In this document: piece by piece, positions 1 through 64,000 of the stretch
Layout: the number at the start of each line of letters is the position of its first letter
Numbering within the stretch: the stretch's first letter is position 1
The notes under the pieces: generated by a model
Told to the model about the DNA's origin: nothing
What the model saw: the letters and a program-made list of their open reading frames with translations, nothing else
Databases searched by the model: none
Position numbers and translations under genes: made by a program
Assembly: GCA_025352265.1 (NCBI GenBank)
Contig: JANXTS010000039.1
Coordinates: forward strand, 1-64,000
Direction of reading: 5' to 3'
From: Variovorax sp.
GTDB lineage: Bacteria; Pseudomonadota; Gammaproteobacteria; Burkholderiales; Burkholderiaceae_C
DNA: 64,000 nucleotides

Positions 1-2060
1 CTTGCGGGTGTTGGTGTAGGTGCAAACGTCGGTGCCATCGGTTGCCGCTGGCGTGAAGCTCGCCGGAAGTGGCACGCCGTTCAGCAAAACAGTGCCGGCC
101 GTGTTCACGCACTTTACGGTGGTCGTGTAATTGGTTTGGAACCCAGTGTTGAATGTCTCCGCCGGCAGGTTGACGGCGACGCCCGCAGCCACGGTGACGG
201 GTGAACCCGGTGTCGTGTTACCCGCAGCGGCGGCTGTCGATGTGACTGTCGCCGCGATGTTGCCGGTCGAGGTCACAGTAATCGCATCGCCCGCTTTGGA
301 ACCGGCGGTCCATGTCTTGTCGAGACGCAAAAGTGCGCCCTTCACGACGTTGCTGTAAGTACACGACAGCGCCGGATCGGTGGGCGAAACCGTAAAGCTG
401 GCGGGCAGCGCGGCATTGGTCAGCGTGCCCGTGTTGTTGTTACAGCTTACCGTCGACGTATAGTTCGACGCGTTCCACGTCCCGCTAAAAGTCTCGACCG
501 GCAGGGTGATCAGCGCACCGCGTGACACGGTCACGGTCGAACCGTTGGTCGTCGAGGGCGAACCGTTGGACGTCACACCCACGGTGGAGCCCGTCCGCCC
601 ATCGTTGCTGCCTGAAGTCACGCTGATGGTGGTGCCCGAGATGTTGGCACCGAAAGTCTTGATGAGCTGCAGCGACGTGGTGACAGGCGTGTTGGTATAG
701 GTACAAGTGATCGCACCATCCGTCGGCGAGACCGTGAAACTGGTCGGGAGCGCCGCGTTCGATACGGTGCCGGTGTTGTTGTTGCAGCTGACCGATGTCG
801 TGTAGTTAGCCTGCGAGCCGGCGCCGAACGTCTCAACCGGCAGGCTCACCAGTGCACCGTGTGAAACGACGGCCGCCACACCGGAAGACGGGGTGGTCGT
901 TCCATTGGAATTCGCGGTCAGAGTCGCGCCGGGACGACCGTCATTACTGCCTGTCAAAATGCTGATCGTCGTGCCGGGGGCGTTGTTGGCAGAAAATATC
1001 TTGCTCAAAGCCACCGACGTCGCAGCGATTGGCGTGTTGGTATAGGTACAAAGTAGCCCGCCATCCGATGCCACTGGCTTATAGCTGCTCCCCGGCGCCG
1101 CATTCGAGAGGACGGCAGTATTGGCGCTGTTAATGCAGGTCACCGTCGTGGTGTAGTTGGACTGCAATCCGTTGGTGAAATTTTCTACCGGAAAGACAAT
1201 CGGGGTGCCCGCATTGACGGTAACGACTCCGCCTGTGCTCGCGTTACCCCCGCCGTTATTGGCGGTCAAAGAAACGCTGGCGCTGGCGATGTTGCCGGTC
1301 GTGGCTACGCTTATGGCATCGCCGCCGACCGAATTGGCGGCCCAGGTCTTTCGCAACTGCAGCGTCACCGTCTTGACCGTGTTGGTATAGGTACAGACGA
1401 TGGTCTTGAACGCGTCGCCCGCGCCGATGGTCAGCGTGTTGCCGGTGTTCTGACCATTGCCGCCGCCGACCAGCGCGTTGGCTGTGGCCCCGCCGTTAGC
1501 CAAACAGGCAAGCGTCGTGGTGTAGTTGCTGCCAACGCCCCCTCCACTAAAGGTTTCCGCAGGAAATGACACCACCGTGCCCACGTTCAGCGACACAAGG
1601 GTGCTTACAGCGCCAGTATTGCCCCCGGTGCTGATGGCGCTGGTACCGGACGTAGCGGCGATATTGGCAACATCAGTGGACAGCGTGGTCCCGCTCCAAG
1701 CCTTTGCGATCTGTAACTTCGCCGACAACAGGGTGTTGGTGTAGGTACAGAGAATGGCCTTACCCGCGTCGCCGGTCGCAATGGTCAGTTGGGCAATGCT
1801 CTGCCCGTTTGTGCTGGTGGGCGCGTTGGTCGAATTACAGGATCGCACCGTAGAGTAGGCCGCCGAACCAGCGCTTAGCGTCTCTGCCGGGAGGTTGATG
1901 ACGTTGCCGACCGCGACCGTGGCGATGGCGCTGCTGGAGGCGGTCGGGGCCGTGGATGACCAGGCAGCCGTCGCGCCGGGAGCGGTGATCGCGGCGAAAC
2001 TCGCGATGTTGCCTGAAACGCTGCTCGCCCAGACTTTCGTACTTTGCAGCGTTGGTGCCG
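1..2060 (-). repeat. Six tandem ~115-codon protein repeats ending in CTYTNT
   Basis: The CTYTNT codons lie at about 1733-1750, 1379-1396, 1034-1051, 689-706 and 7-24, with a CTYSNV variant near 348-366. The spacing is 340-354 bases. Each unit has one further conserved Cys about 25-35 residues before the closing motif, giving two Cys per unit. The array continues beyond base 1, because codons after the last motif remain open. Confidence 0.85.
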
Positions 2061-3039
2061 GTATTGTCAGTACGACGCTACCCCCGCCGCCTTGACCGCC
2101 CGGGGAGCTATTGATTTCATAGCCTCCCCCACCACCGGTTGCCGCATAACCGGGCGTTCCGGAGAACGATCCGGTGCTTGAACGACAACCGGTGCCCCCG
2201 GTCCCGCCGGTACCCTCATTACCGGCATCGCCCCCAGCGAATATGAATCCTCCCGCGCCGCTCGGCGTGCCGCCGCCGCCGCCGCCAGCACCACTGGCAT
2301 CACCCATTGAAGCAGCACTGCCACCGGCACCAGCGGTAGTCGCCGCACAGGTGGCACTGCTAACGCCGCTTGTCGAAGATCCGCCCGTAAGTAAGCTAGC
2401 ACTATTTCCATTGGGAGCGCCACCGCCGCCACCGCCGGAGGCAGTCAAAATGCGCGCGCCGTTCAACAGCAGCGACGACGCAGCGCCGCCACCACCACCA
2501 CCGGCGGAGGCGTGGGAGCCATCGGTGCCACCGTATCCGCCTGCGCCACCAGCAACGAAGCCGCTACCGCCACCCCCGCCTGGGGGCAGGCAGCCAACAC
2601 AAAAAAACCCGCCACCACCGCCGCCCGCTACCGTTCCGGTGATTACGTCCCCACCTGCCACAATAAGAACAGCGGTCCACGTGCCGCCAGAACCACCATA
2701 GCCATAACCAGAGGGACCATCGCCGCCGCCGCCGCCGCCGCCCTTCAGCACGACGTTGATACGCGTCACGCCAACAGGGACCGTGTACGTATAAGTACCG
2801 GTTGTTGTCTTGGTAAGAACCACCTGCGCTTGTGCTGGAGTAGCCAGTCCGAGTGTCAGCGCCAGTGCGGCAAACCACGCACTGAAGGCGATCTGGCGTC
2901 GGCTGCTGACCGAGCGGATCTCGGTCGCATTCGTTGCCGAAACGCTGCGCCCAATCTCCGGGGCGATAAAGCCGCTGCAAAAACCGCGCATGGGATGCCG
3001 GACGAAGTCGAGGGCGCGCGTGACGAGTGCGTAGCTCAT
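1..3039 (-). CDS. Exported glycine-rich protein with tandem two-cysteine repeats (partial, C-terminus off the left edge)
   Basis: The reading frame is open from the ATG at 3039 to base 1, giving 1013 codons without a stop. A hydrophobic stretch near residues 50-72 ending ATPAQAQ looks like a signal peptide after an unusually long n-region. Residues about 95-325 are extremely glycine-rich (runs of 5-7 Gly), resembling glycine-rich domains of bacterial surface proteins. From about nt 2060 to 1 come six tandem units of about 115 residues, each beginning like LQxxKxW, containing (L/F)P(A/V)E(T/N)(F/L), one mid-unit Cys (for example SCNNNTG) and closing with CTYTNT or CTYSNV. Such units resemble prealbumin-like or DUF11-type beta-sandwich repeats of secreted proteins. 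It is last in a minus-strand surface-protein cluster. The function is unknown; adhesion or a surface layer is inference. The C-terminal anchor cannot be seen. Confidence 0.85.
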   Translation of the reverse strand, partial: MSYALVTRALDFVRHPMRGFCSGFIAPEIGRSVSATNATEIRSVSSRRQIAFSAWFAALALTLGLATPAQAQVVLTKTTTGTYTYTVPVGVTRINVVLKGGGGGGGDGPSGYGYGGSGGTWTAVLIVAGGDVITGTVAGGGGGGFFCVGCLPPGGGGGSGFVAGGAGGYGGTDGSHASAGGGGGGAASSLLLNGARILTASGGGGGGAPNGNSASLLTGGSSTSGVSSATCAATTAGAGGSAASMGDASGAGGGGGGTPSGAGGFIFAGGDAGNEGTGGTGGTGCRSSTGSFSGTPGYAATGGGGGYEINSSPGGQGGGGSVVLTIPAPTLQSTKVWASSVSGNIASFAAITAPGATAAWSSTAPTASSSAIATVAVGNVINLPAETLSAGSAAYSTVRSCNSTNAPTSTNGQSIAQLTIATGDAGKAILCTYTNTLLSAKLQIAKAWSGTTLSTDVANIAATSGTSAISTGGNTGAVSTLVSLNVGTVVSFPAETFSGGGVGSNYTTTLACLANGGATANALVGGGNGQNTGNTLTIGAGDAFKTIVCTYTNTVKTVTLQLRKTWAANSVGGDAISVATTGNIASASVSLTANNGGGNASTGGVVTVNAGTPIVFPVENFTNGLQSNYTTTVTCINSANTAVLSNAAPGSSYKPVASDGGLLCTYTNTPIAATSVALSKIFSANNAPGTTISILTGSNDGRPGATLTANSNGTTTPSSGVAAVVSHGALVSLPVETFGAGSQANYTTSVSCNNNTGTVSNAALPTSFTVSPTDGAITCTYTNTPVTTSLQLIKTFGANISGTTISVTSGSNDGRTGSTVGVTSNGSPSTTNGSTVTVSRGALITLPVETFSGTWNASNYTSTVSCNNNTGTLTNAALPASFTVSPTDPALSCTYSNVVKGALLRLDKTWTAGSKAGDAITVTSTGNIAATVTSTAAAAGNTTPGSPVTVAAGVAVNLPAETFNTGFQTNYTTTVKCVNTAGTVLLNGVPLPASFTPAATDGTDVCTYTNTRK

Positions 3040-3081
3040 GATGGTTTCCCGCTCACGGCAATCGAAACGACTTGAATAGAT

Positions 3082-3369
3082 TTAACGGACATGCTGGCTC
3101 ACTTCAATCTCGACGCGGTGGTTCAGCGCACGGTTTTGGGGGGTGTCGTTAGAGACAGTCGATCGGCTCTCGCCGAAGTCCCGCGCGCCGATGTTTTCAG
3201 CGACAACACCGCGGGTGAAGAGATAGCCACACACCGCAGCCCGGGCGGCCACCGCGTGGCGCAAGGCCATCGCGGCACCCGGCGTTCCGTGCGGTGCAGA
3301 CCGCTGGTTCCCCACCATCCGATGAAGTGGTGCGCGCATCGCGCACAAGATCGTTGAGAAGTTCATCAC
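3082..3369 (-). pseudogene. Remnant of an OmpA-like C-terminal domain
   Basis: This 95-codon frame starts at a GTG that overlaps the TGA of the upstream thiol oxidoreductase gene (GTGA), which suggests translational coupling. Its last 45 residues read like the end of an OmpA peptidoglycan-binding domain: TRGV, then IGARDFGES, SNDTPQNRALNHRVEIEV. The neighbouring giant protein ends in the same way (SNASAQGRAQNRRVEIEV). The first half of the OmpA domain, with the FDFGKS-like and GHTDSVG motifs, is absent and replaced by unrelated sequence, so the gene appears decayed. It might still be expressed as a short peptide. Identification of the remnant is by motif only. Confidence 0.6.
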
Positions 3370-4184
3370 TTGGCACGCTCCCCGGCGTTCAGGCTGGCTG
3401 CCAGCACCTCGATCGACACCGCACCCACGATGCGGCCCTTGGGCGTCAGGAACGAGGGAGTTCCCGCTTTGCCCAATGCTTCCCAGTCCTGCTGCATGGC
3501 TGCCAGGCGCGCGGTGACAACAGCACCGGCCATATCGGCTTTGGCGCGTGACCAGTCGACTCCGTTGGTCTTGGCCAGGAGACTGAGCGCAGCTTCGTCG
3601 GTCGGCTGCGGCGTGGGGCCGGTGAACAGCGAGTCGTGCACTTGCGCGAAGCGGCCCTGCATGTCAGCGGCGAGCGCAAAGCGGGCCAGTACATTGCTGT
3701 CTGCGCCCAGGACCGGTGTCATCACCATCACCACGCGCAGATCGGGGCTGGACTTCAGCAGTGCCGCGATGCGTGGCTGCACCTGGCGGCAGAAGCTGCA
3801 GTTGTAGTCGAACATCTCGACCAAGGTGACCGGCGCCTTGGCGTTGCCGAGGACCGGTGCGCCCACGTGCAACGTGTCGAGCGAGTAGCGCGAATAGACC
3901 GCACGCTCGGTGGCCGCCATGGCGGCGGTGGCAGCGGTTGCCGCCTGCAGACGCAGCACCTCGGATTTTTCCAGGGCGGCGCGCACCCATTCAGGATGCG
4001 CCTCGAGCGCGCGCGCAAAGGCCGCGTCGAACTTCGCCTGGTCGATATCGTCCTTGGCCACCGAATAGGTCACGGTGGCCGCAGGCACGGTCATGACGCG
4101 GGTCTGCGCCATGGCGGCAAGGGGCGTGAAGAGGAGCGCCGCAGTGGCCGCAGTGGCCAGGAGCAATATGGAGTTAGCGCGCAT
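3366..4184 (-). CDS. DsbA/ScsC-like periplasmic thiol:disulfide oxidoreductase
   Basis: This 272-residue protein has a signal peptide (residues 1-26, ending AAMAQ), an alanine-rich helical N-terminal region (about 35-100), then a thioredoxin-like fold. The active-site motif is C-S-F-C in FDYNCSFCRQVQP, and the cis-proline loop is AGTPSF. The layout fits the DsbA-family branch that includes Com1 and ScsC, where an N-terminal helical segment can mediate oligomerisation. The start overlaps the end of the giant OmpA-type gene by 11 bases, indicating one transcript and coupled translation. Because the neighbouring exported proteins contain many paired cysteines, its likely job is forming or shuffling their disulfides. 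Oxidase versus isomerase cannot be decided from sequence. Confidence 0.88.
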   Translation of the reverse strand: MRANSILLLATAATAALLFTPLAAMAQTRVMTVPAATVTYSVAKDDIDQAKFDAAFARALEAHPEWVRAALEKSEVLRLQAATAATAAMAATERAVYSRYSLDTLHVGAPVLGNAKAPVTLVEMFDYNCSFCRQVQPRIAALLKSSPDLRVVMVMTPVLGADSNVLARFALAADMQGRFAQVHDSLFTGPTPQPTDEAALSLLAKTNGVDWSRAKADMAGAVVTARLAAMQQDWEALGKAGTPSFLTPKGRIVGAVSIEVLAASLNAGERAK

Positions 4185-7100
4185 TGGTGTTCACTTCTAT
4201 TTCGACGCGGCGGTTCTGCGCCCGCCCTTGCGCACTGGCGTTCGATGCAATTGGCTCTTTTTGACCTTTGCCTTCGGCGCGGATGCGCGCGGCGTCCACA
4301 CCCTGAGCGATCAGGTGGGCACGCACCGCGTTTGCGCGCTCCTCCGACAGCGTCTGGTTAAAGCTTTGGGAACCGACCGAGTCGGTGTGTCCGATGGTGA
4401 TCACCACGTCGTAGTCGGTGGCTTTGATCTGCGCGGCCAGTGCGTTGAGTGCGGCGTGCGATTCGGTCTTCACCGATGACTTGCCGAAGTCGAACAACGT
4501 CTCGGCCTGCAGCGTGGTCTTGGCCGGCAACGCCAACGGCGCTGGTGCGATCACAGGCAAGGCGCGAGCCGCTTCGTTGGCAGCGGTGATGGCATCGATG
4601 GGCTTGGCAGAGGCTGGTGCAGACTCCCCGCCCGCTGACGCAAAACCCAGTCCGGTCTCATCGAACTTGAAGCGCAGCCGCACGTAGGCGCCCTTGCTCG
4701 TGTACTCGTTGGCGGTCAGGTCCCGGTCGTTCAGTCCAACGAAGTTGTAGCCGGCAGAGATCCACGTATTTTTGTAGGCTTGGTAGCCGACCTCGACACC
4801 CACGGTCTTTTGCAGTGCGCCGCCTTTGCCGTAGAGCAAACCGGCCTGCAGACCAACGTCCCAATCCTTATTGATGTCTTGAGTCCAGCGCGCTTGCACC
4901 AGATGGGCCCAGTACTTGCTGGCCAGCAGACCGTCATCGGCACGGCTGACCTTGGCGGCATAGCGCGCAGTGACCACCGTGCCCCGTTCGGGGTTGAAGT
5001 TCAGGTGGGCCGAGACGATGTCCGCGCTGGTGGTGCCGGGTAGGCTGGCGTTGCCGGAGTCACTGCCGAAGGCACTGCCACCGCTCAAAGCGCCGGCCGA
5101 GTTGCCGCCGCCGACGATCTTCTCGGAGCGGTGCTCGTAGCGTGCCAGCGCGTTCCACGTATCTGTGTCGACCGGACGATAGGCCAGGCCCAACTGGTGA
5201 CGTTGCAGGTGACGTTCGTTGCCGGCATTGGCGCCCTGCCCCTCGCTGTCGCTGATCACGCTGCGCGCCAGCAGGCTCACCTCCGGGTTGAGCTTGTAGC
5301 CGGCGCCTGCGCTGAAGAGCCGCGTGTTGGCGTCGTCACCATTGCGCGCTTCGAGCACGCCGCTGGCCTTGAAGCCACCGTTACTGTATTCAGCGCCGCC
5401 GGTGATGGCCGTGGATTCACCCAGGCCCGTGGACGCATAGCCGTTGCCGCTGTTCACGCTGTTGCTGGCACCGCCGAGGCTGCGGGTGTGTTCGATACCG
5501 GCGGTCAGACGCAGATGGTCGGTCACCTTGAAGGTGTTGCGCACACCAAAAGCAGCCTGCGCCGATCGGCCGTCGATGCTGTCTGCGAGGCGGTACTCGT
5601 TGTACACGCGGCCGCCCTCCATGTAGGCGCTCTCGATGCCGACGATGCCCACGTTGTGGGTCTGCGTGCTGGTCGCGTCATAGGGCCCGTTCAGCGACGA
5701 GACCAGTTCATAGCGGGCGTAGGCGCGCGTCTTGTCGGTGATCGCGTAGTTGCCACCCACGGCCAGGGTGTGGCGGCTTCCCTCCTTAACATCCTGCTCG
5801 CCCTCGATGAACACCTGCGCCTGTGGCAGCCCCGGCACGACCGAGGACAGCCGTGCGCGCACGGTGGTGAGGCTCTCGGTCTGGGTGCTGGCGGCGGCCG
5901 CTGCCGAGCCGAGCGCGGTCACGTTACCGGCGCCGACACTGCCGCCGAGCTGGCCGTTGTAGGTGGAGATCTGGCCGTAGTCAAAGCCCGAACCGGAGCC
6001 TAGCCCTGCGGTGCTCTGTCCCTGTCGCAGGCCGACCTCGGCCACGAGTGTGTCGCTCAGTTTTTTCTGCGCGCTCACCGTCGCACCCTTGGTGCCACCG
6101 GTCAGCAGTGCGTCCTTGCTGTAAGGCGCTTCGGCGCGAACGGCAGTGGTCGGATCGACCTTGTATTCGGCGCGGGCCGAGACTTCGGTGCGCCCGGCCA
6201 TGATGGAGGCGCTGGGGTTGTCAAAGCCTTCACTGGTCTTGCTGGCCAGTGCCACGACGGCGAGTTGTTCGTCCTGGTAACGCGCCTCGAGCCGGCCGGC
6301 ATTCCCCTTGCCCTTGGCGTCGGAGTCGGTGTGCACCAGCTCAGCCGCCACGGTGGCGTTGTCGCCGATGCGGGCAATGCCGGTCAGGGCCTGGAGCTTG
6401 CGTTTGTTCTGCGGGTTTTGGTCCGTGCTAGCCACCACACCGAGCTGCACGCGTTCGCCCACCTTGACCTGCACGTCGGTGCCGGCCACGGTGAACTTGG
6501 GGCCACCGCTGTCGACTTCGTAGGTGACGCGGATCGACTGGGGGTTCAGATTGGCATCGACCGAGGAGATCGGATGCGTAAACAGAATGCGGCGCGTGAG
6601 TGGCTCGACCGTGTAGTCGACAAAGCGTGTCACGGCGGTGCGTTGCAGCACGATGTTGGGCTGGTTGCGGTCGCGCACCATGACTTCGATCTGTTCGCTG
6701 TTGTCGACAAAGTCGCCGTTCGTGGCACTCAGGTAATAAGGCCCTGAGGTACCAACGGCACGGAACTCTTCGATCTGCTGGACTTGCGCCGTACGGCTTA
6801 CGTAACTGGTGGCGCGCACCGTGTCGTCTTCGTACACGTGCTTCAGACCGGTGAGCGAGCGGTTGGTCTGGCTCAGGTTACGCACCTCGGTGCTGCTGGC
6901 GGTGGTGAAGTCGCCGTACAGCAGGTAGCTACGGTTCTTGTCGATGCGGACATAGAGCTTTTGCGTGCTCTGCGCGTCGAAGCCTTTGACCGAGGAGTCG
7001 CCATAGACCGGGTAGAACTCGTCCGGGCGGATGTCGCGAAACAGGCGATCTTTTTGCGTCTTGTCCGAATCGAAAGACGCGGTCAGCAGGTAGTCGCCCT

Positions 7101-10100
7101 TGACGGTGCCCTTAAAGAAGAACGCGGCACGGCCGGAGGCGCGCTTGTCGCCACTCTGGTCTTTGAGACCAGTCAGCTCGGCCTCGAAAGCGGCGCCTGC
7201 GGGCATGGCACCCAGGGCCAAACCGCCGCGCTTGGTGAAGTCCAGCACGCCTTCGACGATGCCAACGCCGATCATCGGACGCATCTCGGGCAACAGCGTC
7301 AATCGCACTTCCTTGACCAGATCGCCAGCAGTCACGCGGATGCGCGCATCGCCCGGCTCGCCCGGTGGCAGCAGATGGAACTCGGCCGCACCACCTTCCA
7401 TGAATACCTGCGTGCCGGGCTCGGCGGGATTCAGGTCGTCCTCGATCCAGCGGCCACGGTCGCTCTCCAGCGTGAGTTGGGTCCGGGCAGTGACGGGGAC
7501 ACCGGCTGCGTCGACCAAGCGCACCTTGACGATGACCGGCGTGCGCAGGTCGGCGCGGGCCACTTCGGGCAGATCGATCTGGATGGCGGAAAGCTTGTCG
7601 GGCGCGGTCACGCTGATCTGTATCGGCGCGCCGTGGGCGTTACCGAAGTCGTCGACCGCCTCAAGCTTCAAGGTGTTGCGGCCGGGCTTGAGCAGTACGC
7701 CGATGTACTCCCAAGCGCTAATCTTCTTGCTGGCGAGTTGCGTCTTCTTGCCCACGCGGCTGCCGTCGGCTGCAACGCCGTTGACGGTCAGGCGCAGTGA
7801 CAGGGCCAATTCGCCTTTGACGCGCACATTGAGCGACTGGCTGGCGACGGTGTCGCCATCTTTAAGGCCGATGAATCCAAGCGCGTTGCTGTCGAGTTGG
7901 GGCAGCAGCACTTCGAGGTCGATGGCGCTGGGGGTGGCCTGCGGCAGCAGCGACGGGCTGCGCGGCTCGAGCATGGTGCCGCTGGTGCTGACCGGGCGGC
8001 TCGCAAAAGCGCCCGCGCCGGTTGCAGTGCCGCTGACGGCCGACGAAGGCAGGCCGTTGGTCGGCAGGCTGTTCAGCGCGCTGAAAAGGCTGCCCGCCGG
8101 GGTCGGAGCCGCAGCGCTTGCCATGCCCAGCGTGCCACCACCTGAGCCGCCCGCGGCACTCACGAAGGTGCTGGGCTTGGCAACGGCTGCGGGCATCGCG
8201 ATCAGCGGCGCAGACGTGCGTTGCACCGCGCCGGTGCTGCCGCTTGAGAGCGACTGACCGCTGGCCGGCAGCGAGCGTGTGTCGCCGACGGGAATGATCT
8301 TTCCTTCAGGGTCCAGACGCAGCCGGACCTGCGCTTCGGCTTCGGTGTCTGGCACCGCGGCGATGGCTGCGCGACGGGCGGTCACCTCATCGATCACACC
8401 CTTGTCGTCGAAGTTGGTGATGATGAAGTTGGCTTTGTGGAACTCGCCCTTCTTCAAGTCGACGAAGCGGCTTTCAGGCGTGCCCGAGTTGCGGTTGTCC
8501 AGCACTTCCAGGCGCGCGCCGCGAGGCAAGGTGGTTTGGTCCAACCGCAGCACATGGGTGATGGGCTTCAAGCCGTACAGGCTCCACTTGCCTTCGACGT
8601 CGGTCACGACATTGGTGCCGTTTTCCAGATACAGGCGCACACCGGGGACGCCAAGTTCGTCCAGGCCGTTCTGCTTGCTGTCTTGCTTGCCATCGCGCTT
8701 GCAATCCAGATACACCTTGCCAAAAGCAAAGGCATCGTCGGAGAACACGCCGCCGGTGACTCGCACCGTCCAGCTGGCAAGGTTGGAGGTGATCGGGCCC
8801 GAGAACGCGCGCGCCCGGTTGATCGCATCGCCGTTGGTGGGCGCACCGACCCCGATGCGCACGCGATAGCGCACCACCGCAGACTGGTCCAGCCCGAGCA
8901 CCAGTGCCGGGAAGCTGAAGCCCAGCGCCGGCCCTGCGCCGCCGGCCGGGTTGGCCGCGACGGCACCGTTCACGCGTGCGCTGTTGGCAACGAACGCAAA
9001 GCCTGGCGGCAGGCTGTCGGTAAAGCTGACACCGGTCACTGCAAAGCCGGTCTTGTTGGTGACGGTCAGCGCGTAGTCCATGAAGTCACCAAGCTCGGCC
9101 TGACGCTTGCTGCCGTCCTTGCGCAGCAGGAGGCCCAGCACGTTGCCCGGGTCCAGTGGAATGTGGTCATGCACCACGTCGCAGGCGGTGCCGTCGGGGT
9201 TCACGCCCGAGACGACCGCAAAGTAGTAGGTGGTCGCATCGGCGGGTTGGGGCGCCGCGATGTTGGGCACGATGGCCCCGCAGCGGGCAAAGCTGCCCGG
9301 TGTCGGCGGAATGAGCACCGACGGGTACACATAGCCACTGCCGGCCGGGGGCACGACCGCAATGCCGTAAGTGCACAGACCGGTGATGGGCGGCGACTGC
9401 AGGTAGAACTGGAAGGCGCCGTCCGCGCCGGTCGTCATCGACATGCTGCCGTTGGCGTTGAAGGTGTAGATGCCTGAATCGGCGCCTGCGATCTCAGCGG
9501 GGATGAGGGGCGTCACCGGGCCGCCATTGCACGACTGGCGCGTGTAGGTGACCAGGGCCCCGGTCACCGGCTGGCGGGTGACCGAGTTGTAGACGGTGCC
9601 CTGCGGGTCGACCAGCAGCGACTGCACCGAGCTAGCGGTGGCGGCGACCAGCATTGCCGGCGTCACGTTGATGGTGTTCAGGTCGAACGCAGCTGCCCAG
9701 GCTTTGTTGGTGGCGCTCACGCGGTTGCCGATGGCTGCGGGCTTCTCGGTAATGCGCACCGTGAAGCTGAGCTGCTCGCTCTGGCCAGGCGCCAGGGCGC
9801 GGCTGCCGTCGGTCATGCTCAGGGCCGCCTCGGTGGGCAGGATGAACGGATCCGCACTGTTGAGCGTGGTGCGGTTGCAGATGGCTTGGCCGGTGAAGCT
9901 GGCTGCCGGGATCAGCAGCCCATTGGCCGCCTTGGGCGCGCTCAGAAGGGTCCAAGAGGCGATCAGGCTGCCCGGCTTGTCCATGTCGAACGTGCAGTTC
10001 AGGTTGTCGATCACGCGCACGTTGGGTGCGGGGGCCAGACCCGTGTTCGTCACTTTAAAGGTGTAGTCGATGTCAAAGACACCGGGTGTGACCCGGCGCG

Positions 10101-11862
10101 GCGTCGAGGCGCTTTTAAGAAGCGTCAGCGCAGGGATCTGCATGGATACCGGCGTGGGCGAGGCGTTGTTGTTCGGGTTGCCGTCGCCGTCCGGGTCTGG
10201 GTCGGTGCCGTCCACCGAGTCGTCGAAGACCGTTTGCACTGCGCCGCCAGAAAGCGCGCTGGCGACCCTGACGCTGTTGTACAGGGAGCCCGTGCGACCG
10301 GTAAAGTTGATTCTCGCGTCGAACTGCACGGTGAACTGCGCGCCCATCGGCAGCATCGCGCCCGGGGCCAGCAGGTTGGAGGCAGTCGCAGTGGTCGCGG
10401 TGCCGGCAGTACCGGTAAAGCCTACATTCGCCAGCGCCACGGTGCCGCTCACGCCGTTGCCCTGGTTGCCGGCCATCGACACCGAGCCCGGCACGATGGT
10501 GTACTGGTTGACCGCTGGCACGGCCGCCGTGGTGTAACTGCCGAACTGGGTCGCGCCAGCGCCCTCGAGCACGTCGGGCGCCTGCACGTCGTACAGCCAC
10601 GTGGCGCCGTAGTTACGCACGTTGATGCTGAAATGGACGGTGGCTGTGCCGTCGAGCTGGCCGTCCGCACCGCGGTTCACCTTGGGGGCAGATGCCGCCT
10701 TGGCCACGCCGATGCGTGCCTGGGTCGAAGTGATGACCACTGTGTTGGACAACGCTTCCACCGGGTTGATCGCGTCGTTGTAATCGCTTTGGGCGGTGTT
10801 ACGGATGTCACCGGTTTGGTTGGCGTTGACGCGCACGCCGAACTGCATCACGAAGGAAGCGTTGCGCACCACCGGCGTGGAAATGCCGATGGCCACCTCG
10901 ATGGCCGAGGCGTCCTCCACCGTGCGGTAGCTGAACGGTGCGTCCGCGGGCAGGCGATACAGCTTGATCGAGTTGGCCGCCGCGCTCTGCAGCGAACCCA
11001 CGATGTACTGCGTGCCGGCGGGCACCAGGTCGCGCACCAGCACCAGGGCTGTGGACGCACCGTTGACAAGCACGGGCGTGTTGGTGGGTGCGGCGACGTT
11101 GCTGGGCTGCGCATCTTGCGAACCGATGTTCGCGCCCGACACGGCGAAGTCGATCCGGGTCGTGCCCGGGATCACCAAGCCGGGATACGACGCGCTCTTG
11201 GTGATGGCGATGACCGCCACATTACCGACCGTCACGACGTCGTGGTTGACCGCCGTGCGGCTTTGCAGTGCGGTGGGGGCCACCAGTGCCAGGCAGGCAC
11301 TGCCTGCGCCCACCGTGGGCACCGTGCCCTGGACCAGCAGCGCGGCGGTTTGGCCGGGTTGCAAGACAAGTGCACCGGCGCTGTTAAGTGCAATGACCGG
11401 GTCGCTGCTGTCGACCACGCCGTTGTTGTTGCTGTCGCGCACGATGCGCAGCGAAGACAGGTCCAGCGTGTCCGGCGTGCAACCCACGCCGTTGTTGCTG
11501 AAACTGAGCGTGTAGCTGGAGGCCACATTGCCGGTGTTGGTGAGCAGGTGGCTCAGCGTGACGACCGCTGCGGGAGGTCGTGTGACCGACTGGTCCTGTG
11601 TGAGTGTCAAGGCCTCCACCGCCAGCACGGTGGCCAGTACGGTGTTGGAAGAAACGGTCTCGGTCTGTGCGAACCCGGACGGCACATAGGTGCCTGTGGC
11701 GACGTTGCGGATCACCGCGCCGCCCGGTGCCGGTGCGGCCTGCACCGACGCACTGCCGAGGAGCAGTGCCGCGCCGATCAAGAGCGCACTGTTCAAGAGC
11801 GCTGCACCGGCCTTGCGCCATCGCGGCGAGACGCAGTCGGCTTTTACAAAGTGGGAATACAC
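4174..11862 (-). CDS. Giant DUF11 / beta-barrel / OmpA-domain outer-membrane protein
   Basis: About 2562 residues. I prefer the GTG at 11862, since GGAAGG at 11871-11876 lies 8 bases upstream and a normal signal peptide follows (hydrophobic core, cleavage after SASVQA). The ATG at 11904 has no ribosome binding site. Domains in order: several DUF11-like beta-sandwich repeats (about residues 30-1040, with LTNTGN-type motifs), an SdrD-B/Cna-like domain (about 1045-1150, GVPGVRLYLENG and DVEGKWSLYGL), a Pro/Ser/Ala linker, further beta domains, a long region rich in alternating beta strands that looks like an outer-membrane barrel (about 1590-2400), and a C-terminal OmpA peptidoglycan-binding domain (FDFGKSS, GHTDSVGSQSFN, NRRVEIEV). 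It probably anchors a large exported structure to the cell wall. The specific role is unknown. A terminator precedes it, so it likely has its own promoter. Confidence 0.88.
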   Translation of the reverse strand: MYSHFVKADCVSPRWRKAGAALLNSALLIGAALLLGSASVQAAPAPGGAVIRNVATGTYVPSGFAQTETVSSNTVLATVLAVEALTLTQDQSVTRPPAAVVTLSHLLTNTGNVASSYTLSFSNNGVGCTPDTLDLSSLRIVRDSNNNGVVDSSDPVIALNSAGALVLQPGQTAALLVQGTVPTVGAGSACLALVAPTALQSRTAVNHDVVTVGNVAVIAITKSASYPGLVIPGTTRIDFAVSGANIGSQDAQPSNVAAPTNTPVLVNGASTALVLVRDLVPAGTQYIVGSLQSAAANSIKLYRLPADAPFSYRTVEDASAIEVAIGISTPVVRNASFVMQFGVRVNANQTGDIRNTAQSDYNDAINPVEALSNTVVITSTQARIGVAKAASAPKVNRGADGQLDGTATVHFSINVRNYGATWLYDVQAPDVLEGAGATQFGSYTTAAVPAVNQYTIVPGSVSMAGNQGNGVSGTVALANVGFTGTAGTATTATASNLLAPGAMLPMGAQFTVQFDARINFTGRTGSLYNSVRVASALSGGAVQTVFDDSVDGTDPDPDGDGNPNNNASPTPVSMQIPALTLLKSASTPRRVTPGVFDIDYTFKVTNTGLAPAPNVRVIDNLNCTFDMDKPGSLIASWTLLSAPKAANGLLIPAASFTGQAICNRTTLNSADPFILPTEAALSMTDGSRALAPGQSEQLSFTVRITEKPAAIGNRVSATNKAWAAAFDLNTINVTPAMLVAATASSVQSLLVDPQGTVYNSVTRQPVTGALVTYTRQSCNGGPVTPLIPAEIAGADSGIYTFNANGSMSMTTGADGAFQFYLQSPPITGLCTYGIAVVPPAGSGYVYPSVLIPPTPGSFARCGAIVPNIAAPQPADATTYYFAVVSGVNPDGTACDVVHDHIPLDPGNVLGLLLRKDGSKRQAELGDFMDYALTVTNKTGFAVTGVSFTDSLPPGFAFVANSARVNGAVAANPAGGAGPALGFSFPALVLGLDQSAVVRYRVRIGVGAPTNGDAINRARAFSGPITSNLASWTVRVTGGVFSDDAFAFGKVYLDCKRDGKQDSKQNGLDELGVPGVRLYLENGTNVVTDVEGKWSLYGLKPITHVLRLDQTTLPRGARLEVLDNRNSGTPESRFVDLKKGEFHKANFIITNFDDKGVIDEVTARRAAIAAVPDTEAEAQVRLRLDPEGKIIPVGDTRSLPASGQSLSSGSTGAVQRTSAPLIAMPAAVAKPSTFVSAAGGSGGGTLGMASAAAPTPAGSLFSALNSLPTNGLPSSAVSGTATGAGAFASRPVSTSGTMLEPRSPSLLPQATPSAIDLEVLLPQLDSNALGFIGLKDGDTVASQSLNVRVKGELALSLRLTVNGVAADGSRVGKKTQLASKKISAWEYIGVLLKPGRNTLKLEAVDDFGNAHGAPIQISVTAPDKLSAIQIDLPEVARADLRTPVIVKVRLVDAAGVPVTARTQLTLESDRGRWIEDDLNPAEPGTQVFMEGGAAEFHLLPPGEPGDARIRVTAGDLVKEVRLTLLPEMRPMIGVGIVEGVLDFTKRGGLALGAMPAGAAFEAELTGLKDQSGDKRASGRAAFFFKGTVKGDYLLTASFDSDKTQKDRLFRDIRPDEFYPVYGDSSVKGFDAQSTQKLYVRIDKNRSYLLYGDFTTASSTEVRNLSQTNRSLTGLKHVYEDDTVRATSYVSRTAQVQQIEEFRAVGTSGPYYLSATNGDFVDNSEQIEVMVRDRNQPNIVLQRTAVTRFVDYTVEPLTRRILFTHPISSVDANLNPQSIRVTYEVDSGGPKFTVAGTDVQVKVGERVQLGVVASTDQNPQNKRKLQALTGIARIGDNATVAAELVHTDSDAKGKGNAGRLEARYQDEQLAVVALASKTSEGFDNPSASIMAGRTEVSARAEYKVDPTTAVRAEAPYSKDALLTGGTKGATVSAQKKLSDTLVAEVGLRQGQSTAGLGSGSGFDYGQISTYNGQLGGSVGAGNVTALGSAAAAASTQTESLTTVRARLSSVVPGLPQAQVFIEGEQDVKEGSRHTLAVGGNYAITDKTRAYARYELVSSLNGPYDATSTQTHNVGIVGIESAYMEGGRVYNEYRLADSIDGRSAQAAFGVRNTFKVTDHLRLTAGIEHTRSLGGASNSVNSGNGYASTGLGESTAITGGAEYSNGGFKASGVLEARNGDDANTRLFSAGAGYKLNPEVSLLARSVISDSEGQGANAGNERHLQRHQLGLAYRPVDTDTWNALARYEHRSEKIVGGGNSAGALSGGSAFGSDSGNASLPGTTSADIVSAHLNFNPERGTVVTARYAAKVSRADDGLLASKYWAHLVQARWTQDINKDWDVGLQAGLLYGKGGALQKTVGVEVGYQAYKNTWISAGYNFVGLNDRDLTANEYTSKGAYVRLRFKFDETGLGFASAGGESAPASAKPIDAITAANEAARALPVIAPAPLALPAKTTLQAETLFDFGKSSVKTESHAALNALAAQIKATDYDVVITIGHTDSVGSQSFNQTLSEERANAVRAHLIAQGVDAARIRAEGKGQKEPIASNASAQGRAQNRRVEIEVNTNAR

Positions 11863-11995
11863 GCGATGAACCTTCCGCAGTCCGGCGCTTTCGCGGCGGA
11901 CCATTAATGTTTGAAACTTTTTCCACTGGGGCCTGAGACGCGCTCATGACGTGCGTGTGACGTGCCTGTCTCTTTGAGCCCGTTCAGGCCGCAGA

Positions 11996-12035
11996 GGAAA
12001 AAGGCGGAGCACTGCCCGTTGAGGGAGTGCTCCGC
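11996..12035 (-). terminator. Intrinsic terminator after the 974-residue DUF11 gene
   Basis: A perfect 10-bp stem (GCGGAGCACT at 12004-12013 with AGTGCTCCGC at 12026-12035) is followed on the minus strand by CCTTTTTCC at 11996-12003. It stops transcription coming from the upstream gene that ends at 12080. Confidence 0.8.
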
Positions 12036-12042
12036 GTAAAGA

Positions 12043-12065
12043 CCGGCGGGCTGGAGACCCGCCGG
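12043..12065 (-). terminator. Extra GC-rich hairpin just before the terminator
   Basis: CCGGCGGG (12043-12050) pairs perfectly with CCCGCCGG (12058-12065) around a 7-base loop. There is no T-run, so it is more likely an RNA-stabilising or pausing hairpin than a terminator on its own. Confidence 0.4.
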
Positions 12066-12079
12066 AAATCAAGCTCAGA

Positions 12080-15004
12080 TCAAGGGTTGACCTGAACGTT
12101 GAACATCAGCGTGGCGGTACCGCCGGGCTGAACGGTGGTGGCCGTGCCACAGCTCACCGTGGAGGCGGTCGATGCGTAGTTCGCATTGGCCAGCACCGGG
12201 GTGGTGTTGGTCGAGACGCACCTGGTAGGCGGCATGGCGGCACCCGTCAGGCTGGTGTAGGCCGGCACGGCGTCGTTGATCGACATGTTGGTGACCGGTG
12301 CAGCGCCCTGATTGGTTGCAACGATCTTGTAGACGATGCATTGGCCTGGCTTGGCCACCAGCGGGGTGGCTGCGGTCGGCACGACCGTGCCGGTGCAGCC
12401 CGTGTCGAGTGCTTGCATCTTGTCCAGACGGATCTGGCCGGTGACAACGGTGCTCAGGTCGGTCGCCGATGGCGTGCCGCAGGAGCCTGCTCCAGTTGGG
12501 AACGTCACCGTCACGGTGGCCGTGTCGGTGGCACCGCTAACGGCACCGCCCGGTGCGAACACCTTGACCAACAACTTTTGCGTGCCGCTGGCCGCCAACG
12601 GGCCGGCGATGGAGCCGGTGATCAGGGTGTCGCCACCGTCGATCATGCCGTCACCGTTGACGTCGATGTACAGGGCAGTCGTCCAGCCTGCGGACACATC
12701 GGCCGCTGGCAGGGTGGCTGCGACCGTGTACGGTCCTACGCAGCTCTGGGCGCCGGTGTTGGTCAGCGTGTGCGCATACACAACGGAGCCGCCAGGAGCG
12801 ACTTGACCATTGTTGTTTGGCGTCAGCGTGGCGCTGTACGTAGCAGCGATGGTCACCGTCACGGCGTCCGTCTTGGTGTCCAGTGCGATGGCACCGGTCG
12901 ACGTCGCAAGAGTCGAGCGCACCTGGAAGTAGATGAACTGCGCGGTCACTGGAACTTGCGAGGCCGGTGGGGTCACGCAGGCTGCCACTTGCGTCTCGCC
13001 GCCATTGGCCGTCACTGCCACCGAGGTGATGGCCGGCGACGCGGCAGCACATGTGCCACCGAGCGCCACGAACTTGACCGTCCAGCCCGCGGGCAGGCTG
13101 CCCGGGAAGGAGGTCGTCTGGCTTGCGGCCAGGCTGTACGTGTTGGCTGCCGTGTCGTTGTTCTTTACGAACAACTGGAACAGCGTGCCGGTGCCAGCAG
13201 CCGTGCTGTGGGTCGACGTAGGCTGCGGGCTTGGGCCGGTACCGACGTCACCAGTGCTGGTGGTGCCGGGAATGCCGTTGCCGCCGCTGGTATTGGTCAG
13301 GTCGACCAGCACGCCGACGATGGCGGTGATGGTGTCGCGGGTCGTTTCAGACTTCGTGCTGTCGCCCGACGAAGTACCTGTCACGATGGCGCTGAACGGA
13401 CCTGCAGGGATGACTGCTGGCGAAGGCAGCGTGGCTGCCACGACGATCGTTGCGCTCAAGCCGGCTGCGATCGGACCGGTGTCTACGGTGCCGTCGCCGT
13501 TGTTGTCGATCAACGGCGTCAGGCCGTCGGCGGCAAAGAACTTGAAGGTCGTGCCCGCCGGGAACGTGCCCAGAGCAGCCGTCAGGTTGACGATGTCGCT
13601 CGCGTTACCCGTGTTGAACACGATTTGCGTGAACTTCACCGTGCTGCCGGCAACTGCGTTGGCCAGGGTGGTGGTGTCGTTGACGGTGGCGTTAGGCACG
13701 CCGGCGCTGGTGTCGACAGCTGTCGTGGCCGAGCCCGCTGCGGAACCCAGCACGATGCCGTAGGTGCCGGTGACGGTAAATGGCGACGGGTTGGTCGACG
13801 AGGTCGCACCGGTCGGGACGGCCGAGGTCGAGCCGGTCGAGTCGATCGGGCTGTAGGTGGCCGTGTTCGTCGTGGTCGAGGTGCCGATGGCAGCACCGCT
13901 GTTGACCATCACCACGAAGCTGATCGTCTGCGAGGCGTTGGCGGCCAGCGAACTGACTACGGCGGTCACGGTGTTGCCCGAAGCCTTGTAGTCGATGCCT
14001 GACGGGTCACCCAGGGCCGCGTCGGTCAAGGCGGTGCCAGGAGCGTTACTCCAGACGGCCGAGCCCGGCACGTAGGTGAAGCCTGCGGGCAGCGTGTCCG
14101 ATATGGTGAACATGCCAGCAGCAGCGCCGCTGTTGTTGAAGTTCAGGGTGTAGACCGAGTACTCGCAACCTGCTGCTGGAGCCGAAGCACCGGCGACTGT
14201 CGCTACACAGAGCGCGCCCGAACGCGGACCGCTGGCCGGGGCCGTGGGCCACGTGCCGCCGTTGGTCGACCATGCCACTGCCGGCACATTCAGACCCTTG
14301 GTCGAGTTGAACGCTGCACCGGTGGTGAGGTTCACGTTGTCCTTGTCCGCAGCCGACTGGTTGGCAAGAATGTACAGCGCCGTGGTCGTCGGAGTGGCCG
14401 TGATGGTGGCGGCGACCGGCGAGGTGAACGAGCCGGAGGTGGCGGTACCCGGGATTGAATAGGCGACCACGAACTGGAACACGCCGTTGTTGCCGGCCAC
14501 GGTCTGGGCGGGCACGCTACAGGCAGCGGTGGGCACAGCCGTACACAGCGGGGTGGTGCTGTCGGGGATGCCGTCGCCGTTCACGTCTGCGAAGACCTGA
14601 ACCTGGGTGAAGCCGTTCGGGATGGCGGGCGCTGCGACCGACACGGTGAACGTGTCGGTACCGTTGCCGGTGTTGGTCAGCACGTGCGGGGCGTAGACCG
14701 TCGCACCTGCAGCGCCGGTCTTGGTGTTGATGACGGTGGTGGTCACACTAACAACCGTGTCCAGCGTGAAGGAGCCGACTTGCTGGACCGTGGTTTGCAC
14801 CAGGTTGGAAGTCGCCAGCTGGCTGTTGCCTGCTGGATCGAGGTACGTGGCCGAGGCCTGGTTCCCGATGATGGTGTTGGCGGGCGGCGCAGCAGCCATG
14901 ACTGCCGAACTTCCAAACAGGAAGCCCAGCGACATGATTGCAGCACCAGCCCAGGTCTTGCGTGGCGTGAAGCCTGCGCGACGGGTTGGCGAATTGGAAA
15001 GCAC
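12080..15004 (-). CDS. DUF11-type repeat surface protein
   Basis: 974 residues from the GTG at 15004, which has AGGAGA at 15011-15016 six bases upstream. An in-frame ATG at 15091 would add a 29-residue unlikely leader. The N-terminus is basic, followed by a hydrophobic core ending SSAVMAAAPP, a signal peptide. The rest is beta-rich, with recurring LTNTGN, FNTGNASD, DTLPAGFTYVPGS and DVNGDGIPD-like stretches typical of DUF11 repeats and calcium-loop-like Asp-rich turns. Cysteines occur in near pairs (for example LCTAVPTAACS, and LC followed about 17 residues later by GC). There is no membrane anchor or sorting motif at the C-terminus (ends FNVQVNP), so it may be secreted or held by partner proteins. 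Function unknown. Confidence 0.85.
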   Translation of the reverse strand: MLSNSPTRRAGFTPRKTWAGAAIMSLGFLFGSSAVMAAAPPANTIIGNQASATYLDPAGNSQLATSNLVQTTVQQVGSFTLDTVVSVTTTVINTKTGAAGATVYAPHVLTNTGNGTDTFTVSVAAPAIPNGFTQVQVFADVNGDGIPDSTTPLCTAVPTAACSVPAQTVAGNNGVFQFVVAYSIPGTATSGSFTSPVAATITATPTTTALYILANQSAADKDNVNLTTGAAFNSTKGLNVPAVAWSTNGGTWPTAPASGPRSGALCVATVAGASAPAAGCEYSVYTLNFNNSGAAAGMFTISDTLPAGFTYVPGSAVWSNAPGTALTDAALGDPSGIDYKASGNTVTAVVSSLAANASQTISFVVMVNSGAAIGTSTTTNTATYSPIDSTGSTSAVPTGATSSTNPSPFTVTGTYGIVLGSAAGSATTAVDTSAGVPNATVNDTTTLANAVAGSTVKFTQIVFNTGNASDIVNLTAALGTFPAGTTFKFFAADGLTPLIDNNGDGTVDTGPIAAGLSATIVVAATLPSPAVIPAGPFSAIVTGTSSGDSTKSETTRDTITAIVGVLVDLTNTSGGNGIPGTTSTGDVGTGPSPQPTSTHSTAAGTGTLFQLFVKNNDTAANTYSLAASQTTSFPGSLPAGWTVKFVALGGTCAAASPAITSVAVTANGGETQVAACVTPPASQVPVTAQFIYFQVRSTLATSTGAIALDTKTDAVTVTIAATYSATLTPNNNGQVAPGGSVVYAHTLTNTGAQSCVGPYTVAATLPAADVSAGWTTALYIDVNGDGMIDGGDTLITGSIAGPLAASGTQKLLVKVFAPGGAVSGATDTATVTVTFPTGAGSCGTPSATDLSTVVTGQIRLDKMQALDTGCTGTVVPTAATPLVAKPGQCIVYKIVATNQGAAPVTNMSINDAVPAYTSLTGAAMPPTRCVSTNTTPVLANANYASTASTVSCGTATTVQPGGTATLMFNVQVNP

Positions 15005-15036
15005 TTGATTTCTCCTGGGGATGATCAAAAGGGAAC

Positions 15037-15087
15037 AAAAAAACCCGGCCGACGCTTCTTCGTGGGGGAAAAAGCAATGACCGGGGT
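15037..15087 (-). terminator. Likely terminator or attenuator between two DUF11 genes
   Basis: On the minus strand, ACCCCGG (15081-15087) can pair with CCGGGT (15043-15048), with one unpaired C, and is followed by a run of seven T (15037-15043). It lies only 33 bases before the GTG of the next gene, so it could act as a terminator of the small upstream gene or as an attenuator. The long loop lowers confidence. Confidence 0.5.
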
Positions 15088-15139
15088 GCACGTCAAACAG
15101 AAATTGGGAAATGGGGAGAAATCGCGTGGGCGTCGCTGA

Positions 15140-15787
15140 TCAGCGCGGCGTGGCGTTGGCAGCAGGCTGCACGACCACCGGCGGCGCCTGTGGCGCGGCA
15201 GCGGACGTCTTGGGCGCTGGCGGCACCACGATCTGAACCTTGGCGCGGGCTGACACAGCGGTCACGCCATTGGCGGGCAGCTGGCCCAGCGTCCAGCGCA
15301 ACGAGCGGTAGTCACCGTACGCGACAGGTTCGGTCTTGCCTGCGACGGTGTGAACCAGCGGCTCGGCGGCGAAGACGCCATCCTTGGCAGCAGCCTTGAC
15401 CAATGCGGCGCCGGGTTTGGCACTCTTCGGCAGGTACTCGAGACCTTCCGGAATCGGCAGGTTTGCGACCAATCCGGTCACGGCTTTGCCAGTGTTGTTG
15501 GTGTAAGTTGCTCTGTATTCGACGACGTCACCCGGCTTGACCGAAGCTGCGTCCTGCAACTGCTCGGTACCGTCGGCGGCCTTGACCACCTTGGACTGCG
15601 TCAGGACGACAGCGACGATTTTTTTCTCGGCGACTGCTGCAGCCTCTTTGGCAGCGACTGCCTGTGCGAATGCAGGTACAGCCATGAAAGTCATCAGCAC
15701 GATGCCGGCATTGATTCGGGCAGCTAGACGCGCAAGGATCTTTCTCGAGGGTCGACGGATGCCGGCAGAAAAATTGGTAATTGACAT
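15140..15787 (-). CDS. Small exported DUF11-like protein
   Basis: 215 residues with an N-terminal basic region and hydrophobic core ending MAVPAFAQA (signal peptide, about residues 1-42). The mature part contains one DUF11-like beta-sandwich: VKPGDVVEYRATYTNNTG, then LPIPEGLEYLPKSAKPGA. The tail is rich in Ala, Pro and Val. GGAG sits 6 bases before the ATG. It is the first gene of the surface-protein cluster, directly below an AT-rich control region. DUF11 domains usually occur as repeats in large surface proteins, so a single-domain member could be a subunit or cap of the larger neighbours; this is inference. Confidence 0.8.
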   Translation of the reverse strand: MSITNFSAGIRRPSRKILARLAARINAGIVLMTFMAVPAFAQAVAAKEAAAVAEKKIVAVVLTQSKVVKAADGTEQLQDAASVKPGDVVEYRATYTNNTGKAVTGLVANLPIPEGLEYLPKSAKPGAALVKAAAKDGVFAAEPLVHTVAGKTEPVAYGDYRSLRWTLGQLPANGVTAVSARAKVQIVVPPAPKTSAAAPQAPPVVVQPAANATPR

Positions 15788-15799
15788 GAAAACTCCAGT

Positions 15800-16080
15800 T
15801 CAAAGGTCAGTTAAAAGAAATAACGACAATTCATTAACATTAATAATGAATTGATTACTACGGAAAAAAACTTGTTGCTTATGAGTTCCGAATGCGGCGA
15901 ACTTTATGAGGAAACGTCGCAAACGAAAGTGAACAAAATCACGAATTTGTACGCTCACGCCAGTAGTTACTTTTATAATTTTTTGATTACAATAAATTAA
16001 CCTTTTTAAAATTTATGGATACCTTTGTGTTTCATTGTTATGAAGCATATTTAAGTACCAAAGTGTATTTTTTAACTAGT
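15800..16080 (-). promoter_or_regulatory. AT-rich control region upstream of the surface-protein cluster
   Basis: Roughly 280 bases are strikingly AT-rich compared with the surrounding DNA, with several A/T runs of 6-8. No convincing gene is seen. Being directly upstream of the first surface gene, it probably holds the promoter and may bind a nucleoid silencer of the H-NS/MvaT type. No single -35/-10 pair stands out enough to name. Confidence 0.5.
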
Positions 16081-16433
16081 CTTAAGACGTTTTTCGACGT
16101 GCCGCCACAACGCAAAACGGATAGGCATTCGCAAACGGCCGCTCACAAATAAATCGGATGAGCAAGGCGGTTGTGAGGTTGTGCTGGGGAGCCGCCTGCA
16201 TTTAAAACAAGGGTCACCAGTTGCATTTGCCGAAGCTGTGATAGCGAGCGAGGCAGGCTCGGTGACAGCGCAAGCGGGCACCTTGGCGTGCAGCAGCTCT
16301 TTGGACCAGTGCCGCACGGCAACTAAGAGAAAAAATCCACTGCGCGAGGATGTCAATTCATTGCCGAAGGCAAATAAATTGAGGAGATTTTGATATTTTC
16401 GATATCTTCGATACGCAACCGGACCGTTACATC
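16081..16433. other. Intergenic stretch without a supported gene
   Basis: Short open frames exist on both strands, but none has a recognisable motif, a ribosome binding site or plausible composition. GC content rises back to background towards the cobalamin operon. Confidence 0.4.
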
Positions 16434-16455
16434 CGTTGCTTCGATGAAAGCAACG
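16434..16455 (-). terminator. Hairpin at the end of the cobalamin operon
   Basis: CGTTGCTT (16434-16441) pairs perfectly with AAGCAACG (16448-16455), 8 bases after the cobC stop. No clear T-run follows on the minus strand, so termination may be Rho-assisted. Confidence 0.4.
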
Positions 16456-16462
16456 CGCGAAC

Positions 16463-17458
16463 TTAGATAGCCGACAACAGCGCCTGCAGACTCGCGGGTG
16501 GCAACACAGCCATGCGCAAATGACCAGGCAACCCGAATGAAGAGCAGTCGCGCAGATTGACTCCGGCAGCGCGCAACCGTGCAAGCAACGGCGTCAGCGG
16601 AATATGAGGTTCGACGCAGAAGAAGTTGGCGTCACTGGATAAGAGTCGCCAGTCGGTCGCATCCCGAAGCAGTTCGCGTTGCACAGTCTTCCAAGCTGTC
16701 AACGTATGCCGGCTCTGTATCAGCCACGCCTGAGTGTCAGCCTGTGTCCAGCAGTCGAGCAAAGCGGCGCCGTGAGCCCCAAGCGGCCACGACGGTGCGA
16801 GCGCTTCTACGCGCTCGCGAAGGCGATGGGCACCGGCCTTGGGCGCAATGCCGTAGGCCGCTCGGATGCCGGTGCAGCCGAGCGCCTTGTTGGGCGTCCA
16901 GAGTTGCCAAACACGATCACGCTCTGCTTCGGTCAGCGCTGGGTTGCCCGCCAGTCGGAGGGGCGCATAGGCGAAATCGACGACGACCGGTGCGCCCCGC
17001 GCCTCCATCGCATCGAGCAGTACCGGTAGTCCGGTCGGAGTTTGTCCGAGCGGACTCGACGGATCGCATGACCACGCGAGATCTACAACGCTCCACTCCG
17101 ACGGCTCGCGCACGATGTCGAGAGACCAACCGCGCGCGGCGCGGGCGTAGTCGCCGTAACTGTGTGCCGGAAGCGCGACGCATCGCCCACCGCCCTGCGC
17201 CACGGCCGCAGTGATGCGGTAAATAAATTCGCTCGCACTCGCTGCAATCACGATGCGAGCCGGATCGACGCCATGGAACGATGCGAGTCGCGCTCGCAAC
17301 CTGGTCGATCGCGGGTCGGGATAACGGCTTGCATCGGCCGCCCGCAGCGCCTTCAGTGCGATCGGGCAGGGACCGCAGCCATTGCCGTTGCTGGAAAAGT
17401 CGTGCGGTACGGCACCGAAGGCATCGGGGCCACCGTGTTCGTCCGATAAAGAGTTCAT
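16463..17458 (-). CDS. cobC: Threonine-phosphate decarboxylase-like PLP enzyme (CobC/CobD)
   Basis: 331 residues from the ATG at 17458; the open frame extends further upstream, but AAGGG sits just before this ATG. It is a fold-type I PLP-dependent aminotransferase-like protein. Visible motifs include DFSSNGNGCGPCP near the N-terminus, SASEFIYRI, the aspartate in VVVDFAYAP and the expected PLP lysine in LWTPNKALGCTGIRAAYG. In the cobalamin pathway this family makes (R)-1-amino-2-propanol phosphate (CobD of Salmonella, CobC of Pseudomonas), the linker of the nucleotide loop. It sits directly after cbiB, which uses that product. It is the last gene of the riboswitch-led operon. Confidence 0.85.
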   Translation of the reverse strand: MNSLSDEHGGPDAFGAVPHDFSSNGNGCGPCPIALKALRAADASRYPDPRSTRLRARLASFHGVDPARIVIAASASEFIYRITAAVAQGGGRCVALPAHSYGDYARAARGWSLDIVREPSEWSVVDLAWSCDPSSPLGQTPTGLPVLLDAMEARGAPVVVDFAYAPLRLAGNPALTEAERDRVWQLWTPNKALGCTGIRAAYGIAPKAGAHRLRERVEALAPSWPLGAHGAALLDCWTQADTQAWLIQSRHTLTAWKTVQRELLRDATDWRLLSSDANFFCVEPHIPLTPLLARLRAAGVNLRDCSSFGLPGHLRMAVLPPASLQALLSAI

Positions 17459-17465
17459 TGCGCCC

Positions 17466-18443
17466 TTACGATGCCAGTCGCGACCACGACAGCGCGGTCG
17501 CGGTACCGATAGCCGCCAGCGCCAGCACGACCCGGTGGCCGAGCACCACGGCGCGTGCCGTTTCGGCCGCAACCGGTGGCCGCCCCGCCGCGTTGAGCGC
17601 GTACACACCCGGCTTGCCGAGCCGCACGCCGAGCGACAACGCCATGGCGGCCATGGGCCAGCCGCTGTTCGGCGACGGCGTTCGGGTTGCCTCGCGGCGC
17701 AATGCGCACCAAGCCCGAAGCATTGCGAGCGACGGGCGTCCCGACACCATCAGCAGCACAGCGGTGATGCGGGCCGGCACCCACGACAGCACGTCATCCG
17801 CCCGCGCCGCCCATTTGCCGGCCCATGTCCAGTCGCGCCCGCCGCGCATCCCGCGGTAGCCCCACATCGCATCGGCGGTATTCGCGAAGCGATAGAAGAC
17901 GGCACCGGGCAAACCGAACAACATGAACCAGAAGATCGGCGCGACCACCGAATCATTGAGGTTCTCGGCGAGCGATTCGATGGCGCTTTCGCGTACTTCG
18001 CTTTCGGTCAATGCGGCGACGTCACGACTGACCAGCCGCGCGAGCCGCGCGCGACCAGCGTCGAGCGACGCACCCAAGGCGACCTCTACGGCTACGACTT
18101 CGCACCGCAACATGCGCCATGCAAGCAATGGCTTGAGCAGCAACGTCATCGACGCGATGGTCGCCCACGCGGGTAGCTCGAGCAACAACCGCTGAAGCTC
18201 CATTGCGACGAAGAACACCACTCCCGCGCCGAAGCACCACGCCAGAGCGCCCGTCGCAAAAGCTTGCAACGGCGGCGTCGGAATGCACCGGGCGCTCCAG
18301 TCGAGATAGTTACCCATCCACACCACCGGATGCCAGCGCGGGGGAGGTTCGCCGAACCAGTGATCGATCGCAAGGGCCAACCAGAGCGTGCCGCTCAGGA
18401 CGCCCGCGCTGGCAACCCACGGCAACGCACTCAAGACGACCAC
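17466..18443 (-). CDS. cbiB: Adenosylcobinamide-phosphate synthase CbiB
   Basis: 325-residue integral membrane protein of the CbiB/CobD family, which joins aminopropanol (phosphate) to adenosylcobyric acid. Family signs are DHWFGEPPPRWHPVVWMG near the N-terminus, the internal ESLAENLNDSVVAP and MWGYRG. Several hydrophobic helices are present. The start chosen is a GTG at 18443; no strong ribosome binding site is seen, so the start is uncertain. It lies 46 bases after cobO and 7 bases before the cobC start. Confidence 0.9.
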   Translation of the reverse strand: MVVLSALPWVASAGVLSGTLWLALAIDHWFGEPPPRWHPVVWMGNYLDWSARCIPTPPLQAFATGALAWCFGAGVVFFVAMELQRLLLELPAWATIASMTLLLKPLLAWRMLRCEVVAVEVALGASLDAGRARLARLVSRDVAALTESEVRESAIESLAENLNDSVVAPIFWFMLFGLPGAVFYRFANTADAMWGYRGMRGGRDWTWAGKWAARADDVLSWVPARITAVLLMVSGRPSLAMLRAWCALRREATRTPSPNSGWPMAAMALSLGVRLGKPGVYALNAAGRPPVAAETARAVVLGHRVVLALAAIGTATALSWSRLAS

Positions 18444-18489
18444 GGTGCGGCCACTGCCATGCTTGCATCGGATGTCCGCTGCGCCATGG

Positions 18490-19059
18490 TTAATCCTCGA
18501 TGCCGCGTTGCGCCGGGATGCCTGCCTTGAATGCGTGCTTGACCATCTGCATCTCGGTCACGGTATCGGCCAGCTCGATCAACTCCGGCGGACAGCGCCG
18601 GCCCGTCAACACAACGTGAACGTGTTTGGGCCTTTCGCGCAACGTGACCAGCACGTCGTCGAGCTGTACCCAGCCGTAGATGAGCGGGTAAGTGATCTCG
18701 TCGAGCACCACCAGAAAATAGTCGCCGGACAAGATCGACGCCTGCGCTTTCAGCCAGCCATCGCGCGCAAGCTGGCCCGACTGCTCGAGGTCCTGGCTTT
18801 TCCAGCTGAAGCCATCTCCAAGGCCTTCGATCGGCATGCCGAGCTGCTCGAACATCCGGTGTTCGCCGAAGCGAGCGCTCGGCACTTTCATGAACTGCCA
18901 AATCTTTACTGGCTTGCCGCGTCCATGTGCGCGCAGGGCCAGGCCGAAAGCAGCGGTGCTCTTTCCCTTGCCGTCGCCGGTGTTGACGATGACGACGCCG
19001 CGGCGCTCACCTTCGGGCTTTTCATAGGGTTTTGAAGAAGGTGGCGTTTCGATTTCCAC
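18490..19059 (-). CDS. cobO: Cob(I)yrinic acid a,c-diamide adenosyltransferase (CobO/BtuR)
   Basis: 189 residues, the usual length for the CobA/CobO/BtuR family. The P-loop [19 protein letters not shown] binds ATP, and [19 protein letters not shown] and [14 protein letters not shown] are family hallmarks. It transfers the adenosyl group of ATP to cob(I)alamin or precursors in the cytoplasm. The GTG start at 19059 is supported by AGGAA 8 bases upstream. Confidence 0.94.
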
Positions 19060-19101
19060 GGCGGACGTTCCTGGTTTGACTGGCTTGGGTTGTCGGTGAA
19101 T

Positions 19102-19884
19102 TCAACGAGGCAAAGCGATCCATTGCTCTGCAACGCGGTGAATGCGAATACGGCGGCCAAAAACCTCCTCGAGCGCCGTGTGCGTGACCGGGTCGTTGCA
19201 CGCGCCGTGGTGCAGCACGCGGCCATCGGCCACGACCACGAGCGCATCGGCCGCCAGCGCCATCGAAAGTTCGTGCAGCACGCTGACGACGGTGCGCCCT
19301 TCGGCGACCAGTGCGCGCGTGGTCGTCATCCAGTCGGCCTGGTGCGGTGGGTCGAGATTGGTGAGCGGCTCGTCCATCAGCAACAGGCGCGCTTCGACCG
19401 CCAACGCGCGTGCCAGCAGAACGCGTTGCCGCTCGCCACCCGACAGCTGCCCGAGCGGCCGCATCCGCCAGTCCCACGCCTGCGTGCTGCGCAGCGCGCG
19501 CTCGACCGCTGCGCGATCGGCTTCGCTCGGCGCGGCCAGCCAGCGCTGATGCGGCAATCGGCCAAGCATCGCAACGTCGTAGACCGTCAGGTCGTCGGCG
19601 CTGCCCTCGCCCGCCCCGCCTGCGCCACTTTGGCCGAGCCATGAAAGCCGCTGCGCGCGCGTGCGGCCCGCAAGCGTCGCCATCGGTTCGTCGAAGAGAT
19701 GCACCTCGCCCTGATGCGGCAGCAGGCCGGCAAGCGCTTTCAGCAGTGTCGACTTGCCGGCACCATTCGGGCCAACGATGCTAGTCCATCGGCCCGCGTC
19801 GATGGCGAGGTCGATGCCGTGCAGCACCTCGGCATTACCGAGCATGGCACTCAACCCTTTGCACGCGATGGCGACGGGCTTCAT
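19102..19884 (-). CDS. btuD: Cobalamin ABC transporter ATP-binding protein (BtuD-like)
   Basis: 260 residues of a FecE/BtuD-type ABC ATPase: Walker A GPNGAGKSTLLKAL, Q-loop near LSWLGQS, signature LSGGERQRVLLARAL, Walker B RLLLMDEPL and the switch His in SVLHEL. The ATG at 19884 overlaps the permease stop (ATGA), so translation is coupled. It powers BtuC. Metal-chelate transporters share the family; the cobalamin role rests on the riboswitch-led operon. Confidence 0.88.
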   Translation of the reverse strand: MKPVAIACKGLSAMLGNAEVLHGIDLAIDAGRWTSIVGPNGAGKSTLLKALAGLLPHQGEVHLFDEPMATLAGRTRAQRLSWLGQSGAGGAGEGSADDLTVYDVAMLGRLPHQRWLAAPSEADRAAVERALRSTQAWDWRMRPLGQLSGGERQRVLLARALAVEARLLLMDEPLTNLDPPHQADWMTTTRALVAEGRTVVSVLHELSMALAADALVVVADGRVLHHGACNDPVTHTALEEVFGRRIRIHRVAEQWIALPR

Positions 19885-20900
19885 GTCGAGCCACCGCGCG
19901 AATTGCGCCGATGCATGAGCCACAGCAGGTACGTCCCGCCGAGCACGGCGGTCAGCACCCCGACCGGTAACTCCTGCGGCGCGACGATCCAGCGCGCCAG
20001 CAGATCGGCCGCCATCAGCAACAGGCCGCCCATCAAAGCCGACAGCACGATGAGCCGCGCATGCGTGGTCTTGACCGCCGATCGCACCAGGTGCGGCGCA
20101 GCGAGGCCGACGAACGCGATCAGGCCCGTTTGCGCCACGGCAGCTCCTGTCGCCATCGACAGCACCGCCACCAGCGCGATGCGCATCGCGCCCAGCGGCA
20201 GGCCCAGGCTGTGGGCGGTCGCCTCGCCGAGTGCCAGCCCGTCGAGCACAGGCGCCAGCGCCCAGGCGCACACGAGACACAGCAAGGCCAGCGCCGCCAT
20301 CACCCCGCAGGCGCTCCAGCCGATGAGACCGGTGCTGCCGAGCATGAACGCAGCAACGGCCTGCAGCAGGTCGGCCGAGGCGATGGTGATCAGGTCCTTG
20401 GCTGCGCCGAGCACGACGCCGACGATCACGCCGGCCAGCAACAGCCGCAGCGTTTGCTGCACGCCGCGTGCCAGCAGAAGCGTGAGCAACACCGCCAGCA
20501 CAGCGCCAACGAAGGCCGCCCCTGTGAGGCCGAGCCGGACTACCCAGTGCGTGCTGGCCGGCGAGGCCCCGAACACAACCAGCGCGACCGCCACGCCAAA
20601 CGATGCGCCGGACGCGCTGCCAAGCAGATAGGGGTCCGCCAACGGGTTGCGAAAGAGCCCCTGCGCCACCGCGCCGGCCAAGCCGAGCAGCGTGCCGGCG
20701 AGCCAGGCGCCAAGGGTGCGAGGCAACCGAATCTCGCGGACGATCTGCAATGCAACCGGATCGTGCCAGGCGGCGATCACGCTCTCGAAACCAGTGCTGC
20801 CGATGCCGACACCGACCACCGCGAGGACGAGTCCGAGCACCAGCAAGACAACGCCCAGTGTGAGCGCACGGCGGTGCTGGTCGAGTTGAGCCGTGCTCAT
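19881..20900 (-). CDS. btuC: Cobalamin ABC transporter permease (BtuC/FecCD family)
   Basis: 339 residues, very hydrophobic, with the FecCD/BtuC family stretches REIRLPRTLGAWLAGTLLG, NPLADPYLLGSASGAS and GLAAPHLVR. About ten membrane helices are expected. It forms the inner-membrane channel for vitamin B12 or cobinamide with BtuD and BtuF. Start ATG at 20900; the btuF stop lies 10 bases upstream. Confidence 0.88.
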   Translation of the reverse strand: MSTAQLDQHRRALTLGVVLLVLGLVLAVVGVGIGSTGFESVIAAWHDPVALQIVREIRLPRTLGAWLAGTLLGLAGAVAQGLFRNPLADPYLLGSASGASFGVAVALVVFGASPASTHWVVRLGLTGAAFVGAVLAVLLTLLLARGVQQTLRLLLAGVIVGVVLGAAKDLITIASADLLQAVAAFMLGSTGLIGWSACGVMAALALLCLVCAWALAPVLDGLALGEATAHSLGLPLGAMRIALVAVLSMATGAAVAQTGLIAFVGLAAPHLVRSAVKTTHARLIVLSALMGGLLLMAADLLARWIVAPQELPVGVLTAVLGGTYLLWLMHRRNSRGGST

Positions 20901-20910
20901 CGGCCGCGTG

Positions 20911-21789
20911 TCACTTCGACTGATCCACGATGCATTGCGCCATTATTTGCGCAGCCTCACCCATGCGCGGGCCGGGCCGCACCAGTACGTCGACCTGCGC
21001 TGCGCTGAAGCGGCAGATGCGCACCTCGCGCACCGCGCGAATCAACGACCAGCCGGGCCGCTGTTCCAGACCCTGCGCACTGCGCTCGGCGACCATGATC
21101 AGGTCGGGATTGCCGCGCACGACGTATTCGGGGTTGAGCCTGGGAAACGGCCCGAGCGCCGCCGGAACGATATTCTTCATGTCCAGCAGCGTCAGCGTCT
21201 CGCCGATGAAGGAGCTTTCTCCAGCGGCGTACGGCGTGCTGTCGATCTCGAAGTAGACGCGCCTTCCCCTGGCTTCGGGCGGTAGCGACCGCGCCGCCGC
21301 CGACACGCTGGCATCGATGGCGCGCCACACGCGCTGCGCATCGTCGGCGCCGAGCATCTGGCCGAGCGCATCGAGCACACGCCGCACGCCGGCATGGTTC
21401 TTCGGCTCCAGCACCAGCACCTTGAGCCCGAGTTGTTCGAGCCGTTGCGTAACGCGCGACGATTTGGCGAGCAACACCACATCGGGCCTGAGCGCGACGA
21501 TGGCTTCGACGTTCGGGTCGAGTCCGCCACCGACTTGCGGCAGCGCGCGCACAGATTCCGGGGAATTCGAATAGCGATCGACACCTACGAGCCGACTGCA
21601 GGCGCCGAGCGCGCAAACCGATTCAGTGAGTGATGGCAGCAGCGCCACGATGCGCTGCGGCGGCTGCGCGAAATCGACGCCGACGCCGCGCTCGTCCGTG
21701 ACGACGACCGCGTGTGCCGGCAGCGCCGCCACAAACAGCAGCGCCATCGACATGCAGATGGCAGCGAGCGCCGCGATGATCTTGTTCAT
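20911..21789 (-). CDS. btuF: Periplasmic cobalamin-binding protein (BtuF-like)
   Basis: 292 residues from the ATG at 21789, which begins a signal peptide (MNKIIAALAAICMSMALLF, cleaved near PAHA). The mature part is a class III (TroA/BtuF-type) binding protein: RIVALLPSLTESVCALGA, LVGVDRYSNSP, PQVGGGLDPNVEAI and RPDVVLLA. It would hand cobalamin to BtuC. Heme-binding relatives exist, but the operon favours corrinoids. Confidence 0.87.
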   Translation of the reverse strand: MNKIIAALAAICMSMALLFVAALPAHAVVVTDERGVGVDFAQPPQRIVALLPSLTESVCALGACSRLVGVDRYSNSPESVRALPQVGGGLDPNVEAIVALRPDVVLLAKSSRVTQRLEQLGLKVLVLEPKNHAGVRRVLDALGQMLGADDAQRVWRAIDASVSAAARSLPPEARGRRVYFEIDSTPYAAGESSFIGETLTLLDMKNIVPAALGPFPRLNPEYVVRGNPDLIMVAERSAQGLEQRPGWSLIRAVREVRICRFSAAQVDVLVRPGPRMGEAAQIMAQCIVDQSK

Positions 21790-21794
21790 GCCCG

Positions 21795-22454
21795 TCACAC
21801 CGGCTCCACCGGCGACTTCAGCGTCAGCGGCAAGCCAGCCACCATCAGCGTGACGCGCTCGCATGCTGCGGCCACTTCCTGGTTGAGCCGGCCTAGCGCA
21901 TCGACGAAAGCACGTGTTTCATTGCCCAAGGGGATGACGCCGAGGCCGATCTCGTTGCCGACCAGCACCACCGGGCCGCGCGCGCCACGTAAGGCGCCGA
22001 GGAGCATCGCAATACGTTGGGTCGCGTCGATGGGCGAGGCTATGTCCGCCGCCAGACCGTCCGACACATGCGGCGATTGCGCCGGATGCGGCACATGCGG
22101 GATGTACGGCATCAGCAGGTTGGTGAGCCACAGCGTGAGGCAGTCGACCACCACCATCGTATCGGCAGCGGAATGCGTCGCGATGACCTCCGCCAGCGCG
22201 GAAGACTCCTCGACGGTAGCCATCGCTGGCAAGCGAACAGCGCGGTCTTGCCGATGTCGCAGGATGCGCGCGCGCATCTCGTCGTCGTGCGCCTGCGCCG
22301 TCGCCACCATCACTGCCCGGTGATCGGGTGACGAAGCAAGCCAGTCGACCGCTCGTAGCTCGGCGAGTCGCGACTTGCCGCTCCTCTGGCCGCCAAGGAT
22401 GAACTCGCACGGCCGGTCGGCCGCGCGTTCACCGGGGTACGCGGCGTGCGACAT
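21795..22454 (-). CDS. cobU: Adenosylcobinamide kinase / guanylyltransferase (CobU/CobP)
   Basis: 219 residues from the ATG at 22454. The P-loop is ILGGQRSGKSRLAE; family motifs VATAQAHDDEMRARI, HRQDR, VDCLTLWLTNLL and VGNEIGLGVIP follow. The enzyme phosphorylates adenosylcobinamide and adds GMP in the nucleotide-loop pathway. The frame is open for a further 99 codons upstream, but this runs into btuB, so the internal ATG is preferred. Confidence 0.93.
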   Translation of the reverse strand: MSHAAYPGERAADRPCEFILGGQRSGKSRLAELRAVDWLASSPDHRAVMVATAQAHDDEMRARILRHRQDRAVRLPAMATVEESSALAEVIATHSAADTMVVVDCLTLWLTNLLMPYIPHVPHPAQSPHVSDGLAADIASPIDATQRIAMLLGALRGARGPVVLVGNEIGLGVIPLGNETRAFVDALGRLNQEVAAACERVTLMVAGLPLTLKSPVEPV

Positions 22455-22494
22455 GGTCAGCGGCAGGCCATTGCGCAGGCCGTTGTGATGGCGT

Positions 22495-24336
22495 TCAGTG
22501 CGGTTGCCACTTGACACCGACATAGAAGGCGCGACCCGGGGTCGTGTAGCCATCGACCAGCTGGTAGTTTTTGTCACCCAGGTTGTCCACCCGCGCCAAA
22601 AGCGTGACGTCACGAACGATCTCGGTGCTCGCACTGAGATTGAACAGCGTGTAACCACCGAGCGTCTTTTTGTTGGCCGCATCCGCATAGCGAAAGCCCG
22701 AGGCCTGCACTTCGGCGCCCAACGTCCATCCGGCAACACGCCAGTCGGCACCCAGCGTGGCGTGCCGGCGCGATCGCAAGGCCAGCAGCCGGTCGGTCGC
22801 AGCGTCTTTGGGGTCCTGGAAGTCGAGCGAACCGCGCAGCGTCACATCGCCGATGTGATGGCTGCCGGCGAGGGTCACGCCGCGCAGCACGGCGCGGGCG
22901 GTGTTGGCGTAGCAACCGAAGCCGGAGCTGCACGCGGTCGAGTCATTGTCGAAGGTGATTAGATTTCGCACCCGATTGCGGTAGGCCACGATACTGCCTG
23001 TGGTCGCGGCGTCGGCGTATCGCAGTCCAATCTCGGCGTTGAGCGAGGTCTCGGGTTGCAGGGACGGGTTGCCGTATTCGCTGAAGCGCTGGTACAGCGT
23101 AGGCGCGCGGAATGCCGTGCCGGCGGACACGGTCGCACGCCAGTTCGGTGCGAACGAATAGCCGTAGGCTGCGCTGCCGGTGTTCTTGCCACCAAACTCG
23201 CTGTCGTTGTCATGACGCACGTTCAGCTGCAGCGAATGGGCGCCCTGATTGAAACCGTAGCCAAGCGCGAGCGCGTCTTGTGAGCGCTTCCGGAAGATGG
23301 TGGTGCTGAAGCTGTCCAGTGCCGGGTTGTATAGCTTGTCTTCACGACGCTCGAGCGCCGCGGTGAACAGGCTGGCGCCAAGACGGTACTCGTTTTGAAA
23401 CAGGTAATTGCGCAGCCGCGTTTGCGTGATGTAAGCCGACGGCGTCGTTTCGTATCGCGAGTTCGAGTCGGTCACCGAAAGCTTGGTGCTGTACGCCTCC
23501 GACCAGCGCGCCGACCAACTCAAGCCCGCGGTGCGCAGATGGTAAAGGTTGCGGTCGTTCACTGGCCGCTTCGGGTTGTAGCCATAGTTGTCGTAGCCCG
23601 AATTGGTTTCGCTTTCAAGCACGGTGGCATCGATCCGCTGCTGCGCGTTGATCTGGTAGCCGAGTCGCACGTTCGCTGAACTCGCACGGTAGTTGTCCTT
23701 GTCTGGATTGTGGTTGGCGACTGATGCCGTGCGTACATCGAACCCACTGTTTTCCTCGTGTGCCGCGCCGATCGAATAGTCGAAGGCGCCAGCCGAACCA
23801 CTGATGCCAGCCTGCGATGTACGCAAGCCCTTGCTGCCGAAGCCGACTCCGACGTACGGAGTGGCAACACCTTCACCGCGCCGTGTGAAGAGCTGGATCA
23901 CGCCGCCAATGGCGTCCGAGCCGTAGACCGCAGCGGCCGGGCCACGCAGGACTTCGATGCGGTCGATCTGGGCGAGCGGAATGCTTTCCCACGTGGCCCC
24001 GCCGGTCGACTGCGAGTCGATCCGCACGCCGTCGACATACACGGCAGTGAAGCGGGTGTCGGCACCGCGAAGGAACACGCTGGTTGTGTTGCCGACACCC
24101 CCGTTGCGGGTGATTTCGATGCCGGGCAGCCGTGCCAACACGTCAGCCACGCCGACTGCGCCGCTGCGCTCGATCGTTTCGCGGTCGACGATAGACACAT
24201 CGGCGACCAATTCAGACAACGGCTGTGGCACGCGAGTCGCGGTGACCACGGTTTCGTTGAGCGAAGGTGGACTTTGTGCGAGCGCAAGAAGCGGCACTTG
24301 CAGCAAGGCGGCAAGCACGGGAACACTGGTTTTCAT
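22495..24336 (-). CDS. btuB: TonB-dependent vitamin B12 receptor (BtuB)
   Basis: 613 residues from the ATG at 24336, starting a signal peptide (MKTSVPVLAALLQVPLLALA). A TonB box-like ETVVTATRV precedes the plug (ADVLARLPGIEITRNGG, FLRGADTRFTAVYVDGVRID, IEVLRGPAAAVYGSDAIGGVIQLFTR). A 22-strand barrel follows and ends in aromatic-terminated strands (YVGVKWQPH). It imports cobalamin across the outer membrane. It is the first gene under the cobalamin riboswitch, which confirms the substrate class. Confidence 0.94.
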   Translation of the reverse strand: MKTSVPVLAALLQVPLLALAQSPPSLNETVVTATRVPQPLSELVADVSIVDRETIERSGAVGVADVLARLPGIEITRNGGVGNTTSVFLRGADTRFTAVYVDGVRIDSQSTGGATWESIPLAQIDRIEVLRGPAAAVYGSDAIGGVIQLFTRRGEGVATPYVGVGFGSKGLRTSQAGISGSAGAFDYSIGAAHEENSGFDVRTASVANHNPDKDNYRASSANVRLGYQINAQQRIDATVLESETNSGYDNYGYNPKRPVNDRNLYHLRTAGLSWSARWSEAYSTKLSVTDSNSRYETTPSAYITQTRLRNYLFQNEYRLGASLFTAALERREDKLYNPALDSFSTTIFRKRSQDALALGYGFNQGAHSLQLNVRHDNDSEFGGKNTGSAAYGYSFAPNWRATVSAGTAFRAPTLYQRFSEYGNPSLQPETSLNAEIGLRYADAATTGSIVAYRNRVRNLITFDNDSTACSSGFGCYANTARAVLRGVTLAGSHHIGDVTLRGSLDFQDPKDAATDRLLALRSRRHATLGADWRVAGWTLGAEVQASGFRYADAANKKTLGGYTLFNLSASTEIVRDVTLLARVDNLGDKNYQLVDGYTTPGRAFYVGVKWQPH

Positions 24337-24444
24337 TCGAGAGGACCGGATAGCAATGCCCGTCACCGGCTTCCCCGCCGGTGGTTGAGCGAGATGGCTG
24401 ACTGTGCGCATCACCAAACGATGACGCGCGCGGCTCGCCGCTTC

Positions 24445-24660
24445 GTTGGCCGGTATCCGGGCTGACAGAGTGCTCGACCCGCCTTCCCAGGCGCCTGTTT
24501 CAGGGCGCCCAGTGGCTGCTGGGGAAAGTGATGTCGGCGCGTGAACGCCGGCATCGTCTGTTTGACCGTTGCGGGGGCAGCGCAGGTGGTTCTGGTCTTC
24601 ACTACGGCGAAGGCCTCGACTCCTGCTTCCCGTTGAACTGCGCCGCGTGAACCACGGCGC
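24445..24660 (-). promoter_or_regulatory. Cobalamin riboswitch
   Basis: On the minus strand the segment reads through the Cobalamin (AdoCbl) consensus: GGTTCACGCGGCGC at the 5' side, ACCTGCGCTGCCCCCGCAACGGT, GCCACTGG, GGGAAGGCGGG and the B12 box AGCCCGGATACCGGCC (24448-24463). It lies about 110 bases before btuB and should repress the whole uptake/salvage operon when cobalamin is plentiful. Confidence 0.95.
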
Positions 24661-24726
24661 GAGCACCAACGGGCCGGATTCTAAATTGAAAGAACTTGCA
24701 ATCGCGGGAACCTACAATCGCGAACC

Positions 24727-24954
24727 ATGTCCGTCGCCAGCCCCATTGATCAGATCGCCGAGCGCGTGGAGCGACTCCTGGTTCGCCACGAAGAGGTGCA
24801 ACGCACCAATGCGCTGTTGCAGGAACAGGTCGATGCGCTGACGCGGGAGCGCGATGCGCTCAAATCGCGACTCGCGGCTGCCCGAACGCGCATAGACGCG
24901 CTGCTAGAGCGGCTGCCGGCCGACCCACACTCCCCTGAAAATTCCGACGCATGA
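24727..24954 (+). CDS. ZapB-like coiled-coil cell-division protein
   Basis: 75 residues, almost all a single coiled coil (IDQIAERVERLLVRHEEVQ onward with heptads), matching the small family often found just before zapA in beta- and gammaproteobacteria. It likely binds ZapA at the division ring. Its stop overlaps the zapA ATG (ATGA). A TACAAT box lies 10 bases before the ATG, so the message may have a very short leader. Confidence 0.8.
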   Translation: MSVASPIDQIAERVERLLVRHEEVQRTNALLQEQVDALTRERDALKSRLAAARTRIDALLERLPADPHSPENSDA

Positions 24955-25352
24955 AGCAGATTGAAGTACAGATCATGGGCCAGAGCTATTTGCTCGGCTG
25001 CCCAGAAGATGGCGAGTCGCAACTGCGCAGCGCCGTCGACCACGTCGATGCCGCGATGTGCAAAATTCGCGATGCCGGCAAGGTGAAGGCGCGCGATCGC
25101 ATTGCGGTGTTGGCGTCGTTGAATATTGCCTTCGATTTGATCCAGGCGCAGGCTGCGTCTGAAACGGCTGCAGAGGCCGCGGCCCCAGTCACCGCTGCAC
25201 CCGTCGCCGCAATTACGAGCCCGGTTTCACTGCCCTCGCCTGCGGTCACGCCTGCATACGCAGCAAATCACGCCGAACTAGACGACCCGCGCCTGCCACA
25301 ACTTTTGCAGCGCCTCGACAACGCCCTTGCCGGCGATGGGCATTTGCTCTGA
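24951..25352 (+). CDS. zapA: Cell division protein ZapA
   Basis: 133 residues. The N-terminal ZapA domain is clear (QIEVQIMGQSYLLGCPEDGE, then VDHVDAAMCKI, RIAVLASLNIAFDL), followed by an Ala/Pro/Val-rich linker and a short C-terminal helix (LPQLLQRLDNAL). ZapA promotes FtsZ protofilament bundling at the division septum. The order zapB-like, zapA, 6S RNA is common in proteobacteria and supports all three calls. Confidence 0.93.
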   Translation: MKQIEVQIMGQSYLLGCPEDGESQLRSAVDHVDAAMCKIRDAGKVKARDRIAVLASLNIAFDLIQAQAASETAAEAAAPVTAAPVAAITSPVSLPSPAVTPAYAANHAELDDPRLPQLLQRLDNALAGDGHLL

Positions 25353-25385
25353 TGACCTACACGGCAGGCGCCGTGCCGGCGTAAG

Positions 25386-25567
25386 ATCCTGGTAGTCTGC
25401 GGTGTTGTCGAGCTTAATATTTCCTTGTTCCAATGCTCTCCGGAGCCGGGCTTGGTACATCGCTTGGTAGGCGTGATCATCTCGCGTTAGATGAACCCGA
25501 AGCCTTGCTGCCCTCGCCCACCTGAACCCTGGTTCAGGATGCGGGTTCGGCTCCATTCGCAGACACC
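25386..25567 (+). ncRNA. ssrS: 6S RNA
   Basis: About 180 bases directly after zapA, the usual place. The 5' arm (GTCTGCGGTGTT) can pair with the 3' arm (CGCAGACACC), and the 3' half has the family-typical CCTGAACCCTGGTTCAGG hairpin, with a long imperfect stem and open central bubble between. 6S RNA mimics an open promoter and binds sigma70 RNA polymerase. End points are approximate. Confidence 0.85.
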
Positions 25568-25578
25568 TATTTAGAGCA

Positions 25579-25617
25579 ACGGCCCCGAGATCTTCAAATC
25601 CTGGGGCCGTTTGTTTT
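25579..25617 (+). terminator. Intrinsic terminator of the 6S RNA
   Basis: ACGGCCCC (25579-25586) pairs with GGGGCCGT (25603-25610), followed by TTGTTTT. It may also serve the convergent gene ending at 25639. Confidence 0.88.
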
Positions 25618-25638
25618 GGTGCACCCTGGTTATCAAGT

Positions 25639-27252
25639 TCATAGCGAGAACAACGCCTTGTGCTGCTCTCGCAACAGCGCTTTTTGCACCTTGCCCATCG
25701 CGTTGCGCGGCAATTCGGCAACGACGAAACAGCGCTTGGGGATCTTGAAGTTGGCGAGCCTGGACTTCAGGTCGGCCAGCATCGCGTCGGCATCGAGCGT
25801 GGCGCCGGCCTTGGCAATGACGATCGCGACCCCCACTTCGCCGAAGTCGGCATGCGGCACCCCGACCACCGCGCTTTCGGCCACACCAGACATATCGTTC
25901 AGGTAGCCCTCGATCTCGGCCGGGTACACGTTGTAGCCGCCGCTGATGATCAGGTCCTTGCTGCGGCCGACGATGGTGATGTAGCCGAGTCCGTCGATCT
26001 TGCCGACGTCGCCAGTCTTGAAGTAGCCGTCGGCGGTGAACTCTTCTCTGGTCTTCTCAGGCATGCGCCAGTAGCCGGCGAACACGTTGGGTCCGTTGAC
26101 TTCGATATTGCCGATTTCATCGGTGATGCACTCGCGACTGAAGCCGCCTTGTTCTTCTCGTTCAGCGTCTCTTTCGGCGTCTCTTTCGCCGTCGCCGTCG
26201 CCGCTCGACATGACGCGCAGCTTCACGCCCGGCAGCGCGAAGCCGACCGTGCCGCCACGCCGTTCGCCCTGAACCGGACGGTATGGATTTGAGGTCAGCA
26301 TCGCGGTTTCGCTCATGCCATAGCGCTCCAGAATCGTGTGTCCGGTGCGCTTACGAAACTCGTTGAACGTTTCAATCAACAGGGGTGCCGATCCGGCGAC
26401 AAATAGGCGCATGTTTCGCACCGCCACCTTGGTGAGGCCGGGCTCGGCGAGCAGCCGCACGTAGAGCGTCGGCACGCCCATGAACACCGTGGCGTCCGGC
26501 AATCTCGCGACGATGCGGCTGGGGTCGAACCTGCCGAACCACAGCATCTTGCTGCCGTTGAGCAGCGCGCCATGTATCGCGACAAAGAGCCCGTGCACGT
26601 GGAAGATGGGCAATGCGTGAATCAGCACGTCGCCGCCATCTTCGGCGTTGCGCCAGCCCCAGTAATCTTTCAGTACTTCGGCGTTGGACAGCAGGTTGCG
26701 GTGCGTCAGCATCGCTCCTTTGCTGCGGCCGGTCGTGCCGCTGGTGTAGAGGATCGCGGCCAAGTCGTCATCGGATTTTTGCGCGACGATATGGCGGTCG
26801 CTGCACAGCGCAGCGACTTCGAGCAGCGTGCCCGTGCGGTCGTCGTCAAGCGTAAAAACATGCTGCGTCCCGGTTGCATTGGCGATCGGCCCGACCCAAC
26901 CTGCATTCCCGCTGGTGCACACCACGACCGCAGGCTCGGCGTTGCCTATGAAGTACGCGATCTCTGCGCTCTGGTAGGCAGTGTTGAGCGGCAAGAACAC
27001 GTAGCCCGCACGCAGCGTGGCCAGGTACAGCAGCATTGCCTCGACCGACTTTTCGACCTGCACCGCGATGCGCGCGCCGGGCTCCAGATCGAGCGCGTCG
27101 AGCAGGTTGGCGATCATGGCGCTGGCGCGCTCGAGGTCGCGCCACGAATAAAACAGGCCGTTGTCGGTCTCGACCGCGATGGCGTCGAGGTCTGCCGGAA
27201 AGTTGGCGCGCAAGGCGGTGAAGAGGTTGGCGTTGGCGGTAGGCTTCGTCAT
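25639..27252 (-). CDS. matB: Malonyl-CoA synthetase (MatB-like acyl-CoA ligase)
   Basis: 537 residues from the ATG at 27252. It is an ANL-family ligase: P-loop LYTSGTTGRSKGAMLTHRNL, IFHVHGLFVAIHGALL, YGMSETAML, GYFKTGDVG and the C-terminal lysine segment LPRNAMGKVQKALLR. The HVHGLFVA and FGRFDP features are typical of MatB. It would make malonyl-CoA from malonate, CoA and ATP. A loop near residue 375 holds a tandem acidic/basic insert (GERDAERDAERE) from a near-perfect DNA repeat at about 26152-26207. The neighbouring malonyl-CoA decarboxylase supports the substrate. Confidence 0.88.
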   Translation of the reverse strand: MTKPTANANLFTALRANFPADLDAIAVETDNGLFYSWRDLERASAMIANLLDALDLEPGARIAVQVEKSVEAMLLYLATLRAGYVFLPLNTAYQSAEIAYFIGNAEPAVVVCTSGNAGWVGPIANATGTQHVFTLDDDRTGTLLEVAALCSDRHIVAQKSDDDLAAILYTSGTTGRSKGAMLTHRNLLSNAEVLKDYWGWRNAEDGGDVLIHALPIFHVHGLFVAIHGALLNGSKMLWFGRFDPSRIVARLPDATVFMGVPTLYVRLLAEPGLTKVAVRNMRLFVAGSAPLLIETFNEFRKRTGHTILERYGMSETAMLTSNPYRPVQGERRGGTVGFALPGVKLRVMSSGDGDGERDAERDAEREEQGGFSRECITDEIGNIEVNGPNVFAGYWRMPEKTREEFTADGYFKTGDVGKIDGLGYITIVGRSKDLIISGGYNVYPAEIEGYLNDMSGVAESAVVGVPHADFGEVGVAIVIAKAGATLDADAMLADLKSRLANFKIPKRCFVVAELPRNAMGKVQKALLREQHKALFSL

Positions 27253-27284
27253 GAGATGGTTCGAAAGATCGCGAACAAGGCGCG

Positions 27285-28100
27285 TCAAAAATCGGGAGCA
27301 CGTTTGACAAGAAAGGCGGCAATGCCTTCGCGATGCTCGGGAGAGTCGGCATAGTCATAGGCATTCGGCAGCAGGCCCAGGACCTCGCTCGAAGCAGATG
27401 CGTTCAAGGCAGCAAAAGTGCGCTTGTTAAGTCGCGCGGCGCGAGGTGCCAGCGCTGCAATGCGCAGCGCGTGGTCGTGCGCGGCACCGGGCACCTCGGC
27501 GTCCGGTAGTACGTGCAGCAAAAAGCCAGCGTCGTACAAACGCGTCGCGCTATGCACGCTGGCGGCCAGCAGCATGTCACGCGCGAGTACGTTACCGATC
27601 GCACCACAAACCAGCGCTGCTTCGCGCGGCGCCATCGGGAAGCCCAGTTTGGCAATCGGTGCGCCGAACTTCGCGGAGACTCCGGCGATACGGATGTCGC
27701 AGCAGCTCGCGATCTCCAGGCCCGCGCCCATACAAGCGCCTTCTATTTGCGCGACCAATGGCACGCGGCAATCGAGCATCGCCTGCAGCGGGGTCCACAC
27801 TTCGTCTTCGTGAAAAGCGCGCAGTCGCTCGGTGTCGAATCGAAACGACGGGTACTCGGAGATGTCACCACCGGCGCAAAAGGCGTTACCGGCACCGCGC
27901 ACGACGATGCACCGCAAGCCCTCATCGTTGCCGGCGAAGACAAACGCGTCACGCAGTTCGCGCCACATGGCACGCGTCATTGCGTTCAGGCGCGAGGCGT
28001 TGCTGAGCGTGATCCAAGCCACCGCACCTTCACGGTGAAAAATTACCGATGCACCGGGCGTCGCAGCCGGCGATGCTTTGCGCGACACCGCAACCGTCAT
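27285..28100 (-). CDS. Enoyl-CoA hydratase/isomerase (crotonase) family protein
   Basis: 271 residues from the ATG at 28100, which overlaps the stop of the Bug protein gene (ATGA). Crotonase oxyanion-hole segments are present: AGNAFCAGGDISEYP and IEGACMGAGLEIASCCDIRIA. Where classical hydratases carry GGTQRLPR, this protein has FPMAPREAALVCG, so hydratase activity is doubtful. Crotonase-fold decarboxylases or thioesterases are alternatives. Its place inside the malonate operon suggests a malonyl- or methylmalonyl-CoA-related step, but this is inference. Confidence 0.85.
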   Translation of the reverse strand: MTVAVSRKASPAATPGASVIFHREGAVAWITLSNASRLNAMTRAMWRELRDAFVFAGNDEGLRCIVVRGAGNAFCAGGDISEYPSFRFDTERLRAFHEDEVWTPLQAMLDCRVPLVAQIEGACMGAGLEIASCCDIRIAGVSAKFGAPIAKLGFPMAPREAALVCGAIGNVLARDMLLAASVHSATRLYDAGFLLHVLPDAEVPGAAHDHALRIAALAPRAARLNKRTFAALNASASSEVLGLLPNAYDYADSPEHREGIAAFLVKRAPDF

Positions 28101-29092
28101 TCGAGCTTGGCGCCCGAGGCCTTTACGACGCCAGCCCAGCGTTTGATTTCGCTGTTGACGAAGGCGCCGTACTGCGGGCCGACCAAGTTCGGAATCTCCG
28201 ACCCGTTGTTGGCCCAGATCGTCTTCAACTCGTCGGCCGTCATCGCCTTCTTCATCTCGTCGACGATGCGCGTCTGCACAGCCGCAGGCGTGCTCTTGGG
28301 CGCCCACAGGCCGTACCAGGTGGTCACGGTGTAGTCGGGCAAACCGGCTTCGCGGGCGCACGGCACATTGGGAAACGCCGGGTTCCGCTGCGCCCCGGAG
28401 ACCATTAGCGCCTTGATGTGTCCGCCCTTGATGTGCTGCGCCGACGAGCCGAGCCCATCGAACATCACGTCGACATTGCCTGCGATCAAGTCAGCCAGCG
28501 CCGGCCCGGCACCACGGTAGGGGATATGCGTGATGAAGGTGCCGGTCTGCAGCTTGAACAGCTCACCGGCCAAGTGGTGCGAGGTGCCCGCGCCGGCGGA
28601 TGCGTAGTTGAGCTTGCCGGGCGTGCGCTTGGCCTCGGCGATGAACTCCTGAATGGTGTTGGCCGACACCCGCTTGGGGTTGACGACGACGACCTGTGGC
28701 ACGTTGGCGATTAGCAGCAGCGGCACAAAATCCCGCTCGAGGTCATAGTCGAGTTTGGGGTAGACCGATGGCGCGATGGCATGGTGCACCGCGCCCATGA
28801 ACAGCAGGTAACCATCGGCTGCGCCCTTGGACGCGACGTTCGCGCCGAGCGTGCCACCGGCGCCGCCGCGGTTATCGACAACCAGCGTTTGCCCGGTCTG
28901 CTTGGTGAACTGGCCCGACAGTGGCCGGGCGAAAGCGTCGGTGCCACCGCCGGCCGGGAACGGCACGATCATCGTCACAGGCTTGGCCGGCCACGCGGCT
29001 TGCGCGCGCACGGCACCGGTCAAGACTGCGGCACCCGCGGCGGCCAGGCGCAAGACGTCCCGCCGGGGGAGCACTGAAAGAGGGTCTGTCAT
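28097..29092 (-). CDS. Bug/TctC-family periplasmic solute-binding protein
   Basis: 331 residues with a signal peptide that may use the Tat route (PRRDVLRLAAAGAAVLTG). Family motifs: WPAKPVTMIVPFPAGGGTDAFAR, VVDNRGGAGG, ASAGAGTSHHLAGELF, HIPYRGAGPALADLI and VPCAREAGLPDY. Bug proteins bind carboxylates in the periplasm, usually for TctAB permeases, which are absent here. In this operon malonate is the likely ligand; it could act in uptake with a distant permease or in sensing. Confidence 0.9.
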   Translation of the reverse strand: MTDPLSVLPRRDVLRLAAAGAAVLTGAVRAQAAWPAKPVTMIVPFPAGGGTDAFARPLSGQFTKQTGQTLVVDNRGGAGGTLGANVASKGAADGYLLFMGAVHHAIAPSVYPKLDYDLERDFVPLLLIANVPQVVVVNPKRVSANTIQEFIAEAKRTPGKLNYASAGAGTSHHLAGELFKLQTGTFITHIPYRGAGPALADLIAGNVDVMFDGLGSSAQHIKGGHIKALMVSGAQRNPAFPNVPCAREAGLPDYTVTTWYGLWAPKSTPAAVQTRIVDEMKKAMTADELKTIWANNGSEIPNLVGPQYGAFVNSEIKRWAGVVKASGAKLE

Positions 29093-29123
29093 CCGTAAAG
29101 TCTCCAGTCGTTTGAGGGATTGG

Positions 29124-30530
29124 TCAGCCCTTGAAGAAGAGTCCGTCGATGTCGCCCGACACCGCCACCTTTCCGTCGGCCAGCCATGCACGATGTTTGT
29201 CGAGCCGCTTTAAATCGTACAGATAGTTAACCATGAGGCCGAACGACTGTTTATGCCCTTTAGCGGACGGATCGCCCGCCCAGTTAAGCCGTTCGATGCG
29301 CGCGCCGTTGCCCAAATGAAAGCGCGCCACGGGGTCGAGCGGCTTGCCGTCGGCCAGCGAACGTCCGAGGTATTCGGCCGCTGCCTGCAACAACCAGTGG
29401 CCGAGCGGTGACTTGGCATCGATCCGCGAGGTAGGGTGTTGGGTCTCTGCATGTTGCGATTCATCGAGCGCCGCCAGCACCCGGTCGGCCGTTGGCGGCA
29501 ACGAACCGACGAGTTGCCCGATGGCGTCGGTCCGCCGGTCGTCCAGCTTGCCGAGCAGCAAGGTCGCGTTCTTGCCGAGCCAGTTACGAAAGCCCGGAAT
29601 CGGCGACAGCGTCGCAAAGACCTTTAGCTTCGGCAGTTCGCCCTGCAGCGTTTCGACCACGCGTTTGATCAGCGAATCGCCAAAGCTGACGCCGCGCAGA
29701 CCCGCCTGCGTGTTGCTGATCGAATAGAAGATCGCCGTTGTCGCTTTGGCGGCCGGCACTGCCGCAGCAGCTTCGTCCAGCAGCGGCGTGATGCCTTCGC
29801 TGATGCGGTCGACCAGTGCCACCTCCACGAAGATCAGCGGCTCGTTCGGCAGGCGCGGATGGAAAAAACCGTAGCAACGGCGGTCGCTGTCGTCCAGCCG
29901 ATTCTTGACGTCGGGCCAGCCCTTGATGTCGTGTACCGCCTCGTAGCGAATCAGCTTCTCGATCAGCGATGCCGGCGAATCCCAGTCGATGCGCCGCAGC
30001 TCCAAAAACGCGACGTCGAACCAGGTCGAGAACAGATGTTCCAGTTCGGCGTCGAGCGCGAGCAGTCGCTTGTCGCTCTTGATGTGCGGCAGCAGCTCGG
30101 CGCGCAAGTCGACCAGGAAGCGCATGCCCTCGGGCTCGACCGCAAAGCGCTGCAGGAGCCGCATGCGCGGCGACACCAGCGCGCGCCGCAGACGCATCTC
30201 AGCCTGGGCTTCGTCGGGCGTGCCGACTGCCGACTGGTGCTGATTGCGTGCGGCTTCCAGCTTCTTGGCATCGGCGGCGAAATGCTCGCTCATCAGCGCC
30301 CAGTGGTCGCGCCGGACCGCCGGGTCGGCAGCTGCATACGCCACGGCAACGTCATGGGCGCGGCGGCCGCCTTCGACCTCGCTTACGCGCGGATCGATCA
30401 CGGCCTCCAGCGCGGCGAGCACCTTGCGCAGCGCCCGCGGCGACATCTCTTCGTCGGCCTTGCGCAGCGTGACCTTCAGGCGCTCATGCGTGGTGCGAGC
30501 GCTCGGCTTCGCGATGGTTGCCATGTCCAC
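29124..30530 (-). CDS. matA: Malonyl-CoA decarboxylase
   Basis: 468 residues matching the malonyl-CoA decarboxylase family over its full length: a helical N-terminal domain (about 1-180) and a GNAT-fold catalytic domain. The conserved catalytic serine/histidine segments are visible in IFYSISNTQAGLRGVSFGD and ARFHLGNGARIERLNW. It converts malonyl-CoA to acetyl-CoA and CO2. It starts the malonate operon, which continues with the Bug protein, the crotonase-like protein and the malonyl-CoA synthetase. The start at 30530 could instead be the third codon at 30524. Confidence 0.93.
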   Translation of the reverse strand: MDMATIAKPSARTTHERLKVTLRKADEEMSPRALRKVLAALEAVIDPRVSEVEGGRRAHDVAVAYAAADPAVRRDHWALMSEHFAADAKKLEAARNQHQSAVGTPDEAQAEMRLRRALVSPRMRLLQRFAVEPEGMRFLVDLRAELLPHIKSDKRLLALDAELEHLFSTWFDVAFLELRRIDWDSPASLIEKLIRYEAVHDIKGWPDVKNRLDDSDRRCYGFFHPRLPNEPLIFVEVALVDRISEGITPLLDEAAAAVPAAKATTAIFYSISNTQAGLRGVSFGDSLIKRVVETLQGELPKLKVFATLSPIPGFRNWLGKNATLLLGKLDDRRTDAIGQLVGSLPPTADRVLAALDESQHAETQHPTSRIDAKSPLGHWLLQAAAEYLGRSLADGKPLDPVARFHLGNGARIERLNWAGDPSAKGHKQSFGLMVNYLYDLKRLDKHRAWLADGKVAVSGDIDGLFFKG

Positions 30531-30539
30531 GCCCCTCTG

Positions 30540-31364
30540 CTACGACGTTGCAACTGGTGCCGGCACCGGGCGCCGCGCGGCCCACAACCAGAGGCCGACG
30601 CCGAACAGCACCATCGGCACGCACAGCCACTGCCCCTGACTCAAATTGAGTGCCCGCAGGCCGAGAAAGTCGTCAGGCTCGCGAAAGAACTCAGCTATGA
30701 AACGGAAGATGCCATAGCCGATCAGGAACATCGCGGCTACCTGGCCTTGCTTTCGTTCCTTGCGGGCATAGAGCCACAGCAACACGAACAGCAGAATGCC
30801 TTCCAGCAGGAACTGGTACACCTGCGACGGATGCCGCGGCAGCATCGAGCCGCTCTGCGGAAACACCATGCCCCACGGCAGATCGGGGCTGCTGAAGCGG
30901 CCCCACAGCTCGCCGTTGATGAAGTTGCCGACACGCCCTGCGGCAAGACCCAGCGGCACGCACGGCGCGACGAAATCCATCACCTGCCAGAACGGCCGCG
31001 CCCGCGAACGGGCGTACCAGATCATTGAGGCGATGACGCCCAGCATGCCGCCATGAAAGCTCATGCCACCCTGCCACACGAAGAAAATCTCGAGCGGGTG
31101 CGTCAGGTAATAGCCGGGTTTGTAGAAGAGACAATAGCCCAGCCGGCCGCCGACGATGACGCCCATCACGCCGAGGAACAATATGTCCTCGATGTCTTTG
31201 CGTGCCCATGCCGCGGCACCATGAAGCGACCGGTAGGGCTCGTGGCGCAAGCGCCGAGTCGCCAGAAAAAAGAAGAGCGCAAAGGCGGCCAGATAGGTCA
31301 GGCCATACCAGTGGATGGCGATCGGTCCGAGCTGAAGCGCAATGGGGTTGATCTGCGGGTACAT
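30540..31364 (-). CDS. lgt: Prolipoprotein diacylglyceryl transferase
   Basis: 274 residues from the ATG at 31364 (a second in-frame start lies two codons upstream). Inner-membrane enzyme transferring diacylglycerol from phosphatidylglycerol to the lipobox cysteine of lipoproteins. Family motifs are [12 protein letters not shown], the Lgt signature [40 protein letters not shown] and FREPDDFLG. About seven membrane helices are expected. It lies next to the malonate operon but is functionally unrelated. Confidence 0.97.
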
Positions 31365-31436
31365 GAGCATGCGGATATTGTGCCGCGCCCCGCCGCCGTG
31401 TTCGTGTCGGCGTCCTTAGCGTCGATAAGGTTTGAA

Positions 31437-32375
31437 TCAACCGCCGCCGCGCTGCCTAACGAACGCCACGAAGCGTTTCAGCGGAGCGTTGGCACTTTGC
31501 GACGGCCACACCAGACTCGTCTCGCAGCCCGGCAACACCGGCGACGACTTGCGTCGCGTGGCGGACGCCAGCTCGTCTGCTCTTCGGTAAACCACGCCTG
31601 CTCGACGGAATTTCGTAACGCTCTGCGGCACCCACGCCACGCCGATGCCTCCCCACACAAGGTTGATGATGGTCTGCATCTGGATCGCCTCCTGCGCGAT
31701 GGCAGGTGCCAGCCCGGCCGCGTGGTACAGGCCGACGATGGCGTCGTGCAGGGAAGGCAGGATGCGCCGCGGAAAGATCACGAGCGGTTGAGCCAGCACG
31801 TCACTCAGCGCCGGCCGACTTACGCGGGCCAGCGGATGCCGGGCCGGCAAGGCAAGCACCAGCGGCTCTTCGGACACCGGCAGGCGCTCCAGCCCCGGCG
31901 GTGCGAAGCCGGGGGAATGCAGCATCAGGCCGGCGTCGATGTCGCTGCGCGCAAAGGCTTCGAGCTGCACGTCGCCGGTCGCCTCGACCAGTTCGAGCGC
32001 GACTTCGGGGCAAAGCACGCGAAACTCGCGAACCCAGGCCGGAAGCGTTTCGAAACCGATCGTGGAGACGAAAGCCAGTCGCACGCGTCCCACCTCGCCG
32101 GCCGCTGCGGCACGAGCGCGGGCCGGAAGTGCTTGAGCGCGGGCCAGCAATTCGCGCACCTCGGGCAATAGCGTCTCGCCGGCCGGCGTGAGCGCAACGC
32201 GGCGTCGCGTGCGGTCGAAGAGCATCACACCGAGCGTCTTTTCAAGCTGCGCAATGGCTTGCGTTACCGGCGGCTGCGTCATGTGCAGTCGTACCGCGGC
32301 GCGCCCAAAGTGCAGTTCTTCTGCGACGGCTACGAACTGCCGCCACGCACGCAAATCCACGGTCGCTTCTTTCAT
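31437..32375 (-). CDS. LysR-family transcriptional regulator
   Basis: 312 residues. The N-terminal winged helix-turn-helix is clear (FVAVAEELHFGRAAVRLHMTQPPVTQAIAQLEKTLG), followed by a LysR substrate domain. It is transcribed divergently from ilvD with 97 bases between, the usual arrangement for a LysR regulator and its target. The effector is unknown; regulation of ilvD or of itself is inferred from position. Confidence 0.93.
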   Translation of the reverse strand: MKEATVDLRAWRQFVAVAEELHFGRAAVRLHMTQPPVTQAIAQLEKTLGVMLFDRTRRRVALTPAGETLLPEVRELLARAQALPARARAAAAGEVGRVRLAFVSTIGFETLPAWVREFRVLCPEVALELVEATGDVQLEAFARSDIDAGLMLHSPGFAPPGLERLPVSEEPLVLALPARHPLARVSRPALSDVLAQPLVIFPRRILPSLHDAIVGLYHAAGLAPAIAQEAIQMQTIINLVWGGIGVAWVPQSVTKFRRAGVVYRRADELASATRRKSSPVLPGCETSLVWPSQSANAPLKRFVAFVRQRGGG

Positions 32376-32472
32376 ACGCTCAGCATATCAATGACTTCGA
32401 AAATAGGATTAGAAGCAATCAATCGTTCGTCCGATACTCGACATCCCACAAGATCACGCAACGAGAGACACC
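32376..32472. promoter_or_regulatory. Divergent LysR/ilvD promoter region
   Basis: The 97-bp gap contains GATT-N6-AATC (32407-32420), a short dyad that fits the loose T-N11-A LysR pattern. It is the best candidate operator, but the match is weak. Confidence 0.3.
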
Positions 32473-34167
32473 ATGGCCAACGAACCACTCCAGATCAACC
32501 GCCGCAGCGCCAACATCGTCGAAGGCAAAGCGCGCGCACCAAATCGCTCGATGTTCTACGCCATGGGCTACGAGGAGGCCGACTTCAAGAAGCCGATGGT
32601 CGGCGTCGCGAACGGCCACAGCACGATCACACCGTGCAACTCGGGCTTGCAGAAACTGGCCGATGCCGCCATCGAAGGCATCGAAGAAGCGGGTGGAAAC
32701 GCACAAGTGTTCGGCACGCCGACCATCAGCGATGGCATGGCGATGGGCACCGAAGGCATGAAGTACTCGCTCGTGAGTCGCGAAGTCATCTCCGACTGCA
32801 TCGAGACCTGCGTCGGCGGCCAATGGATGGACGGCGTGCTGGTGGTCGGCGGCTGTGACAAGAACATGCCGGGCGGAATGATGGGCATGCTGCGCGCCAA
32901 CGTGCCGGCGATTTACGTCTACGGCGGCACTATCTTGCCGGGCCGCTACAAGGGACAGGACCTGAACATCGTCAGCGTGTTCGAAGCGGTCGGCCAAAAC
33001 GCCGCCGGCAACATGAGCGACGAAGACCTGCGCGAGATCGAAATGCGCGCAATTCCCGGCCCCGGCTCGTGCGGCGGCATGTACACCGCGAACACGATGT
33101 CGAGCGCGTTCGAGGCGCTCGGCATGTCGCTGCCTTACTCGTCGACCATGGCCAATCCGCACGACGAAAAGCAGAACTCGGCCAAGGAGTCGGCCAAGGT
33201 GCTGATCGAAGCGATCAAGAAAGACCTGAAACCGCGCGACATCGTGACCAAGAAGGCGATCGAAAATGCGGTCGCCGTGATCATGGCGACGGGTGGCTCG
33301 ACCAACGCGGTGCTGCACTTCCTGGCGATCGCGCACACGGCTGGCGTCGAATGGACCATCGACGACTTCGAGCGCATGCGCAAGAAGGTGCCGGTGCTGT
33401 GCGACCTCAAGCCGAGCGGCAAATACCTGGCGGTCGACCTGCACCAGGCCGGTGGCATTCCCCAGGTGATGAAGGTGTTGCTGAAGGCCGGCCTGTTGCA
33501 CGGTGACTGCATCACCATCACCGGCGAGACGATTGCCGAAGTCCTGAAAGACGTGCCGGACGTGCCGCGCACCGACCAGGACGTGATCCGCCCCATCGAC
33601 AAGCCGATGTACGCCCAGGGTCACCTGGCCATCCTCAAGGGCAACCTGTCGCCCGAGGGTGCGGTCGCGAAGATCACCGGCCTGAAGAACCCCGTCATCA
33701 CCGGCCCGGCGCGTGTGTTCGACGACGAACAATCTGCCTTGACAGCCATCCTGGCCGGCAAGATCGTAGCCGGCGACGTGATGGTGCTGCGCTATCTCGG
33801 CCCCAAGGGTGGACCGGGCATGCCGGAGATGTTGGCCCCGACCGGCGCGCTGATCGGTGCCGGCCTGGGTGAAACTGTCGGCCTGATCACCGACGGCCGC
33901 TTTTCCGGCGGCACCTGGGGCATGGTCGTGGGCCACGTGGCACCGGAAGCCTACGCTGGCGGCACCATCGCATTCGTCGAAGAAGGCGACTCGATCACCA
34001 TCGACGCGCACAAGCTGGTGTTGGAACTGAACGTGCCCGAAGCCGAGATCGACAAGCGCCGCAAGGCATGGAAGGCACCGGCCCCGCGCTACACGCGCGG
34101 CGTGCAGGCCAAGTTCGCGTTCAACGCATCGAGCGCGAGTTCCGGAGCGGTGCTCGACAAGTATTGA
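32473..34167 (+). CDS. ilvD: Dihydroxy-acid dehydratase
   Basis: 564 residues, full length. Makes 2-oxo acids in valine, leucine and isoleucine synthesis using an Fe-S cluster. Cluster cysteines are in [26 protein letters not shown] and [14 protein letters not shown]; the GRFSGGTWG segment near the C-terminus is also typical. It is preceded by a GAGA-type ribosome binding site and read divergently from a LysR regulator. Confidence 0.96.
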
Positions 34168-34200
34168 TCAGCGCCGGGCGGCCGCTCGATCGCCCTGCGT

Positions 34201-34458
34201 TTACTTGCGCCGCTTCTGCGCAGACCGGCTGTTCAACATCCCCAGCGCACTGCGCTGGCGGTCGATGCGGTTTTGCTTGCGCAGGTTTTCTTTCTCGATC
34301 ACCCGGCGCTTGGTGTAGCCCGACGCATCGGCATACGCCCACCATGCCACCGCGAGCGCGAACGGAATCAGCACGATCCACCAACTCAATTGGGCAACGA
34401 AGCCGACCTCGAGGTACTTCAACACCGCGCCCACTACTCCTACCAACAAAAACAGCAT
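34201..34458 (-). CDS. Small Trp-rich membrane protein
   Basis: 85 residues: one or two membrane helices (MLFLLVGVVGAVLKYLEVG and SWWIVLIPFALAVAWWAYAD) and a basic tail rich in Arg, Lys and Gln (KRRVIEKENLRKQNRIDRQR). This matches the small Trp-rich protein family seen in Burkholderiales. Function unknown. It is convergent with ilvD. Confidence 0.82.
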   Translation of the reverse strand: MLFLLVGVVGAVLKYLEVGFVAQLSWWIVLIPFALAVAWWAYADASGYTKRRVIEKENLRKQNRIDRQRSALGMLNSRSAQKRRK

Positions 34459-34560
34459 GACGCGTCCTTCAAGGAGAGTCGATCAAGGCACCGGACGCCG
34501 GAATAAGGCTACCTACAATGCTTGGCACCGGAATGTAACCTGCCCACAGAATTGCGATCC

Positions 34561-34866
34561 ATGAAAAAAATATTGTCCGCCGTTGCTATCAGTCTCTTCA
34601 TGACCGGCTCGGCCATGGCCGATCTGGCGCTGGCGACCTCGAAGAACTGTATGAGCTGCCACGCAGTGGAACGCAAAGTGCTCGGACCGTCGTTCAAGGA
34701 TGTCGCCGCCAAGTACAAGGACAACAAGGACGCGGTCGACATGCCGGCGACCAAGATCATGAAGGGCGGATCCGGCGTTTGGGGGCCGGTGCCAATGCCC
34801 GCCAACACACAGGTCAGCGACGCCGACGCCAAGAAGCTGGCAACGTGGGTACTCTCGACCAAGTAA
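34561..34866 (+). CDS. Periplasmic cytochrome c (class I, c551/c5-like)
   Basis: 101 residues from the ATG at 34561. Signal peptide MKKILSAVAISLFMTGSAMA, then a single heme site CMSCH at mature residue about 13, and the axial methionine probably in PVPMPAN. The length and LGPSFKDVAAKY fit small monoheme electron carriers. Electron partner unknown; no oxidase or reductase is adjacent. Confidence 0.93.
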   Translation: MKKILSAVAISLFMTGSAMADLALATSKNCMSCHAVERKVLGPSFKDVAAKYKDNKDAVDMPATKIMKGGSGVWGPVPMPANTQVSDADAKKLATWVLSTK

Positions 34867-34869
34867 GGA

Positions 34870-35340
34870 TCAGACGCCCGGGGCCGGCGTGATGATGGTG
34901 GCCGAGCGCCGGTCAAGCCGGTCTTCCAGTTGACCGATGTGTGCAGCCATCGTGTTGTCCGACTGATCTACCCGGGCCAGCACAGCGCGCTCCATATCGG
35001 CGGCACGTGCCGCCTGTTTTTGCTCCTGCGCCTCGATGAAGGCCCGCAACTCGGTAAAGCGCGACGCCTCGGCCTTGTCGGCCAGTTCACGCTGGGCCTG
35101 CAGTTCTTTGGTGTGGCGGCGCGTGTCCAGCATCAGCGTGCTCTGCAAATAGAACACGTAAGCCAGGAACATCAGCCCGAGCAACGCGGTGAGCCCCAGC
35201 ATGATGAGCCCCAGCGGCGCCGTCACCTGCATCACGCCGATCGACGTGATCGTCGGCGCCGACAGCCCGCCCCAATTGAGCGCAGCCAACGCCGCGATCA
35301 AAACCACCACCAAGACCAACGCTCCGGTTCTCACACCCAT
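34870..35340 (-). CDS. Membrane protein with two helices and a C-terminal coiled coil
   Basis: 156 residues from the ATG at 35340. Two N-terminal membrane helices (GALVLVVVLIAALAALNW and PLGLIMLGLTALLGLMFLAY) are followed by a long charged helical region (TKELQAQRELADKAEASRF onward), likely a coiled coil in the cytoplasm. It loosely resembles LapA-domain proteins. No catalytic motif is seen; function unknown. Confidence 0.7.
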   Translation of the reverse strand: MGVRTGALVLVVVLIAALAALNWGGLSAPTITSIGVMQVTAPLGLIMLGLTALLGLMFLAYVFYLQSTLMLDTRRHTKELQAQRELADKAEASRFTELRAFIEAQEQKQAARAADMERAVLARVDQSDNTMAAHIGQLEDRLDRRSATIITPAPGV

Positions 35341-35366
35341 GATTCGCACTCCCGATAAACAGCCCG

Positions 35367-37361
<1,995 letters not shown>

Positions 37362-37521
37362 GGTTGTCTCCTGAACCTGCTTGTAACGACGAGGCCGTCT
37401 ATGGGCGGTAATGTCGACGGACGCACTTACGGGTCACTGACGACCTTGATATTAGCCACACGCGACGGCGTAGCAACCCGTTTCCACTCCCTAAAATTAC
37501 CTTTTTCAACCTCTACGCCCA

Positions 37522-38136
37522 ATGTCCATCCCCGACCCGCAATTTCCCACGCCAGGCAAGGTCTCGCCGTTGCGCCCTCTGCCCAAGTTGATCTTCGCGA
37601 GCCGCTGGCTGCAGTTGCCCCTGTACCTTGGCCTGATCGTCGCGCAGGGTGTGTACGTGGTGCACTTCCTGGTCGAACTGCTGCATCTGGTCGAGGCCGC
37701 GTTCGGCAGCCAGACTGCACTTCAGGCCCTCATCGGCAGCATCGGCTACAAAACGGCAGCGCCGATCGTCACCCTCAACGAGACGGTCATCATGCTGGTG
37801 GTGCTGGCGCTGATCGACGTCGTCATGATCAGCAACCTGCTCATCATGGTGATCGTCGGCGGCTACGAAACCTTCGTGAGCCGCATGGACCTCGAAGGCC
37901 ACCGCGACCAGCCCGAGTGGCTGAGTCACGTCAACGCGTCGGTGCTCAAGGTGAAGCTGGCCACCGCCATCATCGGCATCAGCTCGATTCATCTGCTCAA
38001 GACCTTCATCAACGCCGACAACTACACCGACCGGGTGCTGATCGCGCAGACGGTGATCCACATCACCTTCCTGATGTCTGCAATGGCGATTGCGTACACC
38101 GACAAGCTGATGGCGCGCGCGCCGGGTGAGCACTGA
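37522..38136 (+). CDS. YqhA-like (UPF0114) membrane protein
   Basis: 204 residues with three to four membrane helices ([39 protein letters not shown]). The segments [15 protein letters not shown] and [13 protein letters not shown] are typical of the YqhA family. Function unknown. It is divergent from acs. Confidence 0.87.
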
Positions 38137-38310
38137 CCCACGGAATTCGACAGCCCATCGCAAAGTTCGCAAAAAGGGGGGCGAAGAATGGAAAAGACAG
38201 CTTTCGAATTTCCTTTTGGATTCATTTCACGAATCCGTTGCTTCCTTCGCGGCAGGCATTGCGTTTCCGATTCACCGGCATGACAGCGCCCAATCGACGG
38301 CCCCAGCGAT
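38137..38310. other. Intergenic stretch between yqhA-like and amiR-like genes
   Basis: About 170 bases without a gene. A 6-bp dyad, GGATTC (38218-38223) with GAATCC (38231-38236), is present but lacks a T-run, so it is not a convincing terminator for the long operon that ends here. Confidence 0.4.
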
Positions 38311-38955
38311 TCACTTGCGGCCCAGCGACAAAACTTCGTGCGCATTGACGATCGCCGCTGCAATGTCTTCCACCGGGCTGCGCTTGCTCATGGCCTGGTC
38401 GCGCATCAGGTCGTAGGCTTCAGTTTCGGAGATGTGGTGGGCCTTCATGAGGATCGCCTTGGCGTCGGCCACATGGCGCACGCCGAGCAGCTTGGCCTCC
38501 ACCTTGCGCAGGCGTCGCGCCAGCGAGCGATTTTCTCTGTGTGCCTCGCGCGCCAGCACCAACGCCGACAGCAACCCGAACGAACGCACTGGAGACGGCA
38601 GCACGGCGCGCGCACCCAAGCCCAGCACCGCTTCGACGATGGTCGGGTTCTCATAAGTGACGACGGCGATCACCGCCGGCGCATCGTCGCGCTGCGTCCA
38701 TTCAAACTGCAGGCCGATGATGTCGGGCCGCACCGCCATGAACGCGATGTCAATGCCTGCCGGCAAGGTTTGCACCGGTGGCCAGAACGCCTGCACCTGG
38801 CAGCCGATGCGCTGCAATTGCTGGGTCAGTTGCTGGCCATCGGCGTCGTCCGGATGAATCACCGCGACTTTCAGCGCACGCAGTTCCTTCAACTGCACGG
38901 GCGTCACACGTAATGTGGGACGCAGCACGGCGCGAGGGGCGGTGACGTCGGACAT
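38311..38955 (-). CDS. amiR: AmiR-like ANTAR-domain transcription antiterminator
   Basis: 214 residues from the ATG at 38955, which overlaps the amiC-like stop (ATGA). The N-terminal part (about 25-140) is a receiver-like fold without the usual acidic phosphorylation pocket, as in AmiR. A short coiled coil (SLARRLRKVEAKL) leads into the C-terminal ANTAR domain (DAKAILMKAHHISETEAYDLMRD and following), which binds paired RNA hairpins. In Pseudomonas AmiR is held inactive by AmiC until an amide binds. The likely RNA target is the terminator leader before urtA at the other end of this operon. Confidence 0.92.
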   Translation of the reverse strand: MSDVTAPRAVLRPTLRVTPVQLKELRALKVAVIHPDDADGQQLTQQLQRIGCQVQAFWPPVQTLPAGIDIAFMAVRPDIIGLQFEWTQRDDAPAVIAVVTYENPTIVEAVLGLGARAVLPSPVRSFGLLSALVLAREAHRENRSLARRLRKVEAKLLGVRHVADAKAILMKAHHISETEAYDLMRDQAMSKRSPVEDIAAAIVNAHEVLSLGRK

Positions 38956-40109
38956 CACACCGGCAGCGTGTCGAGCTTGGCGGTCCAGTCGCCCAAGGAG
39001 TGGGTGACCAGGTACGGATCGGGGTAGACCGAGCGCGTAGCCTGCCGCACGATGGTGAACTGCCCGTCGACGTTGACTCGCCCGATGCGGGGATACAAGC
39101 AGGTGTGATGGTTGGTCGGGTCGATCTTCACACGCCCCTGCGGCGCATCGAATTCACTGCCCAGAATGTGCGGCAGCAAGCGCGCAATACCTTCGTCGTC
39201 CGACTGGCGCAGCGCGTTGGCAAAAATGTGCATCTGGAAATACGACGACTCCCAGCACAGGTTGGGCACACTGCCATCGCCAAAGTGCTGGCGCAGCCGC
39301 GTCAGGCAGCGCCGATTGGCGTCCGACTGGATCGACTGGAAATATGGCGCCGACGTGTAGTGGCCCGCCGCCACGCCACGCGCCATCTGCGAGATCTCGG
39401 CCTCCGATGTCGTCAGGCTGGCGATGGGCATGGTCTTGGGGTCGAAACCAGCCTCGGCATAGGCCCGGTACAGCGCAGCTGTGGACTCACCGACCACCGT
39501 CGAAAAAATGAAATCGGGTCGCTTGTTGCGAATGTCGGCGATCACGGCGGCGTAGTCTTTTTCGGTGGCATCGAGCGCCATGTAGCGCTCGGCCAGCTTC
39601 TCGCTGCCAGGCCGCTGGAGCACCAGTTCGCCCATGATCCGATTCGACTCGTAGGGATAGATGTAGTCCGAGCCGATCAGGTAGACGCGCGCGCCAAAGT
39701 TGGCGGTCATGAACTCAGCCAACTGCACGCTGTTCTGGTTGGGCGCGGCCCCGGTGTAGATCACGTTGCCGGAATACTCGAAGCCTTCATAGAGCGTCGG
39801 ATAGAACAACAGCTTGTTCCACTTCTCGACCACCGGGATCACGGCCTTGCGGCTGCTCGACATGTAGCAACCGAAGATCACGTTGACCCCGTCTTGCACG
39901 ATAAGCCGCTCGGCCAAATCGGCATAGCGCGCGGGCTGAGATTGTGGGTCGTAGCGCACCGCGACTAGCTCCCGCCCATCAATGCCGCCGGCCTCGTTGA
40001 TCTCTTCGATCCCGAGCAATGCTCCTTGCAACTGCGACAGTCCGATGGTTGAAGTGACGCCCGTTTCCGAAAAAAGAATGCCGACCCGAACCGGGTCTTT
40101 GTCAGCCAT
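38955..40109 (-). CDS. amiC: AmiC-like cytoplasmic amide sensor
   Basis: 384 residues, type I periplasmic-binding-protein fold but without a signal peptide (starts MADKDPVRVGILFSETG), as expected for AmiC, which stays in the cytoplasm and sequesters AmiR. It shares blocks with the transporter binding protein of the same operon: GCYMSSSRKAVIPV and LIGSDYIYPYESNRI here against GCYTSASRKAVLPV and LVGSDYIYPRTCNKI there. AGGAGG lies 8 bases before the ATG. It is separated from the VWA gene by 111 bases. Confidence 0.92.
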   Translation of the reverse strand: MADKDPVRVGILFSETGVTSTIGLSQLQGALLGIEEINEAGGIDGRELVAVRYDPQSQPARYADLAERLIVQDGVNVIFGCYMSSSRKAVIPVVEKWNKLLFYPTLYEGFEYSGNVIYTGAAPNQNSVQLAEFMTANFGARVYLIGSDYIYPYESNRIMGELVLQRPGSEKLAERYMALDATEKDYAAVIADIRNKRPDFIFSTVVGESTAALYRAYAEAGFDPKTMPIASLTTSEAEISQMARGVAAGHYTSAPYFQSIQSDANRRCLTRLRQHFGDGSVPNLCWESSYFQMHIFANALRQSDDEGIARLLPHILGSEFDAPQGRVKIDPTNHHTCLYPRIGRVNVDGQFTIVRQATRSVYPDPYLVTHSLGDWTAKLDTLPV

Positions 40110-40220
40110 GGTGCGGCCTCCTGCGGAGCGAATGTTGCTGCGAAAGCCGGCACTGCGGCGTGGGAATAAGAGGCATAAGGGAATGGGATGCGTCAGGTCA
40201 GCGCTTAGCTTAACGGCGGT

Positions 40221-42290
40221 TCAGCGGGACACCAGTCCCGCGCAGGCGCGCTGAAGTTGCGCCGGCAGTCTTTGCACGTCGTCGACCACGCTGTAGTTGC
40301 GCCAACCGAAAATGCGCCGCACATAGGGGTCGGCTGCTGCATCGACAGCGATGCAATGGGTCAGCACGCCGTCACGGCGCGCCTCCAACACGGCGGCGCG
40401 GGCGTCTTCGGTGAGGTAACGAGGCTCGTGCACATCGATGTCCGAGGGCGCGCCGTCGGTCACCAGCAGGATCGAGCGCTGACCAGCCGATTCGTGTCGC
40501 AGCAGGTGGGTAGCGTGGCGCAAAGCTGCACCCATGCGCGTCGAAAAGCGGGCCTGCACCGCGTCGATCATGCCGCGTGAAACGGGGGTCGGCAGCGTGC
40601 CGAACTCGAGCAGCCGGTAGTAATAAACCTCCGCGCGCGTGTTCGATGAAAAGCCATGGATCGCCAACCGGTCGCCGTCGGGCGTGACCGATTCGGCGAG
40701 CAACAACGCCGCCTGCTTTTCGATGTCGAGCAAAGACAGCGCCGCGCCGCCAACACGGTCGTTGGCTGAAGCCGACAGGTCCAGCAGCACCAGGATGCTC
40801 GACAACCCCAGTTCGCGACCCGGTCGCATGAACAGGCGCGGATCGGGTTGTAGGCGCGAGCGCCGGTCGACCATCACCTCGATGGCGGCGTTCAGATCGA
40901 CATCGTCGCCCTCCCATTGGCGGCGCAACCGACGCGTACGGCTGAAGCGGCGCGCACGCGGCAGCGCCAATGCGGACGGGGTCGCGTTGCGCCCCGTCTT
41001 ATCGCGCGCCACCCCCATGCCTTGCCAGGCCGGCAGCTTCTCGATGACCGTGCACCAATCAGGCCGCAGCCGTTCGATACGTCGGTCCCATTCGGGGTAT
41101 CTGAAGCGGCCGAGTTCCATCTCGGGACCACCGGCTTGCGCCTCGCCGCTCCCGTCGTCAAGAGGCGGTGAAGCATCCAACGGCGCATGCGCGCTTTGTT
41201 CCTGCACCGCCAACGCCTCGTCCGGCGGCGTCTGGGCATCGGCGAACCTCCAGAGATAACTGTGGTCGTCGCGGTACGGCGCCGGCACCACGAATTGCTG
41301 CGGATTGAACTGCACGCGCATCTGGCCCAGGTCGTTGGCGAGGATGGCCGCCACCGCACGGAACGCGTCGTAGTCGGCCAGCCCGGCCGAAGCGGCAGTG
41401 GCATCGAACAGCCGGCGCGCCTTGTTAACCCAGTAGTTGTCGTCCTGGTACGCCGCATCGATCAATGCCCGATCCATGCGCGACAGCAGCGCGGCAAAGC
41501 CCAGGTCGCGCGGGTTCGGCACCGGCGCCAGCGCGTCGATGAACCAGCGCCGCACGCCGGGGAGGTCGCGCAGCAACAGATGCTCGACGCGCGCGTCTTC
41601 CATTGCCGAGACCACGGCAATGCCCATCGGTTTGAGCGTGCCCGCCGGCCGGGCCGGTTGAGAATAGCGCCGGTGCGCGACGGCATGCGCGACCGCTGCT
41701 CGGTACAGCCGCAGCCGGTCACCGGCCCCATCGAACACCGTGTAGTCGTCGGGAACCAGCAGATGCGTGGTGGTGAGCACCGGGCGCAGGCGCGGCGCAT
41801 TGAGCTGGGTCTGCTGGCGTGGCTGCACCAGCATCGCGGGGCCGGCACGCGGGCTCAACGCCACGTCACCGAGCGGGCCCAGCAAGCCAGCGGCCAGCAG
41901 ATTGAGCGAGGGCAACGCGCGTTGCAGCGGCTCGGCACCGGCCTCGCCGTGCAGTGCGGCGACGGCCTGCGCATCGTCCAAACTGAACCAGGCGCGCTGA
42001 CGTTGCCGGTCGGTCGCATGATGGCGGAGGCCCGCCAGGATCCAGCGCCCGAGGCCGTCGGCGTTGAGGCCGTCGAGTACGCGCTCCAACCGCGCGGCCA
42101 GCGCCAGCGCGCTCGGCGCATCTTCTTCGTGCAACAGGTGCAGCCAGCGCAGCGCGGTGGCCGCCTGCGCGCGCCCGTCCGCGCCGCCCTGCGCGGTGGC
42201 GGCAAAGCGCGCGAGCTGCGGCGCCAGCAGATCGGACAGCGCGCTGCGGCTGGTGCTGGCACAGACGGCGGCACCAGCGTCGTTCGTCAT
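40221..42290 (-). CDS. NorD/CbbO-like von Willebrand factor A protein
   Basis: 689 residues. The C-terminal VWA domain (about 480-689) has the MIDAS motif DLSAS in ILVLLDLSASANDRVGG and VTDGAPSDIDVHEPRYL. The N-terminal half is helical and rich in Ala and Arg. Its ATG overlaps the MoxR gene stop (ATGA), forming the classical MoxR-VWA pair (NorQ-NorD, CbbQ-CbbO) that remodels or activates client enzymes. The client here is unknown; the amidase or another operon product is possible. Confidence 0.88.
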   Translation of the reverse strand: MTNDAGAAVCASTSRSALSDLLAPQLARFAATAQGGADGRAQAATALRWLHLLHEEDAPSALALAARLERVLDGLNADGLGRWILAGLRHHATDRQRQRAWFSLDDAQAVAALHGEAGAEPLQRALPSLNLLAAGLLGPLGDVALSPRAGPAMLVQPRQQTQLNAPRLRPVLTTTHLLVPDDYTVFDGAGDRLRLYRAAVAHAVAHRRYSQPARPAGTLKPMGIAVVSAMEDARVEHLLLRDLPGVRRWFIDALAPVPNPRDLGFAALLSRMDRALIDAAYQDDNYWVNKARRLFDATAASAGLADYDAFRAVAAILANDLGQMRVQFNPQQFVVPAPYRDDHSYLWRFADAQTPPDEALAVQEQSAHAPLDASPPLDDGSGEAQAGGPEMELGRFRYPEWDRRIERLRPDWCTVIEKLPAWQGMGVARDKTGRNATPSALALPRARRFSRTRRLRRQWEGDDVDLNAAIEVMVDRRSRLQPDPRLFMRPGRELGLSSILVLLDLSASANDRVGGAALSLLDIEKQAALLLAESVTPDGDRLAIHGFSSNTRAEVYYYRLLEFGTLPTPVSRGMIDAVQARFSTRMGAALRHATHLLRHESAGQRSILLVTDGAPSDIDVHEPRYLTEDARAAVLEARRDGVLTHCIAVDAAADPYVRRIFGWRNYSVVDDVQRLPAQLQRACAGLVSR

Positions 42291-43105
42291 CCGAACTGCG
42301 CCTCGACAAAGCCCTGCAACGCGCGCGCCATGTCCGGATCGTCCGTCAGCCCGCGCGTCATCGTCATCTCGCAGCTGTCTTGCGGCGACACACCATCGCG
42401 AATCAGCACGCCCGCGTAGATCAGCATCCGGGTCGACACGCCCTCTTCCAGCCCACGCTGCTTAAGCGCGCGCGAGCAGTGCGCAATGCTGACGAGCTGC
42501 GCCGCCAACGCCAGCGCAATGCCCGATTCATGCGCCACGATGCTGGCTTCGATCCCGGCCTCGGGGTAGTCGAAGGCCAGCGCCGCAAAGCGCTGCCGGG
42601 TCGACGGCTTCATGTCCTTGGCGCTGCTTTGGTAGCCAGGGTTGTACGACACCACCAATTGAAAGTCGGGATGGGCACGCACCAGTTCACCCTTCTTGTC
42701 GAGCGGCAACATGCGGCGCGCATCCGTCAGCGGGTGAATTACCACAGTGGTGTCCTGCCGCGCCTCGACCACCTCGTCGAGGTAGCAGATGCCACCGTGG
42801 CGCACCGCCAAAGTCAGTGGTCCGTCGTGCCAGGCCGTGCCCTGCGCGTCCAGCAGGTAGCGCCCGATGAGGTCCGAGGCCGTCATGTCTTCATTGCAGG
42901 CCAGCGTGACGAGCGGCCTGCCCAGCTTCCAGGCCATGTACTCGACAAAGCGCGTCTTCCCGCACCCGGTCGGCCCTTTGAGGATCAACGGCATCCGGTG
43001 CACATAGGCACTTTCGTACAACGCCACCTCGTTGCCGGCTGGTTGGTAAAACGGCTCGGTCTCAATGCGATAGCCAGCGAGCGGATCGGGGACGGCGACG
43101 TTCAT
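42287..43105 (-). CDS. MoxR-family AAA+ ATPase (NorQ/CbbQ-like)
   Basis: 272 residues. Walker A KGPTGCGKTRFVEYMAW, Walker B ICYLDEVVEAR, sensor 1 VVSYNPGYQ and an arginine-finger region STRQRFAAL. The LACNEDMTASDLIGRYLL segment is typical of the NorQ/CbbQ/GvpN group. It couples ATP hydrolysis to remodelling with the VWA partner. In Pseudomonas the amide operon also carries an AAA protein (AmiB, of another class), so this may be a functional counterpart; that is inference. Confidence 0.92.
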   Translation of the reverse strand: MNVAVPDPLAGYRIETEPFYQPAGNEVALYESAYVHRMPLILKGPTGCGKTRFVEYMAWKLGRPLVTLACNEDMTASDLIGRYLLDAQGTAWHDGPLTLAVRHGGICYLDEVVEARQDTTVVIHPLTDARRMLPLDKKGELVRAHPDFQLVVSYNPGYQSSAKDMKPSTRQRFAALAFDYPEAGIEASIVAHESGIALALAAQLVSIAHCSRALKQRGLEEGVSTRMLIYAGVLIRDGVSPQDSCEMTMTRGLTDDPDMARALQGFVEAQFG

Positions 43106-44112
43106 GGCGTGGCGAGCAGTTCCTTGAGCGCGGCATCGATGAAGCGGGTGTCGACCGGACTGCTACCGCCGCCGGCGAAGTGGCCCCACACGCCCGGGAT
43201 CGGGCGGCACTCGGCATTCGGCATATGCGACACCTCCCATTCGTTGTCGGCTACCGGAAAATACAGGTCACGTTCGGCCGGCATCACGATCGCGCGCGCC
43301 TTGATGGCGCCCAGCGCCTTCTCGAAATCGCCCTTGAACACCGGGTTGTCGCTGATGTCGCCGTGCTGCCACGACCACAGCATGGCGAGCAGGTTGTTAG
43401 CGTCCTTCTTCAGGAAGAAGCCTTCCCAAAACCCGACCAAAAAATCGTCCAGCGAGCTGAAGCCCAGCTCGCGCCACAACGTCTGCTTGTAGAAAGGCTG
43501 CGACAGCCCCCAGCCCGCATACACGCGGCCGACCGCGCGCAGACCCTTGCTTGGCGGCGTGCTGTACCAACCGCCATTCCATGCCGCATCGGTCTGGATT
43601 GCGGCCTTCACGCCTTCGAGGAACACGATGTTGTGCGGCGCCGTTTTCGCCGAGCCGCAGAAAGGCGCGATACGCTGGACCATGTCGGGGTACAGGCAGC
43701 CCCACTGGTTGGTCTGCTGCGCGCCCATCGACCAGCCCACCACCAGCGCAACCCGGTCGATGCTGAATTTTTCCGTCACCAGCCGGTGCTGCAGCGTGAC
43801 GTTGTCGTACAGCGTGATGTTCGGAAAGCGCGCTTGGTTGTAGGGCTCGGGCGTGTTGCTGGGCGAGGACGACAGACCGTTGCCCAGCATGTTCGGCACG
43901 ATGATGAAGTATTTTTCCGGGTCCAGCGCCATACCCGGGCCAATCAGCCATTCGTTGTCGTAGTGCTGACCCGAGTACCAGGTCGGGTAGACGATCACGT
44001 TGCTCCTGTCGGCGTTGAGCTTGCCGTAGGTCTTGTAGGCGAGCTTGGTATTGCGCAGGGTGGCGCCGTGTTGCAGGAGCACATCCCCCAAATCGAAAGT
44101 GTCGTAATCCAT
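43102..44112 (-). CDS. MetX-like alpha/beta-hydrolase
   Basis: 336 residues from the ATG at 44112; its stop overlaps the MoxR ATG. Alpha/beta-hydrolase related to homoserine O-acetyltransferase: nucleophile elbow VGWSMGAQQ, acid in PAERDLYFP and His in GVWGHFAGGG. The N-terminus (GATLRNTKLAYKTYGKLNAD) is typical of the MetX-like group. A methionine role is unlikely in this operon; it may hydrolyse an ester or amide, or transfer an acyl group. Substrate unknown. Confidence 0.85.
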   Translation of the reverse strand: MDYDTFDLGDVLLQHGATLRNTKLAYKTYGKLNADRSNVIVYPTWYSGQHYDNEWLIGPGMALDPEKYFIIVPNMLGNGLSSSPSNTPEPYNQARFPNITLYDNVTLQHRLVTEKFSIDRVALVVGWSMGAQQTNQWGCLYPDMVQRIAPFCGSAKTAPHNIVFLEGVKAAIQTDAAWNGGWYSTPPSKGLRAVGRVYAGWGLSQPFYKQTLWRELGFSSLDDFLVGFWEGFFLKKDANNLLAMLWSWQHGDISDNPVFKGDFEKALGAIKARAIVMPAERDLYFPVADNEWEVSHMPNAECRPIPGVWGHFAGGGSSPVDTRFIDAALKELLATP

Positions 44113-44138
44113 GATGATTGCTGCTTTCAAGTGAGGGT

Positions 44139-45452
44139 TCAGGTCTTGATGGGAGGCGAGACCGTCGCCACCGGCGCAACGCTGCGGATGTGGAGCACGG
44201 CATAGCAAACCGCCGCCGCGACGAAGGCGATCACGGCCGTCGACAGCTGCGGCGCCATCTTCTCAATGGCATAGGCCGCCAACGAGCCTACGCCCCAGGC
44301 GATGAACGCGCTCGGCCGCCAGTCGGCACCGATGACGGCGCCCGGCCGCACAAAATAAAGATCGACGATCAGGATGGCACCGATCGGCGGCACCACGATG
44401 CCCAGCAGCGACAGCCACGGAATAAAAAAGGCCCACACATTGGCCGCCGCGATGACGATGCCAAAGGCGGCAAGCACCACGGCAAACACGCGCATACGCC
44501 CGTTACCAATGCGCGACCAGCCCACGGCCGAGTTGTAGAGGCAGTGCGCGCACACCGAGCCCAGGTTGCACAGCAAGAACACGAAAGCGACCACGGCCAG
44601 CCAGGGCGCGTTCTGCGCCAGCATGTAGCCGAACATGTTGTCCAGGCCAAAGGGCTGCGGCTGCGGCAATGCCAGCGCGGCGGTCATGGTGCCACCGACC
44701 AGCATGGCGATCAGGTTGGCCACGGGAAAGGCGCAGGCCGTGGCGATCAGCGAGCTCTTGCGGTTGGCAGCCCAGCGGTTGAAGTCCGCCGTGACGGTAC
44801 CCGCGTCGACGAACAGCGCCACCACAATGGTCAAGCCGATGCCGAAGGACATCGGCAACGCGGCCTGCGTGCCGGCGTATGCCAACACGTTGCCCCAACC
44901 CGCCGTGGAAGCGGAGTCCAGCGCCACCCAGCCGCCCAGTACCACGAACAATGGCACCGACACCATGCCGATCCAGTGCAGGCCGCGGATGCCGACGAAG
45001 GTGATGCCCAGATACAGCACGCCCGCTGCAACGGTCATCGTCAAGTAGTCGACCTTGAAGGCGGTGTGCATCAGGTTGCCCGTGATGCCAGTCTGCACGG
45101 CGTACCAGCCCAACAGCAGGGTCGACAGCAGACCGGAGGCAAACACATAGCCCTTCTTGCCAAAACTGGCGCTCGCCAGCAGCGCGAAGTTGTGGCCGCG
45201 CGCCGTTCCCAGTGCGCCCAGCGATCCGACGTACGCAAACATCAACAGGTTGCCCACGACCATCGCGAGCAGCGCGGACTGGAAGCCCATGCCCGCCACC
45301 AGGATGGAGCCGGTCATGGCGCCCGTGATGATCATCGGGAACCCGAGCCACACCATCGACACCGAGAAGGTGCTGCGTCGCTTCGAGAGCGGAACCGGGT
45401 CGTGCTCGTACTCTTCACCGAGCACCGTGTTGTCGACATGCTTCTGACTCAT
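44139..45452 (-). CDS. NCS1-family permease (cytosine permease-like)
   Basis: 437 residues from the ATG at 45452, with AAGAGGT 7 bases upstream. About twelve membrane helices; the N-terminal MVWLGFPMIITGAMTGS and the DFNRWAANRKSS loop fit CodB-like NCS1 transporters of nucleobases and related small nitrogen compounds. Its presence beside an ABC transporter suggests a second uptake route, perhaps for a different amide. Substrate unknown. Confidence 0.85.
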   Translation of the reverse strand: MSQKHVDNTVLGEEYEHDPVPLSKRRSTFSVSMVWLGFPMIITGAMTGSILVAGMGFQSALLAMVVGNLLMFAYVGSLGALGTARGHNFALLASASFGKKGYVFASGLLSTLLLGWYAVQTGITGNLMHTAFKVDYLTMTVAAGVLYLGITFVGIRGLHWIGMVSVPLFVVLGGWVALDSASTAGWGNVLAYAGTQAALPMSFGIGLTIVVALFVDAGTVTADFNRWAANRKSSLIATACAFPVANLIAMLVGGTMTAALALPQPQPFGLDNMFGYMLAQNAPWLAVVAFVFLLCNLGSVCAHCLYNSAVGWSRIGNGRMRVFAVVLAAFGIVIAAANVWAFFIPWLSLLGIVVPPIGAILIVDLYFVRPGAVIGADWRPSAFIAWGVGSLAAYAIEKMAPQLSTAVIAFVAAAVCYAVLHIRSVAPVATVSPPIKT

Positions 45453-45517
45453 GACATACCTCTTTTCTTGCTTTGACGTTGAATGTGAGGGAAACGGAAG
45501 GCGCGGTTTGTCGCGCT

Positions 45518-46555
45518 TTAACGGTGCTTGTTGGTCTGGTTGGGAATGCCTTCGATCGGACATTCATCGGTTCCGACGGTGGTTCGGGTGAACGACTCGA
45601 CCTGCTCGCGCGCAGCCTCGGGGTCGTTGACCCACTTTTCGTAGAAGGTGAAGGGGCACGCCGCCACGCCCTTGTCGCCATCACCCGAATTGATGGTGCC
45701 GGTGTAGCCCCGGTGCAGCAACTTGAACAGGTGGTTTTGCGACTGGCCGTTTTTGCGGGCATCGCGGATCAGGCTCATCGACAGCTCGCCGTAATTGATG
45801 CCCATCTCTTCTTCGCCGCATTCGCCCAGCGTGCGCCCATCGAAACCGATAATTGCCGAGTGGCCGAAGTACGAGTACACACCGTCGAAGCCCGCCGCAT
45901 TGGCAACGGCCACATACGTGTTGTTCATAAATGCCATGGCTTTGGACACCAGGATCTGCTGCTCCTTGGCCGGGTACATATAGCCTTGGCAGCGGATGAT
46001 TAGTTCAGCGCCCTTCATCGCGCAGTCGCGCCAAATCTCCGGATAGTTGCCGTCGTCGCAAATGATGAGGCTGATCTTCATGCCCTTGGGGCCGTCGCTC
46101 ACGTAGGTGCAGTTACCGGGGTACCAGCCTTCGATGGGCACCCACGGCATGATCTTGCGGTACTTCTGGACGATCTCGCCCTTGTTGTTCATCAGGATCA
46201 GCGTGTTGTAGGGCGCCTTGTTCGGGTGCTCTTCGTGACGCTCTCCAGTCAGCGAAAACACACCCCAGACATTGGCCCTGCGGCAGGCATCGGCAAAGAT
46301 CTCCGTTTCTTCACCGGGCACGGTGGCCGCCGTGTCGTACATCTCTTTGGCGTCGTACATGATGCCGTGCGTCGAGTACTCGGGGAACACCACCAGGTCC
46401 ATGCCCGGCAATCCCTTTTTCATGCCGACCAGCATGTCGGCAATCTTGCGTGCGTTGTCCAGCACCTCGGCCTTGGTGTGCAGGCGCGGCATCTTGTAGT
46501 TGACGACCGCGACACCGACGCAATCGTTGCTGCTTGAAATATCACCATGTCTCAT
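45518..46555 (-). CDS. amiE: Aliphatic amidase
   Basis: 345 residues, one shorter than the Pseudomonas AmiE, and collinear with it ([20 protein letters not shown]). Nitrilase-type triad: Glu in [10 protein letters not shown], Lys in [16 protein letters not shown] and Cys in [13 protein letters not shown]. It hydrolyses short aliphatic amides such as acetamide or propionamide to the acid and ammonia in the cytoplasm. It follows the ABC transporter genes after 28 bases. Confidence 0.96.
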
Positions 46556-46583
46556 GAGGTCGCTCCTTCAGGGGGTTGGAAAA

Positions 46584-47273
46584 TCAGATGGTCAGGAACG
46601 AGCGCACCCGGTCCTGATCGAGGTGAGTTCGGGCTTCGTCGTGCACGATGCGCCCGCGGTCAATGACCAGAAATCGGTCGGCCAGGTCGAGCGCAAAGCT
46701 CAGCACCTGCTCCGAGACGACGATGGCGAAACCGCGCTCCTTGCGCAGCACATTGAGCGTGTGCGCCAGCTCCTTGATGATCGAGGGCTGGATGCCTTCG
46801 GTCGGCTCGTCCAGGATCAGCACCTTGGGGTCCGAAATCAGTGCGCGTGCGATGGCCAACATCTGCTGCTGGCCGCCCGAAAGGTTGCCGCCCTTGCGGT
46901 GCTTCATTTCCTGAAGCACCGGGAAAAAACGGTACAGGTAGTCGGGGACCATGCGGTGGCCCGAGTGCTCGGCGCCGGTCAGAATGTTTTGCTCGACCGT
47001 CAGGAACGGAAACACCATGCGCCCCTGAGGCACAAAGGCCAGCCCCTGCTTCACACGCTTGAAACTGGGCAGGCCGGCCAGTTCATGGCCGTTCAGCCGA
47101 ATACCGCCAGACCGCGCTGGCAGCAGTCCGATCAACGCCTTCAGCAACGTCGTCTTGCCCATCCCGTTACGCCCCATCACGGCGACGGATTCGTTGGCAC
47201 CGACCGACAGCGAGATGTCGTGGACCACGTGGGATTCGCCATAGGCGACGTTGAGTTTCGAGACTTCAAACAT
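46584..47273 (-). CDS. urtE: Urea/amide ABC transporter ATPase (UrtE-like)
   Basis: 229 residues from the ATG at 47273. LivF/UrtE-type ABC ATPase: Walker A GRNGMGKTTLLKALIG, signature LSGGQQQMLAIARAL, Walker B VLILDEPTEGIQPSI. The LPARSGGIRLNG and EGIQPSIIKEL details favour UrtE over LivF. It pairs with UrtD to energise UrtBC. Confidence 0.9.
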   Translation of the reverse strand: MFEVSKLNVAYGESHVVHDISLSVGANESVAVMGRNGMGKTTLLKALIGLLPARSGGIRLNGHELAGLPSFKRVKQGLAFVPQGRMVFPFLTVEQNILTGAEHSGHRMVPDYLYRFFPVLQEMKHRKGGNLSGGQQQMLAIARALISDPKVLILDEPTEGIQPSIIKELAHTLNVLRKERGFAIVVSEQVLSFALDLADRFLVIDRGRIVHDEARTHLDQDRVRSFLTI

Positions 47274-47287
47274 GGCGCGGCTTTCTT

Positions 47288-48118
47288 TCAATGACCAAGG
47301 TACACATCGATGACGCGTCGGTCCGACTGGACCTCGGCGGCACTGCCTTCGCTGAGCAACTTGCCCTGGTGCAACACAGTCACCTTGTGCGCGATGCGTT
47401 TGACGAAATCCATGTCGTGCTCGATCACCACCACCGATTTACCTTGGGCGATGCGGCTCAGCAGGTCACCGGTTTGTTCACGCTCGCGCGGGCTCATGCC
47501 GGCCACCGGCTCGTCGAGCAGCAGCAGTTGGGGCTCCTGCATCAACAACATGCCGATTTCAAGCCACTGCTTTTGCCCATGACTGAGCTGACCGGCGCGT
47601 CGGCCGAGCTGATCGCGCAGATAGACTTCGCCGGCCATCGCGTCGATGCGCTTACGCACTTCGGCGGTGCGACGGAAGGTGAGCGACTGAAACAACCCAT
47701 GCATCCTGGGCAACGAGATTTCGAAGTTCTCGAACACGGTCAGGTCTTCGTAAACCGACGGCGTCTGGAATTTGCGTCCCACCCCGGCACGCACGATCCG
47801 GTGCTCGCTCATTCGGGTCAGGTCCAGCCCGTTGAACATCACGCGGCCACTGGTCGGTTTGGTCTTGCCGCAAATCATGTCGAGCAGCGTGGTCTTGCCC
47901 GCACCATTCGGGCCGATGATCACGCGCAACTCGTTGCGTTCGACAGACAGGCTCAGGGCATCGACAGCCTTGAAGCCGTCGAACGACACGGTGAGGTCTT
48001 CAACCCGCAAAATTTCCTCACGAGCCGGAGCGACGGGGGCGCTGCTGCCAGGCGCAGGCATCGCGCCCGACGCCATCATGGGCTGGAGCGTGGCGAGCGG
48101 ACCCATCACGGCGCTCAT
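47288..48118 (-). CDS. urtD: Urea/amide ABC transporter ATPase (UrtD-like)
   Basis: 276 residues from the ATG at 48118, which overlaps the urtC stop (ATGA). LivG/UrtD-type ATPase: Walker A IIGPNGAGKTTLLDMICGKT, signature LSHGQKQWLEIGMLL (the UrtD-type variant with H-G-Q-K-Q-W) and Walker B LLLLDEPVAGMSP. An Ala/Pro/Met-rich extension of about 40 residues precedes the domain. Confidence 0.91.
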   Translation of the reverse strand: MSAVMGPLATLQPMMASGAMPAPGSSAPVAPAREEILRVEDLTVSFDGFKAVDALSLSVERNELRVIIGPNGAGKTTLLDMICGKTKPTSGRVMFNGLDLTRMSEHRIVRAGVGRKFQTPSVYEDLTVFENFEISLPRMHGLFQSLTFRRTAEVRKRIDAMAGEVYLRDQLGRRAGQLSHGQKQWLEIGMLLMQEPQLLLLDEPVAGMSPREREQTGDLLSRIAQGKSVVVIEHDMDFVKRIAHKVTVLHQGKLLSEGSAAEVQSDRRVIDVYLGH

Positions 48119-49164
48119 GACCGGGCCGCCCGTGCCTTGCGCTGCCAAGGCAAGAGGTCGGTCAGACCGGCCAGGCCATTGGGCATGGCCCAGACCACCA
48201 GGATAAACACGGCCCCGAGAAAATAGAGCCAGCCTTCCGGAAAAAGCTCTGACAGATAGGACTTGAGGAAACCAATCAGCAGGGCACCGACCACGGCCCC
48301 CGGAATCGACAGTCGTCCGCCGACCGCTGCATAGATGACCATCTCGACGGAGGCGACCACACCGATCACGCCGGGTGCGATGAGTCCGACCTGCAGGCTG
48401 TAGAACGCACCGCCGATGGAGGACAGGACGGCTGCCACGGCAAAGACGAAGGCTTTCATATGGGCCGTGTCGTAGCCGCTGAAACGCGCGCGGTCCTCAC
48501 GGTCCCTGATCGCAATCAGTATCTTGCCGAAACGGCTGCGCACGATCGCCAGCGAAAGCACCATCACCAGCACCATCGCGGCCACTTCGATGAAGTACAT
48601 CGTGCGTTTGGCGCTGTCACTCAGGATGTCCCAACCCAGCAGCGTGCGGAAATCGGTAATTCCGTTGGCGCCGCCGGTGTCGCCTTGCTGGCCGATCACC
48701 ACCACGGTCAGCGTGAGTGCCAGTGACAGCGTGACGATGGCAAAGTAGACCCCGCTCACGCGTTTGCGAAAAATGGCATACGAGAAGACATAGGCCAGTA
48801 CCGCCGGGATCAGCAGGACGGCAAGCAATGTCCACCCGAGTGAGTGAAACGGTTGCCACCAGGCGGGGAGTTGCTCGACACTGCTCCACACCATGAAGTC
48901 GGGCAGTTCCGGGGCAGAAGCTTCGAGCTTCAGGAACATCGCCATCATGTAGCCACCCATGCCGAAGAACATGCCTTGGCCAAGGCTCAACACCCCGCCA
49001 TAGCCCCAGGTCAGCACAATGCCGACCGCCACAAAGCCGAAGGCAAGGTACTTGCCGATCAGATTCAAACGAAACGCGTCGAGCGCGGCGGGCAGCACGA
49101 CCGCCAGCAGCAAGGTGACCAGCAGCACTGCGAGAACGTCGGAGCGACGTTGCATGTTTGGCAT
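48115..49164 (-). CDS. urtC: Urea/amide ABC transporter permease (UrtC-like)
   Basis: 349 residues from the ATG at 49164, four bases after the urtB stop. LivM-type permease with about ten helices; GYGGVLSLGQGMFFGMGGYMM is the family segment and RFGKILIAIRDREDRARFSGY the cytoplasmic loop. It forms the channel with UrtB. Confidence 0.91.
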   Translation of the reverse strand: MPNMQRRSDVLAVLLVTLLLAVVLPAALDAFRLNLIGKYLAFGFVAVGIVLTWGYGGVLSLGQGMFFGMGGYMMAMFLKLEASAPELPDFMVWSSVEQLPAWWQPFHSLGWTLLAVLLIPAVLAYVFSYAIFRKRVSGVYFAIVTLSLALTLTVVVIGQQGDTGGANGITDFRTLLGWDILSDSAKRTMYFIEVAAMVLVMVLSLAIVRSRFGKILIAIRDREDRARFSGYDTAHMKAFVFAVAAVLSSIGGAFYSLQVGLIAPGVIGVVASVEMVIYAAVGGRLSIPGAVVGALLIGFLKSYLSELFPEGWLYFLGAVFILVVWAMPNGLAGLTDLLPWQRKARAARS

Positions 49165-49168
49165 GGTG

Positions 49169-50071
49169 TCAGTTCCTTGAGCGCACGGCGAAAAGACCAT
49201 TCGGGCGGAAATAAAGCACCACGATCACCAGCAACAAAATGGTGGCTTTGGCCATCGAGCCACTTAGCAGGAACTCCATCCAGGTCTGGGATTGGGCGAT
49301 GGCAAAAGCCGACAGGGCCGTGCCAAAAAGACTTTGCACCCCGCCGAAAACCACCACGATGAAGGAGTCGACAATGTAGAGCTGGCCGGTCCCGGGGTTG
49401 GTCGATCCGATCATGGTGAACACGCATCCGGCAATGCCAGCCAAGCCAGAGCCCAGGGCAAAGGTGATGGCATCGACCCGGTTGGTATCGATACCGACCG
49501 CGCCGGCGATCGCACGGTTTTGCGTCACGGCCCGCACCTTCAGCCCCCAGCGGGTTCGGTACAGCAACAGGTAAACCGCGACCGCGACCACGGCTGTCAG
49601 CGCCACGATGAAAAGGCGCGTCAGCGGCAACTGGATGCCACTGACGGGCTCCCACGCACCGGCCAGCCAGGTTGGCAGCGGCACGCTGACTTCCTGCGCG
49701 CCGAAGATGTTGCGGTAAGCCTGTTGCAGCATCAGGCTCAGTCCCCAGGTGGCAAGCAGCGTGTCGAGCGGGCGGTTGTAAAAGAACCGTATAAAGCCTC
49801 GTTCCAGCAAATAACCAAAGGCAAAGGTGACGGCAAAGGCAAACGGAATCGCCGCGAAGAGATAGACGTCCATCCAGCCGGGCGCGAAGCGTTCAAAGAA
49901 TTTGGCGGCAACGTAAGTCAGGTAGGCGCCCAGCGCCATCAGTTCGCCATGCGCCATATTGATGACGCCCATCAGGCCAAACACGATTGCCAGACCCAGC
50001 GCCATGAGCAACAAAATGGTGAACAGGCTGACCCCGTTGAACACCTGCATCACCGCAATATCAAAACCCAT
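49169..50071 (-). CDS. urtB: Urea/amide ABC transporter permease (UrtB-like)
   Basis: 300 residues from the ATG at 50071. LivH-type permease: IVFGLMGVINMAHGELMALGAY, RPLDTLLATWGLSLMLQQ and VDSFIVVVFGGVQSLFGT. It partners UrtC in the inner membrane and lies 93 bases after urtA. Confidence 0.92.
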   Translation of the reverse strand: MGFDIAVMQVFNGVSLFTILLLMALGLAIVFGLMGVINMAHGELMALGAYLTYVAAKFFERFAPGWMDVYLFAAIPFAFAVTFAFGYLLERGFIRFFYNRPLDTLLATWGLSLMLQQAYRNIFGAQEVSVPLPTWLAGAWEPVSGIQLPLTRLFIVALTAVVAVAVYLLLYRTRWGLKVRAVTQNRAIAGAVGIDTNRVDAITFALGSGLAGIAGCVFTMIGSTNPGTGQLYIVDSFIVVVFGGVQSLFGTALSAFAIAQSQTWMEFLLSGSMAKATILLLVIVVLYFRPNGLFAVRSRN

Positions 50072-50164
50072 GGCACTGCTGCTTTCGTGAAGAAACCTGA
50101 AATGCTGGAGTCGCCTGGAGCCCAGCACGAAGGGTGCCGGCATTGGTCGCCGGCAACACTTTCC

Positions 50165-51343
50165 TTACAGCTTGGGGAACGGGTTTGGTTCGATCATTGG
50201 GGACTCCCAGACAATGTCGAACTGACCATCGGGGCGCGCGCGGCCGATGCGCACTTTCTTGGCGACGTGGTGGTTGCCCGCGACGCGGACCAAACCTTCC
50301 GGTGCCTGGAGCTCCATGCCTGGCGCGCTCGCCACGACTTTTTCGATATCAAAGGACTTGGCCTTTTCGACCATCATCTTCCACAGGTAAACGCTGTTGT
50401 AGGCGCACTCCATCGGATCCCCGATGACGCGCTCCTGCCCGTACTTGGCCTTGAAGGCCTTGACGAATTTTTCGTTGGCCGGTGATTTGATGCTCTGGAA
50501 ATACCCCATGCAGGCGTAATAGCCGGCGGCATTGTCTTTGCCGATGCCTTCGATTTCGTTTTCCGAGACCACGGTTGACAGCAAAACCTGTTTCGTGCCG
50601 TCGAGGCCCGCGGCGCGCAGTTGCTTGTAAAAAGCCACGTTGGAGCCACCCACCACCGTGCTGTAGATCACGTCGGGCTTGGCAGCCTTGATCTTGTTGA
50701 TGATCGAAGAAAACTCGGTGTGACCCAGCGGAACATATTCCTCGCCCACGACCTTGCCGCCAGCTTTCACAATGGTGGGTTTGGCGATCTTGTTGCAGGT
50801 GCGCGGATAGATGTAGTCGGAACCGACCAGGAAGAAAGACTTGCCTTTTTCCTTGGCCAGCCAGTCAATCGCCGAAATCACCGACTGGGTGGCTTCTTGC
50901 GAGGTATAAAACACATGCTTATCCTCTTCCTGGCCTTCGTAGTAGGTCGGGTAGAACAGCAGACCCTTGGTCTGGCTCAGCACTGGCAGCACCGCCTTGC
51001 GTGAGGCCGAGGTGTAGCAGCCGATGATGGCGGCCACCTTGTCGCGCTCGATCAGCTTGCGCGCCTTCTCGGCGAACACCGAGTTTTCGCTCGCCCCGTC
51101 TTCAATGACCACTTCAATCTTCTTGCCCATCACGCCGCCTGCGGCGTTGATCTCTTCGATGGCCATTTTTTCGGCGTCGACCAGTGAGGCTTCGGCGATC
51201 GCAATGGTGCCCGAGAGCGAGTGCAACAGGCCGAGCTTGACGGTGTCCTGTGCGAAAGTTCGAGTGACCGTGCCGGCGGCGGCACCCAGCACGAGCATGG
51301 TGCTTCCGGCTTTCACGATCTGGCGGCGATTCATCGGGTTCAT
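50165..51343 (-). CDS. urtA: Urea/amide ABC transporter binding protein (UrtA-like)
   Basis: 392 residues from the ATG at 51343, with AGGAA 8 bases upstream. Twin-arginine-like signal (MNRRQIVKAGSTMLVLGAAA), then a type I binding-protein fold: VKLGLLHSLSGTIAIAEASL, EINAAGGVMGKKIEVVIEDG, LFYPTYYEGQE and SDYIYPRTCNKI. UrtA-family proteins bind urea or short amides; with amiE in the operon, amides are likely. First gene of the 12-gene operon, placed just after the terminator leader. Confidence 0.92.
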   Translation of the reverse strand: MNPMNRRQIVKAGSTMLVLGAAAGTVTRTFAQDTVKLGLLHSLSGTIAIAEASLVDAEKMAIEEINAAGGVMGKKIEVVIEDGASENSVFAEKARKLIERDKVAAIIGCYTSASRKAVLPVLSQTKGLLFYPTYYEGQEEDKHVFYTSQEATQSVISAIDWLAKEKGKSFFLVGSDYIYPRTCNKIAKPTIVKAGGKVVGEEYVPLGHTEFSSIINKIKAAKPDVIYSTVVGGSNVAFYKQLRAAGLDGTKQVLLSTVVSENEIEGIGKDNAAGYYACMGYFQSIKSPANEKFVKAFKAKYGQERVIGDPMECAYNSVYLWKMMVEKAKSFDIEKVVASAPGMELQAPEGLVRVAGNHHVAKKVRIGRARPDGQFDIVWESPMIEPNPFPKL

Positions 51344-51475
51344 GTCAAAGTTCCTAGTGGTTGTGTAGTTCGGGAATCCGACCCAGGTCGCCGTCAAACG
51401 CTGAAGCTCACGGCAGCCCTCCGCAACAAGTCGCCGTTACCCGTCCATCCCAATTGCTTTTTCGAATCGGAAAGC

Positions 51476-51517
51476 AAAAAGCCCCGAACCGGTGGTGAAC
51501 CGGTTCGGGGCTTTGTT
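51476..51517 (-). terminator. Strong (bidirectional) terminator in the urtA leader
   Basis: A perfect 13-bp stem (51481-51493 with 51499-51511; arm begins GCCCCGAACCGGT) with a 5-base loop, followed on the minus strand by TTTTT (51476-51480) and on the plus strand by TTTGTT. It lies between fumC and urtA, both on the minus strand. It can end fumC transcripts, and it can block the urtA operon unless antiterminated. Confidence 0.9.
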
Positions 51518-51555
51518 GCCCGACACCTGACTGGCAGCACTGGCAGTCGGTGTCG
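51505..51555 (-). promoter_or_regulatory. Candidate ANTAR-type two-hairpin antiterminator
   Basis: Just before the terminator on the minus strand are two small hairpins. P1 (51529-51548) has GACTG/CAGTC, a C-C mismatch and a C-G pair closing the hexaloop AGTGCT (A at 1, G at 4 as in ANTAR targets); an outer stem CGACACC/GGTGTCG extends it. P2 (51505-51523) has GGGC/GCCC closing hexaloop AACAAA, and its 3' arm is the 5' arm of the terminator. Holding P2 would prevent termination. Position 4 of the P2 loop deviates from consensus. Confidence 0.6.
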
Positions 51556-51674
51556 ATTAATGGGTAACGATTTCTCGTTGAGCAGACTCTAAAAGGGGCC
51601 CCAACGCGCTGTCATCGGGATTTTGACTGATAGACGTATCAAATTGCCCGTGCTATTCGAAAACCCGACCTTCT
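51556..51674 (-). promoter_or_regulatory. Probable promoter region of the amide operon
   Basis: Between the fumC stop and the leader hairpins. It includes a dyad TGATA-N4-TATCA (51628-51641) that could be an operator, and TTGATA as a possible -35 on the minus strand. No convincing -10 is paired with it. Confidence 0.35.
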
Positions 51675-53060
51675 TCACCGACCGATCATGTTCTCCGGCA
51701 CCACCCAGGCATCGAACTGCTCACCTGTGAGGTGCCCTGAAGCCACGGCCGCCTCGCGCAGGCTGCTGCCTTCCTTATGCGCCTTTTTGGCGATGTAGGC
51801 CGCCTTGTCATAGCCGATGTGCGTGTTCAGCGCCGTCACCAGCATCAGCGAGCGTTGCACCAGTTCGGCGATGCGCTCGCGGTTCGGCTCGATGCCGACG
51901 GCGCAATGGTCGTTGAAGCTCACCATGCCATCGGCCAGCAGCCGCACGCTCTGCAGGAAGTTGTGCGCCACCATCGGGCGGAACACGTTGAGCTCGAAGT
52001 TGCCCGACGCACCACCGATGTTGATGGCGACGTCGTTGCCCATCACCTGCGCGGCCAGCATGGTGACCGCCTCACTCTGCGTCGGGTTGACCTTGCCCGG
52101 CATGATCGACGAGCCCGGCTCGTTCTCCGGAATACTCAATTCGCAGATGCCGCTGCGCGGGCCGCTGGCCAGCCAGCGCACGTCGTTGGCGATCTTGTTC
52201 ATGCTGGCGGCCAGTGTCTTGAGCGCGCCGTGCGCATGCACCAGCGCATCGACCGAAGCCATCGACTCGAACTTGTTCGGCGCGGTAATGAAAGGCAGCC
52301 CCGTGAGGCGCGCCAGTTCGGTCGCCACCTGCTCGGCATAGCCCTTGGGCGCATTGAGCCCGGTGCCGACCGCCGTGCCGCCGAGCGCCAGCTCGCACAG
52401 GTGCGGCAGTGCGGCGCGCACATGGGCTTCACCGTGTTTCAGCTGCGCCGCGTAGCCCGAAAATTCCTGGCCCAGCGTCAGCGGTGTCGCGTCTTGTAGA
52501 TGGGTGCGGCCGATCTTCACGATGTCCATGAAGTCAGTCGACTTCTGCTCCAGCGTGCCGCGCAGCTTGGCGATGGCCGGCAGCAGCTTGTGGGTGAGCG
52601 CCTCGACGGCAGCCACATGCATGGCGGTCGGAAACACGTCGTTGCTCGACTGGCTGCGGTTGACGTCGTCGTTCGGATGCACCAGCCGCCCTTCGCCACG
52701 CTCTCCGCCGAGCAACTCGCTCGCGCGGTTTGCCAGCACCTCGTTCACGTTCATGTTGGTCTGCGTGCCGGAGCCGGTCTGCCACACCACCAGCGGGAAC
52801 TCGTCCGGGTGTTTCCCGGCGATGACTTCATCGGCCGCGGCGACGATGGCCTGAGTCTTCTTTTCGTCCTGCAAGCCGAGCGCGTGGTTGACCACCGCCG
52901 ACGCCCGCTTGACCTGCGCCAGCGCCGTGATGATTTCACGCGGCTGGCGCTCGCCCGAGATGTCGAAGTTCTGCAGAGAGCGCTGCGTTTGGGCGCCCCA
53001 GAGCTTGTCCGATGGAACGTCGATGGGGCCGAAAGTGTCGCGCTCGGTGCGTGTGGTCAT
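51675..53060 (-). CDS. fumC: Class II fumarate hydratase
   Basis: 461 residues. Oxygen-stable fumarase of the TCA cycle: [54 protein letters not shown] and the signature [15 protein letters not shown]. Reads towards the amide operon but is separated from it by the strong terminator. Confidence 0.96.
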
Positions 53061-53265
53061 GAGGAGAAGCTGTAGTCGCAGTGATGAAACGGAGCGTCAG
53101 TATGGGCCGAACAAGAAAGGTTCTCACTGGCAGGGATTTCAAAAGCGCCCGCGGTCAGAGGCATCTAAGGGATAGTCCCTGCGCAGAAATGTCGCGTGGG
53201 AGACGTTAGCGCCGCGACGCGCGCCCTACTGTCCTTCTCCATAACAAAACCCATTGGAGACACGC
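53061..53265. other. Divergent promoter region between fumC and the ABC binding protein gene
   Basis: 205 bases without a gene. TGGAGA precedes the ATG of the plus-strand gene. No clear dyad or riboswitch is seen. Confidence 0.4.
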
Positions 53266-54522
53266 ATGCAGCGCTTAGGTTTCATCCGCCCGGTCCGGTC
53301 GTTGCTGTGCGTTGCAGCGCTCGCCGCATGCGGCGTAGCGTCGGCCGCAGAGACGGTCAAGATCGCCTTCATCGAGGTGCTTTCCGGCGCCTTCGCATTC
53401 ACAGGCCAGAGCTCGCTCAACCAACTGCGCGAAGTCGTCGCGCAACTCAACGCGAATGCCACGCCGACCGACCCGAAGCTTGAAATCGTCCCGTTCGACG
53501 GCAAAGGTTCACCGCAAGAAAGCACGGTGGCGCTGAAGGCTGCTTCCGACCAGGGCATCCGCTACGCGACCCAGGGCGGTGGCTCCGGCGTGGCGTTTGC
53601 GCTGGTCGACGCGATCAACAAGCAGGCCGATCGCGACCCGAACAACGCGATGGTCTACCTCAACTATTCGGCGATGGACCCGGGGTTGACCAACGACAAG
53701 TGCAGCTTCTGGCACTTCCGTTTCTATCCCTCAAGCGAGATGCAGATCGAAGGCCTGACGACCTATCTGCAGAAGAAGCCGGACGTGAAAAAGGTGTTCC
53801 TGTTCAACCAGAACTACACGCACGGCCAGCAGGTCGCCAAGGCCTCGCGCGCCTACCTCGCCAGAAAGCGGCCCGACATCCAGATCGTCGGCGAGGACTA
53901 CGTGCCGATCGCCACGGTGCGCGACTTCGCGCCCTACGTCGCCAAGATCGCCGCGTCGGGCGCCGACACGGTCATTACCTCCAACTGGGGCACCGACCTC
54001 GGCCTCCTCTTTAAGGCCGCCAAGGACTACAACCTCAACATCAATTTCTACACGTTCAACGCCAACAATCCGGGCATTCCGGCGCAGATGGGTTCGTGGG
54101 GCGTCGAGAAAGTCAACGTGATGTGGAACTGGGGCAGCAACGCACCGACGCCCGCACTCGAAAAGATCGCCATGGCATACAAGAAGAAATCGCCGGAAGA
54201 CGACTTCATCTACGCGTCGCACTGGTACACCATGAACATGCTGCGCGCTGCCATGCGGCAGGCCAAATCGACCGACCCGAAGAAGGTCGCGTTCGCCCTG
54301 GAAGGCATGAAGTACGAGAGCCCGGTCGGCGAAGTCGAGATGCGCAAGGTCGACCACCAGATGCTCGCGCCCATCTACCTCGGCGTGTGGGCCAAGCAGG
54401 GGAGCCCCGGCGTGAAACACGACGCCGACAACACCGGCTACGGCTTCCGCTCCGAAGTGGTGTGGGATTCGTATGTGAGCGCGCAGCCAACGTCCTGCCA
54501 GATGAAGCGCCCGCCGGCCTGA
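53266..54522 (+). CDS. Branched-chain amino acid-type ABC substrate-binding protein (orphan)
   Basis: 418 residues from the ATG at 53266 (TGGAGA 7 bases upstream). Signal peptide ending GVASAAETV, then a LivJ-type fold (VKIAFIEVLSGAFAFTGQS, VPFDGKGSPQES, FNQNYTHGQQVA, GADTVITSNWGTDLGL). No permease or ATPase is adjacent, so it probably works with components encoded elsewhere. Ligand unknown. Confidence 0.9.
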   Translation: MQRLGFIRPVRSLLCVAALAACGVASAAETVKIAFIEVLSGAFAFTGQSSLNQLREVVAQLNANATPTDPKLEIVPFDGKGSPQESTVALKAASDQGIRYATQGGGSGVAFALVDAINKQADRDPNNAMVYLNYSAMDPGLTNDKCSFWHFRFYPSSEMQIEGLTTYLQKKPDVKKVFLFNQNYTHGQQVAKASRAYLARKRPDIQIVGEDYVPIATVRDFAPYVAKIAASGADTVITSNWGTDLGLLFKAAKDYNLNINFYTFNANNPGIPAQMGSWGVEKVNVMWNWGSNAPTPALEKIAMAYKKKSPEDDFIYASHWYTMNMLRAAMRQAKSTDPKKVAFALEGMKYESPVGEVEMRKVDHQMLAPIYLGVWAKQGSPGVKHDADNTGYGFRSEVVWDSYVSAQPTSCQMKRPPA

Positions 54523-54589
54523 CGCCAGGTACATCGCGGGGCGGTGGGGGATAATTTCGGCTCCCCACCGCACAACAAAAGACCGCACG

Positions 54590-56143
54590 ATGACCACCAC
54601 CATCCAGCAGGCCGACCTGATCGAATCGGTCGCCGCCGCGCTGCAATACATCAGCTACTACCACCCGACCGACTACATCGCGCATCTGGCCAAAGCGTAC
54701 GACCGCGAACAGAGCCCAGCTGCCAAGGACGCGATCGCACAGATCCTGACCAACAGCAAGATGAGCGCGACCGGCCACCGGCCGATCTGCCAGGACACCG
54801 GCATCGTCAACGTGTTCCTGAAAGTCGGCATGGATGTGCGCTGGGGCGGCTTCACCGGCAGTCTGGACGACGCCATCAACGAAGGCGTGCGGCAGGGCTA
54901 CAACCATCCCGACAACACGTTGCGCGCATCGGTCGTGGCCGATCCGGAGTTCGACCGCAAGAACACCAAGGACAACACGCCGGCGGTGATCTTCACCGAG
55001 ATCGTGCCTGGCAACACGCTCGAGATCACGGTCGCGGCCAAGGGCGGCGGCAGCGAGAACAAGAGCAAGCTGGTGATGCTGAACCCGGGCGACAGCGTGG
55101 TCGACTGGGTGCTCAAGACGGTGCCGACCATGGGTGCAGGCTGGTGCCCGCCCGGCATGCTCGGCATCGGCATCGGCGGCACCGCAGAGAAAGCCGCGCT
55201 GATGGCCAAGGAAAGCTTGATGGACGACCTCGACATGCACGAGCTGCAAGCCAAGAAGGCATCGGGCGCCGAGCTGACCAAGGTCGAGGCACTGCGCATC
55301 GAGCTGTACGAAAAGGTCAACGCGCTCGGCATCGGGGCCCAGGGCCTGGGCGGCCTGTCGACGGTGCTCGACATCAAGATCAAGATGTACCCGACACACG
55401 CTGCCAGCAAGCCCGTCGCGATGATCCCCAACTGCGCGGCCACGCGGCACGCCCATTTCGTGATGGACGGCAGCGGCGCCGTGTACCTCACGCCGCCGTC
55501 GCTCGACCTGTGGCCCGATGTCGACTGGGCGCCCGACTACAAGAAGAGCAAACGCGTCGACCTCGACACGTTGACGCCCGCCGAAGTGGCGAGTTGGAAG
55601 CCCGGCGACACACTGCTGCTCAACGGCAAGATGCTCACGGGCCGCGACGCAGCGCACAAGCGCATCGCCGACATGCTCGCCAAGGGCGAGAAATTGCCGG
55701 TCGACTTCAAGAATCGCGTCATCTACTACGTCGGCCCCGTCGATCCGATCGGGGACGAAGCTGTCGGCCCCGCTGGTCCGACCACCGCCACGCGCATGGA
55801 TGGCTTCACCGAAATGATGCTGGCGCAAACCGGCTTGATCGCGATGATCGGCAAGGCGGAGCGCGGTCCGGTCGCCATCGAAGCCATCAAGAAGCACAAG
55901 AGCGCCTACCTGATGGCGGTTGGCGGCGCGGCCTATCTGGTGAGCAAGGCCATCAAGACAGCCAAGGTGGTGGGCTTTGCAGACCTAGGCATGGAAGCCA
56001 TCTACGAGTTCGACGTGGTCGATATGCCGGTGACCGTAGCGGTCGACGCTGGCGGCACCAGCGTCCACATCACCGGCCCGGCTGAATGGCAGAAGCGCAT
56101 CGCTTCCGGCGCGCTCAAGACGATCGCGCTGGAAGCGATTTGA
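54590..56143 (+). CDS. fumA: Class I (iron-sulfur) fumarate hydratase
   Basis: 517 residues of the two-domain class I fumarase family: alpha part with GHRPICQDTGIVNVFLKVG and PNCAATRHAHFVMDGSG (cluster cysteines), beta part with GPVDPIGDEAVGPAGPTTATRMDGF. It uses a 4Fe-4S cluster and is oxygen-sensitive, complementing the nearby FumC. Some family members act on related dicarboxylates. The stop overlaps the murI start. Confidence 0.93.
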   Translation: MTTTIQQADLIESVAAALQYISYYHPTDYIAHLAKAYDREQSPAAKDAIAQILTNSKMSATGHRPICQDTGIVNVFLKVGMDVRWGGFTGSLDDAINEGVRQGYNHPDNTLRASVVADPEFDRKNTKDNTPAVIFTEIVPGNTLEITVAAKGGGSENKSKLVMLNPGDSVVDWVLKTVPTMGAGWCPPGMLGIGIGGTAEKAALMAKESLMDDLDMHELQAKKASGAELTKVEALRIELYEKVNALGIGAQGLGGLSTVLDIKIKMYPTHAASKPVAMIPNCAATRHAHFVMDGSGAVYLTPPSLDLWPDVDWAPDYKKSKRVDLDTLTPAEVASWKPGDTLLLNGKMLTGRDAAHKRIADMLAKGEKLPVDFKNRVIYYVGPVDPIGDEAVGPAGPTTATRMDGFTEMMLAQTGLIAMIGKAERGPVAIEAIKKHKSAYLMAVGGAAYLVSKAIKTAKVVGFADLGMEAIYEFDVVDMPVTVAVDAGGTSVHITGPAEWQKRIASGALKTIALEAI

Positions 56144-57009
56144 GCGATCGACCCATTGGTGTGTTCGATAGCGGCATCGGCGGTTTCAGCGTGCTCAACG
56201 CGCTGCAGGCGGAGTTGCCTGACGAGCGCTTCGTCTATTTCGCCGACACGGCCCACGCGCCGTATGGCGAGCGCGGCGACGACTACGTAGCGGCACGCAC
56301 CCGCGCTGTGACGCGCCACCTGATCGACGCGCACGACATTAAGGCGATGGTGGTCGCATGCAACACCGCCACCGCCGCTGCGATCCACCTGCTGCGCGCT
56401 GATCACGCCGCCCTGCCCCTGGTTGGCGTCGAGCCGGCACTGAAGCCGGCCGTGGTGATCAGCCGCACGCACCGCATCGCCGTGCTCGCAACGCGCAGTA
56501 CCCTGGCGAGTGTCAAGTTCAACGCCTTGCATGCATCCCTCGCCTCGCAGGCCGATTTCAGCCTGGTGCCATGCGACGGCCTCGCAGCGGCCATCGAAGC
56601 GAACGACACCGCCGGCATCGCGTCGCTGTGCGCAAGGTACACCGCGGCTGTGGGCACGTTCGGCAGTGCGGCTGGCGAGTTCGACACGCTGGTGCTCGGC
56701 TGCACGCACTATCCGTTCGCCGCGGAACAACTTCGAGCAAGCACAGGCGCTCAAGTGCACTACATCGACACGGGTGCGCCCGTCGCGCAGCAGACGCGGC
56801 GGCTGCTGGCTGCCTCCGGGCAGCTTGCGGTTAGCAGGGCCCAAAAGGAAGAAAGGGCCGACGCAACGGATGCGGCATGCACGACCTTGCTCTTCAGCAG
56901 CGGCGATCCGTCACCACTCGATGCGGCGGCGAGCCGCTGGTTGCGTCGATCGGCGGCGCCGGCAATCTTGTTTTCAACGACGGCTTTGGCGACTGCCCGA
57001 TCAACGTGA
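56140..57009 (+). CDS. murI: Glutamate racemase
   Basis: 289 residues from a TTG at 56140 that overlaps the fumarase TGA (TTGA). The frame extends upstream to 56086, but this lies inside the fumarase gene, and SDRPIGVFDSGIGG is the normal N-terminus. The catalytic cysteines are in VVACNTATAAA and VLGCTHYPF; FADTAHAPYGE is also typical. It makes D-glutamate for peptidoglycan. The C-terminus has an extra Ala/Arg-rich tail. Confidence 0.93.
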   Translation: MSDRPIGVFDSGIGGFSVLNALQAELPDERFVYFADTAHAPYGERGDDYVAARTRAVTRHLIDAHDIKAMVVACNTATAAAIHLLRADHAALPLVGVEPALKPAVVISRTHRIAVLATRSTLASVKFNALHASLASQADFSLVPCDGLAAAIEANDTAGIASLCARYTAAVGTFGSAAGEFDTLVLGCTHYPFAAEQLRASTGAQVHYIDTGAPVAQQTRRLLAASGQLAVSRAQKEERADATDAACTTLLFSSGDPSPLDAAASRWLRRSAAPAILFSTTALATARST

Positions 57010-57041
57010 TTTTCCCGATCCGCGCAAACCCCATACCCCAC

Positions 57042-57812
57042 ATGATCAGCCGCATGCGCGCACCGCTGATCGCCGCAGTGCTGGCCGGCTTCAGCATTGC
57101 CGGTCACGCGTCCTGCGACAGCGGTCTCGCCGAGCGGATGCATGAAAAACTGCACCCCAAGCGCCAGCTTGACCACGAGCGCGCTGTCTGCCAGCCATGG
57201 CGGGGCGTGCCGGGGCGTTTCATCGTCGTGCTGCCACTGGTCCGGCCAGGCTCGGAAGCGCACATGGCCGATTTCGACCTCGACGTCATGGTTGTGCAGC
57301 AGGCCGACAACGGCAATGCCGAGCGGGCCAAGGTCATCAGCCGCACGTTCGAAGAATCAGCGCTCTCCGAAGACGCGGTTCGCATCGCCGACATCAAGGT
57401 CGACACCGCGCGTTACACGCTCGCACCGGACACGCGCGCGTTCGGGCTGCGCATCGCGCGCCGGGGCAGTTCGCGCGCCAATCCGTTCTCGAACGAAACG
57501 CTGACCCTCTACCTGCCGCACGGCCCCAAGCTGCTGAAGGTGCTGGACGAGCTCGAGACGACGCTCGAGCGCGGCGAATGGGACACCAACTGCAACGGCA
57601 ACTTCGAGACGGTGCAGGGCAGCCTTTCGATCGCGCGGACGATCAGCAATGGTTATGCCGATCTAGTGCTGCATCAAACGCGGTCGGGAACGCGGTCGGT
57701 CGCGCAGGGAGACGAATGCACGACGCAGGAACGGCCGACGAAGTTCGGCTCGAAAACACTTCGCTTCGATGGCACGGCGTACCGCGCATCGGAAATCAGC
57801 GCGGGATACTGA
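57042..57812 (+). CDS. Exported protein of unknown function
   Basis: 256 residues from the ATG at 57042 (or 57054). A signal peptide is likely (MRAPLIAAVLAGFSIAGHASC, cleaved near GHAS). The mature part is soluble, with four or five cysteines (AVCQPW, NCNGNFE, DECTTQ), and no domain that I recognise. It follows murI by 32 bases on the same strand and may be co-transcribed. Confidence 0.7.
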   Translation: MISRMRAPLIAAVLAGFSIAGHASCDSGLAERMHEKLHPKRQLDHERAVCQPWRGVPGRFIVVLPLVRPGSEAHMADFDLDVMVVQQADNGNAERAKVISRTFEESALSEDAVRIADIKVDTARYTLAPDTRAFGLRIARRGSSRANPFSNETLTLYLPHGPKLLKVLDELETTLERGEWDTNCNGNFETVQGSLSIARTISNGYADLVLHQTRSGTRSVAQGDECTTQERPTKFGSKTLRFDGTAYRASEISAGY

Positions 57813-57830
57813 CGCGCTGAGAAGGACGAC

Positions 57831-58472
57831 TCAGTGAAGGTGGCGCGGCCGGCGGCCACCGCCGTGTCCGCCACCACCCGAACCACCGCTGCCGCCCGTG
57901 CCACGCGGCCGTTTGCCAATTTCCAACGAATTGACCAGCGCATCGAAACGCTCACCAAAGAGCTTGTCGATCTCGGCGACCACGCCGCTCAGTTCGGCAC
58001 CATCGAAGTGGCGTTCCATGAGGTTCACCACGTCTTCGACCAGCAGGTCGCGCTGCACCTGCATGATCGCAGCCGGATTGGGACCGACGAACAGCATGAT
58101 GAAGTCATCGCGCGATTCATCTTCAGGGTCGCCTTCTTCTTCTTCGTCGAACTCGGTGTCGTAGAAGGTGATTTCGATGGCTGCGCCGCGATCGGACAGT
58201 TCGTTGAGCGCCATGGCCATTTCGTCGAGCGCCTGCCGAAAATCTTCGTCGCCGGCGACGGTCCAGCACAGCTGGAGCACATGCTCCTTTTGCTCGAATC
58301 GGATGCCCGGCTCTTCTTCGTAGACGCTGGTGGCGCCGTCGGCAAGCGACTTGGCGCCTGCGTACTGCCAGAGCGGCGTCAGCGCCTCCTGGATCTGCGC
58401 AAAGGTCACATCTGCGCGCAACTGCACATCGCCATGCACATGAATTTCGAACGGAGCGTTGTAGCGAGGCAT
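57831..58472 (-). CDS. Acidic protein of unknown function with Gly/His-rich tail
   Basis: 213 residues. N-terminus MPRYNAPFEIHVHGDVQLRA; an acidic stretch in the middle (EFDEEEEGDPEDESRDDF) and a C-terminal tail rich in Gly, His and Arg (GGSGGGGHGGGRRPRHLH). No signal peptide. No known domain recognised. Its upstream region is now the left repeat of the tRNA-Leu element, so its original promoter may have been displaced by the insertion. Confidence 0.75.
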   Translation of the reverse strand: MPRYNAPFEIHVHGDVQLRADVTFAQIQEALTPLWQYAGAKSLADGATSVYEEEPGIRFEQKEHVLQLCWTVAGDEDFRQALDEMAMALNELSDRGAAIEITFYDTEFDEEEEGDPEDESRDDFIMLFVGPNPAAIMQVQRDLLVEDVVNLMERHFDGAELSGVVAEIDKLFGERFDALVNSLEIGKRPRGTGGSGGSGGGGHGGGRRPRHLH

Positions 58473-58493
58473 GAAGTGCTCCCTTGTGTCTGG

Positions 58494-58555
58494 TTGGTGC
58501 CCGGAGCCGGAATCGAACCGGCATGCCCCTTATTCAGGAAGCGGCGGATTTTAAG
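58494..58555. repeat. Left attachment-site copy of the tRNA-Leu 3' half
   Basis: 62 bases identical to 60944-61005. It carries the minus-strand 3' half of tRNA-Leu (variable arm, T arm, acceptor and CCA), but the 5' half is missing, so it is not a functional tRNA. It marks the distal end of an integrated element. Confidence 0.9.
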
Positions 58556-58569
58556 ACCTAAAGCACCGG

Positions 58570-58770
58570 TCAATGCGCAAGTATCTCACCCTCTGCTTTG
58601 GTGGTTCTCATAGGCAAGCGCGGCATTGCAGTGAAGGAAATTCGGGGGCACCACCAGCGGATTCCGAGGGAAGGCTGAATATCGAGTGCTGTCCTTGCGC
58701 CTGCTTGACAAATCGGCCGCGCCCGGATTGTCCACGCCAGCTTGTTCGCCACCGCAGCAACAGCCACCCC
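58570..58770 (-). pseudogene. Possible IS110-like transposase C-terminal remnant
   Basis: The minus-strand frame contains VAVAAVANKLAWTIRA, which resembles the conserved C-terminal helix of IS110-type transposases. There is no start or upstream domain. The match is short, so this is tentative. Confidence 0.3.
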
Positions 58771-58864
58771 GTAGGTCTGGCGCTACAACAGTGCGCCAAA
58801 CGGAGCTGCGTTGGCGTAAGTGTGGTCGTGGGCAGGCTTCCCTATGGCAACGCACTACTCAGAT

Positions 58865-59986
58865 TCAAAGCCGGCTGCAATCGTCTGGCGCTGCACGTCC
58901 CGCAAACCGGTCGCCGAACCAGTCAATCGTCGTGTCAGCCGTGCGCTTCGCGATCGTGACGTGGTCGCCTCCGGTGACTTCCAGGAATCGCACGGGCTGA
59001 CCTGCACGGCAAAGAGCCGTCACGAAAGACCGCGTCACCGCTGGAGAAACGATGAGATCGGCCGAACCTTGGGCAATCAGTACGGGCACGCCGACCTTGC
59101 GAGGCACGACCGAGTTCGCCTGCATGAGTTCTGCCCAACGAGGCGATGCGTTGAGATCGACACCGCGGAGCTGCCTGGTCAGCCGAACCAGTCCGATCTT
59201 GGTCCGCATCTTGAATCCGTCCAACGTCACGCAGTTCTTGGCGATGCGGCGGATCAGATCCTGCCCGATCGATCCGGTGATCGTGGACAGCGGGACGTTG
59301 TAGACCTCCGACCAAGACGCGCCGGCATAGGCGGTTGACAGAGCACGGACCGCGGCGTTCGCGTTGCCGGTCAGATTCGCTGCCAGGTCGACCGGAGGCG
59401 CCGCCGCAGCCGCACCCATGAACTGCAACTCGGGGGCGTAGCTCGCCGCAAGCTGCGAGGTCCAAAGCGTGGCATGCCCTCCCTGCGACTCACCCCACAC
59501 CACGAAGCGGTTGCTGGCGGATGCCTGTGGCACTTCCTTGGCTGCGCGAACGATGTCCAGCACAGAATGCGCCGCGCTCGGCCCGACAAGATAGGGATGA
59601 GGACCCGGGCCGCCTAACCCTTGATAGTCCGTAGCGGCGACGACGTAGCCATGCCGAAGCAAACTCGACAACCCAGCGATGCTGCCAAATAGCCATTTGT
59701 TGGTCGATGGTGCGCAATCATCGGCGATTCCGCTGGTGCCATGTGCCCACGCAACGATGTCGCGACCGGTCGCTGGTGGGGCTGCGGCGGGAATGATCAC
59801 CACGCCGGTCACGTCAATTGCTGCACCACCGGTATCCGTTGAGTGATAAACGACCCGGTAGGCTTGTGCGCCCTCGGGCGCACCCGCAAAAGGCACGGCA
59901 GCAACAAGACTGGGAACTGAAGCCGGCTCGGCGGCACCACTGGTAGTGATGGAGAGCGCAAGCACAACTGCTAGGAGAATTCGCAT
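58865..59986 (-). CDS. Secreted lipase/esterase (LIP-type alpha/beta-hydrolase)
   Basis: 373 residues with a signal peptide (MRILLAVVLALSITTSGAA). Alpha/beta-hydrolase: nucleophile GESQGGHA, WAHGTSGIADDCAPS oxyanion region, acid in AQGSADLIVS and His in VTGGDHVTIAKR. It fits the secretory lipase family that acts on esters outside the cytoplasm. It is the only intact cargo gene of the tRNA-Leu element. Confidence 0.87.
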   Translation of the reverse strand: MRILLAVVLALSITTSGAAEPASVPSLVAAVPFAGAPEGAQAYRVVYHSTDTGGAAIDVTGVVIIPAAAPPATGRDIVAWAHGTSGIADDCAPSTNKWLFGSIAGLSSLLRHGYVVAATDYQGLGGPGPHPYLVGPSAAHSVLDIVRAAKEVPQASASNRFVVWGESQGGHATLWTSQLAASYAPELQFMGAAAAAPPVDLAANLTGNANAAVRALSTAYAGASWSEVYNVPLSTITGSIGQDLIRRIAKNCVTLDGFKMRTKIGLVRLTRQLRGVDLNASPRWAELMQANSVVPRKVGVPVLIAQGSADLIVSPAVTRSFVTALCRAGQPVRFLEVTGGDHVTIAKRTADTTIDWFGDRFAGRAAPDDCSRL

Positions 59987-60067
59987 GGCGGCACGCTACC
60001 ACGCGGAGTCCTAGGAAGAAAGTCGCATCCCCGCTGGGTCAATATTTAACCGGCGCAGACAAACATG

Positions 60068-60921
60068 ATGGTCTACGAGGTCACCCAGCGCCACGTTGCG
60101 GCGCTGAAGAAGTCCCAGCTTGCCGCTCGGTCCAAAGCGGCTATGTGGAACCGCGACATATCGGTGTTGCGATCGCTGCTTGGGCTATGCCCCGTCTCTC
60201 TCTCGTCATGCCCGACCCGCCGATCATGTGGAAAGTCGGGCGCAAAAAGCTGCCAACCTGAAGGCCATGGAGCCCAAGGGCAAGCTCAGATGGCTCAACG
60301 AGGGTGATGAACGCAAGCTGTTGGATCGGCTGTGGGCATTGCACCTGAGCCGCTCCGGTGAACGGGCACCACTGGACCGCCATGCATGCTGAAGCGTCGA
60401 CACAAGCTACTGAGCCCCACGCGCGTTTACGTCTACCCAGCTATCAGCGGCAAGCAATGGCACCACGAAGACCTCCCGAGGGGCCATGCAACCGTGGGCA
60501 TCCAAAACGCCATTGAAGCCCTTGGGATCAACGATGACCCAGCTTGTCACGGGTGACCCCGCACACCTTCCGGGACACCTTTGCCAGCCGGATGGTCCAG
60601 AACGGTCTGAGCCTGTTCAAAGTACAGAACCTTTTGGGTCACAGCACCCCAGCGATGACGCAGAAGTACGCACATCTGAGCAACGAGGCGCTGGGGAATG
60701 AATCCGCCGCTGTGCTTAACAAGGTGTACGTGTACGACGCGAAGGAGAAGCCGAGGTTAGCTGGGTCCCCACGGGCCAAGCCCACACGGTCCAGACCGTC
60801 GCTGGTCGGGTCCTCCATTGCCGAGTCCCCACAGCCGCTGTATATCGTTCCAAGTCCCCACCAAAGTCCCCACGAGGGTCCAGTCCCCACACAGCAACAC
60901 GCTTTCAAGGTGGTGCGGTAG
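60068..60921 (+). pseudogene. Broken tyrosine-recombinase integrase
   Basis: Pieces of an integrase appear in different frames: an N-terminal core-binding piece (MVYEVTQRHVAALKKSQ), a middle piece (GKLRWLNEGDERKLLDRLW) and the catalytic end (VTPHTFRDTFASRM with H-x-x-R, then LLGHSTPAMTQKYAH with the Tyr). Frameshifts and stops separate them. It points into the adjacent tRNA-Leu, its likely target site. Confidence 0.85.
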
Positions 60922-60943
60922 ATTTTTGATTGGATTGAAGATT

Positions 60944-61005
60944 TTGGTGCCCGGAGCCGGAATCGAACCGGCATGCCCCTTATTCAGGAAGCGGCGGATT
61001 TTAAG
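60944..61005. repeat. Right attachment-site copy (inside tRNA-Leu)
   Basis: Identical to 58494-58555. Here it is part of the intact tRNA gene, so this side kept tRNA function after integration. Confidence 0.9.
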
Positions 61006-61037
61006 TCCGATGTGTCTACCAGTTTCACCATCCGGGC
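60945..61037 (-). tRNA. tRNA-Leu (anticodon TAA)
   Basis: On the minus strand it starts GCCCGGATGGTGAAACTGG and ends with the T arm GGTTCGATTCC and TCCGGGCACCA. The anticodon stem-loop GGACTTAAAATCC gives anticodon TAA. A long variable arm, as in leucine tRNAs, and an encoded CCA are present. Confidence 0.95.
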
Positions 61038-61126
61038 GACGAGCGATTGTCGACGATACCCGAAACAAAAACGGCCCCGCCTTCAATGGCCGACAACATG
61101 CCCCTGCAGCGCACGCCAGCGCGCCT

Positions 61127-61711
61127 TCACACTTCGGTTCCGAGACCGATCGGTGCCGGCACCATGTTGACGATGCGGGTGAAGAGCGCCTGGTACGGAG
61201 CATCGGGCGTGCAACCGGTAAGAGGATCGCGATTGGCCCTGAAAGCCTCGTCGAGCTCGCGCCAGTCTTCAGGTGTGAGCACCCTTTCGGCGAGCGGCAG
61301 GATCTCGCGCTCCTCGAGTGCCATGTGCTCCAGATAGAAATCGGCAAAGCGTCCGACAGCGGATTCGAACTCCATCCGACGCGACTCACCCATCATTTCA
61401 AAACCGAGCAACGCGTGCTCCACGTTGCGGATCTTTCTTTCGCCGCGTGCGTGATCGTCGTCGAGCCGGTCCAGCAGTTCACGCGACATCGGTGTTCTGG
61501 CGCGCAACATCGGAAACAGCAGCTCCGTCTCCTTGCGATGATGACGCTGCTCCGGAAACTCGTCGACGTAGAACAGCATGGCGCGCAGCATCGCGAAGTC
61601 GGGCAGCGTGCCTTTGCGGCGGTGCTGCGCCAGCAGCAACACGGTGGACCGCAGCATGGCAGCCAGCGCTGCATGTTCCTGGCGAATGATTCGGACGGCT
61701 AGATGTGGCAT
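61127..61711 (-). CDS. Hemerythrin-domain (HHE) protein
   Basis: 194 residues from the ATG at 61711 (an upstream in-frame start at 61729 is possible). A four-helix bundle with metal-binding His/Glu positions: IIRQEHAALAAML, FPEQRHHRKETELLFP, DDDHARGE and YLEHMALEEREILP. Such proteins bind a di-iron centre and take part in oxygen, NO or iron handling. No regulator is adjacent. Confidence 0.9.
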   Translation of the reverse strand: MPHLAVRIIRQEHAALAAMLRSTVLLLAQHRRKGTLPDFAMLRAMLFYVDEFPEQRHHRKETELLFPMLRARTPMSRELLDRLDDDHARGERKIRNVEHALLGFEMMGESRRMEFESAVGRFADFYLEHMALEEREILPLAERVLTPEDWRELDEAFRANRDPLTGCTPDAPYQALFTRIVNMVPAPIGLGTEV

Positions 61712-61913
61712 GCGCTTCTTTCGTTGCAAGACGAGAGGATCGCTCCTTTAGCAAACGACGCGTTTGTCGCAGATCAAATGTTCTGCGTGTCGGTGACCGA
61801 GAAATGCGGCAAGGCGCAGTCGTCTCAAAACGGCTTTGGATAAAACCTTTGTCAAAAAATATTGGCGTTCAAATGGCAAAAGGGAATAGTGCGGCAGATC
61901 GACTCGTGCAACG

Positions 61914-63269
61914 TCAGCGACCCATCACGCATTTGTCGTACAGATGCGGCGCCAGGCGCTTCGGGTCATATCGCAGCTTCAGCGCGTCGTACCGCGGCAT
62001 GTCGTAGGCGTGCCCGAATTCGTCGCGGCTGAAATAGCAGTCTGAGTAGAGAGACTTGATGCCACAGAGCCGGAGCACTTCCTGCTCGATCAACCGGTTG
62101 AAATGCCCAGGCTCCTTTGCCTGGCGTGTTTTCACCACATCCCAGAAACCGAAGTTGATATAGAGCTGGCCGGCCCGTAGCGGATACAGCGTGAAGTTAG
62201 CGCTGGAGTCGGGCGCATGAACAGGACAAATCCATACCGGGTGAATGCCGATCTCGCGCTGCAAGAAGTCCAGAAACCCGACCGCAGATGCAACCGGAAT
62301 ATCGACATCCTGAATCACCGATTCGGCAAACATGCCACTCAAACGCGCGATGCGCTGGGTCAATCGCAGCCGTGCACTTATCCTCATCAGGCGCGAGTAG
62401 GTCTTTGAATTCAGATGCGACCGGCCGAACAGACGGCGTACAACCGGGTTCTGCGCGCCGAAGTTCTTGGAGCACCAGAACCAGTCGGTGTCCCAGCGCC
62501 AGAGATAGTCCTGAACACTCAGATGATCGACCGGCCTTTCGAGCAGGGATCGGTAATAGATCTGCTCGAAGTCGTATCGACTCAATGGTCCTCCGACCTC
62601 TTCGAATCGCGCGACGTTCAGCACGAATGTTCCGGGACTGAACACCACGCCAGCGACGAAATCCGGATCTCCCTCGCATGCATCGGCGAGTGCGGAAAAA
62701 AAGCCTGCAGCGGTGTCGAACGGAATGTGCTCTACCCTCACGCACGGTTTGACAGGCAAGATCCGAAGCACCAGCCGCAGTGCGTAGCCTAGCGATCCAT
62801 AGGAGTTCGGAAAGCCGAAAAAGAGATCCCGATAGGCATTGGTGGGCGTACACGTGACGATCTCGCCTCCGGGCAACAACACGTCGAACTCGAGCAGCGT
62901 GTGATGAACCAGCCCTTGCCTGAACGATGTCGCCTCGATGCCCACGCCCGCCACCGCGCCGCCAGCGGTGATCGTCTTGAGCTGCGGCACCACGGCAGGC
63001 ATGGCGCCATAGGGCAACGTGCCTGCCACGATGTCTTCGTAGGTCGCCAAGCCTTCGACCTGCACCGTACCCGCCACCCGATCCACACCCAGGACATGAT
63101 TGAAGCCACTGAGGTCTAAGCGATGTTTGGCGCCTTCCCGGCGAGCCCGAAAAAGGTTTGAGGTCTTCTTGTTCAAACCGATGCGGGCGCCTTCCGGCAC
63201 CGGGTCGCTCAGCAAAGTCCCGAGCAGCCGTCGTTGGCGTTCGCCGTAGCTCGCTGCTTCAGCGCTCAT
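61914..63269 (-). CDS. FAD-binding oxidoreductase paired with a fatty-acid methyltransferase
   Basis: 451 residues, soluble. An FAD_binding_4/DHCR24-like protein: FNHVLGVDRVAGTVQVEGLATYEDIV, PAVVPQLKTITAGGAVAGVG and FFGFPNSYGSLGYALR. Its ATG at 63269 lies 11 bases inside the end of the methyltransferase gene, so they are coupled. Flavoprotein plus CFA-like methyltransferase pairs make methylene- or methyl-branched fatty acids (BfaA/BfaB, TmsA/TmsB) or furan fatty-acid precursors (UfaD/UfaM). Which product is made here is unknown. Confidence 0.87.
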   Translation of the reverse strand: MSAEAASYGERQRRLLGTLLSDPVPEGARIGLNKKTSNLFRARREGAKHRLDLSGFNHVLGVDRVAGTVQVEGLATYEDIVAGTLPYGAMPAVVPQLKTITAGGAVAGVGIEATSFRQGLVHHTLLEFDVLLPGGEIVTCTPTNAYRDLFFGFPNSYGSLGYALRLVLRILPVKPCVRVEHIPFDTAAGFFSALADACEGDPDFVAGVVFSPGTFVLNVARFEEVGGPLSRYDFEQIYYRSLLERPVDHLSVQDYLWRWDTDWFWCSKNFGAQNPVVRRLFGRSHLNSKTYSRLMRISARLRLTQRIARLSGMFAESVIQDVDIPVASAVGFLDFLQREIGIHPVWICPVHAPDSSANFTLYPLRAGQLYINFGFWDVVKTRQAKEPGHFNRLIEQEVLRLCGIKSLYSDCYFSRDEFGHAYDMPRYDALKLRYDPKRLAPHLYDKCVMGR

Positions 63270-64000
63270 ACATATGCTCCCGGCCCATCGGGTAACTGTC
63301 GGCTGTCACATTGCCCTTGCTGAAGACAATTTGGAAAAGGTGGGTGTACCCGGCGGGCGAGCGAAACATCTCCGCGCAACCAGCGAGGTAAGTGCGCCAG
63401 ACACGTCTAAATCGTTCATCGAACCGCTCCGGATCGAGGTCATGCACAGCGGGCCATCGCTGCTCGAAACGATCGGCCCAGGCATCGAGCGTGGGCGCGT
63501 AGTGACGCCGCAGATTCTCTATGTCGAGTACCTCGAGGCCGCTGCGCTCCATCTCGACGATCACGTCCTCAAGACTCGGAATCCATCCACCCGGGAACAC
63601 ATGCTTGCGAATGAACAGCTCGGTTTCGTAGTGCCCCACATGCCCGATGAAATGAAGGATGCCGAGCCCGCCAGGCTTCAGAAAGCCGGCATGCGCGCGA
63701 ATGACCTCGGGCAACTGGTGGCGTCCGGCGTGCTCCAGCGTGCCGATGGAAACAACCTTGTCGTACTGCTTGTCGACCTCCCGAAAGTCCGCCTCGCGAA
63801 CTCTCAGCGCATTGGTCAGGCCGCGCCGGGCAATCTCTTCGCGCAGCCACACCACCTGCTCGGTGGTCGTGTTCACACCAACGCCCGAAGCGCCGATCGT
63901 TTCGTGCGCCCGGAACATGAAGCCGCCGAACCCGCAGCCGATATCGACGAAGCTGTCGTCGCGCTGCAGACGGATTTTTCGGCAGACATGATCGATCTTG
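63259..64000 (-). CDS. Cyclopropane-fatty-acid synthase-like methyltransferase (partial)
   Basis: The N-terminus lies beyond the right edge; 246 codons are visible and the frame is open at base 63999. SAM motif I is VDIGCGFGGF, followed by GVGVNTTTEQVVWLRE, VSIGTLEHAGRHQLPEV, HFIGH and FPGGWIPSLEDV, typical of CFA synthases and relatives that methylate phospholipid acyl chains. Its stop overlaps the flavoprotein gene, which points to joint action. Confidence 0.9.
   Translation of the reverse strand, partial: KIDHVCRKIRLQRDDSFVDIGCGFGGFMFRAHETIGASGVGVNTTTEQVVWLREEIARRGLTNALRVREADFREVDKQYDKVVSIGTLEHAGRHQLPEVIRAHAGFLKPGGLGILHFIGHVGHYETELFIRKHVFPGGWIPSLEDVIVEMERSGLEVLDIENLRRHYAPTLDAWADRFEQRWPAVHDLDPERFDERFRRVWRTYLAGCAEMFRSPAGYTHLFQIVFSKGNVTADSYPMGREHMYER

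Follow-up and report, generated by a model that had tools for sequence, protein, structure and literature searches.

The gap between fumC and urtA in the window (the whole stretch of 64,000 nucleotides of Variovorax sp. DNA analysed here) very probably holds an ANTAR-type antitermination leader through which AmiR acts on the operon that runs from urtABCDE and amiE to amiC and amiR, and thereby on its own synthesis in a positive feedback. This reading builds on the anatomy of the leader, its conservation in related loci, covariation in its first hairpin (P1) and its terminator, the overlap of its second hairpin (P2) with the terminator, and its linkage to AmiR. The leader would operate in the manner of an established type of switch, although one of its letters differs, and the same difference impairs the best-studied example of this type. 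For annotation purposes, the proposed arrangement accounts for the activation of a 12-gene operon by the gene at its very end.

Anatomy of the leader

The end of fumC at 51675 (minus strand) is followed by 122 bases and then, on the same strand, by P1, P2, the terminator, a run of five T (T5), and urtA. P1 (51524–51552, minus strand), the candidate first antiterminator hairpin, presents the hexaloop AGTGCT with A at position 1 (A1) and G at position 4 (G4); below its closing C-G pair come a C.C mismatch and a 5-bp helix, which a bulged A separates from an outer 4-bp helix. P2 (51508–51521, minus strand), the candidate second antiterminator hairpin GGGC[AACAAA]GCCC, has a 4-bp stem with a closing C-G pair and a loop with A1 and A4, and its 3′ arm (51511–51508) is part of the 5′ arm of the terminator. 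The linker between the two hairpins is 2 nt (51523–51522) when measured from the full P1 helix and longer when only the inner helix is counted. The intrinsic terminator with its T-tract (51478–51514, minus strand; stem 51512–51480, then T5) has 14 Watson-Crick pairs, or 16 including the flanking A/U pairs. An earlier note on this DNA had described a terminator with T5 between fumC and urtA, preceded by two small hairpins of which P2 shares its 3′ arm with the terminator; the terminator, the shared arm, and the place of both hairpins stand, but P1 is larger and more complex than described there.

Among 25 terminator-like sites in 13.7 kb, the leader terminator is the strongest by pair count. 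The 209-nt leader folds at −86.7 kcal/mol, whereas 200 dinucleotide shuffles average −60.8 kcal/mol (sd 4.6), giving a z of −5.6; by our reading this excess is mostly contributed by the terminator. A promoter-like site, ATGACA-18-TAGAGT (51586–51615, minus strand), matches 9 of 12 consensus letters and ends 33 bases upstream of P1; with two such sites in the stretch versus 2.7 expected by chance, it is weak evidence. Also upstream of P1 lies an extra small hairpin, P0, with the sequence AACG[AGAAAT]CGTT (51566–51579, minus strand). Among the 65 sites listed, 11 relatives have a P0-like hairpin with arms AACG/CGTT, GACA/TGTC, or GACG/CGTC, and P0 could be a third hexaloop, a 5′-end hairpin, or a DNA site.

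The operon and its regulators

Leader and operon lie on one contig of the assembly (4.53 Mb, 108 contigs), and all 12 genes are on the minus strand in the order urtABCDE-amiE-permease-hydrolase-MoxR/CbbQ-VWA-amiC-amiR. The first gene, urtA (50165–51343; ATG at 51343 in a frame open from 51397), matches TIGR03407 with 519.6 bits and is followed by urtB, urtC, urtD, and urtE (46584–50143) of an amide or urea ABC transporter, of which UrtE was assigned by TIGR03410 and UrtB to UrtD by order and sequence. Next come amiE for an aliphatic amidase (45518–46555; NF009802, 725 bits) and genes for an NCS1-type (cytosine/allantoin family) permease (44139–45563; PF02133), a MetX-like alpha/beta hydrolase (43102–44208; NF005757, PF00561), a MoxR/CbbQ-type AAA ATPase (42287–43105; PF07728, PF08406), and a VWA-domain protein (40221–42290; PF00092). 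The MoxR/CbbQ and VWA pair (40221–43105) is found alongside the amidase in many loci, both in those that have AmiR and in those that lack it. At the far end are amiC (38955–40109), which would encode the amide sensor and AmiR inhibitor, and amiR (38311–38958) for the ANTAR antiterminator, whose start is ~12.5 kb from P1.

Both domains of AmiR, the AmiR_N pseudo-receiver (PF21332, 124.7 bits) and ANTAR (PF03861, 49 bits), score above the cut-off; among solved structures, P. aeruginosa AmiR (1qo0_D) ranks as its best relative. With P. aeruginosa AmiR as the query, relatives were found in 4 genomes of a sample of 369 from the class, the window's genome included, at identities of 28–33%. The best solved relative of AmiC is P. 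aeruginosa AmiC (1pea, E 8.3e-94), to which it scores 317.6 bits versus at most 196 bits to the three urea-binding chains listed. Judging from this similarity and from the presence of amiE in the operon, the ligand of AmiC is probably a short aliphatic amide. The 12-gene operon, the amiR-like gene about 12 kb away at its far end, and the AmiC-like sensor gene had all been proposed previously and are borne out here.

Conservation in related loci and linkage to AmiR

A scan with the amidase gave at least 593 stretches, 587 of them encoding relatives; we compared the leader region with the best 80, which are 84–97% identical and represent the nearest loci by amidase rather than a general sample, and mapped 13 window proteins onto these loci. 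In relatives, the leader is positioned before urtA, amiE, or the permease gene. Upstream of urtA, P1, P2, and the terminator are readable in 17 of the 19 regions inspected, and in the two exceptions, L033 and L043, urtA is not the operon head. A descriptor for P1, P2, and the terminator in which loop position 4 was left free gave 37 matches in the 80 loci versus 4 in one dinucleotide-shuffled copy of each, and some of the 37 are chance or double matches. Demanding A1 and G4 in both loops was too strict to recover the window leader: a scan on these terms gave L079, the NasR-like leader of L001, and nothing else.

A covariance model of P1 and the terminator, R1, was built from 28 leaders chosen from the 80 loci; P2 is not modelled in it. 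In the window's own genome, R1 gives the leader 84 bits and the runner-up 28.0 bits (150 of 2859 first-look candidates scored). Matches of ~20–45 bits are often plain terminators, and we used 45 bits as a working line, chosen after the scores were known. L156 (44.9 bits) and L014 (42.3 bits) were considered as leaders and rejected, as neither has P1 or P2.

P1 together with P2 was called in a locus when there was an R1 match with E ≤ 1, a closing C-G pair, four or more of the six inner P1 pairs, a six-letter P1 loop, and a closed P2. An AmiR gene is present in 43 of the best 80 amidase loci, and P1 and P2 were called in 38 of these 43 and in 2 of the 37 AmiR-less loci; "AmiR-less" here means none within the stretch of at most 10 kb on each side, with some contigs short upstream, and the counts are of raw loci uncorrected for relatedness, with an R1 training set that overlaps the tested loci. 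Among the AmiR loci that fail the call, L020 has a seven-letter loop in P2, and L033, L035, L050, and L056 have no R1 match, their contigs starting at, or at most 280 bases from, the first gene seen. The contigs of the two AmiR-less loci with P1 and P2, L022 and L047, end in moxR and amiC, ahead of the expected amiR; the remaining AmiR-less loci have either a terminator-like match without P1 or P2 (12 loci, 11 of them from Variovorax) or no match (23 loci).

In 299 genomes of the family, R1 exceeds 45 bits in 11 and AmiR is found at <1e-50 in 11, with 10 in common, and in all 10 the leader and amiR lie on one contig. G240 has AmiR and an R1 score of 39.3 bits, and G273, a genome that is 85% complete, has an R1 score of 58.6 bits with no AmiR found. 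At E 1e-4, 31 of the 299 genomes pass, 20 of them below 45 bits; by coordinates, G192 and G240 are the same records as the training loci L030 and L043. Plasmid loci fetched by AmiR, from outside the training set, bear this out: Caballeronia L157 has 65.6 bits before urtA, Paraburkholderia L158 has one leader of 59 bits before amiE and another of 42.5 bits before the divergent permease gene, and L159 has 35.2 bits before a urtA-like gene. Rhizobium L160 scores only 24.3 bits.

Covariation was calculated on 58 leaders aligned by fitting to the P1 and terminator helices, and two rows that are false reverse-strand matches were kept in the counts. P1 is paired in 90.0% of cells, shows both-side changes at 9 of 10 pairs, and has a covariation of 0.577 versus 0.227 when shuffled and at most 0.169 when slid; the terminator is paired in 91.1% of cells, with both-side changes at 10 of 13 pairs and a covariation of 0.483 versus 0.166 when shuffled. 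P2 is paired in 84.9% of cells, its three loop-proximal pairs are nearly invariant, and its covariation of 0.049 gives no support, slides of +1 and +2 scoring higher (0.071 and 0.058). P2 is supported because its 5′ arm GGC, though outside the terminator stem, keeps pairing, with its three pairs holding in 54, 55, and 58 of 58 rows. Of 56 leaders, 51 retain the pyrimidine-pyrimidine mismatch under the P1 closing pair, and the spacing between the closing pairs of the P1 and P2 loops is 16 or 17 nt in 38 of 56. The earlier note had named a lack of conservation in relatives as an outcome that would speak against its ANTAR reading; aligned across relatives, the hairpins are conserved, and their near all-or-none co-occurrence with AmiR and the covariation of P1 and the terminator support that reading.

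Letters of the hexaloops and class membership

In the work of Ramesh et al. (PMC3369931), the dual-hexaloop motif is defined by A1 and G4 in both loops and is reported for the eut, nasF, and amiE leaders; replacing position 4 by A in loop 1 or loop 2 (G32A, G56A) reduces induction, and the change at the P2-equivalent position (G56A) reduced both EutV-dependent eutP induction and binding. Going by these mutants, P2 in the window naturally carries the letter that weakens an EutV target. As reported elsewhere, the sole base that EutV contacts specifically is G4, which flips out to stack on Tyr164, and one hexaloop is bound at a time (Walshe et al., PMC8934654), NasR favours A1 and G4 in selection experiments (PMC7496416), one point variation is tolerated in the loops of ANTAR-target RNA (PMC8164766), and expression of Paracoccus nasA is strongly lowered by mutation of the first hairpin and not of the second (PMC5424462). 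Searches of the open-licence literature listed no publication that deals with this leader or with A4 loops. A search of 18 kb against Rfam at E ≤ 10 gave no credible match, and the sub-threshold matches at the leader (F6, ctRNA_pGA1, and Spd-sr07) fit the terminator palindrome.

Like known ANTAR targets, the leader has two adjacent hairpins with six-letter loops, A1 in both, a linker in the range of 2–25 nt, and a second hairpin that overlaps an intrinsic terminator. ANTAR targets also have a closing C-G pair and stems of at least 3 bp; the C-G pair is present in both hairpins and P2 has 4 bp, while in P1 the C.C mismatch precedes the 5-bp helix. G4, which is expected in both loops, is found in P1, and P2 has A4. 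Because of this A4, the leader is not a full member of the dual-hexaloop class under the strict definition, though it would work like one; by analogy, we take it to be a variant of the motif that would bind AmiR and allow read-through.

To see how the letters vary, we tabulated 62 leaders, consisting of 56 alignment rows (the false two removed) and six that were read separately; the table excludes repeats of the same site as well as L083, L149, L151, and L160, which are unaligned or weak and in which some loops look G4/G4 by eye. Both loops have six letters in 59 of the 62, and L034, L063, and L094 have seven in P2. Across these 59 leaders, with near-identical ones each counted, P1 position 4 is G in 45, A in 13, and U in 1, and P2 position 4 is A in 39, G in 18, and U in 2; the combination of A4 in P1 with G4 in P2 is absent from them. 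Among the 46 distinct loop pairs, P2 position 4 is A in 29, G in 16, and U in 1. G is present in P2 of 14 of 14 alphaproteobacterial leaders in the alignment (in L063 within a seven-letter loop) and also in L031 (two leaders), L079, L113, and L159. On a tree of 49 AmiR proteins, which has long branches and some unsure placements, the P2 letter changes 4 times versus 16.1 times when shuffled; the proteins of G122 and G215, two genomes listed under the same genus as the window's, adjoin those of Variovorax boronicumulans and V. beijingensis, which suggests Variovorax or a near relative as the source. P2 without G4, previously flagged as a possible variant, is a conserved trait of the lineage.

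P2 positions 4–6 are all purine in 29 of 29 distinct pairs with A4 versus 7 of 16 with G4, so that base-pairing between an A-rich loop and the U-tract can also extend the terminator. Among the AmiR equivalents of EutV Tyr164, Arg168, Met172, and Arg175, no residue that tracks G4 or A4 was visible by eye, and the Tyr164 equivalent is Y, H, or F. Ser at the Met172 place, as in the second AmiR (AmiR2) of the window's own genome, was considered as the determinant of A4 and rejected, A4 leaders with a Met-bearing AmiR being common.

Proposed mechanism and alternatives

For the ligand, AmiR binding and its order, read-through, and feedback, our working model draws on P. aeruginosa amiEBCRS and on E. 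faecalis eut. Transcription would start close upstream and by default stop at the terminator. Binding of an amide to AmiC would free AmiR, which would dimerise and grip the hexaloop of P1 and then that of P2 as each leaves RNA polymerase. Because the 3′ arm of P2 is the 5′ arm of the terminator, the terminator could not form with P2 held, and the 12 genes, amiC and amiR included, would be transcribed, with positive feedback via these last genes of the operon. Counting against this model are the missing G4 in P2, the lack of usable covariation in P2, and the leader score in G273 without AmiR. Faced with A4 in P2, AmiR may tolerate both purines, may require A, or may recognise P1 alone.

Because it lies directly after fumC on the same strand and has a strong terminator, at which fumC transcripts may well also end, the leader might be merely the fumC terminator with both hairpins incidental. 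We consider this very improbable, because in relatives the leader precedes urtA, amiE, or the permease gene with no match to fumC in any of the best 80 amidase loci, and because P1 covaries though the terminator has no need of P1. Riboswitches, too, usually take the form of a structured leader and terminator ahead of a metabolic operon; here the RNA itself would bind amide or urea with P1 and P2 as the ligand pocket. However, the leader tracks AmiR rather than the amidase, P1 and P2 being missing from 35 of 37 AmiR-less amidase loci, the letters conserved in its loops match those of ANTAR targets, and Rfam gave no credible match over the 18 kb searched, leaving this explanation scarcely any probability.

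Within AmiR-dependent antitermination, it is quite possible, although not what we expect, that AmiR reads P1 only and that P2 just folds, its A-rich loop having drifted and strengthening the terminator via the U-tract. The purines that accompany A4 at positions 4–6 point this way, with the reservation that R1 itself models the pairs formed by positions 5 and 6 and so biases the count in this direction, and so does the Paracoccus nasA result (PMC5424462), where the strong loss of expression came from mutation of the first hairpin and not of the second. Yet 57 of 59 leaders have a purine at P2 position 4, 52 of 59 keep A at P2 position 1, and several lineages have A4 in P1, which lies outside any terminator, so that an A-tract alone cannot account for A4. 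If AmiR-dependent antitermination holds, the natural and conserved targets with A4 in one or both loops offer a direct test of the ANTAR recognition code and a way into the question of how many of the two hairpins have to be recognised.

Comparison with known systems

In P. aeruginosa, the amidase genes have the order amiEBCRS. As in the window, this is an amidase operon with its own AmiC sensor and AmiR and with a terminator before the first gene, whereas the window operon starts with urtABCDE and has its regulators ~12.5 kb away. The amiE leader of P. aeruginosa is likewise reported to have the dual-hexaloop motif, but with A1 and G4 in both loops (PMC3369931), where P2 of the window has A4. 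Enterococcus faecalis eut, the target of EutV, also has paired hexaloop hairpins, the second overlapping the terminator, and several leaders per system, comparable to the tandem leaders in L031, L100, and L101; in contrast, EutV is switched by a histidine kinase, and its function is reduced by the G-to-A change at loop position 4 (PMC3369931). The NasR/nasF and NasT leaders of nitrate assimilation share the mechanism, but the NasR-like leader of the window's own genome has G4 in both loops and an R1 score of only 14.4 bits. The amiE-MoxR/CbbQ-NorD-like-amiC-amiR operon on a plasmid of Pseudomonas veronii Yu15 (PMC13209695) has the same core genes; the main text of that paper describes the genes, and the words ANTAR and terminator are absent from it.

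Other ANTAR circuits in the same genome

A search with PF03861 found three ANTAR proteins in the genome. The one on contig C107, NasR-like by eye, lies beside leader L001, whose loops AACGGC and AAAGGC both have G4. A second AmiC/AmiR pair is on contig C63, where leader L090 (C63:95179–95263, minus strand) directly precedes a nitrilase-like gene at a distance of ~8 kb upstream from amiR2. L090 was recognised by eye, R1 giving it only 22.4 bits, and consists of three hexaloop hairpins, GCTGGC[AACAAC]GCCAGC, GCGGC[AACATC]GCCGC, and GGC[AACACT]GCC, with A1 and A4 in all three loops; the third hairpin runs into a terminator, and the motif is triple, not dual. By circuit, position 4 is G/G in the NasR-like leader, G/A in the window leader, and A/A/A in the second AmiR operon, and one hypothesis is that position 4 insulates the three circuits from each other. 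The broader idea that betaproteobacterial AmiR-type ANTAR proteins read a recoded hexaloop, with A4 as the natural letter of P2 and, for some lineages, of P1 as well, and that position 4 helps to separate the circuits of one cell, is speculative and in our judgment rather unlikely to hold.

Additional leaders in related genomes

Separate leaders stand before NCS1 permease and MetX-like hydrolase genes (L145:1318–1398, L158:6639–6724, and L147:9895–9977), suggesting that both genes belong to the amide regulon. The leader would thus mark a regulon in which the permease and the hydrolase, separate units in some genomes, probably serve amide use. In the Variovorax loci L005, L009, L011, L013–L015, L018, L021, L023, L026, and L027, the terminator before amiE is kept (~9880–9980) and P1 and P2 are absent; such terminators in AmiR-less Variovorax loci are possibly relics of a lost switch. 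Two tandem leaders precede urtA in L031:4837–5024 and in L101:515–1583, as in multi-terminator ANTAR systems. In G216, a genome of the same family, three tandem leaders (L144:13078–17372) precede two tubulin-like genes, one matching Tubulin_2 with 46.4 bits (over the cut-off) and the other with 24.9 bits (below it), and MoxR, VWA, amiE, amiC, and amiR follow farther along.
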